64,000 nucleotides of DNA from Moorella humiferrea (GTDB lineage Bacteria > Bacillota > DSM-521 > Neomoorellales > Neomoorellaceae): the NCBI RefSeq assembly GCF_039233145.1, contig NZ_CP136419.1:2144001-2208000 (forward strand), given 5' to 3'. Each line of letters starts with the position of its first letter. The stretch's first letter is position 1. Positions 1-64,000 of this stretch are shown here, in pieces. The notes below the pieces were generated by a model. The model was not told the DNA's origin, ran no database searches, and saw only the letters and a program-made list of their open reading frames with translations. The position numbers and the translations under genes are program-made.

Positions 1-268
1 GCTCATAGGTCAAATGGGAACGGGGGAAACGCAGGACTTTGCGTTCGTTTTTGCGCACCACCGGGCTGTGGTCTTCGTGATTTAGCAGAAAGTAAAAAAT
101 GGGAATGTCCAAAGCCTCGGCGATTTTACGTAGAGAGGTGATGGAAGGGTCGGCAAGATCCCTCTCCACCTGGCTCAAAAAACTGGACGTAAGACCGGTC
201 TTTTCGGCTACATCCTTAAGGCTCATGCCCCGTTCTCGACGTAAATTGCGTATCTTCTCGCCTAACAT
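1..268 (-). CDS. XRE-family transcriptional regulator, N-terminal part (runs off the window)
   Basis: This reading frame runs off the left edge and is not closed. It starts at ATG 266-268 and translates as MLGEKIRNLRRERGMSLKDV and onward. About 60 residues form a lambda-repressor-type helix-turn-helix: the recognition-helix segment reads TGLTSSFLSQVERD, followed by ADPSITSLRKIAEALDIPIF. Proteins with this start are usually one-domain repressors or HTH-cupin regulators, but the effector domain lies outside the window. The start overlaps the end of the neighbouring XdhC-type gene by 7 bp, so the two are probably co-transcribed. The family call is firm; the target is unknown. Confidence 0.85.
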   Translation of the reverse strand, partial: MLGEKIRNLRRERGMSLKDVAEKTGLTSSFLSQVERDLADPSITSLRKIAEALDIPIFYFLLNHEDHSPVVRKNERKVLRFPRSHLTYE

Positions 269-588
269 CTTTGCCCTCCCAGCGACTCGATAAATACATC
301 CATTACTCCACCGCAGACCATACCTTCATCGGCAGCCGTATCGGCCGTGAGGTCGAGGTGATATACCTCCGCCTCTCCTTTTGCCATAACCAGCAAGGCC
401 CGTTGGCGAACGGCAGCTTCGGCGCAGCCGCCCCCGATGGTTCCATATATCTGGCCCGTGCCAGTAATCAGCATCTGGGTCCCTGCTTCTCGGGGGGCCG
501 ACCCCTTGACCCTGATGACGGTGGCCAGGGCGCAGGGTTCTCCCTTGGCCATTAACTCAACGGCCTTATGCAAAACTTCCCGGTCCAA
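262..588 (-). CDS. Short XdhC/CoxI-domain protein
   Basis: This 108-residue protein matches only the N-terminal XdhC_CoxI domain. Visible motifs are CALATVIRVKGSAPREAG near residues 19-36, the glycine turn GTIGGGCAEA near 49-58, and a Cys in MVCGG near residue 91. XdhC-family proteins insert or mature the molybdenum cofactor (sulfuration) of xanthine-dehydrogenase-like hydroxylases. Full-length XdhC adds a Rossmann domain, which here sits in the separate gene just upstream (725-1480), so the pair looks like a split XdhC. The likely start is TTG at 586-588 behind GAGG. No hydroxylase gene is visible, so the client enzyme is unknown. Confidence 0.8.
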   Translation of the reverse strand: MDREVLHKAVELMAKGEPCALATVIRVKGSAPREAGTQMLITGTGQIYGTIGGGCAEAAVRQRALLVMAKGEAEVYHLDLTADTAADEGMVCGGVMDVFIESLGGQRC

Positions 589-724
589 TTTCCTCGCCCC
601 CCTGTTTGAACGACAATCGCATCAGGTATTAAGTACAACGTTTTTTACCCTTTTTCCTGCCCCATCGACTATTTTTCTCTTTATTTTTACTGTTGAAATA
701 TGCCGCTGCTTAAATAAAGGAATT

Positions 725-1480
725 TCAACGACCAAGGCGATAAACACGAATAATTTCGGCCATGATGCTGATGGCTATTTCCGCCGGGGTTTCCGCCCCT
801 ATGGCCAGCCCAATGGGGGCGTGGAGGCGTTCCAGCAAGTCTAAGGCGACACCTTCTTCCCTCAGGCGTTCTTTGACCCCCTGAACCCGCCGCCGGCTGC
901 CGATCATGCCGATATAGGCCGCCGGGGAAGCGATTACCTCCCGCAGGCATTCATAATCGTAGCGGTGGCCCCTGGTGACGATGACGATATAGGTGGAAGG
1001 CGTTATGGGGATTTCTTGCAGAGCCGCCGTAAAGTTATTGCAGATTATTCTATCGGCAGACGGGAAAAGTTCCCTGCTGGCAAAGTCGGGCCGGTCGTCG
1101 ATGACGCTTACCCTAAAACCTGCGAATTTAGCCAGAAACGCCACCTGCTGGCCCACATGCCCACCACCTAAAACGACCACTTCCGGTTCGGGCAGCACCG
1201 GTTCTAGAAACAGGGTGACCGCCCCTTCCCCTGTCTCTATCCTTTCCAGGCGGGGACGGCGTTCGGCTAAAACTTGAGATGCCACTTCCCCTAGATAGTC
1301 ATCCAACCGGGACGAGGCCGGACTGCCACGATGAGCCGCGGCTGTCCAGAGGTAATGATCCCCTACCGCCACTCCCGTTGGTCTTCCTTCTATTCCGACC
1401 ACCGTTGCGGCTACAGCCTGCCCCCCGGCTTCCAGGGTATCCAGCAGCCGCCGGAAAAAAGCCAATTTATCCTGAGTCAT
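725..1480 (-). CDS. XdhC family protein with Rossmann domain
   Basis: This 251-residue protein has a short N-terminal XdhC-like part and a C-terminal XdhC Rossmann domain. The nucleotide-binding turn VVVLGGGHVGQQVA lies near residues 100-113, followed by VIDDRPDFAS and the family hallmark YIGMIGSRRRV near residue 190. The family helps mature molybdenum hydroxylases, probably by handling the sulfurated cofactor. The start ATG 1478-1480 has a GGGAGG site upstream. It lies 136 bp upstream of the 108-residue XdhC_CoxI gene on the same strand, and the two may act as one split XdhC. The family call is firm; the hydroxylase served is not known. Confidence 0.85.
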   Translation of the reverse strand: MTQDKLAFFRRLLDTLEAGGQAVAATVVGIEGRPTGVAVGDHYLWTAAAHRGSPASSRLDDYLGEVASQVLAERRPRLERIETGEGAVTLFLEPVLPEPEVVVLGGGHVGQQVAFLAKFAGFRVSVIDDRPDFASRELFPSADRIICNNFTAALQEIPITPSTYIVIVTRGHRYDYECLREVIASPAAYIGMIGSRRRVQGVKERLREEGVALDLLERLHAPIGLAIGAETPAEIAISIMAEIIRVYRLGR

Positions 1481-1534
1481 CAGGCCGTACTACCTCCCGC
1501 CTTTAGGGCATACCTCTGCATGGCGGCCCTTAAA

Positions 1535-2212
1535 CTATTCCACATATTTCTGCCGGCTTCCATCAATACAGAAATCCACAAACTCCGCCATGGTGTCGAC
1601 TACAACATGGGGTCGGGCGGCCAGGAGCAGTTCCCTGGGGATCTTGCTCCAGGTGGCGGCTACACTAGTGACCCCCGCCGCCCGGGCAGCCATTATATCG
1701 TGGGGACTGTCGCCGATCATGGCCACTGCCGCCGGCGAAAGACCTAACAGTTCAACGCCGCGCAGGACGGGCTCCGGATCGGGCTTGTGGCTGCCGACGT
1801 CTTCCATGGTGACCACTACTGGGAAAAAGTCTTTGAGGTTAAAAAGGCGAAGACCGTAAAGGGTGGTATCCCGCACGCGGGAAGTAACTATACCGAGTTT
1901 GATGCCGGCAGCCTTAAGGTACTCTAATCCTTCCCGCACCCCGGGGCAGAGGCGTACCAGGTCGTCGAAGTGTTCTTCGCTGAAGCGGCGATAAACTTCG
2001 ATCATTTCGTTAACGAGTTCGGGACGGTCCGGCATAAAAGCTAGGAGGCCGTCCCTTAAGGGTATACCGAAATAGGGATACACCTCCTCCGGTTTTACAG
2101 TGCGGCCCAGATACGGTTTCAGGGTATGTTGAAAGGACTTGATCACCAGCTCGGTGGTATCAACCAGGGTGCCGTCGAAATCAAACAATACGCCGGAAAA
2201 CATTGTCGCCAT
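1535..2212 (-). CDS. HAD-superfamily hydrolase, PpaX/Gph-like
   Basis: This is a haloacid-dehalogenase phosphatase of about 225 residues. Motif I is FDFDGTLVDT with the nucleophile and acid Asp, motif II lies in IVTSR, motif III is the Lys of GSHKPDPEPV, and motif IV is MIGDSPHDI. The helical cap between motifs I and II is the C1 type found in phosphoglycolate phosphatases and the pyrophosphatase PpaX. Substrate cannot be read from sequence: pyrophosphate, phosphoglycolate or a sugar phosphate are all possible. It follows gatB by 37 bp and probably belongs to the gat transcript. The start is uncertain; ATG at 2212 has a purine-rich GGGG upstream, and a GTG at 2230 or an ATG at 2203 are alternatives. 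Confidence 0.85.
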   Translation of the reverse strand: MATMFSGVLFDFDGTLVDTTELVIKSFQHTLKPYLGRTVKPEEVYPYFGIPLRDGLLAFMPDRPELVNEMIEVYRRFSEEHFDDLVRLCPGVREGLEYLKAAGIKLGIVTSRVRDTTLYGLRLFNLKDFFPVVVTMEDVGSHKPDPEPVLRGVELLGLSPAAVAMIGDSPHDIMAARAAGVTSVAATWSKIPRELLLAARPHVVVDTMAEFVDFCIDGSRQKYVE

Positions 2213-2249
2213 AACCGACCCCGCCTTCACTCATTCTGCCGTCCTTTTC

Positions 2250-3680
2250 CTACAGGCGCTCTTTCAACAGCCGGTTTACCAGGCTGGGATTGGCCTTGCC
2301 CTTAGTTGCCTTCATTACCTGTCCCACCAGATAGCCCAGGGCCTTCTCTTTGCCGTTGCGGTAGTCCTCGACTACGCTCGGATTGGCGGCCAGAACCTCC
2401 TCCACGATGCGGGTCAGGGCGGCCTCGTCGCTGATCTGGACTAGCCCCTTTTCTTCAACGATCTGACGCGCCCCTTTACCGCTGGCAAACATTTCCTCCA
2501 GGACCTGTTTGGCTATCTTTCCGCTGATGGTCCCGTCCTTTTGTAACTGCAGGAGACTCGCCAGTTCTTCCGGAGGTACGGGCGACTGCCGCGGTTCCAG
2601 GTCAGCGGCGTTTAACAGGCGTAAGAAATCCCCCATGAGCCAGTTGCTGACGGTCTTGGCGTCGGGGTAAAGGGCAACCACCCGGTCAAAATAGTCGGCC
2701 AGGTCCCGGGAGCTGGTAATCACCCCGGCATCGTACGCCGGCAGGCCGTAATCTTCAATTAAGCGACGGCAACGGGCGTCGGGCAGCTCCGGCAGTTCCC
2801 GGCGTACCCGCTCGATCCAGGCAGCGTCGATTTCCAGGGGTACCAGGTCGGGGTCGGGGAAATACCGGTAATCCTGGGCTTCTTCTTTCGTTCGCATGAC
2901 GTAGGTTACATTGCGGCTCTCATCCCAGGCCATGGTAGCCTGCTCAACACGACCGCCGCTTTCCAGGATGGCTATTTGCCGTTCGATCTCGTACTCCAGG
3001 GCCCGTTGCAGGGAGCGGAAGGAGTTCAAGTTCTTCACTTCCGTTTTGGTACCGAAGGTCTGGCTTCCCCGGGGCCGCACCGACACATTGGCGTCGCAGC
3101 GCAGCGATCCTTCTTCCATTTTGCAGTCGGACACGTCGAGATACTGGAGGATGGTACGCAGCTTTTCCATATAGGCCCGGGCCTCGGCCGGCGAACGCAG
3201 GTCCGGTTCAGAAACGATCTCTAAAAGGGGCACCCCCGTCCGGTTGTAATCTACCAGGGAATAGCCCCCGTCGGGGCTGTCGACGTGGATTAATTTGCCA
3301 GCATCTTCTTCCATATGCACCCTGGTAATACCGATGACCCGTTCTTTACCGTCAACATTGATGGTCAAATATCCCCCCCTGGCCAGGGGTAGGTCGTACT
3401 GGGATATCTGGTAGTTTTTCGGCAGATCGGGATAATAATAATTCTTGCGGTCGAACTTGCAAAAGCTTGCCACCTGGCAGTTCAGGGCCAGGGCGGTTTT
3501 CAGGCCGAACTCCACCACCCGCCGGTTAATGACCGGCAGCACCCCGGGCAGCCCCAGGCAGACGGGGCAGACATGAGTGTTGGGTTCACCGCCGAAGGCC
3601 GTAGTACAGCTGCAGAAAGCCTTGGCATTTGTTTTCAATTCTACATGGACTTCTAGACCGATTACCGCTTCGTATTCCAC
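2250..3680 (-). CDS. gatB: Aspartyl/glutamyl-tRNA amidotransferase subunit B
   Basis: GatB is the tRNA-binding and kinase subunit of GatCAB, which converts Glu-tRNA(Gln) or Asp-tRNA(Asn) to the amidated form. I place the start at GTG 3678-3680, giving [17 protein letters not shown], the normal family N-terminus; upstream codons to 3770 lie inside gatA and are not typical. A Cys pair and CPVCLGLPG near residues 45-60 form the zinc site, and the [18 protein letters not shown] stretch is diagnostic. The C-terminal 150 residues are the YqeY-like tRNA-binding tail ending [10 protein letters not shown]. The length of 476 residues is normal. It sits 1 bp after the gatA stop, so translation is probably coupled. 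Confidence 0.98.
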
Positions 3681-3681
3681 T

Positions 3682-5145
3682 TTAAGCCACTCCCAGTTCC
3701 GGCCGCCGCCGGTGATATTCGGTTGCTTGTTCAAAGGCGTAGGCCACCCGCAAAAGGGTTGCCTCATCAAAGGCCTTACCTATCAATTGCAGACCTACAG
3801 GCAGACCCTGGCTGAAACCGCAGGGTAAGGAAATAGCCGGCAGTCCCGCCATGTTGATGGGTATGGTGCACAAATCGGACAAGTACATGGCCAGGGGATC
3901 CCCCGCCTTTTCTCCCAGGCGGAAAGCCACCGTCGGTGAAGTGGGAGTCGCCAGAACATCGTATTTGGTAAAGGCGTTTTCAAAGTCTTTAAGGATCAGG
4001 GTTCTGACCTTTAAGGCCTTTAAGTAACAAGCGTCATAATAACCTGAGCTTAAGGCATAGGTGCCCAGCATGATACGCCGCTTGACCTCCGGTCCAAAGC
4101 CCTGGCTCCTGGTATTCATATACATTTCCACAATATCCCTACCCGGCACCCGGAGGCCAAAGCCTACACCGTCGTAACGGGCCAGGTTGGAGGAAGCCTC
4201 CGCCGGGGCTACCAGGTAGTAAGCCGGCAGGGCATATTCCGTATGGGGCAGGGAAGTCTCTTCGCAGACGGCCCCTAATTCTTCCAGTTTGTTAATGGCC
4301 CGGCGGACGACATTTTCCACCTCGGGTTCTATGCCGGTACCGAAATACTCCCGCGGTATACCTATTTTTAAACCCTTTATATCCGGCCACAGGGTGGCAC
4401 GGTAGTCAGGTACCGGTACGTCGGCTGACGTGGAATCCAGGGGATCGTGACCGGCAATGACCCCCAGGACCAGGGCGCAGTCGGTAACGTCCCGAGTGAC
4501 GGGGCCGATCTGATCCAGGGACGAGGCGAAGGCCACCAGGCCGTAACGCGACACCCGCCCATAGGTCGGCTTCATACCGACGACGCCGCAGAAGGAGGCT
4601 GGCTGGCGGATAGAGCCCCCGGTATCAGATCCCAGTGTATAATAAGCTTCTCCGGCGGCCACGGCCGCTACCGAACCGCCGCTGGACCCCCCCGGCACCC
4701 TTTCCAGATCCCAGGGGTTCCGGGTAGGGAAGAAGCTTGAGTTTTCCGTTGAGGAACCCATAGCAAACTCGTCCATATTGAGCTTGCCGAGGATTACCGC
4801 TCCGGCTTTTTTAAGGCGATTGACCACCGTGGCGTCATAGGGCGGTATCCACTCGGCCAGCATCCGGGAAGCGCAGGTCGTCCGCACTCCTTCGGTGCAT
4901 AGGTTGTCCTTCAAGGCCATGGGCACGCCGGCAAGAATACCAGGGTCTTCGCCCCGGGCGCGGGCCGCATCAACGGCCCTGGCCTGCTCCAGGGCCTGTT
5001 CGGCCGTCCGGGTTAAAAAGGCTCGGACACGACCGTCTACAACTTCTATGCGTTCCAGCATGGCTTCGGTGACTTCAACGGCGCTCACCTCGCGGCGCCG
5101 CAAAAGATCGCCCACTTCATGGGCGGTCAAATTATGTAAATCCAT
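3682..5145 (-). CDS. gatA: Aspartyl/glutamyl-tRNA amidotransferase subunit A
   Basis: GatA is the glutaminase/amidase subunit of GatCAB and releases ammonia from glutamine for transfer to the aminoacyl-tRNA held by GatB. The amidase-signature triad is visible: Lys in PMALKDNL, the cis-Ser in [14 protein letters not shown], and the nucleophilic Ser in [16 protein letters not shown]. The length of 487 residues is typical. The start ATG 5143-5145 follows a CTGGAGG site. The gene lies 17 bp after gatC and 1 bp before gatB in one operon with a promoter near 5483-5511. Confidence 0.98.
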
Positions 5146-5162
5146 TTTCCTAACCTCCAGGT

Positions 5163-5447
5163 CTAAACTACCCGCGGCACTTTAAACTGGCCTTCACTGG
5201 CCGCCGGTGCCCCGGCCAGGGCCTTCTCCCGGGGTAGCCCAGGTCGTACCACGTCTTCGCGGAATACATTGCGTAAAGGCAGTACGTGGGCCGTGGGCTC
5301 CACGTCCGTGGTATCCAGGGCGTTCAATTTGTCCATATATTCCAGGATAGCATTTAGCTGCTCGGTGTAGGCCGCCTTCTCCTCAGGAGAGAGCTTCAGG
5401 CGGGCCAACAGGGCGACGTGTTCTACCTCGGCTGTCGTGATAGGCAT
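5163..5447 (-). CDS. gatC: Aspartyl/glutamyl-tRNA amidotransferase subunit C
   Basis: GatC is the small clamp protein that holds GatA and GatB together. The 94-residue product starts [20 protein letters not shown], the standard family N-terminus, and ends in the usual region that wraps around GatA. I chose ATG 5445-5447 over the upstream GTG at 5462 because the AAAGGTGG site overlaps that GTG and is properly spaced for the ATG. It is the first gene of the gatCAB-HAD operon and lies about 35 bp downstream of a good promoter. Confidence 0.95.
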
Positions 5448-5482
5448 ATATAATATAACCACCTTTTTAAGGATTTTGCCTA

Positions 5483-5511
5483 ATTATAACAAACGGGGCA
5501 TCAGGGAGCAA
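5483..5511 (-). promoter_or_regulatory. Sigma-A-type promoter of the gatCAB operon
   Basis: On the minus strand a TTGCTC -35 box (5506-5511) is separated by 17 bp from a perfect TATAAT -10 box (5483-5488). Transcription would begin near 5476, about 30 bases before gatC. The toxin gene on the other side ends at 5528, so the promoter lies in the short gap between the two units. Confidence 0.75.
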
Positions 5512-5527
5512 TTGCGAGTTAAAAGTT

Positions 5528-5977
5528 TTAAAGCCATGAGGCGAGTTCAAAATCTGCTGCAAAGGGATTAACAAAAGAGATGCCTTCTAAAATAGAACCA
5601 GTGGCAAAATCCTCACTAAAAACAGTACTAATTTGATTAAGACGGGCCGTAGCCCATATCTGGGCATCCCAGTATGATAGTTGATATTCGCGAACACCCC
5701 GTACGGCTTCAATTATAATTAACGGCGTTACATCTAAAACGGTCCAAGAAGCAAGGTAATTTTGAATCCGTTTTTGTGCCTGTTCTAAAGTTAATGGTTC
5801 TTTAATTTTACGGGTTACAGTAACAAAAAACTCTGCCAGAACTTGCGCACTGATGGCACCTATCTTCCTGGTCGCTAATAAATCAAGGATTTGTAGGGCC
5901 TTTACTTGTTTTTCTGGTTCAGAACGATCATAGGCATATACCATAACATTGGTATCAACAAATATGCTAGCGTTCAT
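5528..5977 (-). CDS. PIN-domain ribonuclease, VapC-like toxin
   Basis: This 149-residue PIN-domain protein is probably a magnesium-dependent RNase toxin. The acidic quartet is visible: Asp8 in IFVDTNVMVYAYD, Glu in LAEFFVT near residue 49, Asp in YWDAQIWA near 104, and Asp in FSEDFATG near 122. It starts 11 bp inside the end of the upstream ribbon-helix-helix gene, the usual coupling of antitoxin and toxin. VapC toxins commonly cut tRNA or rRNA, but the target here is unknown. The coding strand is AT-richer than the neighbouring housekeeping genes, which fits a mobile module. Confidence 0.88.
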   Translation of the reverse strand: MNASIFVDTNVMVYAYDRSEPEKQVKALQILDLLATRKIGAISAQVLAEFFVTVTRKIKEPLTLEQAQKRIQNYLASWTVLDVTPLIIIEAVRGVREYQLSYWDAQIWATARLNQISTVFSEDFATGSILEGISFVNPFAADFELASWL

Positions 5978-6224
5978 ACAGATCTTCCCGCTTCCATGTG
6001 CGCTGTCCTTTAGCCGGTCCTTGTTTAATTAATTGCTGGATAAATTTTTTTTCTTCCTCCCACGCTCTAACATCTTTTTTTTGCCATTTAGCGGTACTTA
6101 TATGACTGGTAATTGCACGGCGGACCAGTTCCGCTTCTGTTATCCCCATTTCCTTGGCCTTTTGTTTTAGAATAAAATTCTGTTCAGCATTGAGATATAA
6201 CTGCTTACGTATCATACGTTCCAT
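5967..6224 (-). CDS. Ribbon-helix-helix antitoxin
   Basis: This 85-residue protein starts MERMIRKQLYLNAEQNFILK and continues AKEMGITEAELVRRAI, the beta-strand plus two-helix layout of a MetJ/Arc/CopG ribbon-helix-helix domain. The charged C-terminal half (WEEEKKFIQQLIK) is the likely toxin-binding tail. It overlaps the PIN toxin by 11 bp and has an AGAGGTG site before ATG 6222-6224. Autoregulation at the promoter at 6251-6279 is expected from the family. The specific pairing is inferred from gene order. Confidence 0.85.
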   Translation of the reverse strand: MERMIRKQLYLNAEQNFILKQKAKEMGITEAELVRRAITSHISTAKWQKKDVRAWEEEKKFIQQLIKQGPAKGQRTWKREDLYER

Positions 6225-6250
6225 TAGTTTTTCACCTCTTTCGTTTGTAC

Positions 6251-6279
6251 ATTATATTATACATTATCTGCTAATTCAA
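6251..6279 (-). promoter_or_regulatory. Promoter of the RHH/PIN toxin-antitoxin pair
   Basis: The minus strand shows TTGAAT (6274-6279), a 17-bp spacer and TATAAT (6251-6256), about 25 bp upstream of the antitoxin start. The -35 box directly abuts the ligA stop codon at 6280-6282, so the module is inserted tightly behind ligA. The AT-rich repeats around the -10 box could bind the RHH antitoxin. Confidence 0.7.
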
Positions 6280-8295
<2,016 letters not shown>

Positions 8296-8329
8296 TTATA
8301 CGAAAATCGCCAGGTTGATATTTATGCCT

Positions 8330-10495
8330 CTACACCTTTCTAACGGGAGCGTAGCGGACCATGAGGTGCTTGATACCCTTTTCGGGGAAGGCTACGCTGA
8401 TAACTGTATCCTCGCCTTCGCCACTGATTTTTACAACAACGCCGAGGCCAAAACTATTATGCTGGACTTTATCCCCCAGTTGCCAGTCATACTGGACCCG
8501 GGGAGCCGTCTCGCTCCCGTGCCGGCTCTGCTGGCTGCCGGTCATACCACCACCGGGATTTGCCGGCCCGGCTTGTCCATCCCTGGCAATTAAATCAGGC
8601 GGTATTTCCGCCAGGAAACGGGAAGGAGGGTTGCTCATGGTACTGCCGTAAAGGTTGCGGGTCCAGGCATGGGTCAGGTAGAGGACTTCCTTCGCCCTGG
8701 TCATACCCACATAGCAGAGACGGCGTTCTTCCTCCATTTCCTCCGGGTCCTCCAGGGAGCGAAAGTGGGGGAAAACCCCTTCCTCCAGGCCCGCCAGGAA
8801 GACCACCGGGAACTCCAGGCCCTTGGCCGTATGCATGGTCATGAAGACCACGGCGTTACCGCCGCTGTAGGTATCGCTTTCGGCCACCAGGGCCACCTGG
8901 GCCAGGAAATCGGCGAGCTCAGTTTTCTCACTACCCTGGTCGTAATTCCTGGTGACCGTCAGGAACTCCTTTAAGTTTTCCAGCCGCGCCTGGGCTTCCG
9001 GCGTTTTCTCCGCTTCTAACTCGGCCTGGTAACCGGTTTCCCGCAAAATGGCGGTCACCATAGCCGTTATTGTTAAGTTTTCCTGCTGCTGGCGCAGGTT
9101 ATCCAGCAGGGTTATCATTTCCTGGAGGGCCTGCCGTCCTTTAGCGGGAATACCGGGGATGTTCTCCAACTGCTGTAAAGCCCGGTAAAGGCTTAACCCC
9201 CTGCTCGCAGCAAAGGCTTCCAGGCGGGCCAGGGAGGTTTCGCCGATACCCCGCCGCGGGACATTGATAATCCTTAAGAGGCTCGTGGCGTCATCGGGGT
9301 TGGCTATCACCCTTAAGTAGGCCAGGATGTCCTTGATCTCTTTCCGCTGGTAGAATTTCAAGCCGCCGACGATTTCATAGGGAATACCCGCCTGGAGGAA
9401 GGCCTCTTCTAAAGCCCGCGACTGGGCATGGGTACGGTAGAGAACGGCAAAATCGCTGAAGGGCCGGCTTTCCTGGGTGTGGCGGCGGTAAATTTCAGCA
9501 GCAATATAATTACCTTCATCGCGTTCATCATTGGCGCTGTAAAGGTGCAGCAGTTCCCCTTCCCGACGCCGCGTCCAGAGCCGTTTTTCCTTGCGGCCCA
9601 CATTATGCTGGATAACGGCATTGGCCGCCTTGAGGATGGGCTGGGTGGAGCGGTAATTCTCCTCCAGGAGGATTACCCGGGCATTGGGAAAATCCTCTTC
9701 AAAGGCCAGGATATTACCGATGTCGGCCCCGCGCCAGCCGTAAATGCCCTGGTCCGGGTCGCCGACGACGCAGAGGTTTTCACCTTTACCGGCCAGCAGG
9801 CGCACCAGGACATACTGGGCATGGTTGGTATCCTGGTACTCGTCCACCAGGATATGCTGCCAGCGCTGCTGGTAGTAACGCAAAATCAGGGGGTTATTCT
9901 GCCACAGGGCTACCGTCTGCATGATGAGGTCATCAAAATCCATGGCATTGGCGGCTTTAAGCCGCTCCTGGTAGCGACGGTAGATAATACCCTGCTGCTG
10001 TTCTTTTACAGTAGCGCTCCAGCTCAGGTATTGTTCGGGTGTCTGCAAGGAGTTTTTAGCATTGCTGATAACATGGGCTACCGAGCGGGGCGGGAACTTT
10101 TTCTCATCCAGGTTTAGTTCCTTTAAAACCTCGCGAAGGACGGCCTGCTGGTCGTCGGTGTCGTAAATGGTGAAATTGGGCCGGTAACCCAAGAGGTGTC
10201 CGTCCCGCCGCAAAATACGCACGCAGGCCGAATGGAAGGTGCTGACCTGGAGGCGCCGGGCCGCGTTACCCACCAGCCCCTCCAGGCGTTCCTTCATTTC
10301 CTGGGCCGCTTTATTGGTAAAGGTCACCGCCAGGATATTTTCCGGCGCCACCCCTTCCTGGATGAGGGAGGCTACCCGGTAGGTCAAAACCCTGGTTTTG
10401 CCGCTTCCGGCACCGGCCAACACCAGGAGGGGCGCACCGCGGTGCTTTACGGCTTCTTGCTGGGGCTTGTTAAGTAAAGCCATAAAGTCTGCCAA
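8330..10495 (-). CDS. pcrA: ATP-dependent DNA helicase PcrA
   Basis: PcrA/UvrD is an SF1A 3'-5' helicase for repair and for clearing replication obstacles. Walker A is AGAGSGKTRVLTYR near residue 27, motif II VDEYQDTNHAQ, motif III GDPDQGIYGWRGAD, and motif VI VGMTRAKEVLYL. The C-terminal Tudor-like tail (LGDKVQHNSFGLGVVV) is the PcrA signature that contacts RNA polymerase. I chose TTG 10493-10495 (LADFMALLNKPQQEAVKH) because GGGAG lies about 10 bases upstream; an ATG at 10516 has no clear site. It is followed by ligA, a common pairing in Firmicutes. Confidence 0.97.
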   Translation of the reverse strand: MADFMALLNKPQQEAVKHRGAPLLVLAGAGSGKTRVLTYRVASLIQEGVAPENILAVTFTNKAAQEMKERLEGLVGNAARRLQVSTFHSACVRILRRDGHLLGYRPNFTIYDTDDQQAVLREVLKELNLDEKKFPPRSVAHVISNAKNSLQTPEQYLSWSATVKEQQQGIIYRRYQERLKAANAMDFDDLIMQTVALWQNNPLILRYYQQRWQHILVDEYQDTNHAQYVLVRLLAGKGENLCVVGDPDQGIYGWRGADIGNILAFEEDFPNARVILLEENYRSTQPILKAANAVIQHNVGRKEKRLWTRRREGELLHLYSANDERDEGNYIAAEIYRRHTQESRPFSDFAVLYRTHAQSRALEEAFLQAGIPYEIVGGLKFYQRKEIKDILAYLRVIANPDDATSLLRIINVPRRGIGETSLARLEAFAASRGLSLYRALQQLENIPGIPAKGRQALQEMITLLDNLRQQQENLTITAMVTAILRETGYQAELEAEKTPEAQARLENLKEFLTVTRNYDQGSEKTELADFLAQVALVAESDTYSGGNAVVFMTMHTAKGLEFPVVFLAGLEEGVFPHFRSLEDPEEMEEERRLCYVGMTRAKEVLYLTHAWTRNLYGSTMSNPPSRFLAEIPPDLIARDGQAGPANPGGGMTGSQQSRHGSETAPRVQYDWQLGDKVQHNSFGLGVVVKISGEGEDTVISVAFPEKGIKHLMVRYAPVRKV

Positions 10496-10633
10496 GATCT
10501 TCACACTCCCAAACATAACTTATATTCGCCCCCATAGATAAAAAACCTGCTACGCGGTTCTTTTCTTTCTCTCCATCCAGGGAAGGGTTGCATATAATGC
10601 AGCAGAGAATAAAGTATATGTGAGGTGAACAAA

Positions 10634-11206
10634 TTGTTCATAAGGGACGCCGAGAAGCAAAAAATCAGCCTGAAGGCTCCACAGCAAGAGATAGGCATTG
10701 AGGCTGCCCTGACCGACCTGGAAGAAGATTACCAGGAAGGCGAGAAAAATGTCTCCAGCCAGCTGGCTGGCAGTACCCCTGAAGCCGCAGAAGAAGACCC
10801 GCCATACCCAACGTCAGGCCAAGACCAGAACCAGCCCCTGACCCTGGCCGCCCACAGCCAGGCCCTCTTCCGGGAAGCTATATTAAACGGCACCGTTAAC
10901 CAGGTGCTGGACGAGTTGCGGGTATGGATCGAGAAAATCAGGGCTTTTTTGATGTATGCCGATACCGGTATCGAGACTGCCGGTAACATTGTTAACATCG
11001 CCAAAGGTACCCTGGAAAAGGAACTGGGCCTGGCTTCAGCCGCCAGTACCGCCAGCACCACTTCTATGCATATACCGGCTTCATCCTTACAATTAGTGTG
11101 GAATCTCATTCGTACCCCGGAATTCCAGCAATTTACCGGCCGTATGCTGGCCCAGGTCCTAAAGATGGGCCTCAACCCGCCCCCGCAAGGAGAAAGCTCT
11201 GGCTAA
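10634..11206 (+). CDS. Unknown 190-residue protein
   Basis: I do not recognise this protein. It is transcribed divergently from pcrA. The TTG start at 10634 follows GAGGTG with a 6-bp gap, better than the GTG buried in that site. The N-terminal 75 residues are acidic and low in complexity (EEDYQEGEKN, PEAAEEDPPYPTSGQ) and probably disordered. The C-terminal half is helical, with FREAILNGTVNQVLDELRVWIEKIRAFL and TPEFQQFTGRMLAQVLKMGL. There is no signal peptide or clear membrane segment. The last codons lie inside a perfect terminator-like hairpin whose loop is the stop codon. Confidence 0.75.
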   Translation: MFIRDAEKQKISLKAPQQEIGIEAALTDLEEDYQEGEKNVSSQLAGSTPEAAEEDPPYPTSGQDQNQPLTLAAHSQALFREAILNGTVNQVLDELRVWIEKIRAFLMYADTGIETAGNIVNIAKGTLEKELGLASAASTASTTSMHIPASSLQLVWNLIRTPEFQQFTGRMLAQVLKMGLNPPPQGESSG

Positions 11207-11224
11207 AGCCAGAGCTTTCTCCTT
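11187..11224 (+). terminator. Perfect 17-bp hairpin enclosing the stop codon
   Basis: The arms 11187-11203 and 11208-11224 are perfectly complementary, and the four-base loop TAAA contains the TAA stop of the unknown gene. The 3' side ends CTTTCTCCTTT and then TGACAA, so the U-tract is weak. It probably ends or stabilises the mRNA. Confidence 0.6.
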
Positions 11225-11327
11225 TGACAAAAGGCCCTACGCGGGCCGGTGATATTTTGGTCGCCAGACTTAGGATCTGGTGAGATTATACCTTGCCTCT
11301 TCTAAATATAAATAGTCCTCCTCCGGC

Positions 11328-12551
11328 CTACCAATCCAGCAGGCGCTTTTCTCCTTCCAGGGCGCGGATGTCTGTCACGTCCTGGGTGACCTCCACCACG
11401 CCCCGGTAGCGGCCCTCAGCGTCGCGCACGGCGAAATAACGAATATGAATGAAGCGGCCGTTCATGGTTAGCCAGAATTCAGCCTCACTCCTGGTACCGT
11501 CGCGGAATTCAGCCAGAATCTTCTCCACCACATGAACGCTGGCCGGGGGGTGGCAGTTCTGCACTTTACGGCCGATGATAGCCGGGCTGCGGGTAAAAAT
11601 GCGGTGCTTACCGGCGGAATAATAGCGCATGACGTCATTTTCATCGACAAAAGTTACGTCAACGGGTAAATGGGTGAGGAGGAGGTTCACCTGTTCGGGA
11701 GTAAGCCTGCCCGTGGCCAATTCCAACTCCTCCGTCCCGGTCTCTCTTTTTTGTCCCCCGGCGCTCTGCTCCCCTTCTCCCTGGGGGTTCCATACATTCC
11801 CGGGAGTAACTAGGGTATAACCTATTTCCTCTTCACCCCGGCGTACCTCCACCCAGTCGGAGGGTGTAAGTTTTTCCAGGGCCATGGGGAAGAGGATGCT
11901 TTCTTCCTTATTAATCATTTCCCCTATAGCCGTGAGCAGTTCGTTTCCCTGGTTGATAACAGTAGCCAGATCATCTTCATCCACGGCACGGGTTACCTTT
12001 TTCAACATAGCCCGGATATCGTCGTGGAGCTGCCACATGACCTTGGGCGGGCCGTATACTCCCCGCCGTTCCAGCAGCGGAAACAGCTGGTGCTCCTTGC
12101 GGAGGTAATGTTTGTCGATTTCCGCCAGGCGGGTCAGCTCTTTTTTGATTTCTTCCTTCTGCTGTCGAAAAACTTCCCGGCCTTCCTTATCTGCCGCCTT
12201 AATTTCCCCCAGGAGCTTCTTCAGGGCCTCCACCACGCCGCGTATGGCTTCGTTCTCCAGGCGGAAGGTGTGGACGGGGTGGCCGGGTGGGGTGGGTTCA
12301 ACCTGCTGTTCGGCCAGGGATTCTTTAAACAGGGCGACGTGAACATCGCATAAGCGCTTGATCTCCTCTTCCGGCATGCCCTCGGCAATAAGCCGGCTTT
12401 CCATGGCCGCGATTTCACCCGGGCTGACGTTACGAATCAGCCTAGCAAAGCGTTGTTTCAGCTCTTCCAGGTCCTTACCGGCATGTAAATCCCGGATAAT
12501 CCCCTTTAAAATTTCCTGGCGCTCTTCCCGGGCATCCAGCAGTTCACTCAC
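11328..12551 (-). CDS. DUF438 / hemerythrin-like / PAS domain protein
   Basis: This 407-residue cytoplasmic protein has three parts. Residues 1-80 match DUF438 (SELLDAREERQEILKGIIRDLHAG). Residues 110-260 are a hemerythrin-like four-helix bundle with likely di-iron ligands in HVALF, EIDKHYLRKEHQLFPLLE, WQLHDDIR and NKEESILFP. Residues 310-400 are a PAS domain ending GRYRGVVEVTQDVTDIR. Such proteins are thought to sense oxygen, NO or redox state. The start is GTG 12549-12551, chosen because GGAGAA lies 8 bases upstream and the family begins SELL; ATG 12557 and TTG 12626 are also open. It is divergent from a cupin gene. Confidence 0.85.
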   Translation of the reverse strand: MSELLDAREERQEILKGIIRDLHAGKDLEELKQRFARLIRNVSPGEIAAMESRLIAEGMPEEEIKRLCDVHVALFKESLAEQQVEPTPPGHPVHTFRLENEAIRGVVEALKKLLGEIKAADKEGREVFRQQKEEIKKELTRLAEIDKHYLRKEHQLFPLLERRGVYGPPKVMWQLHDDIRAMLKKVTRAVDEDDLATVINQGNELLTAIGEMINKEESILFPMALEKLTPSDWVEVRRGEEEIGYTLVTPGNVWNPQGEGEQSAGGQKRETGTEELELATGRLTPEQVNLLLTHLPVDVTFVDENDVMRYYSAGKHRIFTRSPAIIGRKVQNCHPPASVHVVEKILAEFRDGTRSEAEFWLTMNGRFIHIRYFAVRDAEGRYRGVVEVTQDVTDIRALEGEKRLLDW

Positions 12552-12707
12552 GACCATTTCTCCTTTTCGCTTATTTACTAAAATGTTTCCCTGGCCAAAG
12601 TCCGGGTTATGCATCTTTGCACTCAAAAAAACCTCTTTACTTGCACGCCAGGGCCGGCGCCGGGCACTGTTCGCACTATTTTGTTATTTTATTCCTTCCT
12701 TCCCGGT

Positions 12708-12715
12708 GGTATAAT
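12708..12715 (+). promoter_or_regulatory. Extended -10 promoter element of the cupin gene
   Basis: TGGTATAAT (TATAAT at 12710-12715) lies about 40 bp upstream of the cupin start. No good -35 box is seen 17 bp upstream, consistent with an extended -10 type promoter. Confidence 0.5.
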
Positions 12716-12755
12716 AAACCAGTAAAAATCTCACAACAAAGTAGAGGTGAAGGAA

Positions 12756-13103
12756 ATGGAGTCGGATAAGAAACAGGCTGACAGCAGGCCCCTTGAAGCC
12801 CGGGCGGCCGTTTTAAGCGAGCTGGTCGGTTATCAGGAGGGCTCTATCGTCAGCCGGACGATTATTGATAAAAAGACAGGTACGGTAACCCTCTTCGCCT
12901 TCGCTGCCGGCCAGGGCCTGAGCGAGCACACGGCGCCCTACGACGCCCTGGTGCACGTACTGGACGGGGAAGTGGAAATTACCATTGCCGGCAAGCCTCT
13001 CCATGTAAAAACGGGGGAGGCCGTAATCATGCCCGCCAACCAGCCCCACGCCCTGCGGGCGCTAACAAATTTCAAGATGGTCCTGACCATGATCCGGTCC
13101 TGA
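12756..13103 (+). CDS. Small cupin-domain protein
   Basis: This 115-residue single-domain cupin shows the two conserved motifs of the family: GLSEHTAPYDALVHVLDGEVEITI near residues 53-76 and GEAVIMPANQPHALRA near 87-102. One to three His plus a Glu could bind a metal, although motif 1 has only one His. Members are often sensors or small isomerase-like enzymes; substrate is unknown. The start ATG 12756 follows GAGGTGAAGG, and the upstream GTG at 12747 lies in that site. It is divergent from the DUF438 gene and is followed by a perfect inverted repeat. Confidence 0.85.
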   Translation: MESDKKQADSRPLEARAAVLSELVGYQEGSIVSRTIIDKKTGTVTLFAFAAGQGLSEHTAPYDALVHVLDGEVEITIAGKPLHVKTGEAVIMPANQPHALRALTNFKMVLTMIRS

Positions 13104-13122
13104 GAGAACCATGTAAAAAATT

Positions 13123-13155
13123 CCGCCATAATGACCCCCAGGGTCATTATGGCGG
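13123..13155 (+). repeat. Perfect 15-bp inverted repeat between cupin and mntA
   Basis: The arms 13123-13137 and 13141-13155 are exact complements around a CCA loop. There is no T-run on the plus strand, but on the minus strand the hairpin is followed by AATTTTTTAC. The right arm covers the -35 position of the next promoter, so the repeat could be a terminator for the cupin gene or an operator for the toxin-antitoxin pair. Confidence 0.7.
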
Positions 13156-13160
13156 CTCGC

Positions 13161-13171
13161 TGTGGTATAAT
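13161..13171 (+). promoter_or_regulatory. Extended -10 element of the mntA-hepT operon
   Basis: TGTGGTATAAT with TATAAT at 13166-13171 lies 39 bp upstream of the nucleotidyltransferase start. The upstream inverted repeat overlaps the -35 zone. Confidence 0.55.
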
Positions 13172-13209
13172 CCTCATATACCTTACTATCTATGCGGGTC
13201 GGAGTAAAG

Positions 13210-13632
13210 ATGCAGGAGAAAAAATTTTTATCAACGCTTAAACCTATATTTGCCTCTTTACCGGATGTCGTTGCCGTATATTTATTTGGCTCATATTTAA
13301 ACGAGCCTGAGCGGGCGCGGGATGTGGACCTGGCAATTCTTCTCAAAACAACGGAAAGTAGGATAACATACTACTATATGCATCTTTATTCAAAGCTGGG
13401 AGAAATTTTTTCGCCTCTTGAAGTGGATCTGCTCTTTTTAAATTGCGCGCCCGTGCCTATAGCTTTTGAAGTGATTAATACCGGCGAGGTTATTTATTGT
13501 ACTGATGAGGAGCGCCGGACAGACTTTGAATACGTTATTTCCGGTTTATATCTTGATTATAATTACCATCTACACCAGGGCAGGCGGGAATTATATGAAG
13601 CAATAAGGGAGGCTTCATCCCTTGTTCAATGA
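13210..13632 (+). CDS. MntA-like nucleotidyltransferase antitoxin
   Basis: This 140-residue minimal nucleotidyltransferase has the family signature YLFGSYLNEPERARDVDLAI near residues 24-43: the Gly-Ser turn and the two metal-binding Asp of DVD. A third acidic residue lies in LEVDLLFL near residue 72. MntA proteins neutralise their HepT partner by transferring AMP groups to it. The start ATG 13210 has GGAG five bases upstream; an ATG at 13192 has no site. The gene overlaps the HEPN gene by 11 bp, the standard arrangement of this module. Confidence 0.85.
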   Translation: MQEKKFLSTLKPIFASLPDVVAVYLFGSYLNEPERARDVDLAILLKTTESRITYYYMHLYSKLGEIFSPLEVDLLFLNCAPVPIAFEVINTGEVIYCTDEERRTDFEYVISGLYLDYNYHLHQGRRELYEAIREASSLVQ

Positions 13633-14053
13633 GGAACTAATAGCCGCAAGGCTGGATATTATTCAAAGCGCTATAAGAAGGTTGCAGCTCCTGGCACGCA
13701 TGCCACGGGAACAATTCCTGCAAGACGAAGATGCTGTGGATATTGCTGAAAACAGGTTGCGCCGGGCCCTGGAAGCATTGTTTGACCTGGGCCGCCACCT
13801 GGTGGTAAAATCAGGCCTTGGCGTCCCCCAGGACTATCGGGCGATAATCGAAAAGCTGAAGGACGGTCAAATACTACCCGCAGATTTTGCCACCCAGATT
13901 ATGGGCATGGCCGGTTACCGCAATCGTCTTGTCCATGAATATAACAAGGTGACACCGGAAGAACTATATGAAATCCTGCAAAACCGCCTGGGGGACTTTA
14001 CGCTGTTCTGTCAACATATTGTGAATTACCTAGAGAGGCAATTCCCAAGATAA
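13622..14053 (+). CDS. HepT-like HEPN ribonuclease toxin
   Basis: This 143-residue, all-helical HEPN (DUF86/HepT) protein carries the catalytic R-x4-H motif in GYRNRLVHEYNKV near residues 99-111, with the following Tyr that MntA AMPylates in known systems. The TTG start at 13622 lies inside the end of the mntA-like gene. HepT is an RNase toxin held in check by MntA. The last 28 bp run into the 3' end of the convergent amidohydrolase gene. Confidence 0.85.
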   Translation: MFNEELIAARLDIIQSAIRRLQLLARMPREQFLQDEDAVDIAENRLRRALEALFDLGRHLVVKSGLGVPQDYRAIIEKLKDGQILPADFATQIMGMAGYRNRLVHEYNKVTPEELYEILQNRLGDFTLFCQHIVNYLERQFPR

Positions 14054-15159
14054 AATTCCCGGTTGGCGCGGGCAAAAAGGTCCAAAACCTCCTCGAAATC
14101 CAGATGATGCCCGCCTTTCAAGGGGGCAACCGCAGCAGCCGCTTCCCGGGGATCGGGGTGATCCACGGGGGCGTCGGAACCGGCCAACAGGCGAATACCT
14201 TTGTCCCTCATGAGCCCCCAGGCATAGGCTGTTTGCATCCGCTCCGGGCCCAGTCTGCGCACGGCCCAGGACATTTCCCGGGAAAAGACGGGCTGTATAC
14301 AGACGGGAATTTTCAATTCGGCCAGGGCCTCCAACTGATCCTCCCGGGCATACTGAACGTGTTCCAGGCGATCCAGGGGATGGCGGCTCTGCCGGACAAC
14401 GCGCAGGAATTGATCCACGGCCCTGTCTCCAATGGCGTGGGCGGCTATAGGTTTGCCTTTACGATGTACCCTTTCAACGAGGGAAAGGAGGCCGGCATCA
14501 CTGTGGTTAAGCAGGCCGTAATTACCGGGATCGTCGGCGTATTCCTCCGTCAGGGCGGCGGTCCGGGCTCCCAGGCCCCCGTCCAGGAATACCTTGAACC
14601 CCAAAGCGTCATCAAGAAGTCCCAAATCTACCGTATAGAAATCCACTTTAACGCCTTCATCAAGGCCTTCAAAGAAGGGCAGCTTCTGCCGATCCATTCC
14701 CATGTCGATGACTTGAACAAATCCCAGCTTTTTCAACTCCCTTAAACCCTGGGAAAGAACGTCCCGCGGTTCCAGATTTAGCCTGGCCACCAAGGTCTTA
14801 AGAAGGTTAAAAACTTTAGCTTCGTAAAAGAGCCCGTTCTCCGCAAAGAATCCCAGCCTCTGCATAGCGGCCGTGTTGGCGGCAACCACATGCAGGCAGG
14901 TCCGGACTATTACAACCGGCGTCGTTCCAAAGGCACGGTCCAGGAAGGCCCTTTCAGGAATTATTTTTTCGACCAGGCTTTCCTGGTTGAAACGCACCCC
15001 TACAGCCCATCCGTTAATCAGGCATGACTTCAGGGTTTCCACAAGCTCTTCAAGGTTTGCACATTTTTCCAGGCTGGCGAAGCGATTAAAAAGGGAAAAC
15101 TCCCATACATGGCAGTGGGCGTCCACATATCCCTGGCGACGGATCGTTTCCTGATGCAT
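14026..15159 (-). CDS. Amidohydrolase, YtcJ-like
   Basis: This 377-residue metal-dependent TIM-barrel hydrolase has the first metal site in YVDAHCHVWEFS near residues 11-22, a Lys candidate in ALGFKVFLDGGLGARTA near 190, His ligands in AAHAIGDRAVDQFL and RLEHVQYA, and the catalytic Asp in LLAGSDAPVDHPDP near 335. This order matches the YtcJ-like branch of amidohydrolases. The substrate is unknown. The start ATG 15157-15159 has a GGGGGGAT site. Its 3' end overlaps the convergent hepT-like gene by 28 bp. Confidence 0.85.
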   Translation of the reverse strand: MHQETIRRQGYVDAHCHVWEFSLFNRFASLEKCANLEELVETLKSCLINGWAVGVRFNQESLVEKIIPERAFLDRAFGTTPVVIVRTCLHVVAANTAAMQRLGFFAENGLFYEAKVFNLLKTLVARLNLEPRDVLSQGLRELKKLGFVQVIDMGMDRQKLPFFEGLDEGVKVDFYTVDLGLLDDALGFKVFLDGGLGARTAALTEEYADDPGNYGLLNHSDAGLLSLVERVHRKGKPIAAHAIGDRAVDQFLRVVRQSRHPLDRLEHVQYAREDQLEALAELKIPVCIQPVFSREMSWAVRRLGPERMQTAYAWGLMRDKGIRLLAGSDAPVDHPDPREAAAAVAPLKGGHHLDFEEVLDLFARANREFYLGNCLSR

Positions 15160-15336
15160 GTTTATCCCCCCACCCTAAGCTTAAACTCAATGCTCCGTTT
15201 GTTCAAGGGGCAAACTTTTACTGACCATTCATGGCCTCTAAAACTTTGTCCCGCGCATCTGGACCGACAGGGCAACGCTGGTACCATCCCGACCGGAAGG
15301 TTTTTCGCAAAGTCTCTCCCGGCTCCAAAAATATGG

Positions 15337-15342
15337 TATAAT
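15337..15342 (+). promoter_or_regulatory. -10 element upstream of the DUF5714 gene
   Basis: TATAAT at 15337-15342 is preceded by TGG (extended -10) and lies about 40 bp before the ATG at 15383. No convincing -35 box is seen. Confidence 0.5.
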
Positions 15343-15382
15343 ATGTTAGTACGATACAAATAGTCCCCGAGAGGTGGAACGA

Positions 15383-16264
15383 ATGATTTACAAACTGGAA
15401 TTAACCGCGGAAGAGATGCAGCAGCAGGGTTTGTTAAAGGTTGGAGAAGGAAGTGATTACAAACAAATGGACCATGGAAGTAGCTGTTGAAACCCAGCCG
15501 GAGAAGGTGTTGGTCAACACCAGGAAGCAAATACTGAAAATTGTCTAGTTTGCGGCGGGAAACTGGAATACCTTGAATTTGGCAAGGAATTTACGTGCAT
15601 GCAATGCGGCGCAAAAGAGACGGGTTATGTTTATTGTCCGGGAGGTCATTATATCTGTAATAATTGCCACGGTGAAAATTTGTTTAACGCTATTTTAAAT
15701 TTAACACTTTCCGCAGAAGGTATTAATCCTTTGTCCATAGCCGAAGAAATTATTAAACATGTTCCTCTTCCCATGTTAGGATGCGAGCATGCCTGGATTG
15801 CTGCCGGAGCCCTTTTGTCCGCCATAAGAAATCATGGAAAAATCGAAGTCACAAATGGCCAAATTAACGAAGCACTCAACCGGACCCGTAGGCAAGCCAT
15901 TGGTGCCTTTTGTGGCCTGACGGGCGTTTGCGGTGTAGCTCCGGCGATTGGGGCTTCCTTTAGTGTTATTCTCGGCGCCGCCTGCCCAAAGGACCAGGAA
16001 ACCGCCACCACCATGCGTGTTGTCTCACGGGTCATAGAAGCTATCGCCGACCAAACCGGCCCCTGTTGCTGTAAAAACTTCGTACGGACAGCATTAACTC
16101 TGAGTTGCCAGTTAGCTAAAGAGTATCTAGGGATTGAGTTGGCGCATACCGAAAAAATAGTATGCCAGGATAGTCACCGTCATCCCCACGGTTGTAGAAA
16201 AAACAAATGCAACTACTACCTTATAGAGCAGGAAAGTCCCATCAACTCAAATAGCCCGATTTGA
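15383..16264 (+). CDS. DUF5714 protein read through UGA, probable selenoprotein
   Basis: The first ATG with a good site (GAGAGGTGG, five bases away) is 15383. Its frame meets TGA at 15488-15490 after 35 codons and continues in the same frame without another stop to 16264, giving 293 residues if UGA is read as selenocysteine (GSSC-U-NP, residue 36). Stopping at the TGA, or starting at the internal ATG 15599, would lose the first zinc-ribbon Cys pair (CLVCG, residues 54-58). Further Cys follow at CMQC, at CPGGH with CNNC, at CCCKNF, and near the C-terminus (GCRKNKC). This pattern and the central helical part match DUF5714, whose function is unknown. The SECIS-like hairpin after the TGA supports recoding; a nonsense mutation is the alternative. 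Confidence 0.8.
15488..15521 (+). promoter_or_regulatory. In-frame UGA plus bacterial SECIS-like hairpin
   Basis: TGA 15488-15490 is followed by 15 bases and then a hairpin: GGTGTT (15506-15511), loop GGTC (15512-15515), AACACC (15516-15521). The six base pairs are perfect. The apical loop begins 21 bases after the TGA. The E. coli fdhF SECIS also presents a GGUC loop about 18 bases after its UGA and is bound there by SelB, so position and loop agree with the bacterial SECIS model. Confidence 0.75.
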
Positions 16265-16306
16265 GTTTAAGATAACGTTATGTTAAGTTGCATATTTAAT
16301 CGGATA

Positions 16307-16335
16307 TTGACTCACCCTCCCGCGTCTGTTAATGT
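16307..16335 (+). promoter_or_regulatory. Promoter of the queT-queF operon
   Basis: TTGACT (16307-16312), a 17-bp spacer and TAATGT (16330-16335) lie just upstream of the preQ1 riboswitch. The -35 box is close to consensus, the -10 box only fair. Confidence 0.55.
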
Positions 16336-16352
16336 ATGAATAGCCCATCAGG

Positions 16353-16390
16353 CTGGCGGTCGCAGTCACCCGCCTGAACAAAACAAGGAG
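16353..16390 (+). promoter_or_regulatory. preQ1-I riboswitch controlling queT
   Basis: The leader has stem 1 GGCGG (16355-16359), loop TCGCAGTCAC, closing arm CCGCC (16370-16374), then TGAACAAAAC and AAGG. This nearly copies the known Thermoanaerobacter preQ1-I aptamer. The 3' arm of the pseudoknot contains AAGGAG (16385-16390), the only Shine-Dalgarno sequence for the following gene. Binding of preQ1 should therefore hide the ribosome site and lower translation. Confidence 0.92.
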
Positions 16391-16398
16391 TGATTTTC

Positions 16399-17079
16399 TT
16401 GCGTTACAAACTTTTTCCCTTCGTGATGGTTGCCTTCGTGGTGGTCTTGCTCCTCTCCAACACGGTAGCCGTCAAGGTAGCAAAAGTTGGACCCTTCTTT
16501 TTCGACGGCGCCGTAATTTTATTTCCCGTCTCTTATATCTTCGGTGATATTTTAACTGAAGTTTACGGCTACAAACGCAGCCGGGTAGTAGTATGGACGG
16601 GTTTTATAGCCTGTCTGTTTATGTCCTTTGTCTATTGGCTGGTAGGGATACTTCCTCCCGCCCTTCCCTGGGGAGGCCAGGAAGCTTATCAACGGATCCT
16701 GGGGCAAACACCCAGGATAGTCATGGCCAGCCTGGCAGCCTATTTTTGCGGTGAATTTATCAACTCCTATATCCTGGCAAAACTAAAAATTTTGACCCGG
16801 GGCCGGTGGCTGTGGACCAGGACGATCGGCTCCACCATAGCCGGCCAGCTGGTGGATACCGTCCTGTTTATCACCATCGCTTTTGCGGGCATTATGCCGG
16901 AAACCGCGCTCCTGCGCCTGATAATGACCAATTATCTCTTCAAGACCACCTACGAGGTCCTGGCAACACCCCTGACCTACGCTGTTACTGCCTGGCTTAA
17001 AAGGGTGGAAAACGAGGATTACTATGATTTTAAAACCAACTTTAATCCCTTTATGGTAACTATGGAGGATTTAAGATGA
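16399..17079 (+). CDS. queT: Queuosine precursor transporter (VUT/YhhQ family)
   Basis: This integral membrane protein of 226 residues has about six hydrophobic segments and family motifs LLLSNTVAVKVAKVG, SYIFGDILTEVYGYKRSR near residues 45-62, and GSTIAGQLVDTVLFITIAF near 150. YhhQ-family proteins import queuosine precursors (preQ0/preQ1 or queuine). The preQ1 riboswitch directly in front and queF behind it support this role. The start is TTG 16399-16401, eight bases after AAGGAG; a GTG at 16390 lies in that site. It overlaps queF by 4 bp (ATGA-type). The symbol is tentative; yhhQ is the older name. Confidence 0.9.
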   Translation: MRYKLFPFVMVAFVVVLLLSNTVAVKVAKVGPFFFDGAVILFPVSYIFGDILTEVYGYKRSRVVVWTGFIACLFMSFVYWLVGILPPALPWGGQEAYQRILGQTPRIVMASLAAYFCGEFINSYILAKLKILTRGRWLWTRTIGSTIAGQLVDTVLFITIAFAGIMPETALLRLIMTNYLFKTTYEVLATPLTYAVTAWLKRVENEDYYDFKTNFNPFMVTMEDLR

Positions 17080-17456
17080 TGGAGTTTGAAGCATTAGGAA
17101 AGGACGTCCGCGAGCCGCGTAAAAAGTTGGAAGTATTTCCTAAGCCGGCAAACGTGAAAACCGTCATACTCGAATCCGACGAAGTAACGAGCCTTTGCCC
17201 GGTAACGGGGCAGCCGGATTGGGAAACGGTAATCGTGGAATACGCCCCCGACAAATACTGTATTGAATCTAAAAGTTTCAAGCTTTATTTGTGGAGCTTC
17301 CGGGAGGAAGGCGTCTTTTGTGAAGCCCTGGCCGATACCATTGCCAGGGACATTTACCGGGCTTGCTCGCCCCACTGGTGCAAAGTAACTGTAATCCAGA
17401 AGCCGCGTGGCGGGATAAAAATAACTGCTTCTGCCTTTTACGGCGAGGGCAATTAA
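17076..17456 (+). CDS. queF: preQ0 reductase QueF
   Basis: QueF reduces 7-cyano-7-deazaguanine (preQ0) to preQ1 with NADPH in queuosine biosynthesis. This is the short, unimodular type (126 residues) of the T-fold family. The catalytic Cys is in TSLCPVTGQPDW near residues 38-49, and the QueF motif ESKSFKLYLWSFREE lies near 63-77. Asp in the GQPDW segment is the usual proton donor. It overlaps queT and shares its riboswitch-controlled transcript, so preQ1, the product of QueF, should repress its own formation and uptake. Other que genes are not in the window. Confidence 0.95.
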   Translation: MMEFEALGKDVREPRKKLEVFPKPANVKTVILESDEVTSLCPVTGQPDWETVIVEYAPDKYCIESKSFKLYLWSFREEGVFCEALADTIARDIYRACSPHWCKVTVIQKPRGGIKITASAFYGEGN

Positions 17457-17539
17457 CCCCCCTGGAAAACCCTCTGATTTCGAGCAGGCGGTTCTGTTCT
17501 TCAGGCCCGTAATTAGAGGCGCAGCCCATAAATGTAATA

Positions 17540-17573
17540 GCGACCTGGAACTAAACCAGGTCGCTTTTTATTT
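17540..17573 (+). terminator. Intrinsic terminator after queF
   Basis: GCGACCTGG (17540-17548), a 7-base loop, CCAGGTCGC (17556-17564) and TTTTTATTT form a classical intrinsic terminator. It ends the queT-queF transcript and also lies at the 3' end of the convergent subtilase gene. Confidence 0.9.
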
Positions 17574-18795
17574 AACTTGTCATGGAAGGTATCACACTTA
17601 AAGAAGTAACTGCCGGGCCTTCCCTGGCCTCATCATTAAAACGGTTCCCGCCTGCCAGGAAGGAGGCATTCACCAACCCGGACCCCTGTTCTTCGGGGGT
17701 TAAACCCGGCAGCCTGGTGGCGGTGCTGATGATGGTCTTTACTACCTGCCTGCCGGATATGTGCCCATCCCGGGACAGCACCAGGGCTGCAACCCCGGCA
17801 ACATGGGGACAGGCCATGGAGGTGCCGCTCATGGTTCGGTATTTACCGCCCGGGTAGGTGGAAAGAATATCAACGCCCGGAGCAGCTACCGTTACTTCCG
17901 GACCCCGGCTGCTGAAGCTCGCCAGGTTATTTTTCCGGTCAATAGCAGAAACTGCGATGACACCGGGGTAACGGGCTGGATACATGACGCTATTCTCTTT
18001 CCCCTCATTGCCTGCAGCCGCCACCAAGACCATGCCGGCCTGGACGCACCGGCGGACGGCTTCTTCCAGGGCCTGACTCGGCCGGGTGGTGCCGAAGCTC
18101 ATGTTGACGACCTGCATTTTATTTTGCAACGCCCAGTCCAGGCCGGCAATGATATCGGAAATATAACCGTTGCCTTGGCGGTTAAAAATCTTGACGGCAT
18201 AGATCTCCGCCCGCGGCGCCACGCCGACTACCCCGAAATTGTTATTCAGGGCCGCAATGGTCCCGGCAACATGGGTGCCGTGGCCGTTGCCGTCCCCGGC
18301 CTGCCAGCCGGGAAATTTGATATTCTTGGTACCACGAATGTTAGCTTTAAGGTCGGGGTGGCTGGCATCAATCCCCGTATCGAGGACGGCAACCTTCACC
18401 TTCTCCCCGGCCGTTTCTTCCCATACCTGCGGTGCGCCGATACGCTCCACACCCCAGGGGACGACCTGCTCTCCCTGCCGCAATCTGGCCGCCGGCATGG
18501 CTACTGTCTGGACCTGGAAATCGTCTTCAATTAAAAGGACATCCGGGTGTAAGCCCAGCTCTGCAAGGGACTGGCCCCGTTCCGGTATCCGGACTGCCAG
18601 GGCATGCACCAGGGGTAATTCGCGTACTACCCGCCCGCCCTTTTTCAGGACTGTTTCATGACAACTGCTCAAGGGCCGGTGCTTGCGGAACATGATAATT
18701 TTCCGGCTGCCGTAATTATCGCTACCCAGCCGGGACAGGGAAACGCCGGCCATCGCTACTACGCCGGCATAATAAGCCAGCAAAACAGGCCACAT
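17572..18795 (-). CDS. Subtilisin-like serine protease (S8), with membrane-anchored or secreted N-terminus
   Basis: This 407-residue subtilase has a catalytic triad in AVLDTGIDASHPDL (Asp, near residue 140), GNGHGTHVAG (His, near 171) and SGTSMACPHVAG (Ser, near 323), with the oxyanion Asn in VAAAGNEG. The N-terminal 20 residues are hydrophobic (MWPVLLAYYAGVVAMAGVSL) and could be a signal or anchor. Residues 35-100 look like an I9-type propeptide. The start ATG 18793-18795 has an AGGAGGGG site. Family S8 proteases are usually exported; the substrate is unknown. The gene is alone on its strand, convergent with queF. Confidence 0.92.
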   Translation of the reverse strand: MWPVLLAYYAGVVAMAGVSLSRLGSDNYGSRKIIMFRKHRPLSSCHETVLKKGGRVVRELPLVHALAVRIPERGQSLAELGLHPDVLLIEDDFQVQTVAMPAARLRQGEQVVPWGVERIGAPQVWEETAGEKVKVAVLDTGIDASHPDLKANIRGTKNIKFPGWQAGDGNGHGTHVAGTIAALNNNFGVVGVAPRAEIYAVKIFNRQGNGYISDIIAGLDWALQNKMQVVNMSFGTTRPSQALEEAVRRCVQAGMVLVAAAGNEGKENSVMYPARYPGVIAVSAIDRKNNLASFSSRGPEVTVAAPGVDILSTYPGGKYRTMSGTSMACPHVAGVAALVLSRDGHISGRQVVKTIISTATRLPGLTPEEQGSGLVNASFLAGGNRFNDEAREGPAVTSLSVIPSMTS

Positions 18796-18966
18796 GGTTA
18801 ACCCCTCCTATGCTCCATTCTATGTATTGCCGCTGGAAGGAGTTCAAAAAATACGACCAGGCCGGCAGAAAATATTTTCTCCTTTTCTTTTATTAACCAC
18901 CTGCCCTGGAACTGCATATGCTAGGTCTAGAAAAGGTCCCTGCAAAGGGAAAAGGAGGGTACTTGA

Positions 18967-19068
18967 ATGACACAAGAATTATTGTGGTGGTTTATCATCA
19001 TCATCCCGGTTATCATTATCATCCCCATCATCTTCCTGTTCTTCTTGTTCCCACTAAATGCCAAATAG
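18967..19068 (+). CDS. Small hydrophobic peptide, 33 residues
   Basis: ATG 18967 follows AAAGGAGGGT by six bases. The peptide is MTQELLWW followed by a run of Ile, Pro, Val, Leu and Phe (IIIIPVIIIIPIIFLFFLF) and ends PLNAK. It is a single membrane helix with a Pro in the middle and very low complexity. A similar peptide with its own strong ribosome site follows 12 bp later. I recognise no family; spore-associated or membrane-modulating peptides are possible. The strong sites and the shared terminator are the best evidence that it is real. Confidence 0.65.
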   Translation: MTQELLWWFIIIIPVIIIIPIIFLFFLFPLNAK

Positions 19069-19080
19069 GAGGAATTTTTA

Positions 19081-19191
19081 ATGGGCGGCCATGGTTTTAA
19101 CTTCTGGTGGTTGTTTATTCCTATTATCGTGATTATCATCATCCCCATTTTCTTTATCTTCTTCATCCCTCTCAGTGCAGCCAATGCATGA
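19081..19191 (+). CDS. Small hydrophobic peptide, 36 residues
   Basis: ATG 19081 has a TAGGAGG site that overlaps the stop of the preceding peptide gene. The product begins MGGHGFNFWWLFIPII and continues with Ile/Phe/Pro-rich residues to PLSAANA. Like its neighbour it has a Trp-Trp pair, a single membrane span and a central Ile-Pro, so the two look like diverged duplicates. A perfect terminator hairpin begins 6 bp after the stop. Function unknown. Confidence 0.65.
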   Translation: MGGHGFNFWWLFIPIIVIIIIPIFFIFFIPLSAANA

Positions 19192-19196
19192 GCGGG

Positions 19197-19223
19197 AAAA
19201 CCCCGGCCCCGCCGGGGTTTTAA
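19197..19223 (+). terminator. Terminator of the small-peptide operon
   Basis: AAAACCCCGGC (19197-19207), loop CCC and GCCGGGGTTTT (19211-19221) are perfectly complementary and end in T residues. Confidence 0.85.
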
Positions 19224-19230
19224 TATAAAG

Positions 19231-19253
19231 GCCCCGGGCTTTCCACCCGGGGC
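19231..19253 (-). terminator. Hairpin downstream of the 111-residue gene
   Basis: GCCCCGGG (19231-19238) and CCCGGGGC (19246-19253) pair perfectly. On the minus strand the hairpin is followed by CTTTATATT, so it probably ends the leftward unknown gene at 19298. Confidence 0.6.
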
Positions 19254-19297
19254 TCCTTTATACTGCAGGCGGTACCGTTACCGCTCTGGTAATGTAT

Positions 19298-19633
19298 TTA
19301 ACTTTTTTGCCAGCTTTTGAGAAACTCCTGGATATCCGGCGGCAAGGGTTGGCCGTTATTAATCTCCCCCGCCATCCCTTCAATTAGCTGGGCAAGCTGC
19401 TTCTTCATCTCCGGGCTCAGATCTTTGGTCATGTTGTTAACAAAACTCGGCATATCTACCTGGCCATCAGGGAACATGGCAGCAGGGTCTATACCCGCTT
19501 GAGCCATTATTTCTTGCACGACAGCAGGGTTATCGGGCGTTATGCCAATTTCTTTAAAAACCTGTCCCAGGGATTTCCCGCTTGTAACTGCTTCAACGAC
19601 GCGCTGGCGCAGGGCATCTAGATCAGCACTCAT
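19298..19633 (-). CDS. Unknown 111-residue soluble protein
   Basis: I do not recognise this protein. It begins MSADLDALRQRVVEAVTSG at ATG 19633 behind GAGGTGAGG; a GTG nine bases upstream lies in that site. It is rich in Ala, Gln, Asp and Pro, with GITPDNPAVVQEIMAQAGIDP and LSPEMKKQLAQLIEGMAGEI suggesting helical hairpins. There is no membrane segment or cysteine. The nearby chemoreceptor gene is on the same strand, upstream of it by about 70 bp, so they may be co-transcribed. Confidence 0.75.
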   Translation of the reverse strand: MSADLDALRQRVVEAVTSGKSLGQVFKEIGITPDNPAVVQEIMAQAGIDPAAMFPDGQVDMPSFVNNMTKDLSPEMKKQLAQLIEGMAGEINNGQPLPPDIQEFLKSWQKS

Positions 19634-19705
19634 GGGCCTCACCTCGCATAAAATTTACCCTTGATCATTATATGCCCTGCGGTTTCCTTTAGTGCCGGCC
19701 AGCAG

Positions 19706-21364
19706 TTATTTTCCCGCCGGGGCTATATTGGCTGCCAGGACGCCGGCGATTCTCCCGTCTTCGGCGTACACGGGAACGGAGACGGTGATGGCCACCCGGT
19801 TGGAACTCTGGGTTACATAGGGTTCGCTGGCATAACGTTCACCCCTAATGGCCGCCTGGAACCACGGCCGGAAGGACCAGTTCTTAATCCCGGCATCCGG
19901 GCGGTTATATACAGTCGTCCCATCGGCAAGGGTGGCAATCAAGGATTGGATAATGGCATTTTGGTCGAAGGCGGCATCTAAAAGAGTTTTCAGGGTACCG
20001 GCTTCCATTTTCCTAACGGCGGGATCGGCCGCCAACTTTTCAACTACGGCGTAACCCCGGTTAACGAGTTCCCGGCGCAGCTCCTCGTCCCATCCGTCCT
20101 TGGTGAAGGAAGCGGCCATATTGAAGAAATTCTCGGCCATGGTGCTAAACCGGCGGGTATTTTCTTCCACCACGGCCATAGTCGCCTTTTGTTCCTCGGT
20201 GGCCGCCGAAACCTCTTCTATACTGGCAGCCGTTTCCTGGGCCACGGCCGCCATGCGGGTGGCCGCCTCGTTTACTTCGCCTACCCTGGCCAGCTGATTC
20301 TGGGCCTGGTGGCTGATGTTGAGCATGACCTCGGCAGCCTGGTTAATGGCCTGACTGACGGCCAAGAAATTCTCCCGCACCTGGCTTCCCCGCAGGAGGT
20401 TGTTCTGAACCAGTTCCACGTTTTTATCCACCTGGGCCGCCGTCTGACGCGCTTCCTCACTAATGGCCGCCGCCAGGGAGGTTATATCCCGAGCGGCCGC
20501 CGCCGACTGTTCGGCGAGTTTACGCACCTCTTCGGCCACCACGGCAAAACCGCGGCCCTGCTCTCCGGCCCGGGCGGCTTCAATGGCCGCATTTAAAGCC
20601 AGCAGGTTGGTCTGGTCGGCAATGGCCGTGACCGCCTGAACGAGGGTGTTAATCTGTTCCATTTTAGTTTCCAGCTGCCGCATACGTCCGGCCGCTTCCT
20701 GGATAGACGCAGCCCCGGTCTTGATCTCCTGGAGCAATTGTTCCAGCAACCGGCGGCCTTCTTCTTCCTTGCCCTTCACTTCCATCCCATATTCCGTACC
20801 CAATTGGGCCCGGTCGCTGATATCCTCCGCCAGGTTATGTAAGGTCTTTATATTGTCAGCCACTTTCTGGGCGGCACCAGCCTGCTCGTCGGCCCCGCCG
20901 GCGATTTCCTGAATGGCAGCCGTCACCTCCTCCAGGTTGCGGTAGCTGGTACTGACGCTTTCCTGTAGGTTTTGGGAAAAAAAGGAAAGCTCGTCGGCGG
21001 TGCGCTGCATACGACCCACCAGGCGGTAGAAGCTGTCCAGGACGGCCGTCACTGGCCCCTGGAAGCTTTCTCCCAAGCGAGCACCGGCCAGGGATTTTTC
21101 CGCCCGTACGGGATCGCCCTCGCCGAGGAGATTGAGGAACTGCATAACCCGCTGCAGGGGCTGCATCCATTTTATGTAAAGATTAAGGAGGATAACCAAG
21201 CTCAAAATTAATCCCACCGCTCCCGCCACTACCGCCGGTAAAAGGAGCAGTCGCCAGCTAATACCCTGGACGGCCACCAGGGCCGTTCCCACCGTGCCAG
21301 GTCCCAGGGCAAGAAATAGTAAAAGTATAAAATAAAAAATTTTAGTGCGAGCATTAAGTACCAT
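19706..21364 (-). CDS. Methyl-accepting chemotaxis protein with C-terminal sensor domain
   Basis: This 552-residue chemoreceptor has two membrane helices near residues 9-30 and 38-64 with almost no extracellular loop between them. A long coiled-coil signalling domain follows, and the hairpin tip with [21 protein letters not shown] lies near residue 250. The last 120 residues ([19 protein letters not shown], then [20 protein letters not shown] and [18 protein letters not shown]) resemble a Cache/PDC ligand-binding domain. Cache domains are normally outside the cell near the N-terminus; here the domain follows the signalling part and should be cytoplasmic. The start ATG 21362-21364 has a GGGAGG site. 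Ligand unknown. Confidence 0.9.
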
Positions 21365-21515
21365 TTTTCCCCACCTCCCGGCATTATTTTCTATATTACC
21401 ATATTTTTTGGCTTTTGCCTAGAATAAACCGGGTCGATCCTATGATGGTCGGACGGCCGGACGAATCCTGAAGCCCGGATGTTCCGGCCGCCCCGCGGAC
21501 GTTGCATCAAACAAA

Positions 21516-22337
21516 TTAGGATTCGCCTGCAGGTTCGGTGGAGGTTTTCGGCTGGGGGAGGCGTTTGGCCAATTCGGCGGCCAGCTGTTCCGGGGTTAAG
21601 TCGTGGTAGGCCAAAAGAACCAGGGTGTGGTAATACAGGTCGGCCAGTTCGTATAAAATTTCTTTCCGGCTGTCATTCTTGGAAGCAATAATGGTTTCGG
21701 CAGCCTCTTCCCCGATCTTTTTTAAAATTTTGTCCTGGCCGTGATCGAAGAGATAGGAAGTGTAAGACCCTTCCGGCCGGGTAGCCTGGCGCTCTTTGAT
21801 AATGCGAAAGACCTCTGCCAGGATTGTTCCCAGATCGGCAGAAGCCGGGCCGAAGGCTTCTTCCCGGCTGCCCGGGGTCGCCGGGTAGGGAAAAACCTGC
21901 CGGGCGCCGGGCAGGTCTGCCCCGTCCTGTTCAACCGACCCGCCATCAGTCTGCCCCCCCTCTGATTGCCCTTTCGCTACCTGCCTGTTGCTGCCGGGCC
22001 TGCTAACCTGCAGGGGTAGGGGGTTATGGAAACAGGAAAACTCCCCTTCGTGGCAGGCCACCCCTACCTGGCGGACCTGGAAGAGGAGGGCGTCGGCGTC
22101 GCAGTCGTAGTCGGCCTTGACAATGTACTGGCGATGGCCCGAAGTGGCCCCTTTGTGCCAGAGTTCCCGGCGGCTGCGGCTGTAAAACCATGTCTCGCCG
22201 GTGGCCAGGGTGCGGGCCAGGGCCTCTCGGTTCATATAGGCCAGCATCAAAACCTGGCCGCTTTCTACATCCTGGATAACGGCCGGGATTAAGCCGTCTT
22301 CATTAAAGCGTAATTCCGCCGGTATCGTCACTCCCAC
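21516..22337 (-). CDS. hisIE: Phosphoribosyl-AMP cyclohydrolase / phosphoribosyl-ATP pyrophosphatase fusion
   Basis: This bifunctional enzyme performs steps 2 and 3 of histidine biosynthesis. The HisI part (residues 1-110) has [24 protein letters not shown], and metal sites in [13 protein letters not shown] and [10 protein letters not shown]. The HisE part (residues 185-265) has [27 protein letters not shown] and [13 protein letters not shown]. The 273-residue length exceeds the usual 200-220 because a polar Gly/Gln/Glu/Pro-rich linker of about 60 residues separates the two. It is the last gene of the his operon and lies 3 bp behind hisF. Confidence 0.97.
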
Positions 22338-22340
22338 GGT

Positions 22341-23105
22341 CTATTCCTCCAAACGCACGGGAACGCCCCGCGCCGCCAGATAGTTTTTAACTTCGGCGAT
22401 CGTATAGGTACCGAAGTGAAAAATCGAGGCCGCCAGTACGGCATCGGCCCTGCCGGCCGTCAAACCGTCGTAGAGGTGCTCGAGCTTTCCTACGCCCCCC
22501 GAGGCGATTACCGGAATATTGACGGCGCTGCTGACGGCCGCCGTCAGCTCCAGGTCGTAACCAGCCAAGGTGCCGTCGCAGTCCATACTGGTAAGGAGGA
22601 TCTCCCCCGCCCCCAGTTCTTCCACCCGGCGGGCCCACTCCAGGGCGTCTTTTCCCGCCGGCCGGCGGCCGCCGTGGGTATAGACCTCCCAGGAACCGGG
22701 CCCGGTACGGCGGGCATCGATGGCCACCACTATGCACTGACTGCCGAAACGCCGGGCCGCCCTGGCTATAAGATCAGGGTCTTCTACGGCGGCCGTATTC
22801 AAGGACACTTTGTCGGCTCCGGCGGCCAGCATGCGGCGAATGTCCTCCAGGGTGCGCAGGCCGCCTCCTACGGTAAAGGGGATAAAAACTTCCGTCGCCG
22901 TCCGCCGCACCACGTCGACCATAATCTCCCGGCCTTCGGCCGAAGCCGAAATATCCAGGAAGACTAGCTCATCGGCTCCAGCGCGGTCGTAGAACGCCGC
23001 CAGCTCCACCGGATCTCCGGCGTCCCGCAAGTTGATAAAATTGGTGCCTTTAACTACCCGCCCGTGATCGACGTCCAGGCAGGGAATTATCCGCCGGGTT
23101 AACAT
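22341..23105 (-). CDS. hisF: Imidazole glycerol phosphate synthase, cyclase subunit
   Basis: HisF is a half-barrel-duplicated TIM barrel. With ammonia from HisH it converts PRFAR to imidazole glycerol phosphate and AICAR. The catalytic Asp residues are in [15 protein letters not shown] near residue 11 and [15 protein letters not shown] near 130. I start it at ATG 23105 ([11 protein letters not shown]), behind AAGGGGG; the longer frame to 23159 overlaps hisA. The length of 254 residues is normal. AICAR made here is consumed by PurH, encoded 12 kb away. Confidence 0.97.
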
Positions 23106-23106
23106 C

Positions 23107-23838
23107 TCAATCCCCCTTTCCGGCGACGGCGAGAGCTTCCTCCAAGGTAAAATTGCCATTATAAAGGGCCCGTCCGAGGATGGCCCCTTCTACGCCGTCC
23201 TTCTCCAGGTCCCGCAGGGCGCGGATGTCGTCCAGGCTGGCAATGCCGCCGGAGGCGATAATTTTAAGCCCGCTCATCCGTGCCATATCCCTGGTGGCGG
23301 CAATATTGGGACCCTGAAGGGTGCCGTCACGGCTGATATCAGTAAAGATGGCCCGCTTTACCCCCAGGGCGGCCATGCGGCCGGCAAAGGCCAGGGCTTC
23401 CTCTTCTACCGTTGCTGCCCAGCCTTCCACGGCCACCATTCCCTCGCGGCTGTCAATACCGACAGCCACCTGGTCGCCGTAGCGTGCCACCGCCTCAGCA
23501 ACTATCTCCGGATTGGTGATGGCTACCGTCCCCAGGACGGCCCTGGCCGCTCCGGCGGCAAAAAGGGCCTTCAGGCTTTCCATGGTGCGGATGCCGCCCC
23601 CCACCTGGACGGGGATGCGGACCCCTTTGATGATGGCGGCGATAACCTCCATATTCCGCGGCCGGCCGGCGAAGGCCCCGTCCAAGTCCACCACATGGAG
23701 CCAGCGGGCCCCCCTCGCTTCCCAACCCCGGGCTACGGCCACGGGATCGGTAGAGTAAATAGTCTCGGCTTCCGGCCGCCCCTGGTAAAGGCGTACGCAG
23801 CGCCCTTCCCGCAGGTCAATGGCAGGCAGGATCAGCAC
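23107..23838 (-). CDS. hisA: ProFAR isomerase
   Basis: HisA isomerises the aminoaldose ProFAR to the ketose PRFAR. The barrel has the catalytic Asp in [14 protein letters not shown] near residue 8 and the second in [14 protein letters not shown] near 126, with the phosphate-binding QVGGGIRT and IASGGIAS. The likely start is GTG 23836-23838 (LILPAIDL follows), with GGGGAG ten bases upstream. It overlaps the end of hisH by 23 bp and is 1 bp from hisF, so translation is tightly coupled. Confidence 0.96.
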
Positions 23839-24448
23839 GTCTAACCAGCTCCCCAAAATTTTTTAAAACCTTTAAGCCCCAGCGACTGCTTTTTTCCGGG
23901 TGGAACTGGACCCCGAAGAGGTTGTCCCGCTGGATGCTTACGGCGAAGGTTAAACCGTAATCGGTAGTGGCGGTAACCACACCTTTATCAGCCGGGTCAA
24001 TATAATAAGAATGAACAAAATAAAAGTGCGTACCTGCAGGAATCCCTTCAAAAATGCCCTCCGGCTTTAGCACTTGCACCTGATTCCACCCCATATGAGG
24101 AACCTTCACTCCCGGCGGCAGGCGTTTCACTTCACCCGGCAACAGGTTTAAACCCTCCACGGGACCCCCTTCTTCGCTGGCGCTGAAAAGTATCTGCAAC
24201 CCCAGGCAGATGCCCAGGAAGGGCACGCCCCGCCCCACCGCTTCCCGGACGGCTGCCACCAGGCCCCGCTGCCGCAAGTTGTTCATGGCATCGGCAAAGG
24301 CGCCTACTCCCGGGAGGATGACGCCGGGAGCAGCCGCCACCACCTCTGGGTCGGAGGTTATCTCCGCCGGGTAACCTAGTTTGGCCAGGGCCTTCTGGAC
24401 GCTCAAGAGATTGCCCATACCGTAATCGATAATAGCTAACGGCCGCAT
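23816..24448 (-). CDS. hisH: Imidazole glycerol phosphate synthase, glutaminase subunit
   Basis: HisH supplies ammonia to HisF. It is a class I glutamine amidotransferase of 210 residues with the nucleophile Cys in LGICLGLQILF near residue 80 and the His-Glu pair in GVQFHPEKSS near 185. The start ATG 24448 (MRPLAIIDYGMGN) follows GGAGGAACTAAA. Upstream sequence to 24532 is also open but belongs to the intergenic element. It is separated from hisB by 293 bp of non-coding DNA, the only large gap in the operon. Confidence 0.97.
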   Translation of the reverse strand: MRPLAIIDYGMGNLLSVQKALAKLGYPAEITSDPEVVAAAPGVILPGVGAFADAMNNLRQRGLVAAVREAVGRGVPFLGICLGLQILFSASEEGGPVEGLNLLPGEVKRLPPGVKVPHMGWNQVQVLKPEGIFEGIPAGTHFYFVHSYYIDPADKGVVTATTDYGLTFAVSIQRDNLFGVQFHPEKSSRWGLKVLKNFGELVRRADPACH

Positions 24449-24478
24449 TTTAGTTCCTCCGAAAATAACTTTGTCACG

Positions 24479-24714
24479 GGCTGGCATTGTCTGGCTCGCT
24501 CCATAGTCCTCGCGGAGCGGCCTACGGCTCAACCAGGGCTTAAGGCGGGGTTCCCGGCCTATTCGGCGTCCTTGCCTTTAGAATCCGGCTCGGACATCCT
24601 GTCCTCGGCCCCGCTTATCATCCCTCGGCACAGCCTGCGGCCGCTTTGCCGCTCAGACCAAGTCGCTCGCTTCAGACAAATGCCAGCCAGTAATTTTCAT
24701 TATGCAATTACTGG
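24479..24714. repeat. Inverted-repeat-bounded element between hisB and hisH
   Basis: The 293-bp gap holds no credible gene. GGCTGGCATTGTCTG (24479-24493) and CAGACAAATGCCAGCC (24673-24688) are inverted repeats with one inserted base, enclosing about 180 bp of GC-rich sequence with many short GAGC/CGAG words. A second hairpin abuts it: CCAGTAATT (24687-24695) with AATTACTGG (24706-24714). It could be a structured RNA in the his mRNA or a small non-autonomous mobile element. Compare the element at 36311-36473. Confidence 0.6.
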
Positions 24715-24741
24715 AGGCACTAATTCTTCTAAGTAACTCTC

Positions 24742-25332
24742 TCAAACCAAGTTTCCCTTGGTAGACGGAATTCCCTCTACCCGGGGATCGCGGCTGGCGG
24801 CCTCCCTGATGGCCCGGCCCAGGGCTTTGAAGAGGGCCTCGGCAATATGATGGCCGTTGCGCCCGGCCAGTTTCTGCACGTGCAGGGTCAGGGCGCCGTG
24901 GTTGACAAAGGCCCGCAGGAATTCCTCCAGGAGCTCCGTCTCCAGGCTACCAATCCGGCCTGGAGCCAGGTCCAGGTTATAAGCAAGGTAGGGCCGGCCG
25001 CTTAAATCCAGCACTACCTGAACCAGGGCCTCATCCATGGGGATCAGGGTATGGCCGTAACGGTTAATACCGGCCTTGTCCCCCAGGGCTTGTTTAACGG
25101 CTTGTCCCAGGCAGATCCCAATATCTTCTATAGTGTGATGGTTGTCAACTTCCAGGTCCCCTTCGGCTTGGATTTCCAGGTCCAGGAGACCGTGGCGGGC
25201 CAGCTGGGCCAGTAGATGATCAAAAAAAGGAATACCGCTGCTCCCCTGCCATTTGCCGCTGCCGTCCAGGTCGAGCTTAACGCGAATGCAGGTTTCTGCG
25301 GTCCGGCGTTCAATCAAGGCTTCGCGGTTCAT
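24742..25332 (-). CDS. hisB: Imidazoleglycerol-phosphate dehydratase
   Basis: HisB dehydrates imidazole glycerol phosphate to imidazole acetol phosphate. This is the monofunctional form (196 residues), without the phosphatase domain found in E. coli. The two manganese-site motifs are DNHHTIEDIGI near residue 63 and NGHHIAEALFKA near 160, and FFDHLLAQLARHG lies near 38. The start ATG 25332 follows GGAGGAAGGGG. It overlaps the end of hisD by 23 bp. Confidence 0.97.
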   Translation of the reverse strand: MNREALIERRTAETCIRVKLDLDGSGKWQGSSGIPFFDHLLAQLARHGLLDLEIQAEGDLEVDNHHTIEDIGICLGQAVKQALGDKAGINRYGHTLIPMDEALVQVVLDLSGRPYLAYNLDLAPGRIGSLETELLEEFLRAFVNHGALTLHVQKLAGRNGHHIAEALFKALGRAIREAASRDPRVEGIPSTKGNLV

Positions 25333-26617
25333 CTTTAACCCCTTCCTCCAGCCGCAGCCCAATGGCCCGGGCATGGGCCTCCAGGCCTTCAGCTCGGGCT
25401 AGCGCTTGGATAAACCTGCCTGCCGCCTGCAAGGAGGCTGGGCTGGCGGCGATGAGGCTGCTTCTTTTCATAAAAGTGGCTACGCTTAAAGGCGAGTAAA
25501 ACCGGGCCGTGCCGGCGGTCGGCAAAACATGGCTGGGTCCGGCCCAGTAGTCGCCCAGGGGTTCGGAGCTGTACGGTCCCAGGAATATGGCCCCGGCATT
25601 TTCCACCCGGCCCAGCCAGGCCCAGGGGTCGGCCACATATAATTCCAGGTGTTCCGGAGCCAGGGCGTTGGCCAGCTCCACGGCGGCCTTCAGATGGGGT
25701 ACTACCACGGCCGCCCCGTAGTTTTCCAGGGAGCGGGCGGCTATCTCCCGCCGGGGCAGGGTTTCCAGTTGGCGGGCGACTTCCTCCACCACCGCCCGGG
25801 CCAGGGCTTCTTCCGGCGTAATCAGGACCGCGCCGGCCAGGGCATCGTGTTCCGCCTGGGAAAGGAGGTCGGCTGCCACCCAGTCCGGCCGGGCGGAGGC
25901 GTCGGCAACGACCACAATTTCGCTGGGGCCTGCCAGCATGTCGATATCGACAACGCCGTAGACCTCCTTTTTCGCCAGGGTGACATAAATATTGCCCGGC
26001 CCGGCGATTTTTTCCACCGGCAGTACTGCTTCCGTCCCGTAGGCCAGGGCGGCTACGGCCTGGGCCCCGCCCATTTTATAGATCTCCCGCACCCCGGCTT
26101 CGGCGGCCGCCACCAGGAGGAGAGGCGGCAGGGTACCGTCCCGCCGCGGCGGCGTCGCCAGGGCTATATCCGCAACCCCGGCTACCTGCGCCGGCACGGC
26201 GGTCATTAAAACCGACGAAGGGTATGCGGCCGTACCGCCGGGGACGTAAAGGCCCACCCGCTTTAAAGGGCGGCAGATCTGGCCCAGGATGGTGCCGTCG
26301 TCGTCCGCCTCCATCCAGGAACCCCGCACCTCACGGCGGTGGTAGGCGGCGATATTGTCCCGGGCCCGGCGCACGGCCTCCAGGAGTTCCGGGGTTACGG
26401 CCTTATAAGCCGCCTCTATCTCCCGGTCCGTGACCCGGAAGCCGGCCCCTTGTAAATCCACTCCATCGAACGCGCGGGTGTAACGCGCTACGGCGGCTTG
26501 GCCTTCATCCCTGACCGCGGCGACGATCTCCCGTACCCGCGCGGCCGCATCGGCCTGGGCCAGAAGCCGGCCGGCCCAGCGGCGCCGCACTTCTTCACCC
26601 TCAAGTACAGATAGCAA
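25310..26617 (-). CDS. hisD: Histidinol dehydrogenase
   Basis: HisD oxidises histidinol to histidine in two NAD-dependent steps and binds zinc. Family motifs include YVPGGTAAYPSSVLMTAVPA near residues 125-145, KIAGPGNIYVTLAKK, the zinc/active-site region LLSQAEHDALAGAVLIT near 255, and NAGAIFLGPYSSEPLGDYWAGPSHVLPT near 350. The start is probably TTG 26615-26617, eight bases after AAGGAGG; a GTG at 26626 lies in that site. Length 435. It overlaps the end of hisG by 17 bp. Confidence 0.97.
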   Translation of the reverse strand: MLSVLEGEEVRRRWAGRLLAQADAAARVREIVAAVRDEGQAAVARYTRAFDGVDLQGAGFRVTDREIEAAYKAVTPELLEAVRRARDNIAAYHRREVRGSWMEADDDGTILGQICRPLKRVGLYVPGGTAAYPSSVLMTAVPAQVAGVADIALATPPRRDGTLPPLLLVAAAEAGVREIYKMGGAQAVAALAYGTEAVLPVEKIAGPGNIYVTLAKKEVYGVVDIDMLAGPSEIVVVADASARPDWVAADLLSQAEHDALAGAVLITPEEALARAVVEEVARQLETLPRREIAARSLENYGAAVVVPHLKAAVELANALAPEHLELYVADPWAWLGRVENAGAIFLGPYSSEPLGDYWAGPSHVLPTAGTARFYSPLSVATFMKRSSLIAASPASLQAAGRFIQALARAEGLEAHARAIGLRLEEGVKDEPRSLD

Positions 26618-27284
26618 TACCGGCACCTCCTTGTGCGGCCGCCTTTAAGGCTTCAATTACCGGCCGCAAACGCTGGTAATTGATCCGGTAACTGACGCGG
26701 TTGGCAATCAAGCGGGCGGTGGAGGGAAAGATGGCAGCAACTTCCACCAAATCATTTTCCTTTAGCGTCCGGCCGGTGGATACGATATCCACAATCAGGT
26801 CGGCCAGTCCCACCAAGGGCGCCAGCTCGATATTGCCGTGCAGCTTGATTATTTCTACCGGAAGCCCCTTTTCCTGAAAAAAGGCGGCCGCCACCCTGGG
26901 GAATTTGGTGGCCACGCGGCGGCTGCCGGCCAGTAAGGTTTCTAAGGAGCGGCCGGCTTCCTCCCAGCGGTACCGGGGCGCCGCTACCACAAAACGGCAG
27001 TAGCCGAACCCCAGGTCCACCAGCTCAAAGACATCGGCCCCGGCCTCCGCCAGGGTATCCTTGCCGACAATCCCCAGGTCGGCGGCCCCGTGTTCCACAT
27101 AGGTGGGCACATCCGTAGGCCGGCAGATTATATAGCGCATCCCTTCCGCCGGGAAAGAAAAAACGAGCTGCCTCGATTCGGCGGCCATACCTTCTACGGG
27201 AAACCCTGCCTTGGCCAACAATTGCAGGGCATCATCGCCGAGCTTGCCTTTGGGCAGGGCCAGCGTCAGCATGGTGTTGACCAT
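26601..27284 (-). CDS. hisG: ATP phosphoribosyltransferase, short form
   Basis: HisG catalyses the first committed step, ATP + PRPP to phosphoribosyl-ATP. At 227 residues it is the short form that lacks the C-terminal regulatory domain and needs HisZ, which is encoded directly upstream. Motifs: LALPKGKLGDDAL at the start, DLGIVGKDTLAE near residue 72, and the PRPP loop DLIVDIVSTGRTLKEN near 165. The start ATG 27284 has GGGGTGAT eight bases upstream; an ATG at 27272 is the alternative. Confidence 0.97.
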   Translation of the reverse strand: MVNTMLTLALPKGKLGDDALQLLAKAGFPVEGMAAESRQLVFSFPAEGMRYIICRPTDVPTYVEHGAADLGIVGKDTLAEAGADVFELVDLGFGYCRFVVAAPRYRWEEAGRSLETLLAGSRRVATKFPRVAAAFFQEKGLPVEIIKLHGNIELAPLVGLADLIVDIVSTGRTLKENDLVEVAAIFPSTARLIANRVSYRINYQRLRPVIEALKAAAQGGAGIAICT

Positions 27285-27299
27285 TGAAATATCACCCCA

Positions 27300-28469
27300 T
27301 TACGGTTCCACCCAAACCAGGGTCAATCCTCCGGCGGCGGCCCGGGCTGCCGCCTGCCGGCGATCTTCGCTCTGGCCGTCGATAATAACCGTAATCCCTT
27401 CCCGGCGCAATTCCCGCGCCCGCCGCAAAACCGCCGCCAAGTCCCGACCCGCCACCAGGTAACCCTTATCCTGTCCGTTCCCCTTTATTTCGCCCCGGGC
27501 CATGAGGAGCCGCTCCAATCCTACGGCAAAGCCGGTGGCCGGGCAGGGATAACCGAACCGGCCCAGCAGGTCGTCATAGCGGCCGCCGCCACAGACGGGG
27601 GCTCCCAGACCCGGAACATAGCCTTCAAAAACAATGCCCGTGTAGTAGTCAAAGTCCCGCAGTATTCCCAAATCGATGAAGAGCCACTTTTCCAGGCCAC
27701 AGGCCGCCAGGGCCTCCCATACCCGTTCCAGGCCCGCCAGGGCGGCCGTTGCCCCGCCCTGGTCAAAATTGGCCCGGGCTTCTTCCAGGGCTTCTTTACC
27801 CCCGTGTAAAGTGGCGAGGAGCTCCAAGCGCCGCTTTTTTTTCCCCCGCAGATTGTACTCGTCGATAAGGCGCCCCAGGCCCACCAGATCCTTGCCGGCC
27901 AGGGCCCCTTTAACCCGGGCCACCGCTTCCGGGGGCAGGGCCAGGTCCTGAAGGACCCCCTTGGTGACGGCCACCTGGCCGATGCCGATGCGAAACTCCT
28001 GCAAACCGGCCTTTAACAAGGTTTCTACCGCCAGGGCGATAATTTCGGCGTCGGCCGCTTCACCGCCGACGCCAATGAGCTCCACCCCGGCCTGGTGAAA
28101 TTCCCGTAGGCGCCCAGCCCGCGGCTCCTCATAACGAAAAACCCCGGCGCGGTAACACAGGCGGAGGGGTACGGCCTCCCGCTTCAAGGAGGTGGCCACC
28201 AAGCGGGCAATAGGGGCCGTCATCTCCGGCCGCAGGGCGAGGACCCGTCCCTCGCGGTCGATAAATTTGTAGAGGCTCCCTTCCTCCCCGGCGGGAGAGC
28301 CGGCCTGGAAGGTTTCTACAAATTCAAAAGTCGGGGTCAACACTTCCCGGTAACCCCAACCCTTAAAAAAGGCCACCAGTTCCTCCTCCAGTTCCCTGAG
28401 GGCGGCCGCCTCCGGCGGCAGGAGATCCCGCACACCCGCAGGTACCTGGAGATTCCGGTTGCCGGTCAC
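27300..28469 (-). CDS. hisZ: ATP phosphoribosyltransferase regulatory subunit
   Basis: HisZ is a histidyl-tRNA-synthetase paralogue that activates short HisG and carries histidine feedback. It shows class II motifs (GVRDLLPPEAAALRELE, YKFIDREGRVLALRPEMTAPIARLVAT, YRAGVFRYEEPRAGRLREFHQAGVELIG) and the His-binding FDYYTGIVFEGYVPG near 270. It lacks a full anticodon domain; the 389 residues end with a short Rossmann-like region. The GTG start at 28467-28469 is the first gene after the his promoter, and hisG follows 15 bp later. Confidence 0.95.
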   Translation of the reverse strand: MTGNRNLQVPAGVRDLLPPEAAALRELEEELVAFFKGWGYREVLTPTFEFVETFQAGSPAGEEGSLYKFIDREGRVLALRPEMTAPIARLVATSLKREAVPLRLCYRAGVFRYEEPRAGRLREFHQAGVELIGVGGEAADAEIIALAVETLLKAGLQEFRIGIGQVAVTKGVLQDLALPPEAVARVKGALAGKDLVGLGRLIDEYNLRGKKKRRLELLATLHGGKEALEEARANFDQGGATAALAGLERVWEALAACGLEKWLFIDLGILRDFDYYTGIVFEGYVPGLGAPVCGGGRYDDLLGRFGYPCPATGFAVGLERLLMARGEIKGNGQDKGYLVAGRDLAAVLRRARELRREGITVIIDGQSEDRRQAAARAAAGGLTLVWVEP

Positions 28470-28500
28470 CAGCCTTCACTCCATTGCTTTATCATGTTAA

Positions 28501-28541
28501 TACGTTAACGTAATAATAACACGACAAATATCTCTTGCCAA
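28501..28541 (-). promoter_or_regulatory. his operon promoter with overlapping palindrome
   Basis: On the minus strand TTGGCA (28536-28541), 17 bp and TATTAT (28513-28518) make a good sigma-A promoter. Immediately downstream, at the expected transcription start, is the perfect 12-bp palindrome TACGTTAACGTA (28501-28512). A palindrome here is a likely operator. The TrpR-like YerC gene lies just upstream, so YerC is the natural candidate to bind it; that link is inferred. Confidence 0.7.
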
Positions 28542-28618
28542 AGGCCGCCGACCATCTTCTAGGGCCTTCACGTCGGCTCAATTGGGTTTATCACCGTCTG
28601 GTTATTCCGGGCGCCGGC

Positions 28619-28915
28619 TTACTCTTTTTTATCTAGGCGATCCAGAATGAGGTTGTACCCGTCGGCGCCATAGTTTAAAAAGCGCTTAACCCGGCTGATA
28701 GTAGCCGTGCTGGCCCCGGTGGCGGCGGCAATGGCCGAATAGGTAACCCCCTGGCGTAAATAGCGGGCTACGGCCAGCCGCTGGGCCATAGCCTTGATTT
28801 CAGCGGTAGTGCACAGGTCTTCAAAAAAGCGGTAACATTCATCTAGGTTCTCAAGGGCTAAAATGGCGCGGAAGAGTTCATCAACCATGGGATCTTGCAA
28901 TTTGTCCCGGCTCAT
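28619..28915 (-). CDS. yerC: YerC/YecD family TrpR-like regulator
   Basis: This 98-residue protein has a Trp-repressor-like fold, with VDELFRAILALENLDECYRFF then the HTH region RYLRQGVTYSAIAAATGASTATISRVKRFL near residues 50-80. YerC proteins in Firmicutes are often next to, or predicted to control, histidine genes. Here the his operon starts 150 bp downstream and its promoter carries a perfect palindrome. The start ATG 28915 follows GGGGGAGGG; upstream codons to 28984 are out of family pattern. Confidence 0.88.
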   Translation of the reverse strand: MSRDKLQDPMVDELFRAILALENLDECYRFFEDLCTTAEIKAMAQRLAVARYLRQGVTYSAIAAATGASTATISRVKRFLNYGADGYNLILDRLDKKE

Positions 28916-28993
28916 CCCGTACCCTCCCCCGAAAATAATTTTAAAAACCTTTTCGCCACCAGGCTGTTTTTTCCTCCACAGCATCTCGCCCTT

Positions 28994-29221
28994 TCAGCCG
29001 ATCAATCGGGTCAGCCATTCTGTCACCGGCCCGAAGACTCGGGCTAAAATTTGGGCCGGGCTGGGAACCGGCAAATTAAGAGCCAGGGCCAGGCTTAAGG
29101 CCAGGCCCAGGCACCAAACAACGCCCATGACAGCCAGCTCGCGCCAGCTCTTCTTCTGCCAGAGGTGGGTGGCGTCCAGGTAAGCGATGACCAGGAAAGC
29201 GATGAGGATTAAAACAGGCAT
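28994..29221 (-). CDS. Small two-helix membrane protein, 75 residues
   Basis: This 75-residue protein has hydrophobic spans at residues 2-14 (PVLILIAFLVIAYLD) and 30-50 (LAVMGVVWCLGLALSLALAL), and ends in an amphipathic segment (AQILARVFGPVTEWLTRLIG). It lies 12 bp behind gerC and 78 bp before yerC, on the same strand. Its position at the end of the germination-receptor operon suggests a role at the spore inner membrane, but nothing in the sequence proves this. I recognise no named family. Confidence 0.75.
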   Translation of the reverse strand: MPVLILIAFLVIAYLDATHLWQKKSWRELAVMGVVWCLGLALSLALALNLPVPSPAQILARVFGPVTEWLTRLIG

Positions 29222-29233
29222 ACCGTCACACCC

Positions 29234-30535
29234 CTACCTGGTACTACCCTGGGAAGCGCCCTTGCCGCCTACTTCCCGGCTTTTACCCGACGTCTTGTTG
29301 GTCATGCCCAGCCGACTCAAGTGTAGGTTGATTTTGACCTGTATTTGGGCCCGGCTGAATTCTTCATTCCAGTGATCCTGGACCTGACGCCAGTAGCGTA
29401 CATTGCTGCGGTGCAGGGTCTCGCCGAAACCGAAAATGTCCGCCTGGAATTCCTGCTGGGCCTTGCGTATGGCAGCCAGGGCGCGCTCTTCCACGGCCCT
29501 GTTGACGGCCTCCTGGATGGCCAGCAAATCTTCGGGCCGGTCAGGGTCCAGATTTATTAAGGCCTCTGCCAGCTCGCATTGGCCCCCGATTTCTATATTA
29601 AAAGTTAACCGGTTGCCTTCCACCAGGGGTTTAACCTGCGTACCAGCACGATGAAAGATAACTGAAGCCTGACCTGTACCCTTATCCCCGCCGCGGTCCG
29701 GCAACTTTACTGTAATTACCCCCTCCTGCACTTCACCCCGCAGCCACATAAGGCCTTTGGTCTCCTTTTCATCGAGCCAGCCGGCCAGGCGATCGTCGCG
29801 GAAAGCCCCAGCCCCTTTAATGGCAACGGCCTCGGGCGGTTTCTTTTCCTCTTCTCCCTTCTGGCCGCCATCTTTGCCCCCGGTATCGCCGCCGCTTTTT
29901 ACCTCCTGGCTCTCCAGTTCCGGCGTCGGCGTCATAACCACCTGCGGCAATACGGGATTGTCCCCCGGCGCTTCCCACATGGCCAGGAGATCTTTCAATT
30001 CTATCTTAAAGGTGGTCCGATTGCGCTGGATACCGGTTAAAATCGCCCCAGTCGTTAATTCCACTCCCGGCGGCAGTTCCAGCACTTTGCGCCCTTCGCC
30101 CTGGGTAATCAATACCGGTGTCGTCAGGCGCATCTGGCGCTCTCTTGTAAAAAAATCAAGGTAAGATAACCCACGCCGGGCTAATTCTTCCCCCAAAATC
30201 AACACCCGGTTCTGGGACCAGAGCAGGCGCCGCGGTACCATTTCCTCCAGCCGCCGGGCCGCCTGGAGGAAATCACTACCTGTCGCGGAAAACACTTCTC
30301 CGGCCCTGGCCGGCTCGCCACCGCCACCGCCTCCCATGGACGGACCGCCGGCTACGGTCCGGGGAATAATGACATAAACGCTCAACCGCACCTGATCCCC
30401 GGGAGCGGCATCCAAGGCTACCGCGGCTATAATTGCCAGCTCTTCAATCTCATGACGGCTCCAGCAGCCGGTCAGGAAAAACGATACCAGAACAAGGAAA
30501 AAGTAGAGAAGGGCCCGGCGCAGCAAGGAAGTCAT
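29234..30535 (-). CDS. gerC: Ger(x)C family germinant-receptor lipoprotein
   Basis: This is the C subunit of a GerA-type germinant receptor, a lipoprotein on the outer face of the spore inner membrane. The start ATG 30535 (MTSLLRRALLYFFLVLVSFFLTGC) gives a signal peptide ending in the lipobox LTGC at about residue 24; longer upstream codons overlap gerB. Family motifs include EELAIIAAVALD, RLLWSQNRVLILGEELAR near 110, and the C-terminal domain ending SRAQIQVKINLHLSRLGMTNK. An insertion of Gly/Lys/Glu-rich sequence near residue 200 is poorly conserved. It overlaps gerB by 4 bp. Confidence 0.93.
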   Translation of the reverse strand: MTSLLRRALLYFFLVLVSFFLTGCWSRHEIEELAIIAAVALDAAPGDQVRLSVYVIIPRTVAGGPSMGGGGGGEPARAGEVFSATGSDFLQAARRLEEMVPRRLLWSQNRVLILGEELARRGLSYLDFFTRERQMRLTTPVLITQGEGRKVLELPPGVELTTGAILTGIQRNRTTFKIELKDLLAMWEAPGDNPVLPQVVMTPTPELESQEVKSGGDTGGKDGGQKGEEEKKPPEAVAIKGAGAFRDDRLAGWLDEKETKGLMWLRGEVQEGVITVKLPDRGGDKGTGQASVIFHRAGTQVKPLVEGNRLTFNIEIGGQCELAEALINLDPDRPEDLLAIQEAVNRAVEERALAAIRKAQQEFQADIFGFGETLHRSNVRYWRQVQDHWNEEFSRAQIQVKINLHLSRLGMTNKTSGKSREVGGKGASQGSTR

Positions 30536-31629
30536 GTTCCCGTCCTCCTTTTGCCGCGCACCCAGGCCGCGAACAGCAAAAAGAGCGGTAAAAGGAGCTG
30601 CCACGCCAAGGTCCATCCCGGTTCTACCATTAGCAGGTCATGGCGGATCTCGGCGACATTCCGGTAAAGAAGATGCGAGACGGCTACACTTAACGCTCCC
30701 AGGGAAGCCACCAGGGCCCGGTATTCTTTAAGTCCGGTGACGGTGGCCAGGCCCAGGGCCACTACATAAAGGTTAAGGGTTATTTTAATAAATACTCCTC
30801 CTACCCATATGGCCAGGAACAGGACTTCAATGCGTTCAAAAAACTGCCCCAGGGAAACCACCCGTGCCAGAGCATAAGCGGCAAAGGTCTGGCGAGCGGC
30901 TTCGCAGCAGCCGAATACGAAAATGGTGCCCATGGTCACCAGGGTGAGAAAAAAGGCTATCCCCAGCAGCCCGCTGGTGAGGCTCGCCTTCAGGGCCCGG
31001 GGGGGATTAACGAAGGCACCATAGGCGGCCAGGATAACTACCTGGCCCAGGAAACTCCAGGCCACCAGGATTCCCCCCAGAACCGGCCGGAAGCCGTTTT
31101 CCAGGATGGGAAGGAGGTTGCGGGGCATCATTTCCGGCATAGCAAAGAGCAGGACGATGGCAATGAAAGTCACCATCAGAGGCAGGATAAAATCCGTGCA
31201 CCGGGCAAGGACTTCCAGGCCGTTGCGGGCGGCATAAACGGCTACGGCCACGATAGTTATACTGAAAAACAAAGCCGGCGTTTCCGGCATGACCGCCGTG
31301 ACCATGAACTCGCTGAACTCCCGGATGACCACCGCATCCAGGAGGAAAAAGGCCAGGACAAAAACCATGGCCACCATTTTACCCGCCACAGGGCCCAAAA
31401 TCAGCTCGCAGTACTGGAAAAGGGTATAATGGGGAAAACGCAGGGCCAGCAGGTAGACAATCAGGGCCACGACAGCGGCCGCCAGGGTGGCTCCTATGAC
31501 GGCTAGCCAGGCATCATGGCGCGCCCGCAGGGCCAGCAGGGACGGCAGAAAAAGGATGGCCGTAGGAAGGACAGCAAACCAGAGCAGGACCGCCGCCTGG
31601 CGAGGGCTAATATATCCTTCTTCCCGCAT
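30532..31629 (-). CDS. gerB: GerAB/spore germination permease
   Basis: The B subunit of a GerA-type receptor is an amino-acid-permease-like protein (spore germination, APC superfamily) that likely binds the germinant. It has 365 residues and about ten hydrophobic helices. The N-terminus GYISPRQAAVLLWFAVLPTAILFLPS is typical. It sits between the A and C subunits, with 1 bp to gerA and a 4-bp overlap with gerC. Ligand specificity cannot be read from sequence. Confidence 0.93.
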   Translation of the reverse strand: MREEGYISPRQAAVLLWFAVLPTAILFLPSLLALRARHDAWLAVIGATLAAAVVALIVYLLALRFPHYTLFQYCELILGPVAGKMVAMVFVLAFFLLDAVVIREFSEFMVTAVMPETPALFFSITIVAVAVYAARNGLEVLARCTDFILPLMVTFIAIVLLFAMPEMMPRNLLPILENGFRPVLGGILVAWSFLGQVVILAAYGAFVNPPRALKASLTSGLLGIAFFLTLVTMGTIFVFGCCEAARQTFAAYALARVVSLGQFFERIEVLFLAIWVGGVFIKITLNLYVVALGLATVTGLKEYRALVASLGALSVAVSHLLYRNVAEIRHDLLMVEPGWTLAWQLLLPLFLLFAAWVRGKRRTGT

Positions 31630-31630
31630 T

Positions 31631-33304
31631 CTAAGATTTACCCTCCCCCGGCCGTGGATTGGAACTAGCCGGCGGTGTGGGCTTCAAGCCGGCTCCTTGA
31701 CGCACCGGATCGCGATAACCGATCTGGCTGGGCCGGGAGTTCATGGCCCAGCGTGGTGTCCGGATCAGGGCGTCTTTAAAATCGCTGAAATTCCATGGGG
31801 TGACAGGAGCCAGGTAAGGCACTCCGAAGGAACGCAGGGTGTTCAGGTGCACCAGGATGGCCAGCAGCCCCAGCATAATGCCGTAAAAGCCCAAGGTGCC
31901 GGCCAGTATGAGCATGATAAAACGCAGGAGGCGTAGGGTGATGGCCATGGCGAAGGAAGGTAGGGCAAAAGAGCTGATCCCCGTCAGGGCCACGACAATG
32001 ACCATGGCCGGGGAAACCAGGCCGGCGCTTACCGCAGCTTCCCCAATTACCAGGGCCCCGACAATGCTCACCGCCTGGCCAACCTGGCGCGGCAGGCGTA
32101 CCCCGGCTTCCCGCAGGAGTTCAAAACTTAGTTCCATGATCAACGCTTCTATTACAGCCGGGAAAGGTATGCCTTCCCGCTGAGAGGCCAGTCTGATAAG
32201 CAAATTGGTGGGCAACATTTCCTGATGAAAGGTGCTGACGGCAACATAGGCCGCCGGCAGGAGCAGGGCGATGTTTAAGGCGACAAACCGGGCTATCCTT
32301 AAAAAACTGGAGAGGTAATAGCGCTCATAGTAGTCTTCACTGGCCTGGATAAATTGGATAAAAATGGTCGGTACGATGAGGGCAAAGGGAGTATTATCCA
32401 CAAGTATCCCTACACGGCCCTCCAGTAGGGCGGCCACCACCTTGTCCGGCCGTTCCGTATGATCGATCTGGGGAAAGGGGGAAGAGGGATTATCTTCGAT
32501 AAGTTCTTCAATATAAGCACTTTCCAAAATACCATCAATTTGAATCCCCTCCAGCCGCTGGCGCACCTCCCGCACTACCGCCGGATCAGCCAGGTCTTCA
32601 AGATAAGTAATGACCACATTGGTCATAGTGTAGCGGCCCAAACATATAGTTTCCATTTTAAGGGAAGGGGTCTTTAAACGCCGGCGGATAAGGGTCGTAT
32701 TGGTACGCAAGCTCTCAATGAAGCTTTCCCGCGGGCCCCGGACCACGCTCTCGGCAATAGGTTCATCAACAGTACGGTGTTCCCAGGAGCGGGTGCTTAG
32801 GGCCAGGACTCTGTTATACCCATCCAGGAGCAGGACCGTATCCCCGTCCAGGACATGTTTAACTAAGGAAGCCATGTTGTCAACCACAGCCACATCGGTC
32901 ATGGGCATGATTTTTTCCATAACTGTGGCCAGATCACGGCTCCTGTCCACCAGTTCCCGGGCCAATTCCGGAGACGCCTGCTGCAGGGTCCTCACTAGGG
33001 TGTCTTCAATGAGTTTTTTATCGGCCATGCCGTCGATATATATCAAGGCGACTTTTACCATCTGACCGCAATAAAAATCGCGGCGGACCACGTCGCTGCA
33101 CTTGGCAAAGATTTGCTGCAGCTGCTCCAGGTTGAGCTTTAGATCGGCAGTCAGCTGGTATTCATCCAGGGGCGGGTAGATCGTCTTCTGGGTCTTTTTG
33201 TTAAATGCCTGGCCGTGTTGTTGGCCCTGTTTATCTTGCCGTCCCTGCTGCTTCCAGCGTCGGAAAAGGGCCGCCCGTAAAGGTTTACGATAGGGACCGG
33301 TCAA
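31631..33304 (-). CDS. gerA: GerA-family spore germination protein, A subunit
   Basis: The 557-residue A subunit has a soluble N-terminal region of about 300 residues with family motifs VALIYIDGMADKKLIEDTLVRTL and LLLDGYNRVLALSTRSWEHRTVDEP, ESVVRGPRESFIESLRTNTTLIRRRLK, then a membrane region of about five helices beginning near residue 310 (EDYYERYYLSSFLRIARFVALNIALL). The C-terminus is soluble and Pro-rich. Expressed in the forespore in known systems. It is the first gene of the germination operon; the start near 33304 is not strongly marked, and the first 40 residues are basic and Gln-rich. Confidence 0.93.
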   Translation of the reverse strand: MTGPYRKPLRAALFRRWKQQGRQDKQGQQHGQAFNKKTQKTIYPPLDEYQLTADLKLNLEQLQQIFAKCSDVVRRDFYCGQMVKVALIYIDGMADKKLIEDTLVRTLQQASPELARELVDRSRDLATVMEKIMPMTDVAVVDNMASLVKHVLDGDTVLLLDGYNRVLALSTRSWEHRTVDEPIAESVVRGPRESFIESLRTNTTLIRRRLKTPSLKMETICLGRYTMTNVVITYLEDLADPAVVREVRQRLEGIQIDGILESAYIEELIEDNPSSPFPQIDHTERPDKVVAALLEGRVGILVDNTPFALIVPTIFIQFIQASEDYYERYYLSSFLRIARFVALNIALLLPAAYVAVSTFHQEMLPTNLLIRLASQREGIPFPAVIEALIMELSFELLREAGVRLPRQVGQAVSIVGALVIGEAAVSAGLVSPAMVIVVALTGISSFALPSFAMAITLRLLRFIMLILAGTLGFYGIMLGLLAILVHLNTLRSFGVPYLAPVTPWNFSDFKDALIRTPRWAMNSRPSQIGYRDPVRQGAGLKPTPPASSNPRPGEGKS

Positions 33305-33397
33305 AATCCTTCCCCCTTCCAGGTTAACCTGAGGCGAACCGACATTGGTTAGCTTTAACCGGGGAAGAAAACCTTATGCGTAAATCATCATAATAAC

Positions 33398-33422
33398 AGC
33401 CCGGCTTGCATAATGCCGGGCT
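33398..33422 (-). terminator. Hairpin after purD
   Basis: AGCCCGGC (33398-33405) and GCCGGGCT (33415-33422) pair perfectly around a 9-base loop. On the minus strand the hairpin is followed by GTTATTATG, a weak T-rich tail. It lies between purD and the germination operon and probably ends the pur transcript. Confidence 0.65.
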
Positions 33423-33445
33423 GAAGATATAGTCGAGCTGTCCTA

Positions 33446-34714
33446 TTACCCAGATATTTGCAGGGCACGATAGCCGATATCGCGGCGGTAATGCATTCCT
33501 TTAAAATGTATTACCTTTACACCTTTATAGGCACTGTCCAGGGCGTCCTGCAGATCTATGCCCCGGGCGGTGACGCAAAGCACCCGGCCGCCGGAAGTCA
33601 CTACCTGCCCGTCCACCAGGGCCGTACCGGCGTGGAAAACCTCCACACCCGGGGGCACTGCCTCCAGGCCCGTTATGGCGTCACCTTTCGCAAAAGGCCC
33701 GGGATAACCGCCTGCCGCCAGGACCACCCCGGCTGCCGCCCCGGGATACCAGTCAACCTTTACGCCCGCCAGCTCTCCTTTTACAGCGGCCAGCATCAAT
33801 TCCACCAAATCGCTCTTAAGAAGAAGCATGAGGGGCTGGGTTTCCGGATCGCCGAAGCGACAGTTAAATTCCAAAACTTTAGGCCCCTCGCAGGTGAGCA
33901 TCAGTCCGGCATAAAGGACGCCGCGGTAGGGGCAGCCGGCAGCGGCCATAGCCCGGACTGTTGGCCTAAGTATCTTTTCTTCAACCTCCCTGGCCATTTC
34001 CGGAGTATAAAAGGGTACGGGGGCGTAAGCGCCCATACCGCCGGTATTGGGTCCGGTATCGCCTTCCCCCACCCGTTTGTGGTCCTGGGCCGGCAGAAGG
34101 GGTATCACCCTTTCCCCGTCGGTGATGGCCAGGACGCTGACTTCTTCGCCCTCCAGGCGTTCTTCGATGACTACCCTTTTCCCGGCCGGGCCGAAACGGC
34201 CGCCAAACATGGCCGCTACGGCTTCCCGCGCCGCCGCCGTGTCTTCCGCCACCACCACTCCCTTACCGGCCGCTAGCCCGTCGGCCTTGACGACCACTGG
34301 CCCTGAATGTTCTTCCAGGTAGGCTAGGGCCGCAGCCGGTTCCGTAAAGGCGACGTAACGGGCCGTGGGAATATTCGCCTTCTCCATTAACTCTTTGGCA
34401 AATACCTTGCTGCCCTCCAGCCTGGCCGCCGCCCGCGAAGGTCCGAAAATGGTAAGTCCTGCCGCCTGGAAGGCATCGACGATGCCTTCCACCAGGGGTG
34501 CTTCCGGGCCTACCACGGTGAGGTCGATGCCTGTCCGGCGGGCGAAGGCCAGCAGACCCTCAATGTCTTCGGCAGCAACAGGCACACAGGTGGCCAACCT
34601 GGCGATCCCGGCATTGCCCGGAGCGCAGTAGATTTCAGAAACATGGGGGCTTTGGGCAATCTTCCACACCAGGGCGTGCTCGCGGCCGCCGCCGCCGACA
34701 ACCAGAACGCGCAT
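33446..34714 (-). CDS. purD: Phosphoribosylamine-glycine ligase
   Basis: PurD joins glycine to phosphoribosylamine with ATP (GARS), step 2 of purine synthesis. It is an ATP-grasp protein of 422 residues. Motifs: [51 protein letters not shown] near 135, [11 protein letters not shown], and [16 protein letters not shown] near 285. It is the last gene of the pur operon, 15 bp behind purH, and is followed by a hairpin. Confidence 0.98.
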
Positions 34715-34729
34715 GGAACGGCACCTCCT

Positions 34730-36271
34730 TTAATGGCGGAAATGGCGTATCCCGGTAAAGACCATGGCCATACCGGCGGCATCGGCCGCCTTAATCGATT
34801 CTTCATCACGAATGGAACCGCCCGGTTGGATGATGGCGGTAATACCTGCCTCTGCCGCCAGAGTCACGGTATCGGCAAAGGGGAAGAAGGCATCGGAAGC
34901 GAGGACGGCACCCCGTGCCCGTTCTCCCGCCTGCTCTAAAGCGATACGCGCCGCACCGACCCTGTTCATCTGACCGGCCCCAACGCCCAGGGTAACGCCG
35001 TTCTTTGTGACGACAATGGCGTTGGACTTGACGTGCTTCACAACCCGCCACGCGAAAAGCAGCTCTTCCATTTCTTCGTCAGTAGGTTTACGTGCAGTGA
35101 CCACCTTGAGGTTTTCCCGATTTATTATATGATAATCCGGTTCCTGGACTAAGAAACCGCCGCTCACCGGCCTTAACTGACATTCTTTAACGTAGTTGAC
35201 AGGCCTTTCCCCTGCGGCCAGCAAACGCAAGTTTGCTTTTTTCCCCAGAATTTCCAGGGCCTCCGGAGTAAAATCGGGGGCGATGACGGCTTCCAGGAAT
35301 ATGGCCGCCATTTCTGCGGCCGTAGCAGCGTCCACCGGCCGGTTGAGGGCGACGATGCCACCGAAGGCGGAAACTGGGTCGGCCCCATAGGCCCGACGGT
35401 AGGCCTCGGAAATATCCCTACCACGGGCCACACCGCATGGGTTGGTATGCTTAATGATGGCCGCCACCGGCTCGCTAAAGTCGCCCACCAGGTTCCAGGC
35501 GGCATCGAGATCCATAAGGTTGTTATAGGAGAGCTCTTTACCCTGGAGCTGCCGCGCTCCGGCCAGGCTGCCGGAAGGAACGATAGGTAAACGGTAGAAG
35601 GCGGCCTGCTGGTGGGGATTCTCTCCGTAGCGCAGGTCCTGAACTTTTTCACCGCTCATAATGAAATGGGTGGGAAAGGTTTCTTCTCCCCGTATCAGGC
35701 GGCGGAAATAAGCGGCGATGGCTGCATCGTAGGCGGCCGTATGGGCGAAGGCCGCCGCCGCCAGGCGACGCCGGGTTTCCGGGCTTAAATTCCCCTTCTC
35801 CCGCAGTTCAGCCAGCACCTCGCCGTAGTCGGCCGGATTGACGACCACCGCCACCCGTTCATGGTTTTTGGCCGCCGCCCGCACCATGGCCGGCCCGCCG
35901 ATGTCGATGTTTTCTATCGCTTCTTCCGGCGTTACGCCAGGCCGGGCAATGGTTTCCCGGAAGGGATAGAGATTGACCACCACCAAATCGATGGCCTCGA
36001 TGCCCTGTTCCTGAAGCTCAGCCATATGTTCCGGCAGGGGCCGGGCCAGGATGGCGCCGTGGATTTTGGGGTGGAGGGTTTTGACCCGACCGTCCAGAAT
36101 TTCAGGAAAACCGGTGACTTCCGCCACTTCGGTGACCGGCAGTCCGGCTTCCCTTAAGGTGCGGGCGGTGCCGCCGGTGGAAATGAGTTCCCATCCCAGC
36201 TCTACCAGACCCCGGGCCAGTTCCACCAGGCCGGTCTTATCGGACACACTTAAGATAGCCCTTTTCGGCAT
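34730..36271 (-). CDS. purH: AICAR transformylase / IMP cyclohydrolase
   Basis: PurH performs the last two steps to IMP. The N-terminal IMP cyclohydrolase domain (1-190) has [29 protein letters not shown] and [10 protein letters not shown]. The AICAR transformylase domain has [13 protein letters not shown], the catalytic KHTNPCGVA near residue 255, and [10 protein letters not shown]. Length 513 is normal. It receives AICAR both from this pathway and from HisF. It is preceded by a 262-bp gap that holds an inverted-repeat element. Confidence 0.98.
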
Positions 36272-36310
36272 ACGGATAGCTCGCCTCCTAATACTACAAA
36301 TGATAACTAT

Positions 36311-36473
36311 GGCGGGAATATGTCCCTCCGCCGCTCAGAAGTTACGCGCCGACAACATTGTATTCCTAACAAAAGTACGCTCAGGCGTCCTCGGCTCCGG
36401 TAGCGGTTGCCTCACCTCGCCTGTCCTTTTGACCTTCGCTCCACTATTCGCGGCTCCGGGACATATTTCCGCC
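36311..36473. repeat. Inverted-repeat-bounded element between purN and purH
   Basis: GGCGGGAATATGTCCC (36311-36326) and GGGACATATTTCCGCC (36458-36473) are 16-base inverted repeats with one mismatch, enclosing 131 bp of GC-rich sequence without a credible gene. After a short mismatch the pairing resumes (GCCG on both arms). Like the element in the his operon it contains the words GTCCTCGGC (36387-36395) and GCCGCTCAGA (36330-36339), but in a different order. It may fold in the pur mRNA or be a non-autonomous insertion. Confidence 0.6.
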
Positions 36474-36533
36474 CAACTTCACGGCAAATTTTCTTTGACC
36501 CCCGGCGGGAACACCAGCCCCCCTGGGACCTCT

Positions 36534-37151
36534 TTAAATTTTTAGTGACACCCGCCGGCCATGGAGGGTCACCCTGCCTTCGGCCAGCCATTTTATGACT
36601 TCGGGGTAAAGGCGGTGTTCTTCTACCAAAATGCGGGCCGCCAAGGTTTCCGGGGTGTCTTCGTCCTTTACCGGTACCACCGCCTGGGCGATAATGGGTC
36701 CCGTGTCCATACCGGCATCGACAAAGTGCACGGTGCAGCCGGAAAATTTTACGCCGTATTCCCAGGCCTGGCGCTGGGCGTTGAGGCCGGGAAAGGCTGG
36801 CAGCAATGAGGGATGGATGTTGATGACGGCATTAGGAAACTGGTCGAGGAAATCCCGGCCTAGGAGCCGCATAAAACCGGCCAGGACTACAAGCTCCACC
36901 CCTTCCTTTTTTAAAGTCTCCGCCAGGGCCCGATCGTAGGCCTGCCGTGATGGGTAATCCCCGGGCGCAAGGTACAAGGCCTTGAGCCCCCGCCGACGGG
37001 CCAGTTCCAAGGCCCGGGCTTCCCGCCTGTCGCTGACCACCACCTGAATACGGGCGGGAACGCGACCGCAGGCTATGGCGTCGGCAATGGCTTCCATATT
37101 ACTACCGCGGCCGGATACCAGAATGCCGATGGGTAATGTTCTGACCACCAT
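36534..37151 (-). CDS. purN: Phosphoribosylglycinamide formyltransferase
   Basis: PurN transfers a formyl group from 10-formyl-THF to GAR. The 205-residue protein has GILVSGRGSNMEAIADAI at the start, INIHPSLLPAFPGLNAQRQA near 105-125 with the catalytic Asn and His, and VHFVDAGMDTGPIIAQ with the catalytic Asp near 143. The start ATG 37151 has GGGGAG just upstream. It lies 15 bp behind purM and is separated from purH by the inverted-repeat element. Confidence 0.97.
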   Translation of the reverse strand: MVVRTLPIGILVSGRGSNMEAIADAIACGRVPARIQVVVSDRREARALELARRRGLKALYLAPGDYPSRQAYDRALAETLKKEGVELVVLAGFMRLLGRDFLDQFPNAVINIHPSLLPAFPGLNAQRQAWEYGVKFSGCTVHFVDAGMDTGPIIAQAVVPVKDEDTPETLAARILVEEHRLYPEVIKWLAEGRVTLHGRRVSLKI

Positions 37152-37166
37152 TATCTCCCCTAGTGT

Positions 37167-38216
37167 TTACTTCAATTCCGGAACAAACTCCACTTCTCCC
37201 CTACCGGGTGTTATTTCGCCGATAACAAAAACCCTTTCCCCGGCGGCCTCCAGGCTGCCCTTTACCCGGTCGGCGTCCCCGGCATCGACCACCACCAGCA
37301 TGCCCAGGCCCATATTGAAGGTGCGGTACATCTCCGCCTCCGGTACCTTACCGACCTTTTGGATGATGTTAAAGATGGGCGGAACTTCCCAGGCGCGCCG
37401 GTCCAGGCGCATATTTAAGCCTTCCGGTAGGATGCGGGGCGGGTTTTCCACCAATCCGCCGCCGGTGATGTGGGCCAAGCCTTGTATTAAACCCTCTCTG
37501 ATTAAAGGTAACAGTGAAGCTACATAGATGCGCGTCGGCTTAAGGAGTTCTTCCCCCAGGGGGCCCACCTCCGGCAGCTCCGTCTCGAGGTCATAACCTC
37601 CTTCGACAAGGAGCGCCCGGCGGACCAGGGAGAAACCATTGGAGTGCAGGCCGCTGGAGGCCAGGCCCAGGACCACTTGGCCGGGTTGCAAACGACTGCC
37701 GTCTAAAATCTCCTCCCGCTCGACGATGCCCACGGCGAAACCGGCCAGATCGTATTCATCCTCGGGGTAAAAGCCCGGCATTTCCGCCGTCTCGCCGCCG
37801 ATTAAAGCGCACCCGGCCTGGCGGCAACCTGCGGCCACCCCGGCGACGATCTGGGCCACCTTTTCTGGCACCATTTTACCCACCGCCAGGTAATCCAGGA
37901 AAAAGAGGGGCTCTGCTCCCTGGACTAAGATGTCGTTCACGCACATGGCCACGGCATCGATGCCGACGGTATCATGGCGGTTCATCATGAAGGCAATTTT
38001 CAGCTTTGTCCCCACGCCGTCCGTTCCCGCCACCAGCACCGGTTGCCGGTAACGCGCTGGTTCCAGGGCAAAGAGGCCGCCGAAGCCGCCCACATCCCCC
38101 AGGACTTCGGGGCGGAAGGTGCGGCGGACGTGCTCCCGCATCAACTCTACGGCGCGGTTGCCCGCCGTTATATCTACTCCCGCGGCGGCGTAGGTCAGGC
38201 CATCGCCAGCTGCCAT
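37167..38216 (-). CDS. purM: Phosphoribosylformylglycinamidine cyclo-ligase
   Basis: PurM (AIRS) closes the imidazole ring of AIR using ATP. The start is ATG 38216 behind GGAGGGG, giving [22 protein letters not shown], the usual N-terminus; the longer frame overlaps the end of purF. Motifs: [61 protein letters not shown] cut into short blocks near 50-100, and [14 protein letters not shown] near 135. The 349-residue length is typical. Confidence 0.98.
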
Positions 38217-38244
38217 AATGTCCCCTCCTGTTAAACCTTCACCC

Positions 38245-39702
38245 CTACCCCTCCAGGCTGTATTTGGTCGCTTCCTCCGGAGGCGGTATGGGGATAGGAT
38301 AGTCCCCGGAAAAGCAGGCGGCACAGAAATTTTCCCCATTGCCGCCCACCGACTGAAACAATCCCTCCAGGCTCAAATAATAAAGGCTGTCGGCCCCGAT
38401 GTACCGCCTGATGTCCTCAAGGGAATACTGGGCGGCAATGAGCTCGCCCCTGGCGCTGGTGTCAATGCCGTAGTAGCACGGGTATAAGACCGGCGGCGAG
38501 GCCGACATAAGGTGGACTTCCCGCACCCCGGCCTGGCGCAGCATCGCCACAATGCGGCGGCTGGTGGTGCCCCGGACAATGGAATCATCAATGATGATTA
38601 CCCTTTTGTCCTTGAGGATGGATTTAATGGGATTGAGCTTGAGGCGTACGCCCAGGTCCCGCATTTCCTGAGTAGGCTGGATGAAAGTGCGGCCCACGTA
38701 ACGATTTTTCATTAAGCCTTCGACGAAGGGTAAACCGGCGGCCTCGGCATAACCGGCAGCGGCGGCGGTGCCGGAATCCGGCACAGGGATCACTATGTCG
38801 GCCGCCACCCGGTATTCGCGGGCTAGAATACGACCCATTTCCCGCCGCACCAGGTTGACGGCCCGGCCGTCTAAAACGCTGTCGGGCCGGGCGAAATACA
38901 CGTGTTCAAAGATGCAGTGGGCGCTGTGGGAAGCCCGCCTGCCTTTAAGGGAGCGTACTCCCCCGCCGTCGATGATCAGAATCTCCCCCGGTTCGACGTC
39001 GCGGCAGAATTCTGCACCTATGGTATCCAGGGCACAGGACTCCGAGGCCAGCACCCAGGCTTCCCCCATTTTGCCCAGGCATAGGGGACGGACACCGAAG
39101 GGATCGCGCACCCCGATGAGCCTGTCGTCCGTCATCACCACCAGGGAATAGGCGCCTTCTAGGTCGTTCTGGCAGCGAAGCAGGGCTTCCTCAATGGACT
39201 CCTGGCTATAACGGGCAATGAGGTTGACGATAACTTCACTGTCGGTGGAAGATTGAAAGATAGACCCCCTGGCCCCCAGCTCCTGCCGCAGAGGACCGGC
39301 GTTGGTCAGGTTGCCGTTATGGGCAATGGCCAACATTCCCTTCAGGTAGCGGAAGACCAGGGGTTGGGCATTGACCAGGGAACTGGCCCCGGTGGTGGAA
39401 TAACGCACATGGCCGATGGCTATATTCCCCTTTAAGGCCCGCAGGTTGTCCTGGTTAAAGACCTCCGCCACCAATCCCATGCCTTTGTGGACGGCGATAT
39501 GGTGGCCGTCGGACACGGCAATACCGGCACTTTCCTGGCCCCGGTGCTGCAGGGCGAAAAGGCCGTAATAGACCAAGCGGGCTACATCCTTGCCGGGTGC
39601 GTAAACGCCGAAAATACCGCACTCTTCGTGCCAGGACGACCGCCACCGGAAAAGACTACGTACTTCTATCTCGCCATTAATGCCGGAAGGCTCTCCCGCC
39701 AT
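38245..39702 (-). CDS. purF: Amidophosphoribosyltransferase
   Basis: PurF makes phosphoribosylamine from PRPP and glutamine, the committed step. It is an Ntn hydrolase: the mature enzyme should begin at Cys28 in [12 protein letters not shown] after removal of a propeptide. The PRPP loop is [19 protein letters not shown] near 360. C-terminal [10 protein letters not shown] and upstream Cys residues fit the Bacillus-type 4Fe-4S cluster form, which is oxygen-sensitive. The exact start of the propeptide is uncertain; the frame overlaps the end of purL by 37 bp. Confidence 0.97.
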
Positions 39703-41867
39703 TGCTTCTCCATCTCCTCCAGGCCGAGATTAAACAGAGTTCGACCGTTTACCTTTACCTTGAGGGAGTAGCCGCCGGTGCGGCCGATAACCGCCGCCGG
39801 CACTCCCTTCTCCCGGGCCAAAGCCATTATCCCGTCTAAGGCCTCCGGCCGGACCGCCAGCACCACCCGCGACTGGCTTTCGCTGAAAAGGAGATAATCC
39901 GGCCGAAGATGGCCTTGAAGTTCAATTACGGCACCCGTCCTGCCGGCCATAGCGCTTTCGGCCAGGGTAACGGCCAATCCTCCTTCGGCGCAGTCATGGG
40001 CGGCCCCAACCAGACCGGCGGCAATGCCTTCCCGCACCACTTCCTGCACGGCTGCTTCCCTCTCGAGATTAAGGCGCGGCGGCCTGCCGGCGACCCTTCC
40101 ATGGACCACGGCCAGATATTCGCTGCCTCCCAGCTCCGCCAAGGTTTCCCCCAAAAGGATCAAGACGTCCCCTTCCCGGAGCCAGCCGCAGGAGCAGCGC
40201 TTTTCCAAATCGGTTAACAGACCTACCATACCAACCACAGGGGTGGGATAGACGGCCTCGCCCTCGGTTTCGTTATAAAAACTAACGTTGCCGCCGGTAA
40301 CCGGCGTCTGCAAAACCTCACAGGCCCGGCTCATGCCTACAACGGTTTGGTAGAACTGCCAGGCGACTTCCGGCTTTTCAGGGTTGCCGAAGTTTAAGCA
40401 GTCGGTAAGGCCCAGGGGAAGGGCGCCGACGCAGGAAAGATTCCGCGCCGCCTCGGCTACGGCAATGGCTCCCCCCGTTTCCGGATCCAGGTAGCAATAA
40501 CGGCCATTGCCGTCCACCGTCAGGGCCAGCCCTTTGGCGGTGCCTTTGACCCTTAAGATCGCAGCATCGCCGCCGGGTCCTGCCACCGTGTCCGTACGCA
40601 CCATATAATCGTACTGGCGATAGACCCATTCCTTGCTGGCTATGTTAGGGGCGGCCAAAAGTTTTAAAAGGGTTTCTCCGTAATCCGCCGGCTCCGGCAG
40701 GCGGCTCAGATCCATATTCTGCAGCTTATCGAGGTAATCCGGCCGGCGCCGTTCCACCTGGTAGACCGGGCACTCCTCCGTTAAGGCCCGGGCCGGTACT
40801 TCCGCCACCACCCGGCTGCCGTCCCTGATACGCATGATGCCGTCATCGGTAACGCGGCCGATGACCACCGCTTCCAGGCCCCAGCGCCGGCAGATGGCCT
40901 TTACCCTTTCTTCAGCTCCCTTTTTGGGCACCAAGAGCATGCGTTCCTGGGATTCCGAAAGCATCACTTCATAAGGGGTCATGCCTTCTTCCCGGCGAGG
41001 GACGAGGGCAACGTCGATTTCCATTCCCGTCCCGGCTCGGGCCGCCATTTCGCTGGAGGAACTGGTGATGCCGGCCGCTCCCATATCCTGCATGCCGATG
41101 ATTAAATCTTCTTTAATTATTTCCAGGCAGGCTTCAATGAGGAGTTTTTCCCGGAAGGGATCGCCCACCTGAACCGATGGTCGCCGTTCCTCAGATTCTT
41201 GCGTAAGTTCCTCCGAGGCGAAAGTGGCCCCGTGGATGCCGTCGCGGCCGGTACGAGCGCCCACCAGCATGACGGCATTGCCCACCCCGGCGGCGCGGCC
41301 GCGGCGGATGTCTTTTTGTTCGATAAGGCCGACGGCCATGGCGTTGACCAGAGGATTGCCGCTGTAGGAAGGTTCGAAATAAACTTCCCCGCCTACCGTG
41401 GGCAGTCCCAAACAGTTGCCATAAAAAGCGATGCCTCTCACCACGCCGTTCATGAGGTAACGATTGCGCGGGTTGTCCAGGGGGCCGAAGCGGAGGGAAT
41501 CCAAGACAGCAATGGGGCGGGCGCCCATGGCAAAGATGTCGCGGACGATGCCCCCCACCCCGGTGGCCGCTCCCTGGAACGGCTCTATGGCCGAAGGATG
41601 GTTGTGGCTTTCGATTTTAAATACCACCGCCAGACCATCGCCGATATCAATAATGCCGGCGTTTTCCCCTGGCCCCTGAAGGACCCAGGGAGCTCTGGTG
41701 GGAAAGAGTTTTAAAACCGGACGGGAGTGTTTATAGCCGCAGTGCTCGGACCACATGACGGCAAACATACCCAATTCCACATAATTCGGTTCCCGGCCCA
41801 GAATCTCTTTTATCCGCGCAAATTCTGCGTCCGTAAGGCCCATCTGGCGGTATACTTCAGGCTCCAA
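39666..41867 (-). CDS. purL: FGAM synthase, large subunit
   Basis: PurL converts FGAR to FGAM with ATP and ammonia delivered by PurQ. This is the small, PurS/PurQ-dependent type (733 residues) of Gram-positive bacteria and archaea. Motifs: [20 protein letters not shown] near 40, [21 protein letters not shown] near 75, [19 protein letters not shown], and [22 protein letters not shown] near 250. The start ATG 41865-41867 overlaps the end of purQ by 11 bp. Confidence 0.98.
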
Positions 41868-42567
41868 GGCGTTCCCTCCCCTGCCACCAATCGATTATGG
41901 AAGCAAAAAGTTCCCTACCGTCGGTGCCGCCCAGGATGCTTTCGGCGCATCGTTCCGGATGGGGCATCATGCCCAGGACGTTACCTTCGCGGTTGATGAT
42001 GCCGGCGATGTTGCCCACCGAACCGTTGGGATTGGCCGCCGGTGTCACTTCTCCGTACTCATTGCAGTAGCGGAAAACAATCTGGCGGTTGGCTTCCAGT
42101 TCTGCCAGGGTGGCGGCGTCGGCATAATAGTTGCCTTCGCCGTGGGCAATGGGGATGCGGATGACCTGGCCTTCGCGGAAGCGGTTGGTAAAGGGAGTCT
42201 TGCTGTTTTCTACCCGTAAATACGTCCACTGGCAGCGGAATTGCAGGCAGTCATTTACCCGCATGGCCCCCGGCAGGAGACCGGCCTCCAGGAGAATCTG
42301 AAAACCGTTGCAGATGCCGAGGACCAACCCGCCGGCACGGGCAAATTCGATGACGGCCGGCATAATGGGGGCGAAGCGGGCGATGGCCCCGGCCCGCAGG
42401 TAATCGCCGTAGGAAAAACCGCCGGGCAGCACCAGGCAGTCGTAACCGCTAACGCTTGTATCACCGTGCCAGAGGTAGTCCACCGGCTGGCCCAGGACGT
42501 TCCCCAGGGCGTGGTAGACGTCCTGGTCGCAGTTGGAGCCGGGAAAGACGATGACGCCGAACTTCAT
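41857..42567 (-). CDS. purQ: FGAM synthase, glutaminase subunit
   Basis: PurQ hydrolyses glutamine and passes ammonia to PurL. The 236-residue class I amidotransferase has the nucleophile Cys in [13 protein letters not shown] near residue 86 and the His-Glu pair in [12 protein letters not shown] near 200. The start ATG 42567 ([14 protein letters not shown]) follows CGGAGGAAC; codons upstream to 42603 are not family-like. It sits between purS and purL, the standard order of the three-part enzyme. Confidence 0.98.
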
Positions 42568-42627
42568 GGTTGTTCCTCCGGAAATAGAATTGTACATAGG
42601 CAAATTTTAATTGTCCCCCAGGGGGCG

Positions 42628-42903
42628 TCAGGGCGTCTCGTTGGTGAAGGGGGCGGCAGGTTCTTCCAGGGTATAGCGGTACTGTTCAATCACCGGGTTG
42701 GCCAGGAGGCGCCGGCACATCTCCTCCACCTGCCGCCCGGCTTCCTGCCGGTCCTTCATATCGAGCTGTACTTCCAGGTACTTGCCCACACGCACCGCCG
42801 TTACCCCTTCATACCCCATGGCCTTCAGGCCGCCCATGACGGCCTCGCCCTGGGGGTCCAGGACGCCGGGTTTTAAGGTAACGTAAATTTTGGCCAGCAG
42901 CAT
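42628..42903 (-). CDS. purS: FGAM synthase subunit PurS
   Basis: PurS is the small bridging subunit of the PurLQS complex. The 91-residue product has the ferredoxin-like pattern AKIYVTLKPGVLDPQGEAV, MGYEGVTAVRVGKYLEVQLD and EMCRRLLANPVIEQYRYTLEE. It lies 27 bp behind purC. Confidence 0.96.
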   Translation of the reverse strand: MLLAKIYVTLKPGVLDPQGEAVMGGLKAMGYEGVTAVRVGKYLEVQLDMKDRQEAGRQVEEMCRRLLANPVIEQYRYTLEEPAAPFTNETP

Positions 42904-42930
42904 GGACCAGGCTCCTTTGCACGAGGTTTC

Positions 42931-43656
42931 TTACAAATTTTCACCGATAAGTTTTTCTACCCGCCGCAGCACTTCTTCATAGGCGTCCTCGACGCCGCCC
43001 AGGTCGCGGCGGAAGCGGTCCTTGTCCAGCTTTTCCCCGCTGGTGCCGTCCCAGAAGCGGCAGGTGTCTGGAGATATTTCATCGGCTAGGAGAATAGAGC
43101 CGTGGTGCAGGCCGAACTCCAGCTTGAAGTCCACCAGGACCAAGTCGGCCGGCCGCAGGAATTCCACCAGCAGTTCATTAACCTTCCAGGCATAAGTTTC
43201 CATTTCTTTTATCTGGGCCTCGGTGGCCAGCTCCAGGGCAGCAATGTGGTAGTTATTAATCATGGGGTCATGGAGTTCATCGGATTTGTAGTAAAACTCC
43301 AGGACCGGGCGTTTGAGGACCGTTCCCTCTTCCAGACCCAAACGCTTGGCCAGGCTGCCGGCGACGATATTGCGGGCTACCACTTCCACAGGGATGATCT
43401 CCACCGCCCTTACCAGGAGCTGCCGCGGTCCTGTCTGCTCAATAAAATGGGTGGGAATGCCCCGGCGGGAAAGCATCTGGAAAAACAGGGCCGATAGCCG
43501 GGCGTTGATCTCGCCTTTGCGCCGTATGGTACCTTTTTTCAGGCCGTCGAAGGCAGTAGCGTCGTCCTTAAATTCCACCAGGTACCGGTCGGGGTCGTCA
43601 GTGCGGAAGACCTTCTTGGCCTTGCCTTCATATAATAGTTCGCCTTTAGCCGTCAT
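42931..43656 (-). CDS. purC: SAICAR synthase
   Basis: PurC adds aspartate to CAIR with ATP. The 241-residue protein has [31 protein letters not shown] at the N-terminus (family signature), [13 protein letters not shown] near 95, and [30 protein letters not shown] near 175. It lies 27 bp behind purB and 27 bp before purS. Confidence 0.98.
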
Positions 43657-43683
43657 AGCAATCCCTTCCTTTGCTAACTATAT

Positions 43684-44979
43684 TTACTCCAATCCAGCGC
43701 GGCGGAAGATGTAATCCACGTGGCGCAGATGGTAGTCGTAGTCAAACAGGGCCTCAATTTCCTTCGGATCCAGGTGGGCCGTAATATCCTTGTCCTTTAA
43801 GACGAGATCTTTAAAGGGCCGGCGGGTTTGCCAGGCCTCCATGGCATTGCGCTGCACCCAGGCATAGGCCGTCTCCCGCAAAACGCCCTTGTTTACCAAT
43901 GCCAGGAGCAGCCGCTGGGAAAAGACCAGGCCGTGGGTGGCCTCGAGGTTGCGGCGCATGTTTTCCGGATAGACGTTTAATCCGGCGATGATCTCGGTGA
44001 ATTTGACCAGCATGTAGTCCAAGAGGATGGTGCTGTCGGGGATAATCACCCGCTCCACGGAGGAATGGGTAAGGTCCCGTTCATGCCAGAGGGCGACATT
44101 TTCCATGGCCGCCAGGGCATTGCCCCGTAAAACCCGGGCCAGGCCCGCCACCCGCTCGCACATGATGGGGTTGCGCTTATGGGGCATGGCCGAGGAACCC
44201 TTTTGCCCCTTGGCAAAGGGTTCTTCCACCTCGAGAATGTCCGTCCGCTGGAGATTCCGGATTTCCGTAGCCATTTTCTCCAGGGAACTGCCGATGACGG
44301 CCAGAGTGGTGAGGAACTGGGCGTGGCGGTCGCGCTGGATGATCTGGGTAGATACTTCAGCCGGTTTAAGCCCCAAACGCCGGCAGACGTGTTCTTCTAC
44401 CCTGGGGTTTACGTTGGCAAAGGTGCCCACCGCGCCGGAAATCTTGCCGACGGCGATCATTTCCCGGGCCTCCTCCAGGCGCTTGATGTGCCGGTCCACT
44501 TCCATGACCCAGAGGGCCATTTTCAGGCCGAAGGTAGTGGGCTCCGCGTGAACGCCGTGGGTGCGGCCAATCATGATGGTGTATTTATGTTCCCGGGCCT
44601 TTTTGACCAGTTCGGCCCTTAAATCCTGTAAGCGCTTAAGAAGCAGATCGGCGGCGTCCCGCATCTGCACCGCCAGGGCGGTATCCAGGACGTCCGAAGA
44701 AGTCATGCCTAGGTGAATATACTTGGAGGCGTCGCCCACCTTTTCCGCTACGGCCGTGAGAAAGGCCAGGACGTCGTGGCGGGTGGTGGCTTCGATTTCG
44801 TTGATCCGGTCAATGTCAAAATCCGCCTTGGCTTTAATTTCTTCCAGGGCAGCCAGCGGAATCTGGCCCAGCTCGGCCCAGGCCTCGCAGGCGTAGATCT
44901 CAATGGCCAGCCAGGTCCGGAATTTATGCTCTGCTTCCCATATTTTTCCCATTTCCGGCAGGGTATAGCGTTCTATCAT
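43684..44979 (-). CDS. purB: Adenylosuccinate lyase
   Basis: PurB cleaves SAICAR to AICAR and adenylosuccinate to AMP. The 431-residue member of the fumarase/aspartase family has HDVLAFLTAVAE, HLGMTSSDVLDTALA near 90, IGRTHGVHAEPTTFGLK near 137, and the signature GSSAMPHKRNPIMCERVAG near 263 with the catalytic Ser loop. The start ATG 44977-44979 overlaps the purE stop by 4 bp and has GGGAGGGG upstream. Confidence 0.98.
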   Translation of the reverse strand: MIERYTLPEMGKIWEAEHKFRTWLAIEIYACEAWAELGQIPLAALEEIKAKADFDIDRINEIEATTRHDVLAFLTAVAEKVGDASKYIHLGMTSSDVLDTALAVQMRDAADLLLKRLQDLRAELVKKAREHKYTIMIGRTHGVHAEPTTFGLKMALWVMEVDRHIKRLEEAREMIAVGKISGAVGTFANVNPRVEEHVCRRLGLKPAEVSTQIIQRDRHAQFLTTLAVIGSSLEKMATEIRNLQRTDILEVEEPFAKGQKGSSAMPHKRNPIMCERVAGLARVLRGNALAAMENVALWHERDLTHSSVERVIIPDSTILLDYMLVKFTEIIAGLNVYPENMRRNLEATHGLVFSQRLLLALVNKGVLRETAYAWVQRNAMEAWQTRRPFKDLVLKDKDITAHLDPKEIEALFDYDYHLRHVDYIFRRAGLE

Positions 44980-45500
44980 TTTTTCCCCTCCCGTAGATAT
45001 CCTTCAATACCCAGTTGCGCCAGTCTAGCATCCCGGGCCGCCACTTCCCGGGCCAGCTCTTCTTTAAAGGCCTTGAGGCGGTCTTGAAGTATTGGATCGT
45101 GAACGGCGAGGATCTGGGCCGCAAGTATTGCGGCATTGGCCGCCCCGTCGATGGCCACCGTAGCCACCGGGATGCCTTTAGGCATCTGCACCATGGCGTA
45201 GAGGGAATCTACCCCTCCTAGTGACGCCGTCTTTATGGGAACGCCGATTACCGGGAGGACCGTCACGGCGGCCAGGACCCCGGCCAGGTGGGCCGCACCC
45301 CCGGCCCCGGCGATGATGACTTTAAGACCCCGACCGGCGGCATTACGGGCGTAATCCAGGGCGGCATCGGGTGAACGGTGGGCGGACAGGATCCGTACTT
45401 CATACGGTACCTGAAAGCGCTCCAAAAAATTTGCGGCCTGGGCCATCACCGGCAGATCGGAATCGCTGCCCATTACAATACCAACTAATGGTTTCGTCAT
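44976..45500 (-). CDS. purE: N5-CAIR mutase
   Basis: PurE (class I) moves the carboxyl group of N5-CAIR to form CAIR. The 174-residue Rossmann-like octameric enzyme has VGIVMGSDSDLPVM at the start, the catalytic His in RILSAHRSPD near residue 42, and VIIAGAGGAAHLAGVLAA near 70. No purK is seen in the window; without PurK the organism may carboxylate AIR another way or encode purK elsewhere. It is the first gene of the pur operon, downstream of the riboswitch leader. Confidence 0.97.
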   Translation of the reverse strand: MTKPLVGIVMGSDSDLPVMAQAANFLERFQVPYEVRILSAHRSPDAALDYARNAAGRGLKVIIAGAGGAAHLAGVLAAVTVLPVIGVPIKTASLGGVDSLYAMVQMPKGIPVATVAIDGAANAAILAAQILAVHDPILQDRLKAFKEELAREVAARDARLAQLGIEGYLREGKK

Positions 45501-45572
45501 GTATAAACCGCTCCCTCCTTAAAATTAGCATTCATTTTATCAACTTCCTTTATCCTCCCGTTTAAATTAAAG

Positions 45573-45622
45573 AACCCAGGAGGTAGGTCGCGCAACACTG
45601 AAACCTACCCGCCTGGGTTTTT
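45573..45622 (-). terminator. Strong hairpin in the pur leader
   Basis: AACCCAGG-GGTAGGT (45573-45588) pairs with ACCTACC-CCTGGGTT (45603-45619) apart from a small internal bulge. On the minus strand it is followed by CTTTAATTT, about 70 bases before purE, fitting a riboswitch-controlled terminator. On the plus strand the tail is TTTTTAT, so it could also stop antisense transcripts. Confidence 0.7.
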
Positions 45623-45707
45623 ATCCCTCCGGTGTAGCACTAAAGTGCCTGTACCACTCGGACCTGACCGCGAAATTTTCGCGCGGAACCCTGAGGTACA
45701 CTTTCAG

Positions 45708-45775
45708 GCTGTAGCCAGGGCAATTTACGGTTGCCCGGTAGAAACTTGGGAGCCCTATTCCCCCAATTATACAGT
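45708..45775 (-). promoter_or_regulatory. Guanine-type purine riboswitch
   Basis: The minus-strand leader contains the purine aptamer: P1 CTGTA/TACAG, the conserved TATAAT junction, a P2 stem TTGGGG/TCCCAA, the J2/3 core AAGTTTCTACC, P3 GGGCAA/TTGCCC with loop CCGTAAA, and closing GGCTAC. The base that reads the ligand is C (CTAC), which predicts guanine or hypoxanthine rather than adenine. It lies between the promoter and a strong hairpin, so binding should turn the pur operon off. Confidence 0.93.
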
Positions 45776-45801
45776 CCCCACCATATTCACTTTTCGCCCC
45801 C

Positions 45802-45830
45802 ATAATACCAAATGGAGCAATGGCTGTCAA
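45802..45830 (-). promoter_or_regulatory. Consensus promoter of the pur operon
   Basis: Perfect TTGACA (45825-45830), a 17-bp spacer and TATTAT (45802-45807) on the minus strand. Transcription should start near 45795, about 20 bases before the riboswitch aptamer and about 300 bases before purE. Confidence 0.88.
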
Positions 45831-45962
45831 TGGCTGCCGCAAAACTTTCCTCAAACGGCAAAAATTACGCCGGTCAAACTTATACTTTCTTAATATTTCA
45901 CCGTAACTTTTATGATTTAATTATAGATGTGGTTATTTCTTTTATTCTCAGGAGGTGCTTTG

Positions 45963-46955
45963 ATGTTCCGTCGTCATAACCGAAAATTGTTGTTCCTCGT
46001 TCTGGCCCTTGTCGCGGTCATCATCTTTCCCCTGGCAGCCCTGGCCATGACCTACCAGGTGCAGCCCGGCGACAGCCTGTGGCAGATTGCCAGGCGTTTT
46101 GGTACAAGCATAGACATTATAAAAAACAATAATAATTTAAGCGGCGATACCATTTATCCAGGCCAGAAACTGTATATTCCCGATGGTGTTCCGGCCAATG
46201 CCCCTGATTATTCTTCCCTGAAAAAGCAAATCGAGGACTTCCTGGCAACACAGGCGGGAACCTACGGCGTTTATTTTAAAGACCTCATTTCTGGCCAGTC
46301 CTTCGGCATCAATGCCGATATGCCTCTGCCGGCGGCCAGCACGGTCAAACTGCCTACGGTGCTTTTTATCAATCACCTGGTCGCTCAGGGCAACCTGGAC
46401 TGGCAGCAAAAGCTGACCTACAACAGCACCACCGACTACCAGGGCGGCAGCGGCATCCTGCAATTCAGCGTCAAAGACGGGGACAGGCTGACGCTAAGGA
46501 CCTTGACCACCCTGGCCATTACCACCAGCGACAATATCGCCTACAACATGCTTCGTAATTTTGTAGGCAAGGAGAGCGTTGCCGCTTTCATGCGGAGCCT
46601 GGGCGGACAGACCGTATTCCCCAACGGACAGAACTTAAGCACGGCCCGGGATATGGCAACCTATGTCCAGGCCGCCTTGGACTTTGCTAAAGTTAACCCC
46701 GACGGCCGCCGGCTGCTGGACGACATGGCCAATGGTATTTACAATGAAGGCATACCCTTAAAGATCCCCGACGGCGTTACCGTGGCCCACAAGGAAGGGT
46801 TTATCTGGGGCAGCCCGGATGATGTCGGCGTCGTCTTCGGTTCCCGGCCCTTTATCGTCACTGTTCTTTCCCAAGGCGTAGACGATCCCGACCAGGGCTT
46901 TGCCAATATAGCAACCATCACGAGAATGATGTATGACTACCAGGAAAACCTATGA
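45963..46955 (+). CDS. LysM plus beta-lactamase-fold serine hydrolase
   Basis: This exported 330-residue protein has a signal peptide (RRHNRKLLFLVLALVAVIIFPLAALA), one LysM domain near 30-75 (TYQVQPGDSLWQIARRFGTS to GQKLYIPDG) for peptidoglycan binding, and a class A beta-lactamase/penicillin-binding fold. Active-site motifs are S-x-x-K in PAASTVKLP near 125, and SDN in ITTSDNIAYN near 188. The third motif reads HKEGF instead of KTG. This suggests a cell-wall peptidase or beta-lactamase-like enzyme; true lactamase activity is unproven. The start ATG 45963 follows GGAGGTGC. It is divergent from the pur operon. Confidence 0.88.
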   Translation: MFRRHNRKLLFLVLALVAVIIFPLAALAMTYQVQPGDSLWQIARRFGTSIDIIKNNNNLSGDTIYPGQKLYIPDGVPANAPDYSSLKKQIEDFLATQAGTYGVYFKDLISGQSFGINADMPLPAASTVKLPTVLFINHLVAQGNLDWQQKLTYNSTTDYQGGSGILQFSVKDGDRLTLRTLTTLAITTSDNIAYNMLRNFVGKESVAAFMRSLGGQTVFPNGQNLSTARDMATYVQAALDFAKVNPDGRRLLDDMANGIYNEGIPLKIPDGVTVAHKEGFIWGSPDDVGVVFGSRPFIVTVLSQGVDDPDQGFANIATITRMMYDYQENL

Positions 46956-46958
46956 TCA

Positions 46959-46999
46959 AAAGCCCCCGGCCGGCGCTTTAACGCGCAACCGGGGGCTTT
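46959..46999 (+). terminator. Hairpin after the LysM gene
   Basis: AAAGCCCCCGG (46959-46969) and CCGGGGGCTTT (46989-46999) pair perfectly. It lies between two convergent genes and can serve both directions. Confidence 0.75.
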
Positions 47000-47015
47000 A
47001 ACTGGCAGCGCAGTT

Positions 47016-49019
47016 CTATATGTTCCGCGCCACCTCGTAGGCGTCCCAGATGGCTCCCATAATGTTCCGGGGTTCCCGGGAGTCGCCGATGAGATAAAGG
47101 CCAGGCATTTTGCCCATCAGGGCGCGGTAAAGTCCTTGCTCGGGCGTAAACCCTGCCGCCACGACTACCGTATCGGCAGGGAGGGTTGTTCTATGGAAGG
47201 ACCTGTCAATCAGGATAACGCCCGCGTCAGTTACCTCTAGCAGGCTGGTACCGGTTCGCCATTCCACCCCTTGATAGCGGAGCATCTCTATGAGCATGAT
47301 CCGGTTCATATACGGGACGGGGATGCCGGCCCGCATCAGGTCGTCCAGGATCTCAATTATCGTCACCTGCTTGCCCTGCCGGGCCAGCCAGAGGGCGGTT
47401 TCGCACCCGGCCAGCCCGCCGCCGATGATCACCACCTTATCGCCGGCCTGCTTTTTGCCCAAAAGAATATCAGTTGCCGTGCCTACTTTTTCTTTGTCAA
47501 TGCCGGGGACGTCGGGCATGGCCGGTTTGGAGCCGGTGGCCACAACAACGGCGTCGGGGTTTTGCTCCAGGACCAGTTCCGGGGTAACTTCCCGGTTCAG
47601 GTTGATCTCGACCTGAAGTTCCCGCAGTTCGGTTTTATACCACTGCAACAGGCGCGCGTCGTCTTTTTTGAATTCCGGCACGGCGGCAGCGATTACATGG
47701 CCGCCCAGTTGATCGCTCTTTTCGTAAAGGGTTACCTGGTGTCCCCTCAGGGCGGCCACCCGGGCCGCCTCCATGCCGGCCACGCCGCCGCCGATAATCA
47801 TTACCTTCCGGGCCGAACTCGCCCGCTCGATGCCGTACTCTTTTTCCCGGCCGCAGGCAGGGTTCACGGCGCAGGATAGGGGCCGGCCCAGGAAACCCCG
47901 CCCCAGGCAGCCGTCATGGCAGCCAATGCAGGGCCGGATCCTGTCAACCCTTCCCGTCATCGCTTTGCTGGCCCATTGAGCATCTGTTAACAGGCCCCGG
48001 CCGATGGCTATCATGTCCGCCTTGCCTTCAACCAGGGCACGTTCCGCCAGGTCCGGCTCATCCATCCGGCCGGCGACGATCACCGGGACCTTAACCGCTT
48101 CTTTTAGCTTTTGGGTTAAAGGCAGGTAACAGCCGTGCTCTTGATAGAGGGGCGGGTGGGCCCAGTACCAGGCGTCATAGGAACCGGCGTCGGCGTCAAA
48201 GCCGTCGTAACCTGCTGCTTCCAGGATCCTGGCGGCCTCCAGCGCTTCTTCCACGTCGCGGCCTTTTTCGGTAAACACTTCCCCGGGCAGTCCCCCCTGG
48301 CGCCAGTCCTTGATAAAATTCTTGATACTGAACCTGAGGAGGACGGGGAACTCTTTCCCCACCCTCTTTTTAATCTCCTGCACTATTTCGATGGGGAAAG
48401 TGAGCCTGCCCCGCAAGTCGCCGCCGTATTTATCCGTGCGGCGGTTGAACAGGGCGATGGTGAACTGGTCGAGGAGATAGCCCTCATGCATGGCATGAAT
48501 CTCTACCCCGTCAAACCCGGCTTCTACAGCTATTTCCGCCGCCTCGCCGGCCCTCCGAACCAGTGTTTCGACTTCCCGGGTTGCCAGCTCCCGGCAGGTT
48601 ATAGCCGGTTCCCAAAAATTAGGAATGGCTGAAGGGGCGACAGGTTCTCCCGCCAGCATAACCGGCGAGGCCACCCGGCCAAAACCCATACCCAGCTGCA
48701 GGAATATCCTGGTTCCATAGGCGTGTACCCTTTCCGTCAGCTCGCCTGCCGTAGCGATAAAGTGGGGCGGGTTTACGGATACGGTGGGAACCATCCCGGG
48801 CTTAAACGCTTCAATCTCGTTTTCAACCTTGGTCACACTGGTGATGATTAACCCGGTGCCCCCCCTGGCCCGTTCAATATAATAATCTATGGCCCGTTCT
48901 GAGAAGCAGCCGTCCGGGGTTACCAGGCCCAGGACACCCATGGGAGCCATAGCGATTTTATTCTTTACTTCTACCTTACCTATCTTGACGGGTTCAAAAA
49001 GTCTGGTATAGGCTGCCAC
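47016..49019 (-). CDS. Enoate-reductase/2,4-dienoyl-CoA-reductase-type flavoenzyme
   Basis: This 667-residue multi-domain oxidoreductase resembles 2-enoate reductase, FadH and the Old Yellow Enzyme/BaiCD group. Residues 1-350 form the FMN barrel (LFEPVKIGKVEVKNKIAMAPMG, GFDGVEIHAMHEGYLLDQF, FNRRTDKYGGDLRGR). The 4Fe-4S cluster Cys are in RPCIGCHDGCLG and SCAVNP near 360-385. Residues 400-667 carry two nucleotide-binding folds: VMIIGGGVAGMEAARVAALRG (FAD) and VVIIGGGLAGCETALWLARQG (NADH). It reduces activated C=C bonds; the substrate is unknown. It is a single-gene unit with a GGAGG site. Confidence 0.9.
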   Translation of the reverse strand: MAAYTRLFEPVKIGKVEVKNKIAMAPMGVLGLVTPDGCFSERAIDYYIERARGGTGLIITSVTKVENEIEAFKPGMVPTVSVNPPHFIATAGELTERVHAYGTRIFLQLGMGFGRVASPVMLAGEPVAPSAIPNFWEPAITCRELATREVETLVRRAGEAAEIAVEAGFDGVEIHAMHEGYLLDQFTIALFNRRTDKYGGDLRGRLTFPIEIVQEIKKRVGKEFPVLLRFSIKNFIKDWRQGGLPGEVFTEKGRDVEEALEAARILEAAGYDGFDADAGSYDAWYWAHPPLYQEHGCYLPLTQKLKEAVKVPVIVAGRMDEPDLAERALVEGKADMIAIGRGLLTDAQWASKAMTGRVDRIRPCIGCHDGCLGRGFLGRPLSCAVNPACGREKEYGIERASSARKVMIIGGGVAGMEAARVAALRGHQVTLYEKSDQLGGHVIAAAVPEFKKDDARLLQWYKTELRELQVEINLNREVTPELVLEQNPDAVVVATGSKPAMPDVPGIDKEKVGTATDILLGKKQAGDKVVIIGGGLAGCETALWLARQGKQVTIIEILDDLMRAGIPVPYMNRIMLIEMLRYQGVEWRTGTSLLEVTDAGVILIDRSFHRTTLPADTVVVAAGFTPEQGLYRALMGKMPGLYLIGDSREPRNIMGAIWDAYEVARNI

Positions 49020-49105
49020 AATAATTAACCTCCTGCTTTTATCCGTTATTAGTACTCACGGTAATTATTGTGCACCAATATCAGCCATTTATTAGCGCCT
49101 CTTTT

Positions 49106-50059
49106 CTATTCACCCGGCTCCCTGTCCCACCGCAGGCCACGGTAAACAGGATGGCGCAGGCACCCGTCCGGGGTCTGCTCCAGGTACTCCACGGTGCAGA
49201 GAAGGCGCGGTTCCACCCAGCGGGGCCGGGTCAGGCCTGGTACGGGTTCTCCGAAGGGCGGCGGCACAGCCTTGAGTTTTTTTAGCTCCGCCAGCAACCG
49301 CCTCTCTTCCTCCCGGTCAAAGCCGGTTCCCACCTTGCCCCGGTAGACCAGCCGCCCCTGCCGGTACTCGCCCAGGATGAGGGCCCTTAAGATACGCTCA
49401 CCGCTCCCGGGCTCGTACCCTACGATGATAAACTCCTCCGCGCGAGTATGCCGGAATTTGCGCCAGTGGGAGGAACGCCGTCCGGGAAGGTAGGGGCTGT
49501 CTTTGGCCTTGGCCACAACTCCCTCCAGGCCCTGCCTGGTGCAGGTCGCAAAAAAGGTAATGCCGCAGGTTTCAATAAAGCTGGAGAGGGCCAGGTTGTC
49601 CCCCGGCCGCACAGCTTCCTGGAGCAAAACTTTACGCCAGTACAGAGGCCGGGGCATGATGTTTTCGCCCCGGCAGTAAAGGAGATCGAAGGCGACAAAA
49701 ACGGCCGGGTTTTGCCGAGCGGCCTGCCTGATCTTCACAGGATCAGTAATCCTCCCCCTGACCTGGAGGCGGCTGAAGGAGGGCCGGCCTTCCTCTCCCG
49801 GGATAATTATCTCCCCGTCCAGGACCGCCGGCTGCATCCCGACCCACAGGTGCAGGCCGGCCAGTTCGGGAAAAGCCGGGGTGATGTCCAGGAGGTTGCG
49901 GGACTGGAGGATGGTTTTCCGGTCCAGGTAAGCCAGGCAACGGTAACCGTCCCATTTCACCTCATAAATAAAGTCGGGGGAATCAAAGGGGCGGGCGGCC
50001 ACAGCCAGCATGGGCTTGATTTGAAATACCGGAAGCCGGCCGCCATTCTCCCCCGTCAT
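49106..50059 (-). CDS. ligD: ATP-dependent DNA ligase, LigD ligase-domain type
   Basis: This 317-residue stand-alone ligase lacks the polymerase and phosphoesterase modules of full LigD. The adenylated Lys is in YEVKWDGYRCLAYLD near residue 35. Further motifs are AVLDGEIIIPGEEG, FVAFDLLYCRG, LEGVVAKAKDSPY, WRKFRH, and a C-terminal OB fold with RVEY-like LLCTVEYLEQTPDGCLRHP. It starts within the ku stop (4-bp overlap), so Ku and ligase are made together for non-homologous end joining. A remnant of the LigD polymerase domain lies 1.8 kb away. Confidence 0.93.
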   Translation of the reverse strand: MTGENGGRLPVFQIKPMLAVAARPFDSPDFIYEVKWDGYRCLAYLDRKTILQSRNLLDITPAFPELAGLHLWVGMQPAVLDGEIIIPGEEGRPSFSRLQVRGRITDPVKIRQAARQNPAVFVAFDLLYCRGENIMPRPLYWRKVLLQEAVRPGDNLALSSFIETCGITFFATCTRQGLEGVVAKAKDSPYLPGRRSSHWRKFRHTRAEEFIIVGYEPGSGERILRALILGEYRQGRLVYRGKVGTGFDREEERRLLAELKKLKAVPPPFGEPVPGLTRPRWVEPRLLCTVEYLEQTPDGCLRHPVYRGLRWDREPGE

Positions 50060-50889
50060 GAGGTCTTGCGCCGCCGGCGCGGTTTCTTGGCTTCTTCATC
50101 CCCGGCACCGGCGGCCTTTTCCTTTTTGGCCAGTTCGATGCTGGCCTTCAGGGCCTCCATCAGATCGACCACTTTCCCTGCTGCGGGCCGCGCCGGTACC
50201 GCCACCTCTTCACCAGCGACCTTAGCTTCGATAATCTCCAGGAGGGCCTGCCGGTAGGCGTCGGTATATTTTTCCGGCTCAAACCGGGCCGCCAGGTTGT
50301 TAATCAGGGTGACGGCCATTTTGACCTCATTTTCATGGAGCTTGACATCAAAGTTTAATTCCGGCAGTTGCTCTGCCGCCCTGACCTCCCGGGGGTAAAA
50401 CATGGTGTGCATTACCAGGGTCCTGCCGGAAACCCTTACCGCCGCCAGGGATTCCCTGGTCCTTAAACTTACCCTGGCTATGGCAATTTTCCCTGTAGCC
50501 TCCATGGCCTGCCGCAGCAGGGCATAGGCTTTCTGCCCCATCTCGCCTGGTACCAGGTAATAAGCCCTGTCAAAATAAATGGGGTCAATCTCCTCCAGGT
50601 CGACAAAGTCGAGGATGTTAATACTCCTGGTCGCCTCTTGAGGAATTCCTTCCAGGTCTTCCTCCTGCAAAATTACATACTTGCCCTTTTCGTATTCGTA
50701 GCCCCGGACGATCTCCTCCGGGGGAACCTCTACCTGGCAGTAGGGGCAGTATTTGCGGTACTGGATGGGCGTCCTGCACCTGGCGTGCAGGTAGTTGAAT
50801 TTGAGATCGCTGCTTTCGGTGGCTTTGTATAGTTTTACCGGCACGTTGACCAGGCCGAAGCTGATGGCGCCTTTCCAGAGGGGGCGCAC
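50056..50889 (-). CDS. ku: Non-homologous end-joining protein Ku
   Basis: Bacterial Ku is a homodimeric ring that binds broken DNA ends and recruits LigD. I start at GTG 50889 behind GAGGTGAGAG, giving RPLWKGAISFGLVNVPVKLYKATE, the classic N-terminus; upstream codons to 51030 are not Ku. Other motifs are YCQVEVPPEEIVRGYEYEKGKYV and IDPIYFDRAYYLVPGE, with a basic tail (KKPRRRRKTS) as in other bacterial Ku. Length 277. The stop overlaps the ligase start. Confidence 0.97.
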   Translation of the reverse strand: MRPLWKGAISFGLVNVPVKLYKATESSDLKFNYLHARCRTPIQYRKYCPYCQVEVPPEEIVRGYEYEKGKYVILQEEDLEGIPQEATRSINILDFVDLEEIDPIYFDRAYYLVPGEMGQKAYALLRQAMEATGKIAIARVSLRTRESLAAVRVSGRTLVMHTMFYPREVRAAEQLPELNFDVKLHENEVKMAVTLINNLAARFEPEKYTDAYRQALLEIIEAKVAGEEVAVPARPAAGKVVDLMEALKASIELAKKEKAAGAGDEEAKKPRRRRKTS

Positions 50890-51092
50890 GGCTCTCACCT
50901 CGAGGTTGTCCAGCGGTAACCCGGGCCGCTCCCGGCACCAGCATCCTTGGCGCCCCGGGCTTTGCCTGTAGTATCTCCGCCCGGTAGGCAGGCAATACGC
51001 CGGTGTGAGCCAGTTCCATTGCCGCCCCACCGTGCTTAAAATAAAAATCCGGCCCCCGGGCCGGTATATGAAGGCTGTACTGAGGATAAATT

Positions 51093-51656
51093 TTAGAAGA
51101 TACTTTCTACCTGGACTTCAAAGCCAGCTATCACCCACGACTTTACCGTCCCCTGCTGCTCGGCTTCCTGATCGAGGACAAATTTTCCTTCCTGCCTTAA
51201 AAAAACCTGCACCGATTTATGCTGGGGATCGACAATCCAATATTCCCTGACGCCTTTCTTTTCATAAACCTTGTACTTGCTGCGCAGGTCGTAATAACCC
51301 GTACTGGGGGAGAGTATCTCCGCCACCAGGTCCGGGGCGCCGTTGATACGTTTTTCCTCTATAATTGATAACCTTTCCTTGGAAATAAAAATTATATCCG
51401 GTTGATAGGTCTCTGTTTCATCCAGGTAGACGTCCAGGGGTGCATCTAAAACAATGCCCAGCCCTTTTTCCAGGACAAAACCCGCCATTTTTAATTCCAG
51501 TTTCATTGATACCATTTGATGATAGGGTGTCGGCGAAGGTGTCCTTACCAGTTCCCCCCCGATAAGCTGATAGGGTGACCCCTCCGGGAGGCGGCAATAA
51601 TCTTCATAAGTGTACCGTCCCCGGCCCGCCGCCAGTTCCGCCAGAATTGCGCTCAT
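51093..51656 (-). CDS. Uma2-family putative nuclease
   Basis: This 187-residue DUF820/Uma2 protein has a PD-(D/E)XK-type fold. It shows YTYEDYCRLPEGSPYQLIGGELV, YQPDIIFISKER (Asp), APDLVAEILSPSTGYYDLRSKYKVYEKKGVREYWIVDP with Glu and Lys. The start ATG 51656 follows CGGAGGTGC. The family is abundant in cyanobacteria and thermophilic Firmicutes, often near mobile DNA; the biological role is unsettled. It stands alone behind ku. Confidence 0.85.
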   Translation of the reverse strand: MSAILAELAAGRGRYTYEDYCRLPEGSPYQLIGGELVRTPSPTPYHQMVSMKLELKMAGFVLEKGLGIVLDAPLDVYLDETETYQPDIIFISKERLSIIEEKRINGAPDLVAEILSPSTGYYDLRSKYKVYEKKGVREYWIVDPQHKSVQVFLRQEGKFVLDQEAEQQGTVKSWVIAGFEVQVESIF

Positions 51657-51889
51657 TTTCCTGCACCTCCGTTCCCTTGGCGTCCTTTTTACTGGCAGTT
51701 TTTTCTTTATTCTATCCGAAAATTGCCACGTAAACAAGCATAAGGGTACCCGCTTCCGGCAGCTCGGTTAGCTAAGATCGCTTTTTCCCCATAGGATTAA
51801 GTTCGGTTTGCCATTCTTTTACCGCCTACGATGTCGCTAAAATACAACATAAACTGCCCGTTGGCCAAAGTTTAGCAGGGCTCGGCCCA

Positions 51890-52267
51890 TCAATCCTCTA
51901 TTAATTCTAACAAAGGTGTTAAATCATTGGGGCGCTCCAGGAGGTCCCGGTACAGGTCGCCGTACCTCTCCAGCCGGCCCCGGATGGTATGGATGTTAAA
52001 ATCTCCGGGGGCAATCTTCTTCTCCGCCACTTCTTCCCAGGTCAGCGGGGTGGAAACCGGGGCCCCGGGCAGGGGCCGCAGGCTGTAGGGAAAGGCCATG
52101 GACCGCCCCCGCACATTCTGCAGGTAATCCAGGTAGACTTTGTCCCGGCGCTTTTGGATAAGGTGTTCGGTGGTGGCTTTGCGGGGGTAAACCTGGACAA
52201 TGAGCTGCGCCAGGTATCCCATGGCAGCCGTGACTTCCAGGAAGGTCCAGCGGGGATAAAGGCTGGG
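51890..52267 (-). pseudogene. Remnant of a LigD polymerase (PrimPol) domain
   Basis: The frame translates as LYPRWTFLEVTAAMGYLAQL followed by KATTEHLIQKRRDKVYLDYLQNVRG and SLRPLPGAPVSTPLTWEEV, which is the C-terminal third of the LigD polymerase domain. It is blocked upstream by a TAG near 52268, and the N-terminal two thirds with the catalytic Asp residues are missing. It could be translated from ATG 52222 as 110 residues, but would be inactive as a polymerase. Its neighbourhood with ku and ligD suggests that a full end-joining locus has lost its polymerase. Confidence 0.75.
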
Positions 52268-52528
52268 CGTACACTACGCGCACCTCCGTTACCCCCTTCG
52301 TTCCCCGGGGACCATTCTCCCCTGGGCGCTTTCTTTCAGTGTACATCTCCGTCCCCCTTTATTTCGATTTTTTTGGGGCTTTCCCTTCCCCTAAAAAATA
52401 AAAAAAGGCGCAGGAAAAAATTTTTTCCCGCGCCCACGTTCCGCCGGCCGCCAACGCTGCAGCCATCCAGGAAGTGTGTGTGAAAGTTTTTCTCAGACCG
52501 TTAAAGCACGCCTTTCGGCAGGACTTTT
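52268..52528. other. Gap between the LigD remnant and the recombinase cluster
   Basis: I see no gene here. The gap marks the border between GC-typical DNA and the recombinase cluster. It contains the 28-bp hairpin described next and A/T-rich runs around 52366-52426. Confidence 0.6.
52407..52434. terminator. AT-centred hairpin
   Basis: GGCGC (52407-52411) and GCGCC (52430-52434) enclose GGAAAAAATTTTTTCC, itself a perfect palindrome. It has A-rich flanks and may stop transcription coming from either side. Confidence 0.5.
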
Positions 52529-52924
52529 TTATGATTCTCCGCGCCTCCGCCCCAGGAGCAGCCCCAGCCCGGCCCAGCTCCCCGCGAAGGCCAGGGCGAA
52601 CGCCGCCGGCCAGCATATCGGCCAGGCCGGCTCCAGGCCCGCGAACCACGCCAGCGCCGGTGTGAGGTAGGCCCCGGCGCAGGCCAGCCCGAAGGGGAGC
52701 ATGGTCCTCCAGGCGAAGCCTCTCGCCAGCCACCCGGCCGGCGCGCCCGCCAGCACGAGGGAGAGGACGACAACCAGGGCCAGGGCCGCAAGCTGCCGCA
52801 CGCTCAGGGGCAAGGACTTGAACGCCTTGAAGTCCACCATGAAGAAGCTCCCGGCCAGGGAGAAGCTCCCTGCGATGACCGCGTTCAGGAGCCTTTCGAT
52901 GGCGGTCGGCTTGCCATACATCAT
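52529..52924 (-). CDS. Unknown membrane protein coupled to the recombinase
   Basis: The 131-residue product starts MMYGKPTAIERLLNAVIAGSFSLAG and has about four hydrophobic segments (near residues 13-30, 45-65, 72-95 and 100-125), ending GLLLGRRRGES. I recognise no family; it looks like a small holin-like or accessory membrane protein. ATG 52924 overlaps the recombinase stop (ATGA) and has AAGGGGGG upstream, so the two are translated together. A longer open frame extends to 53227 but lies inside the recombinase gene. Confidence 0.7.
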   Translation of the reverse strand: MMYGKPTAIERLLNAVIAGSFSLAGSFFMVDFKAFKSLPLSVRQLAALALVVVLSLVLAGAPAGWLARGFAWRTMLPFGLACAGAYLTPALAWFAGLEPAWPICWPAAFALAFAGSWAGLGLLLGRRRGES

Positions 52925-53799
52925 ACTTCCCCCCTTTCCGCCGCCCGGGCCAGCTCGGCCATGGACGGCTTCGTGTAGACCGCCGTGGTGTCCAGCCTGG
53001 CGTGCCCCAGGACAGATGCCACTTCCACCAGGTTCGCCCCGGCCCGCAGCATGTTGGTGGCGCAGGTGTGCCTTAAGGTGTGGGGGTGCAAATCGGGTAT
53101 CCTCGCTTTCCAGGCGTACTTTTTCACCACCCGCCAGGCGGCGCAGGCGGTAAGGTGTTTTTCCGGGCAAGCCCCCGGGAAGAGCCAGGGCGAACCGGGG
53201 TGCTTTTTCTCTCGAACGGCCAGCCATTCCCTGATGGCTTTCCTGGCGGCCGGAGGAACCGGTGCTTCCCGGTACTTGCCGCCTTTACCGTTTCTTACCA
53301 CTATCACCCCGTGCCTTTCCCCCACGTCCACGTCTTCAACCTGCAAGGTTACGGCTTCGGACACCCTCAGCCCGCAGGAAAGCATGAGCCTCACCAGGGC
53401 GGCGTCCCTGGCGTTCCCTTCCTTTTCCACCTCCCGCAGAAGCCTGTTTACTTCGACCCTGTCCAGGGCCTCCGGCGCGCCCTTGGCTTCCGGCACGCCC
53501 CTGGGGAAGTCCGGCAGCCTGGGGGCCAGGCCACGGTCCACGCACCAGGAGAGCCAGGACTTTACGGCCTTCATGCGGCGGTTGACGGTGTTGGGCTTGA
53601 GGCCCTTTACGTTCCGCATCCAGGACTGGTACTCGCGGAGGTCGATGCTGGTCATCTTCTCTGGCTCCGGTTCCTCCCCGTAAGTGTCCCGGTACCACTC
53701 AGAGAAAGCCCGCAGGTCTTTGCGGTAGCCGGAGACGGTGTGGGTGGATGCGTCGGTTTCTTTGAGGTAGGAAAGGTAGCGGTCGAAGATTTCGGTCAC
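52921..53799 (-). CDS. Tyrosine recombinase, XerC/XerD-like
   Basis: This 292-residue site-specific recombinase has an N-terminal SAM-like core-binding domain (residues 1-85, YLSYLKETDASTHTVSGYRKDLRAF) and a catalytic domain with Arg in CGLRVSEAVTL, Lys in NGKGGKYRE, His-x-x-Arg in HPHTLRHTCATN, His in LGHARLDTT and the nucleophile Tyr in AVYTK near the C-terminus. The GTG start at 53799 has AAAGGAG upstream. It overlaps a membrane-protein gene and sits amid gene remnants, so it is more likely an element integrase than the chromosomal Xer. Confidence 0.9.
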   Translation of the reverse strand: MTEIFDRYLSYLKETDASTHTVSGYRKDLRAFSEWYRDTYGEEPEPEKMTSIDLREYQSWMRNVKGLKPNTVNRRMKAVKSWLSWCVDRGLAPRLPDFPRGVPEAKGAPEALDRVEVNRLLREVEKEGNARDAALVRLMLSCGLRVSEAVTLQVEDVDVGERHGVIVVRNGKGGKYREAPVPPAARKAIREWLAVREKKHPGSPWLFPGACPEKHLTACAAWRVVKKYAWKARIPDLHPHTLRHTCATNMLRAGANLVEVASVLGHARLDTTAVYTKPSMAELARAAERGEV

Positions 53800-53874
53800 G
53801 GCAATCACTCCTTTCTGTGCGGAATTACGTTTTTGGGGCTTTGGAGTTGGCCTTTCCAGTCTTTAAAACGCAGG

Positions 53875-53910
53875 AGCCCCCGTGAGAGCTGTTTGCTCTT
53901 CCCGGGGGCT
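53875..53910 (-). terminator. Hairpin upstream of the recombinase
   Basis: AGCCCCCG (53875-53882) and CGGGGGCT (53903-53910) pair, and the inner GAGAGC/GCTCTT extends the stem. On the minus strand it is followed by CTGCGTTTTAAAG. It probably ends the old hpf transcript upstream. Confidence 0.65.
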
Positions 53911-53952
53911 GCCGACAGTAAATTCGTAGGGGTAGGGTTCGGGACTCTCCCT

Positions 53953-54075
53953 TTAATCGAACTCTGGTTCAATAAGTCTGTACTGGCCGTCTTTGCGGCG
54001 GTAGAGGACATTCACCTTTTCCGTCTCGGCATTGGCAAAAAACAAGGAAATCATGTCCACACAGGTTCTTCTACG
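53953..54075 (-). pseudogene. hpf: Frameshifted remnant of the ribosome hibernation factor HPF
   Basis: One frame reads NLCGHDFLVF. After a shift at a T-run the next frame reads NAETEKVNVLYRRKDGQYRLIEPEFD and a stop at 53953-53955. Together they match the C-terminal dimerisation domain of long HPF, whose typical end is [29 protein letters not shown]. Only about 40 of some 180 residues are left. The remnant lies between the diguanylate cyclase and the recombinase, so it probably marks an insertion or deletion scar. Confidence 0.75.
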
Positions 54076-54087
54076 GTACGGCTTCCC

Positions 54088-54915
54088 TTACACCCGATAG
54101 CCTCCCTTACTGTTCTTCTTGGCCTCTTTATCAGCGTACATCCTGGCGTCGGCCACGGCGAGCAGGGCGTCCACGCTCTCCCCGTCCGCCGGGAACCGGG
54201 CCAGCCTCACCGAGAGGCTTAAGGGTATCTCCTCACCCGAGAAGCACACCGCCTTCAGGTGTTTGTCCAGCCTGGACCGCAAGGTCTCCTCCCGCGGCCC
54301 CTTGCTGGGGAAGAGGACGACGAACTCGTCGCCGCCGTAGCGGGCCACCACGTTGCCCTCCCTGACGCTCTTCTGGATCGCCCTTGCGGCCTGCTTCAGT
54401 GCCTCGTCGCCGCACTGGTGGCCGAAGGTGTCGTTGATCGCCTTCATCCCGTCCAGGTCGAGGACGGCCACGGCGGGGATGCGGCCCGACGACCGGGCCT
54501 TTGCAAACGCGCGCTCCGCGGCACTGAAGAATGCCCTCCTGTTGTACAGGCTGGTGAGCGGGTCCCGCTCGGCCTCGTGCTGGTACCTGCACGAGGCCCG
54601 GGCCAGCTCCGTGAGCATTGTAGCCGCCGACCACGCGATGAGGAAGGTGCCCAAATTGAACAGTATAAGCTCTCCGACCACTCTCTTTACAATGTAGGGG
54701 ATTGCGAAAAATTCGCCCAGGAGGTCTACCGACAGCCCGGTCAGGGCGAGTGCAAGACCGGTCATCATGCCTGCGAGCATCGTTCCCTGGCAGCCGGGCC
54801 TCGGCCTACGGGAGAACCAAGCCAGCCAGATCATGGAAGCTAAATAGATAACGAGCTTGCTGGCCTTGCAGGCCACGCGCAGCCAGTCTACAACCTGGAT
54901 CCTTTCGAGTGCCAT
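54088..54915 (-). CDS. Membrane-bound diguanylate cyclase (GGDEF)
   Basis: This 275-residue protein has about three hydrophobic helices in the first 105 residues (LVIYLASMIWLAWF, AGMMTGLALALTGLSVDLLG, LILFNLGTFLIAWSAATML) and a GGDEF domain from about 115. The signature is ARYGGDEFVVLFP near 190; DPLTSLYNRRAFF and LDLDGMKAINDTFGHQCGDEAL are also complete, so it should make cyclic di-GMP. The inhibitory RxxD site expected just before GGDEF is absent (REGN). It lies 4 bp behind the remains of a response-regulator gene. Confidence 0.92.
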   Translation of the reverse strand: MALERIQVVDWLRVACKASKLVIYLASMIWLAWFSRRPRPGCQGTMLAGMMTGLALALTGLSVDLLGEFFAIPYIVKRVVGELILFNLGTFLIAWSAATMLTELARASCRYQHEAERDPLTSLYNRRAFFSAAERAFAKARSSGRIPAVAVLDLDGMKAINDTFGHQCGDEALKQAARAIQKSVREGNVVARYGGDEFVVLFPSKGPREETLRSRLDKHLKAVCFSGEEIPLSLSVRLARFPADGESVDALLAVADARMYADKEAKKNSKGGYRV

Positions 54916-54918
54916 TAT

Positions 54919-55327
54919 TTATCTCCTCAACCGTGCTTTATCGTTCTGGGTCGTGACGGATAATGCTGTCCACCAAAGTGCCAGGTCTTCAGCCCCGAAG
55001 GGTTCGAGCAGGCAGCTCGTGTTCTCCCGCTCCGCGGCCCACCTGCCCAGGGCGGCGTCACCCCCTCCGGCTGGGACGACGATCGGCACCGCCCGTTAAC
55101 CGGGGAGGGTTCTGAGGGTCTCCAGCAGCCCCAGGCCGCTCATCTCCCGGAGGCGGAGATTCAGCCCACGACGGCGTACACCGCGGAGACGGCTTTACCA
55201 GGGCCTCGCGGCCCGTAGCGACCTCCTCCACGGAGTAGCCCCTTTCCTCCAGCACGGCCTTGTAGGTCAGCCTGTCGAGGGTCGACCCTTCCACCAGGAG
55301 CACGGTTTTTGACGGCGGGCGCGACAT
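54919..55327 (-). pseudogene. Decayed response-regulator receiver domain
   Basis: The frame starts SKTVLLVEGSTLDRLTYKAVLEERGYSVEEVATGREALVK, the first half of a receiver domain, then shifts. The second half is recognisable in another frame (LRLREMSGLGLLETLRTLPG, a stop, then RAVPIVVPAGGGD and LLEPFGAEDLALWW), ending 4 bp before the GGDEF gene. The phosphoacceptor Asp is lost, and there is at least one frameshift and one stop. The intact ancestor was probably a REC protein controlling the cyclase. Confidence 0.75.
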
Positions 55328-55460
55328 TTTCCAGTAATCCGGCGAGAGTATCTTACCCCGTAGCGACTTAGTTTTCTTATGACTTAGGACCGCGCGATGT
55401 TTTCAGAGGCCTTTTCCTGGGGGAGAACTAAGTAGCAATATTGGAAGACATTGTCCTTAA

Positions 55461-55501
55461 CAAGAGAAAGAGCCCGAGGCTTTAGACCCCGAGCCCTCTT
55501 A
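55461..55501 (-). terminator. Terminator of the SLH-subtilase gene
   Basis: On the minus strand AGAGGGCTCGGGGT and GCCTCGGGCTCTTT can form a 14-bp stem with several G-U pairs around CTAAA, followed by CTCTTG. It begins about 10 bp after the gene's stop. Confidence 0.65.
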
Positions 55502-55511
55502 TAGGCTTCCT

Positions 55512-58500
55512 TTATTCCCCAAGTCTTAGTTCTAAGACTTTGAGAACCGGACCGCGCATGTAGATGTTCGGTTCCTCAACCAGGTAACCGGTCACGCTCA
55601 CCTTCTGGCCCTCTAAGGATTTGAGCAATCTCACTACAGTTTTGTCCCCCGGGTCAATCAACAGTACGTAATTTTCTTTTTCTGTCTGAATCTCCCAGTG
55701 AGGTTTTTCCACGGTGCTCCAGGTGAGAGTCCCCGTAACTTCAACTGTTACTTCAAAAAGCCTGAGCCTCTCCGCCAACCGGACTAACAGAGCCGCCGCC
55801 TGTGCCCGGGTTACTTCACCCTGAGGTGCAAAGAGATTAGCAGACACTCCTCTGAGCAGCCCCCGGGCATAAGCGGTGGACACTGCTGCCCGCGCCCAAG
55901 GAGAAATACTCTCCTTATCCTCAAACGGCACCTCTTCGGCAACCTCTTTTAATCCCGCCAGACGTACCGCCAGGGCTGCCATTTCTTCCCGGGTAATGGT
56001 ATCTTCAGGCCGGAAGGTGCCGTCCGGGTAGCCCTTCATAAGGCCCGCCATGGCTGCTGCCTCCACTACGCCGTAGTACCAGGAAGCAGGATCAACATCA
56101 CGGAAGGTAGGTGCAGCCGGCGTCACCGGTGCCAGGCCCTTGAGATTGGCCAGAAGAGCCGCCATCTGAGCGCGGGTTACCGGCTCTTCGGGCGCGAAAC
56201 GGTCGGGCGCTACACCGTGTACTATGCCTCGCGCCGCCAGAAGTTCGATAGAGTTTTTAGCCCAGTGCCCTTTTATATCCCCGAAAGTTTGTGCGAGGCC
56301 CATGACTGCATAGTTGGAAAAGTGATTGAGTTCTACAACGATGGCGTTGTTCCTCCGGTCGAGTTTCCCGCCCACGGGTACCCACGAACCGTTTTGCTCC
56401 TGGCGGAACAACATCGCACAACGCGGGTCGAGCCCTTCAAGCTTGGCCGGGTCGAACTTTAGCGACAGGACCACCGGTGCGGAAATCTCAGCGCTACTTT
56501 CGATACTAACTACCGGGCTTAAAGGAACTGCACCAGCCGGCACCTTATCCGGAGTATCGGCTAGAAGTTTCACCGACACCTTTGCGTCTATCGGAAGAGC
56601 TCCAGCCGGTATTTCCATAACTACCTTGCCATCGTGTGTTGAGACCTCCTGCTTTTCTCCGGTCACCGTGATCTCGGCCAGGCCAGGGGTTTCTCCTTTG
56701 CTCTGAGGCGGAGCACCTCCGCCTCCACCCCCTCCAGCACCGCCAGTTCCACCGTCTCCGGTGCCTCCACTACTACCTCCGCTACCGGTACCGCTACCGC
56801 TCCCCGGTGCAGGCAGAGCGCTGACTGCAGCCAGCAGTTGGCCCAGGTTAAGGGTGCCACCGGAGGCCACTTTACCTTCAAGGCCAGACAGATGAGTAAC
56901 TCCTTGCTTCAAAAAGCTTATTATCTGTTCGGGGGAAAGGTCGGGCCGTAAACTATAACCCAAGGCCGCTCCACCCGATACAAAGGGGGTTGCCATAGAA
57001 GTACCCGACCACGCCTCGTACGGAGTGTAGGTTAGAACAACCTTTGCCTGGTTACTGGCGGGCAACAAAACGTCTATAAAGCGTCCCACCACAGCGCGGT
57101 TTAGCGGGTACTGCTTCCCCGTCATGGGATCGTACACGCCCTCCAGGACGCTGGGGCCTTCCCATGCGTAGACAAAGTTTGCACCCAGGAAGGTGTGATA
57201 AAAGTTGTCCTGCTCGATGAGGAAACCAGCACTGCGGCCTGCCAAGAAGAGCTTCCCGCCAGCCTGCAGATACTGAGTCAGGTTGCTCCGGTCACTTTGC
57301 GTAAGATTAGGGTGCCATGTGTTTGGATCAAAGAAGTTTGCCGTAGCGGGGTTGCTAAGGAAAGCGTATCCCGTAAACCAAATGACCCCGCTGTAGACGC
57401 TGCTGTCAACCGCCGGGCCGTCAGCGTCGTTTGGCACTGTGTAAAGGCGGTAAACGTATCCGGCGGTACTGAGGGCGTTCATGTACCAAGTGCTGACCTC
57501 AGGGAATACCAGCTTGTGCTCGTTATCCACAGGGTAGCTCCCCGCCTGGTCGTCATCCACCACCAGGAGCGGCCTGGTCTGGGTTTCAGCCGGGGTGAGG
57601 CCGAAAAAGCCGTAAACTACCCGGACGATGCTATCGTACACTGCGCCAGCTGTACTCTTGCCCTCGGAAGGATCGTCCATGTCCTCTGCTCCGAACCCCC
57701 AGAACATAACCTTGTCCCCGCTTTCGCCGTAAACAGCCAGCGCGACGCCGCCGCCCGCGGGTGGAGCGGGCACCGTGCTCCAAATACTTTCTCCCGGTGC
57801 ACCCAGCGTAACTGACGAGGGGCCAAAGTTAGAGAACTGCGCCAGCATTCCTTTGTTTGGGCTATCGGGGCTGGCCACCGCGGCCACGCTCACCACATTT
57901 GGCAAAGCGGTTATCCCGTAGCTCGGCCAATCTTTGGTAAAGCTGGCCGGGTTATTAAAGGTATCATCGTTATTCGCCCCTTCATTGCCCGCGGCAACGA
58001 CGAACAATACGTTCGGGTAAGCCTTAATTGTATCGTAAAGCAAACGATCAGGCTGGCCCGCATAACCGAGGCTCATGTTGATGACCTTCGCCCCGTGCGC
58101 AACGGCGTAATTGATGCCCTGAACCACAGCAGCGGTATCCCCTTGCCCCGTATCCCAAAGGACTTTCACCGCCATAATTTTTACCCCCGGGGCCACTCCG
58201 GCCACGCCCAAGCCGTTGTTGGCCGCTGCGGCGATGATGCCCGCCACGTGCGTTCCGTGGCCGTTATAGTCCATGGGGTTGGGGTCGTTGTAAGCGAAGT
58301 CGTAGCCTACAGCTCCGGTCGCGGGGTCGTACCACATGCTGTCCTTGAGGTCAGGGTGGTGGAAATCCACGCCGGTATCCAGCACGGCGACAATAATTTC
58401 TGATGAGCCTTGGGTGTAATGCCAGGCGTCCTCAACGCCCACCCCGTAGACCGCGTCAACCAAGCCCCACTGCTGGGAGTACAGGGGATCGTTGGTACGG

Positions 58501-58916
58501 CAATGGTAGATAAAATTAGGCTGAACGTATTCCACTCGCGGGTCGCTTTTAAGTGTCTCAATAGCCTGTGGTACTCCTGATGTCACTTTGAATAAAGCGG
58601 CGTTCTGGGGCAATTCTTGTGCTACTCTCAAGCCCAGCACTCCGTATTTTGAAGCAATATCCGCTGCTGCGGCTGTAAAGCTTTACTTTTTTACTTCATC
58701 TTCTTTGAACTTGACGACCACTTCATCCGAAACATAATTCAGCCTCTCGTTCGCAAAAATGTAGTCTTTTAAAGTACCGCCGTTAAGCGGCCCGCTCCCC
58801 CTCACCGCTGCAAAAGCAGGAAATGCCTGTGTTCCAAGTAAGGCCAATATCACCAGGATTGTTATAATCCCCCAATATACCCTCTTCTTCAATTTCGACG
58901 CCTCCCCATGCGACAT
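55512..58916 (-). pseudogene. Large SLH-anchored subtilase interrupted by one stop codon
   Basis: An N-terminal frame (58683-58916, 77 residues) with signal peptide RVYWGIITILVILALLGTQAFPAFA and the start of an I9-like propeptide ends at TAA 58683-58685. The same frame continues 14 codons later with GTG 58640 as a 1042-residue frame. Together they form one exported protease. Triad: AVLDTGVDFHHPDL, GHGTHVAGIIAAA and GTSMATPFVSGGAALG, with a large insertion between His and Ser. A Gly/Ser linker follows, then a beta-sandwich domain, three SLH repeats (DIKGHWAKNSIELLAARGIV and two more) that bind cell-wall polymer, and a C-terminal OB-like domain. Read-through, a separately made propeptide, or true inactivation are all possible. 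Confidence 0.8.
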
Positions 58917-59229
58917 ACCCAGTAAATAAGTTGCGGCTACTTATTTGGGGTTCTAAAACTTGAGGTATCCTCTGGAACAAGTACGGCAGAACCGAAGACG
59001 AGACAATCCTATTCCTTCCACACCTCCTCAGTGTTAATTGGATTACTCCCCGTTCCTGACGGCAACCGCTTACGCGCGGGCTGCACGCCTTTTAGGGTTT
59101 CTCCCTTCAGCAAGGAGTTGCACACCAACCTTTTAAAGATTGGTGCTTGCTCAGCAAGCTTGCTGTTACGTCAGGTTCCTAAGAACATCTCAATTTTGGT
59201 TTGCTGTTCCTACAGTAAAGGACGTGGTA

Positions 59230-59382
59230 TTGTGGACAACCACTTTCGTCCCAGTTGATACAGGATCTGCCACTAATGTGGTTTCTCCCACAATGATCCC
59301 GCTGAAGAACTTTACGTTTTTAACACCCCTCGAGATTGAAAGGCTGGTTGAAAAAGGAGTTGCTAAAGCAGTTTCTGGTTGA
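59230..59382 (+). CDS. Possible small protein of 50 residues
   Basis: From TTG 59230, with AAAGGA about seven bases upstream, a frame reads WTTTFVPVDTGSATNVVSP and ends FTFLTPLEIERLVEKGVAKAVSG. The C-terminal part looks like a real amphipathic helix, while the upstream part of the longer frame does not. I know no family. Support is weak because there is no clear promoter or neighbour. Confidence 0.3.
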   Translation: MWTTTFVPVDTGSATNVVSPTMIPLKNFTFLTPLEIERLVEKGVAKAVSG

Positions 59383-59456
59383 TATCGATTAAAGTTAAAA
59401 TTGGCATGTAAAACACTAACCTTTAATCCTAGTACCCTTCTAGGGTTTTGTACTTT

Positions 59457-59489
59457 CTCTTATTCTCTTATTCTCTTATTCTCTTATTA
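59457..59489. repeat. Short tandem repeat
   Basis: Four copies of the 8-bp unit TCTCTTAT plus one base. On the plus strand it is purely pyrimidine-rich with A; possibly a slippage-prone tract. No gene covers it. Confidence 0.85.
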
Positions 59490-59784
59490 GATAATTGGAT
59501 TGCAAAAAAAGGTCAAGGGGAAATTTGTCGAACTCGTATACCACCGACAATTTCCTTTAATTCTTTTAAGTCTGCGGATAAACCTTTCGTGTTGCCTTGA
59601 TTATTTTTTAGGCTTTAGCACTACTTTTCGGGTCTAGTTTTGCCTTTTGAACGCCTTTTTTCATCAAGGCAAGGCACATTGCCTCGATAAGTTGCCTTTT
59701 GCTTTTGTGCTTCAAAGTTTCCCATGTCAAGGAGGAAGGACGAGGAAAAATGTAGAATAAAAGTAATTTCGGGAGGGATGTGGT

Positions 59785-59988
59785 TTGGTTGCTAGCCAGG
59801 CAGACCTCTTGCTGCCGCGCGAAGTTGCCAACATCTTCCGGGTCACCGTTCGTACCCTCCGGAACTGGGAGCGGAAGGGCGTTCTAGTCCCCGTCCGCCT
59901 CCCCTCGGGCCACAAGCGGTACAGGAGGGAAGAAGTGGAGGCGTTGCTAGGAGCGTGCTCGTTCAGAAAAGGGCCGTTGCAGGGGTAA
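59785..59988 (+). CDS. Small MerR-type helix-turn-helix protein
   Basis: This 67-residue protein has the MerR/BldC-like winged helix: LLLPREVANIFRVTVRTLRNWERKGVLVPVRLPSGHKRYRREEVEALLG. Such one-domain proteins act as excisionases or small repressors, and the same fold forms the N-terminus of IS607 resolvases; no resolvase domain follows here. The TTG start at 59785 has GGGAGGG seven bases upstream. Repeated TTGCCTT words 90-190 bp upstream could be its operators. It precedes the IS-interrupted membrane gene. Confidence 0.82.
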   Translation: MVASQADLLLPREVANIFRVTVRTLRNWERKGVLVPVRLPSGHKRYRREEVEALLGACSFRKGPLQG

Positions 59989-60605
59989 GTGGTAGACTAA
60001 ACTACAAAAATTGCGAAGCAAGGAAAAGAGGCGGGCTTTTGTGGATTGGTTCGGATTCGTTACTGCGGGGAGTGTTTTTGCTTCATTTGTAGTAGCTTTC
60101 TACACTTATATGCTTGCCCGAGAAACAGCCGAGATGGTTCGCCTACAACGCGAAGAGCGAACGCATAGGTGGGCTCCGGCTTTTCTACTCCAACACACGA
60201 TAACCTATGGCTCTAGTACGGAAATTGCGTTAACAATCCACAATGTTGGCCTCGGCAGAGCTTTCGATGTAAAGGTATGGGTCGGAAGTGAATATATACG
60301 GTGGGTGGACGGCAGGGAAGAAAGAAATCTTTTTACCCTAATCATAAGTAACGGACCAAACCCTTGGGTAGAAATACCGTATTGGCCTAACGCAGATGAA
60401 GTATCTTATGAAAAGAATTTTCCGGGTTCTAAGAGGTTCAACCTCCGGTTTCTCCCTAGTATAGAACAATTGAAGGGCCAAGTAAGTGTTGATTGTCAAT
60501 AGAATTGACCCACTATGTGCAAATAAAATTGACCCACTTGGGAACAAAAATAATAAGCTTCAAGTCATGCGCCAAAGGGAATGAAGGTATAGTCTCGCTG
60601 CCGAA

Positions 60606-61364
60606 TTAACGGTCGTTGGCTGCTTTCAGTTTACCTTTGAGCCGGTAGCTAGTGCCGTTAATATAGAAAATGCGGGCGTGATGCACAAGCCGGTCAATTA
60701 TGGCCGCAGCCACCACTTGGTCGGAAAATATCTCCCCCCATTCGTTGAAGTTATAGTTGCTGGTCAGGATAATGCTCCCCTTCTCGTAACGCATGGAGAC
60801 CAGGCGGAAGAGGAGGTTGGCCTGTTCTTTAGTTACGGGCATGTAGCCGAGTTCGTCGATGATTAAAAGGTTCAGCCGGGAGTAACTCAGCAGCTTGTCG
60901 AGGAGGCTGCCGTCTTTGGCGCTCAAAAGTAGTTCTTCTAAAAGCTTCTGGGCCGTGATAAATGCTACCCGATATTTAGCCATGCAGGCCTTGATACCTA
61001 AGGCCACTGACAGATGCGTCTTGCCGACCCCAGGGGGACCCAGGAAGATGATATTCTCCTTTTTCTCCACAAAATCCAGGGAGCCTAAAGCGATAATTTC
61101 TTTTTCCCGGATGGATGGTTGAAAGCTAAAGTCAAATTCCTCCAGGGTTTTGATAAAGGGGAAACGTGCTTTATTGATTTTCGTCTTGACCGTGCCTTCG
61201 TTTTTCCTTTTTAACTCCTCTTCAAAGAGGAGGGAGAGGTATTCGGTATAAGAGAGGTTGTTTTGCGAAGCCTTCTCTGTTACCTCCTGGTAATGGGCGA
61301 GCATCCCCTTTAGTTTTAAGGCCTGCATCTGATTTTCCAGATAACAGGTTAATTTGTTGCTCAT
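60606..61364 (-). CDS. istB: IS21-family transposition helper ATPase IstB
   Basis: This 252-residue AAA+ protein, related to DnaC, stimulates the IstA transposase and selects targets. Walker A is FLGPPGVGKTHLSVALG near residue 107, Walker B is LLIIDELGYMPV near 170, and the sensor-like segment IILTSNYNFNEWGEIF lies near 200. The N-terminal 70 residues bind IstA or DNA (MLAHYQEVTEKASQNNLSYTEYL). The ATG start overlaps istA by 4 bp, as usual in the family. Confidence 0.96.
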   Translation of the reverse strand: MSNKLTCYLENQMQALKLKGMLAHYQEVTEKASQNNLSYTEYLSLLFEEELKRKNEGTVKTKINKARFPFIKTLEEFDFSFQPSIREKEIIALGSLDFVEKKENIIFLGPPGVGKTHLSVALGIKACMAKYRVAFITAQKLLEELLLSAKDGSLLDKLLSYSRLNLLIIDELGYMPVTKEQANLLFRLVSMRYEKGSIILTSNYNFNEWGEIFSDQVVAAAIIDRLVHHARIFYINGTSYRLKGKLKAANDR

Positions 61365-62857
61365 GATACTGCCGCCACCTCGCTCTCCTTTAGGGCATAA
61401 CAGGAGAGGTCCCGTTTGATTTTACCTGGCGGCATATTGACACTTGCGGGGTCACAAGTATAAGAAAGCGGGGCGACTGCTTTCTGCTCTAAGAGCCTTT
61501 TTACGCTGTTTTTGTGATAAGAGCCGATTTTCAAGCATTCTTTGATGGCTGCTATGATATCTTCCCGGTTGTATATGTCTTGGTAGCTTAAGATTTCTGC
61601 CAGGTGCCAGTACAGGTTGGCCCCGTTCTTATCACGCAGGCCTTCCAGATACCTTTGGCCGTCTTCGCCGAAGGCGCTGATAAACTTCTCCACCAGGGCC
61701 GAGCGCAGTTTCAGTTTCTTTTCCTGGTATTGACGGTTGATGGTTTCGTGTTCGGGGTGAAGGGGACGGGCGGTTTGTTTTTTAAGGTCAAGGTCGAACT
61801 CCCCTAAAAGCGCACCTGCCTCGTCATATACCTTCAGGCGCCGGCCGTAGATGTTTTCGACCCACACCCTCCTTAAGCAGTAGCGCATAGGTACGGGGTA
61901 GAGATTGCCGTCATGGGATATATAGCCGTCATTGCTCACCTTCCGGGGTTCTTTATGGTGTAAGAAGGCCGGTTCGACAGCAGGTATTTGGAGAAGGCAT
62001 CCTTTTTCCTCGGCAAACATCTCCTCCGGCGGTCGGCCTAAGCTGCTGTGGGGCCTCTTGTTGTAGGCTTCCTGGAACTCGGAAAGCTTTACAGCGAATT
62101 CGTTCAAGTCCCCCACCTCCAGGCCCCGTAGCAGGTGTTCCTGGACATAGTAAAAGGGGCGTTCCACCTTTCCCTTGGTCCGGGCACGGTAGTTGGCGCA
62201 AGCCGAAGGCTGGATGCCATATAGCCCGCAGAATTTGAGGAACTCATCATTGTACCGGACGATACCGTCTTTTTGGTGGGTGATGACCATTTGCTTGCCG
62301 TTGTCTATCACCAACTCCGGGGCATAACCGCCGAAGAAGTCAATGGCCTCAACCAGAACCCGGATCACGTCGGCGGTGGTGATGCTTAAAGAGAAGGTAT
62401 AAAATTTCATCCGGCTAAAGGATAAGACCACCTCGTGGAGATATATTTTCAGGGGCTTCCCGTCTACCGGTAACGTCCACACCTTCCAATCGTACTGCAT
62501 CTGCTTACCCGGGCCGGTTTCCACCCGGGTGGTAGCTAATTTAGCTGCATTATCTTCTGCCTTTATGGACCTAAGATAACGGTGGACGCTGGCTAGGGAG
62601 CCTTGATAGCCCTTATCTTTCAGTTCTTTGTAAATCCTTGTGCCGATATATCCCTTGGCAAGCATAATCTTGATTTCTTCCAGAAACTTGTCCAGTTCTT
62701 TAACGTACTCCCTAGCTTTAAACTGGGGCGGGCCGGCTTCTTTCAGGTACTTCCTGACGGTATTCCTGGACACCCCAACATCCCTGGCTATTTGCCTGAT
62801 GCCGACCCCTTGAGCATGCAGTGCCTTGATGCGCTGCCATTTGTACATGCTGACCAC
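61361..62857 (-). CDS. istA: IS21-family transposase IstA
   Basis: This 498-residue DDE transposase has an N-terminal helix-turn-helix (GVGIRQIARDVGVSRNTVRKYLKE near residues 17-40) and a retroviral-integrase core with the first Asp in MQYDWKVWTLP near 120, the second in ELVIDNGKQMV near 183 and the Glu in TKGKVERPFYYVQEH near 232. The C-terminal region is the usual beta-barrel. It overlaps istB by 4 bp and has all hallmarks of a working transposase. Confidence 0.96.
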   Translation of the reverse strand: MVSMYKWQRIKALHAQGVGIRQIARDVGVSRNTVRKYLKEAGPPQFKAREYVKELDKFLEEIKIMLAKGYIGTRIYKELKDKGYQGSLASVHRYLRSIKAEDNAAKLATTRVETGPGKQMQYDWKVWTLPVDGKPLKIYLHEVVLSFSRMKFYTFSLSITTADVIRVLVEAIDFFGGYAPELVIDNGKQMVITHQKDGIVRYNDEFLKFCGLYGIQPSACANYRARTKGKVERPFYYVQEHLLRGLEVGDLNEFAVKLSEFQEAYNKRPHSSLGRPPEEMFAEEKGCLLQIPAVEPAFLHHKEPRKVSNDGYISHDGNLYPVPMRYCLRRVWVENIYGRRLKVYDEAGALLGEFDLDLKKQTARPLHPEHETINRQYQEKKLKLRSALVEKFISAFGEDGQRYLEGLRDKNGANLYWHLAEILSYQDIYNREDIIAAIKECLKIGSYHKNSVKRLLEQKAVAPLSYTCDPASVNMPPGKIKRDLSCYALKESEVAAVS

Positions 62858-63209
62858 CTCTTGTTCCTCCCCCTCTCAGGGGGGATTTTATCACAAGATT
62901 AGGTGGGTCAGTTTTATTTGACGATCTAGGGTCAATTCTATTTTACGATCTACAAGTAAGGATTTTTTATACGGATAGTCTCAGACAGAGGTATAAAGCA
63001 TCGTGTCCATTTGTAATTAGACTTCAAAAGAGAAAATACGACCTTGACTTGCCAGAAGGGACCGTTCTCAGGTTCAAACCCATTTCCTTATCTGAAGAGG
63101 AGAAGTTTCTCCGAAAGTTAAACCTGAAAGTTATGCCGTTCTCACCAGGCTAGGTTTTTATAAGCATTGCGTAAGAACTTGTAGTGACAAAATTTCTTCA
63201 CGCATTCAC

Positions 63210-63274
63210 CCGCCCACTAGACGATTCCAAGCCGCGAGCCGAGTACCATAGGCCCTTGCAAAGAAGGTGGGCGG
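63210..63274 (+). other. Possible structured RNA segment
   Basis: CCGCCCAC (63210-63217) and GTGGGCGG (63267-63274) form an 8-bp stem enclosing 49 bases of GC-rich sequence. No gene is convincing in the 316 bp between the interrupted gene and the restriction gene; the leftward open frame here has no family match. It may be part of a leader or a small RNA. Confidence 0.3.
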
Positions 63275-63469
63275 CGGGTCTGTGGGGAAATCCGTAGGCA
63301 GGATACTAGAAGAATTGTTTGAGTGAAATTTAAGCGAAAACGGGGTTACGTGTGACTGGGATACACATCGGATTTTTCGAGTCTTGAAGACCACCTTTGG
63401 AGGGCACCGTATAGACTCCGCGATCCCGCAATATGGGATGGGATATGCACTGGAAGAGGGGGTGAAGGT

Positions 63470-64000
63470 ATGAACGAAGCGGATACACTGGCAACGCTGG
63501 TCGAACCCAAACTCAAAGCTGCCGGTTGGACAGATCAGAAAGTCACCCGCGAGTTTTACTATAATCGAGATTACCAGTACACAAAGGGACGCATCATTCT
63601 CGTTGGTGACCGGGTTCACCGCGGCAAACCACGTAAAGTAGATTATCTTCTTCGCATCAGTGAAAGTTTTCCCATTGCCGTGGTGGAGGCGAAGGCCGAA
63701 AGTGAACCGGCTGAAGCGGGGCTGGAACAAGCTAAAGAATACGCGAGAGATTTGGGCTTAGCATTCGCCTACTCGACGAACGGTCGCTCCGTTATTGAGT
63801 ACGATTTTTTCACCTACTCAAGCAGGATGCTAACAAATTTTCCCCGACCAGAGGAACTTTGGCAACGGTGGAGCCTCAATACCGGTTTAACATCGCCACA
63901 ACAACCATACCAGGTTGCGGAGGAGAGAGCAGCTTATAGCGTTTCGGGAGAGCGGTGGAAGGGTAACCCGCTTTTATATCCTTATTGCCCCGAATCCGTT
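63470..64000 (+). CDS. Type I restriction enzyme R subunit-like protein, N-terminal part
   Basis: This reading frame starts at ATG 63470 behind GAGGGGGTGAAGGT and is open to the window's end (177 residues). It matches the HsdR/EcoEI-type N-terminus: MNEADTLATLVEPKLKAAGW, YTKGRIILVGDRVHRGKPRKVDYLLRI and FPIAVVEAKAESEPAEAGLEQAKEYA. The Asp of VDYLL and Glu-x-Lys of VEAK form a PD-(D/E)XK nuclease site, and LGLAFAYSTNGRSVIEYDF follows. Full proteins continue into a DEAD-type translocase. It may belong to a type I restriction system whose M and S genes lie beyond the edge. Confidence 0.82.
   Translation, partial: MNEADTLATLVEPKLKAAGWTDQKVTREFYYNRDYQYTKGRIILVGDRVHRGKPRKVDYLLRISESFPIAVVEAKAESEPAEAGLEQAKEYARDLGLAFAYSTNGRSVIEYDFFTYSSRMLTNFPRPEELWQRWSLNTGLTSPQQPYQVAEERAAYSVSGERWKGNPLLYPYCPESV

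Follow-up and report, generated by a model that had tools for sequence, protein, structure and literature searches.

The window analyzed here, a 64,000-nucleotide stretch of the Moorella humiferrea genome, contains a DUF5714 gene that is interrupted by an in-frame TGA (Table 1). The reading frame opens with an ATG at 15383, meets the TGA at codon 36 and remains open for another 257 codons until a TGA at 16262–16264. The strong ribosome-binding site, the TGA after 35 codons and the 257 further codons were all found as claimed in a preliminary description of this DNA. The earliest standard start 3' of the internal TGA is an ATG at 15599, which is located beyond C54 and C57, in agreement with the earlier statement that no downstream start could include the first Cys pair of the zinc-ribbon. 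An annotation that ends at the UGA shortens the DUF5714 gene, with the loss of the Cys-Sec site and part of the zinc-ribbon.

Table 1. Features of the DUF5714 gene, with positions in the window.
Feature	Position	Strand	Basis
Ribosome-binding site AGAGGTGG	15370..15377	+	5 nt before the ATG; read directly from the sequence
Probable one-domain DUF5714 selenoprotein gene, 293 residues	15383..16264	+	Open frame with TGA = U; PF18978 and NF045648 matches
UGA very probably read as selenocysteine, Sec36 in S-S-C-U-N-P	15488..15490	+	TGA kept in 46 homologues from other genomes
Predicted bacterial SECIS hairpin, 6-bp stem GGTGTT/AACACC, loop GGTC	15506..15521	+	Covariation and synonymous-codon test
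Cys/His-rich zinc-ribbon part: C54, C57, C72, C75, C85, H89, C92, C95, H96	15542..15670	+	Alignment; invariant in Sec and non-Sec forms
DUF5714 helical core with the Sec-form-specific C134, C201, C228, H267, H269	15692..16219	+	PF18978 match, alignment, AlphaFold2 model

The translated protein matched the Pfam family DUF5714 (PF18978) over residues 104–279, with an E-value of 7e-53 and 179 bits against a gathering score of 26.2. Residues 43–286 also matched positions 30–273 of the 468-position NCBIfam model NF045648 (MbdU), with an E-value of 2e-108. The score of 364 bits is below the cut-off of 600 bits for this model because the window protein corresponds to the DUF5714 half only, with a single predicted Sec. 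The gene stands alone, with an amidohydrolase gene on one side and a vitamin-type transporter (Vut_1)/QueF-like pair on the other; an MNT/HEPN pair is also found nearby. No metal-resistance genes were observed beside it. The Vut_1 transporter and QueF-like neighbors were considered as a functional link and rejected, as they recur only in a Moorella relative whose protein is 92% identical. The Rfam scan identified no element at the DUF5714 gene. A purine riboswitch (Rfam RF00167, 71 bits) is located elsewhere in the window, at 45692–45794 on the minus strand.

We collected homologues by a scan of genome contigs and relatives, which yielded 47 TGA-containing sequences including that of the window. 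The TGA is present at the matching column in all 46 homologues, which represent many clostridial lineages, such as Moorella, Desulfotomaculia, Desulfosporosinus, Clostridium, Anaerosolibacter, Acetoanaerobium and Thermincola. The residue before the TGA is Cys in 44 of the 47 sequences and Gly or Trp in the other three. Within the genus Moorella, the Sec-form gene was found in three of 11 genomes, counting that of the window, and the 92%-identical Moorella homologue retains the hairpin as well as the TGA with a Cys before it. In the plasmid collection, the only Sec-form relative was from Acetoanaerobium noterae, where there are no annotated genes. A deeply branching sequence (L117 in genome G140; 38% identity) contains an in-frame TGA in the motif SPCUSPAP and was kept outside the hairpin analysis; its genome also carries an ordinary DUF5714 gene.

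A Cys at the UGA column, which had been expected in DUF5714 homologues, was observed in none of them; such a Cys would strengthen a selenoprotein assignment but is not required for one. The ordinary DUF5714 proteins lack the entire N-terminal tail, which explains why they offer no Cys partner in this column. The sole replacement is a Ser codon (TCA) in a Pelotomaculum MAG (L030:6000-6060), where the SECIS-like hairpin is intact, suggesting either that Sec was recently lost or that the sequence contains an error.

The hairpin GGTGTT-GGTC-AACACC begins 15 nt after the TGA, and its perfect 6-bp stem and GGTC loop are as previously described. The two strands of the window contain 1433 TGAs in total, of which seven are followed at 10–20 nt by a perfect hairpin with a 6-bp stem and a 4-nt loop, and the GGTC loop is unique to the DUF5714 TGA among these seven. 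The five-codon block encoding the hairpin was aligned without gaps in 47 of 47 sequences, and five pairs in a fixed register showed standard pairing in 219 of 235 cells. All five pairs change on both sides, as illustrated by the outermost pair (GC 29, AT 11, CG 1), and the residues encoded by the block vary (GVGQH, SAGQH, DTSRY, TAGLQ and others). Of the 47 sequences, 32 have a GGTC loop.

For the 29 distinct blocks, 130 of 145 cells were paired, as compared to 86.4 ± 4.9 cells (maximum 104 in 5000 draws) under a null model of synonymous recoding, which preserves each protein sequence and leaves shared ancestry unmodelled. Sliding the 3' partner by one to three bases reduced the pairing to 38–115 of 235 cells. 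Thus, the covariation of the hairpin far exceeds what the protein sequence imposes. The folding energy of the stretch after the UGA was ordinary (z = 0.01), and support for the hairpin was therefore taken from conservation and covariation instead.

The source genome, 2.67 Mb on a single contig, provides the machinery for selenocysteine insertion. A look-up of selA, selB and selC, proposed at the outset, identified adjacent selB and selA genes with a tRNA-Sec gene near them, and in addition selD (G000:C1:1711002-1711928, L130), which carries an in-frame TGA of its own and is probably itself a selenoprotein gene. The selA gene was present in 16 of 16 checked genomes with the TGA form. Ordinary DUF5714 occurs in genomes with and without selA, and selA was absent from nine of 24 complete genomes holding only the ordinary form (Fisher p = 0.006, a value that is indicative since the genomes are related).

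Taken together, the conservation of the UGA, the covariation of the hairpin, the presence of the sel machinery and the existence of an NCBIfam family of Sec-containing DUF5714 proteins (MbdU) strongly support the original suggestion that UGA36 encodes a selenocysteine adjacent to Cys35, a reading that we consider very probable and for which the support is near the most that sequence alone can give. SelB bound to the GGUC-loop hairpin after the UGA would deliver Sec-tRNA(Sec) to UGA36. It is very improbable that the TGA is instead a true stop, such that the locus is a pseudogene or a frame-dead leader followed by a shorter DUF5714 protein translated from the ATG at 15599. The 221-residue product of that frame would still span the entire Pfam domain, but it would lose the invariant zinc-ribbon residues C54, C57 and C72. 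A true stop is also at odds with the retention of the TGA, the hairpin and, with the exceptions given above, the preceding Cys across the 46 homologues, including the 92%-identical Moorella sequence, and with the presence of selA in every checked genome with the TGA form.

A comparison of the Sec forms with the ordinary DUF5714 proteins showed that both contain the zinc-ribbon and the residues C177/C183, C229/C230 and C261/C271/C276. The ordinary proteins lack the N-terminal Cys-Sec tail as well as C134, C201, C228, H267 and H269, which in the alignment correspond to Pro, Pro, Arg, Asn and mostly Gln or Glu, respectively. In the phylogenetic tree, a branch with 100/100 support sets the Sec forms apart from the ordinary proteins. 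The AlphaFold2 model (mean pLDDT 85) consists of the zinc-ribbon followed by a mostly helical core, and residues 22–47, which hold Cys35 and Sec36, are predicted to be disordered. A Foldseek search against the PDB gave no match with E <= 0.001, and only weak zinc-finger matches came from searching PDB sequences with a profile.

The preliminary description was undecided on whether a Sec form of DUF5714 had been described. Such a form was already catalogued in 2025, as a fusion. According to a 2026 review (PMC13188914), MbdU is a selenoprotein with the motif CU and two Sec residues, credited to Haft and Tolstoy 2025, and the NCBIfam model NF045648 describes this "metal-binding double selenoprotein" as a fusion of DUF5714 and DUF2284. 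Among the papers searched, none mentions DUF5714. MbdU shares the DUF5714 module, the N-terminal Cys-Sec and the zinc-ribbon with the window protein. It differs in having 468 residues and a second Sec, located in a C-terminal DUF2284 domain, whereas the window protein ends after DUF5714 and contains one Sec. The window protein represents a one-domain form of a selenoprotein family that was already known, and not a new class.

Most of the Sec-form relatives have one domain like the window protein, which makes this the commonest version in the set. With its cut-off of 600 bits, NF045648 catches the fused form only and misses the one-domain form, the inclusion of which adds many anaerobes to the known range of a selenoprotein family that is still poorly understood. 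A true MbdU with DUF5714, DUF2284 and two UGAs was identified in Desulfosporosinus acididurans (L043; 789 bits). Another three relatives, from Thermincola MAGs and Desulfosporosinus sp. BG, are fusions of DUF5714 to an AhpD-like domain with three UGAs each (L041:5944-7086, L064:1507-2691 and L065:5983-7095, plus strand). Besides the N-terminal CU, their UGA sites comprise a CEPU within the AhpD part and a CKTU at the C-terminus; in L063, the CKTU tail is present but AhpD is not. A hairpin follows each extra UGA in the fused relatives and L063, and for the last UGA it is mostly located 3' of the stop codon.

No NCBIfam model scored the AhpD fusions above its cut-off. Their AhpD part resembles the AhpD parts of NF041537 and NF045649. 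The arsenite methyltransferase/DUF2284 and arsenite methyltransferase/AhpD selenoproteins (NF041536 and NF041537) have C-terminal modules in common with L043, L041, L064 and L065, but differ in carrying a methyltransferase as the N-terminal half. Both halves are absent from the window protein.

Based on these features, the Cys-Sec pair is predicted to be carried on a flexible N-terminal arm ahead of the Cys/His-rich zinc-ribbon and the helical core. The pair was earlier proposed to be a redox or metal site. The arm, together with C134, C201 and C228, may act as a selenolate/thiolate site at which soft metal(loid)s or organometal(loid)s are bound or reduced, with arsenic and mercury species as examples. 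We put this forward tentatively, as a putative site and our best guess. It is based on the Cys/His content and on the neighborhoods of the relatives rather than on the window locus, and the function is borrowed from the relatives because the window copy has no metal-resistance neighbors. The residues singled out are C35, U36, C134, C201, C228, H267 and H269, and the candidate substrate class is that of arsenic- and mercury-type soft metal(loid)s.

Some relatives are located beside arsenic, mercury or corrinoid genes, and it is for this reason that soft-metal(loid) chemistry is our best functional guess. ACR3 homologues with ArsR were found in the flanks of L032, L041 and L051, identified by the family model in L041 and by clustering in L032 and L051. 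The flank of L041 also contains an ArsE-type thioredoxin and a SaoE-like efflux protein, and that of L051 contains ArsA and a heavy-metal P-type ATPase. The neighbors of the true MbdU in L043 include MerR and a CopZ-like protein. These arsenic, mercury and corrinoid neighborhoods are a minority of the loci, and they suggest a chemistry involving soft metal(loid)s or organometals.

Nearly as likely, and ranking close behind metal(loid) capture or reduction, is a role as a general thiol/selenol redox protein with no particular link to metals (a peroxide or disulfide reductase, or an electron relay), in which Cys35 and Sec36 would form a redox-active selenenylsulfide. A vicinal Cys-Sec pair on a flexible arm would suit a relay, and the AhpD-like partner of three relatives has a CxxU site. 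There is also a weak similarity to PF09719, annotated as "putative redox-active", in 9 of 43 members (best E-value 6e-5). On the other hand, several relatives adjoin arsenic or mercury genes, and the DUF2284 and AhpD partners recur in other NCBIfam selenoprotein families, where they are fused to arsenite methyltransferase.

The corrinoid genes could instead suggest that the protein serves corrinoid or methyl-transfer metabolism and not resistance, for instance by demethylating a methylated metal(loid) or repairing a cofactor. Five relatives are located beside genes for RACo (corrinoid reactivation) and UroD-type methyltransferases, namely L033 and L036, where an arsenic efflux protein and CobW also adjoin, and L029, L037 and L046, with CbiM near L029 and a homologue of it near L037. 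A methionine-synthase-like neighbor is present in four relatives. Such loci are a minority, however, and none of these genes was seen at the window locus, and we regard a corrinoid role as rather unlikely. It overlaps with the metal(loid) function, because methylated arsenic would fit both.

With metal(loid) chemistry as the preferred function, the DUF5714 selenoproteins might be viewed, again with some reservation, as a modular metal(loid)-processing family. The core would be the one-domain, one-Sec protein, fused at least twice, to DUF2284 and to AhpD, with an active site made up of the Cys-Sec arm and the cysteines that replace Pro, Pro and Arg. The fusions would then parallel the arsenite-methyltransferase selenoproteins that carry DUF2284 or AhpD partners.

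Two further genes or gene pairs in the window have counterparts near Sec-DUF5714 genes elsewhere. The MNT/HEPN (Polbeta/HepT-like) pair is of the toxin-antitoxin type and located at 13192–14053 on the plus strand, and both L034 and L074 have a homologous pair close to their Sec-DUF5714 gene. A DUF438-hemerythrin-PAS sensor is encoded at 11328–12626 on the minus strand, and a homologue directly follows the Sec-DUF5714 gene in L053.
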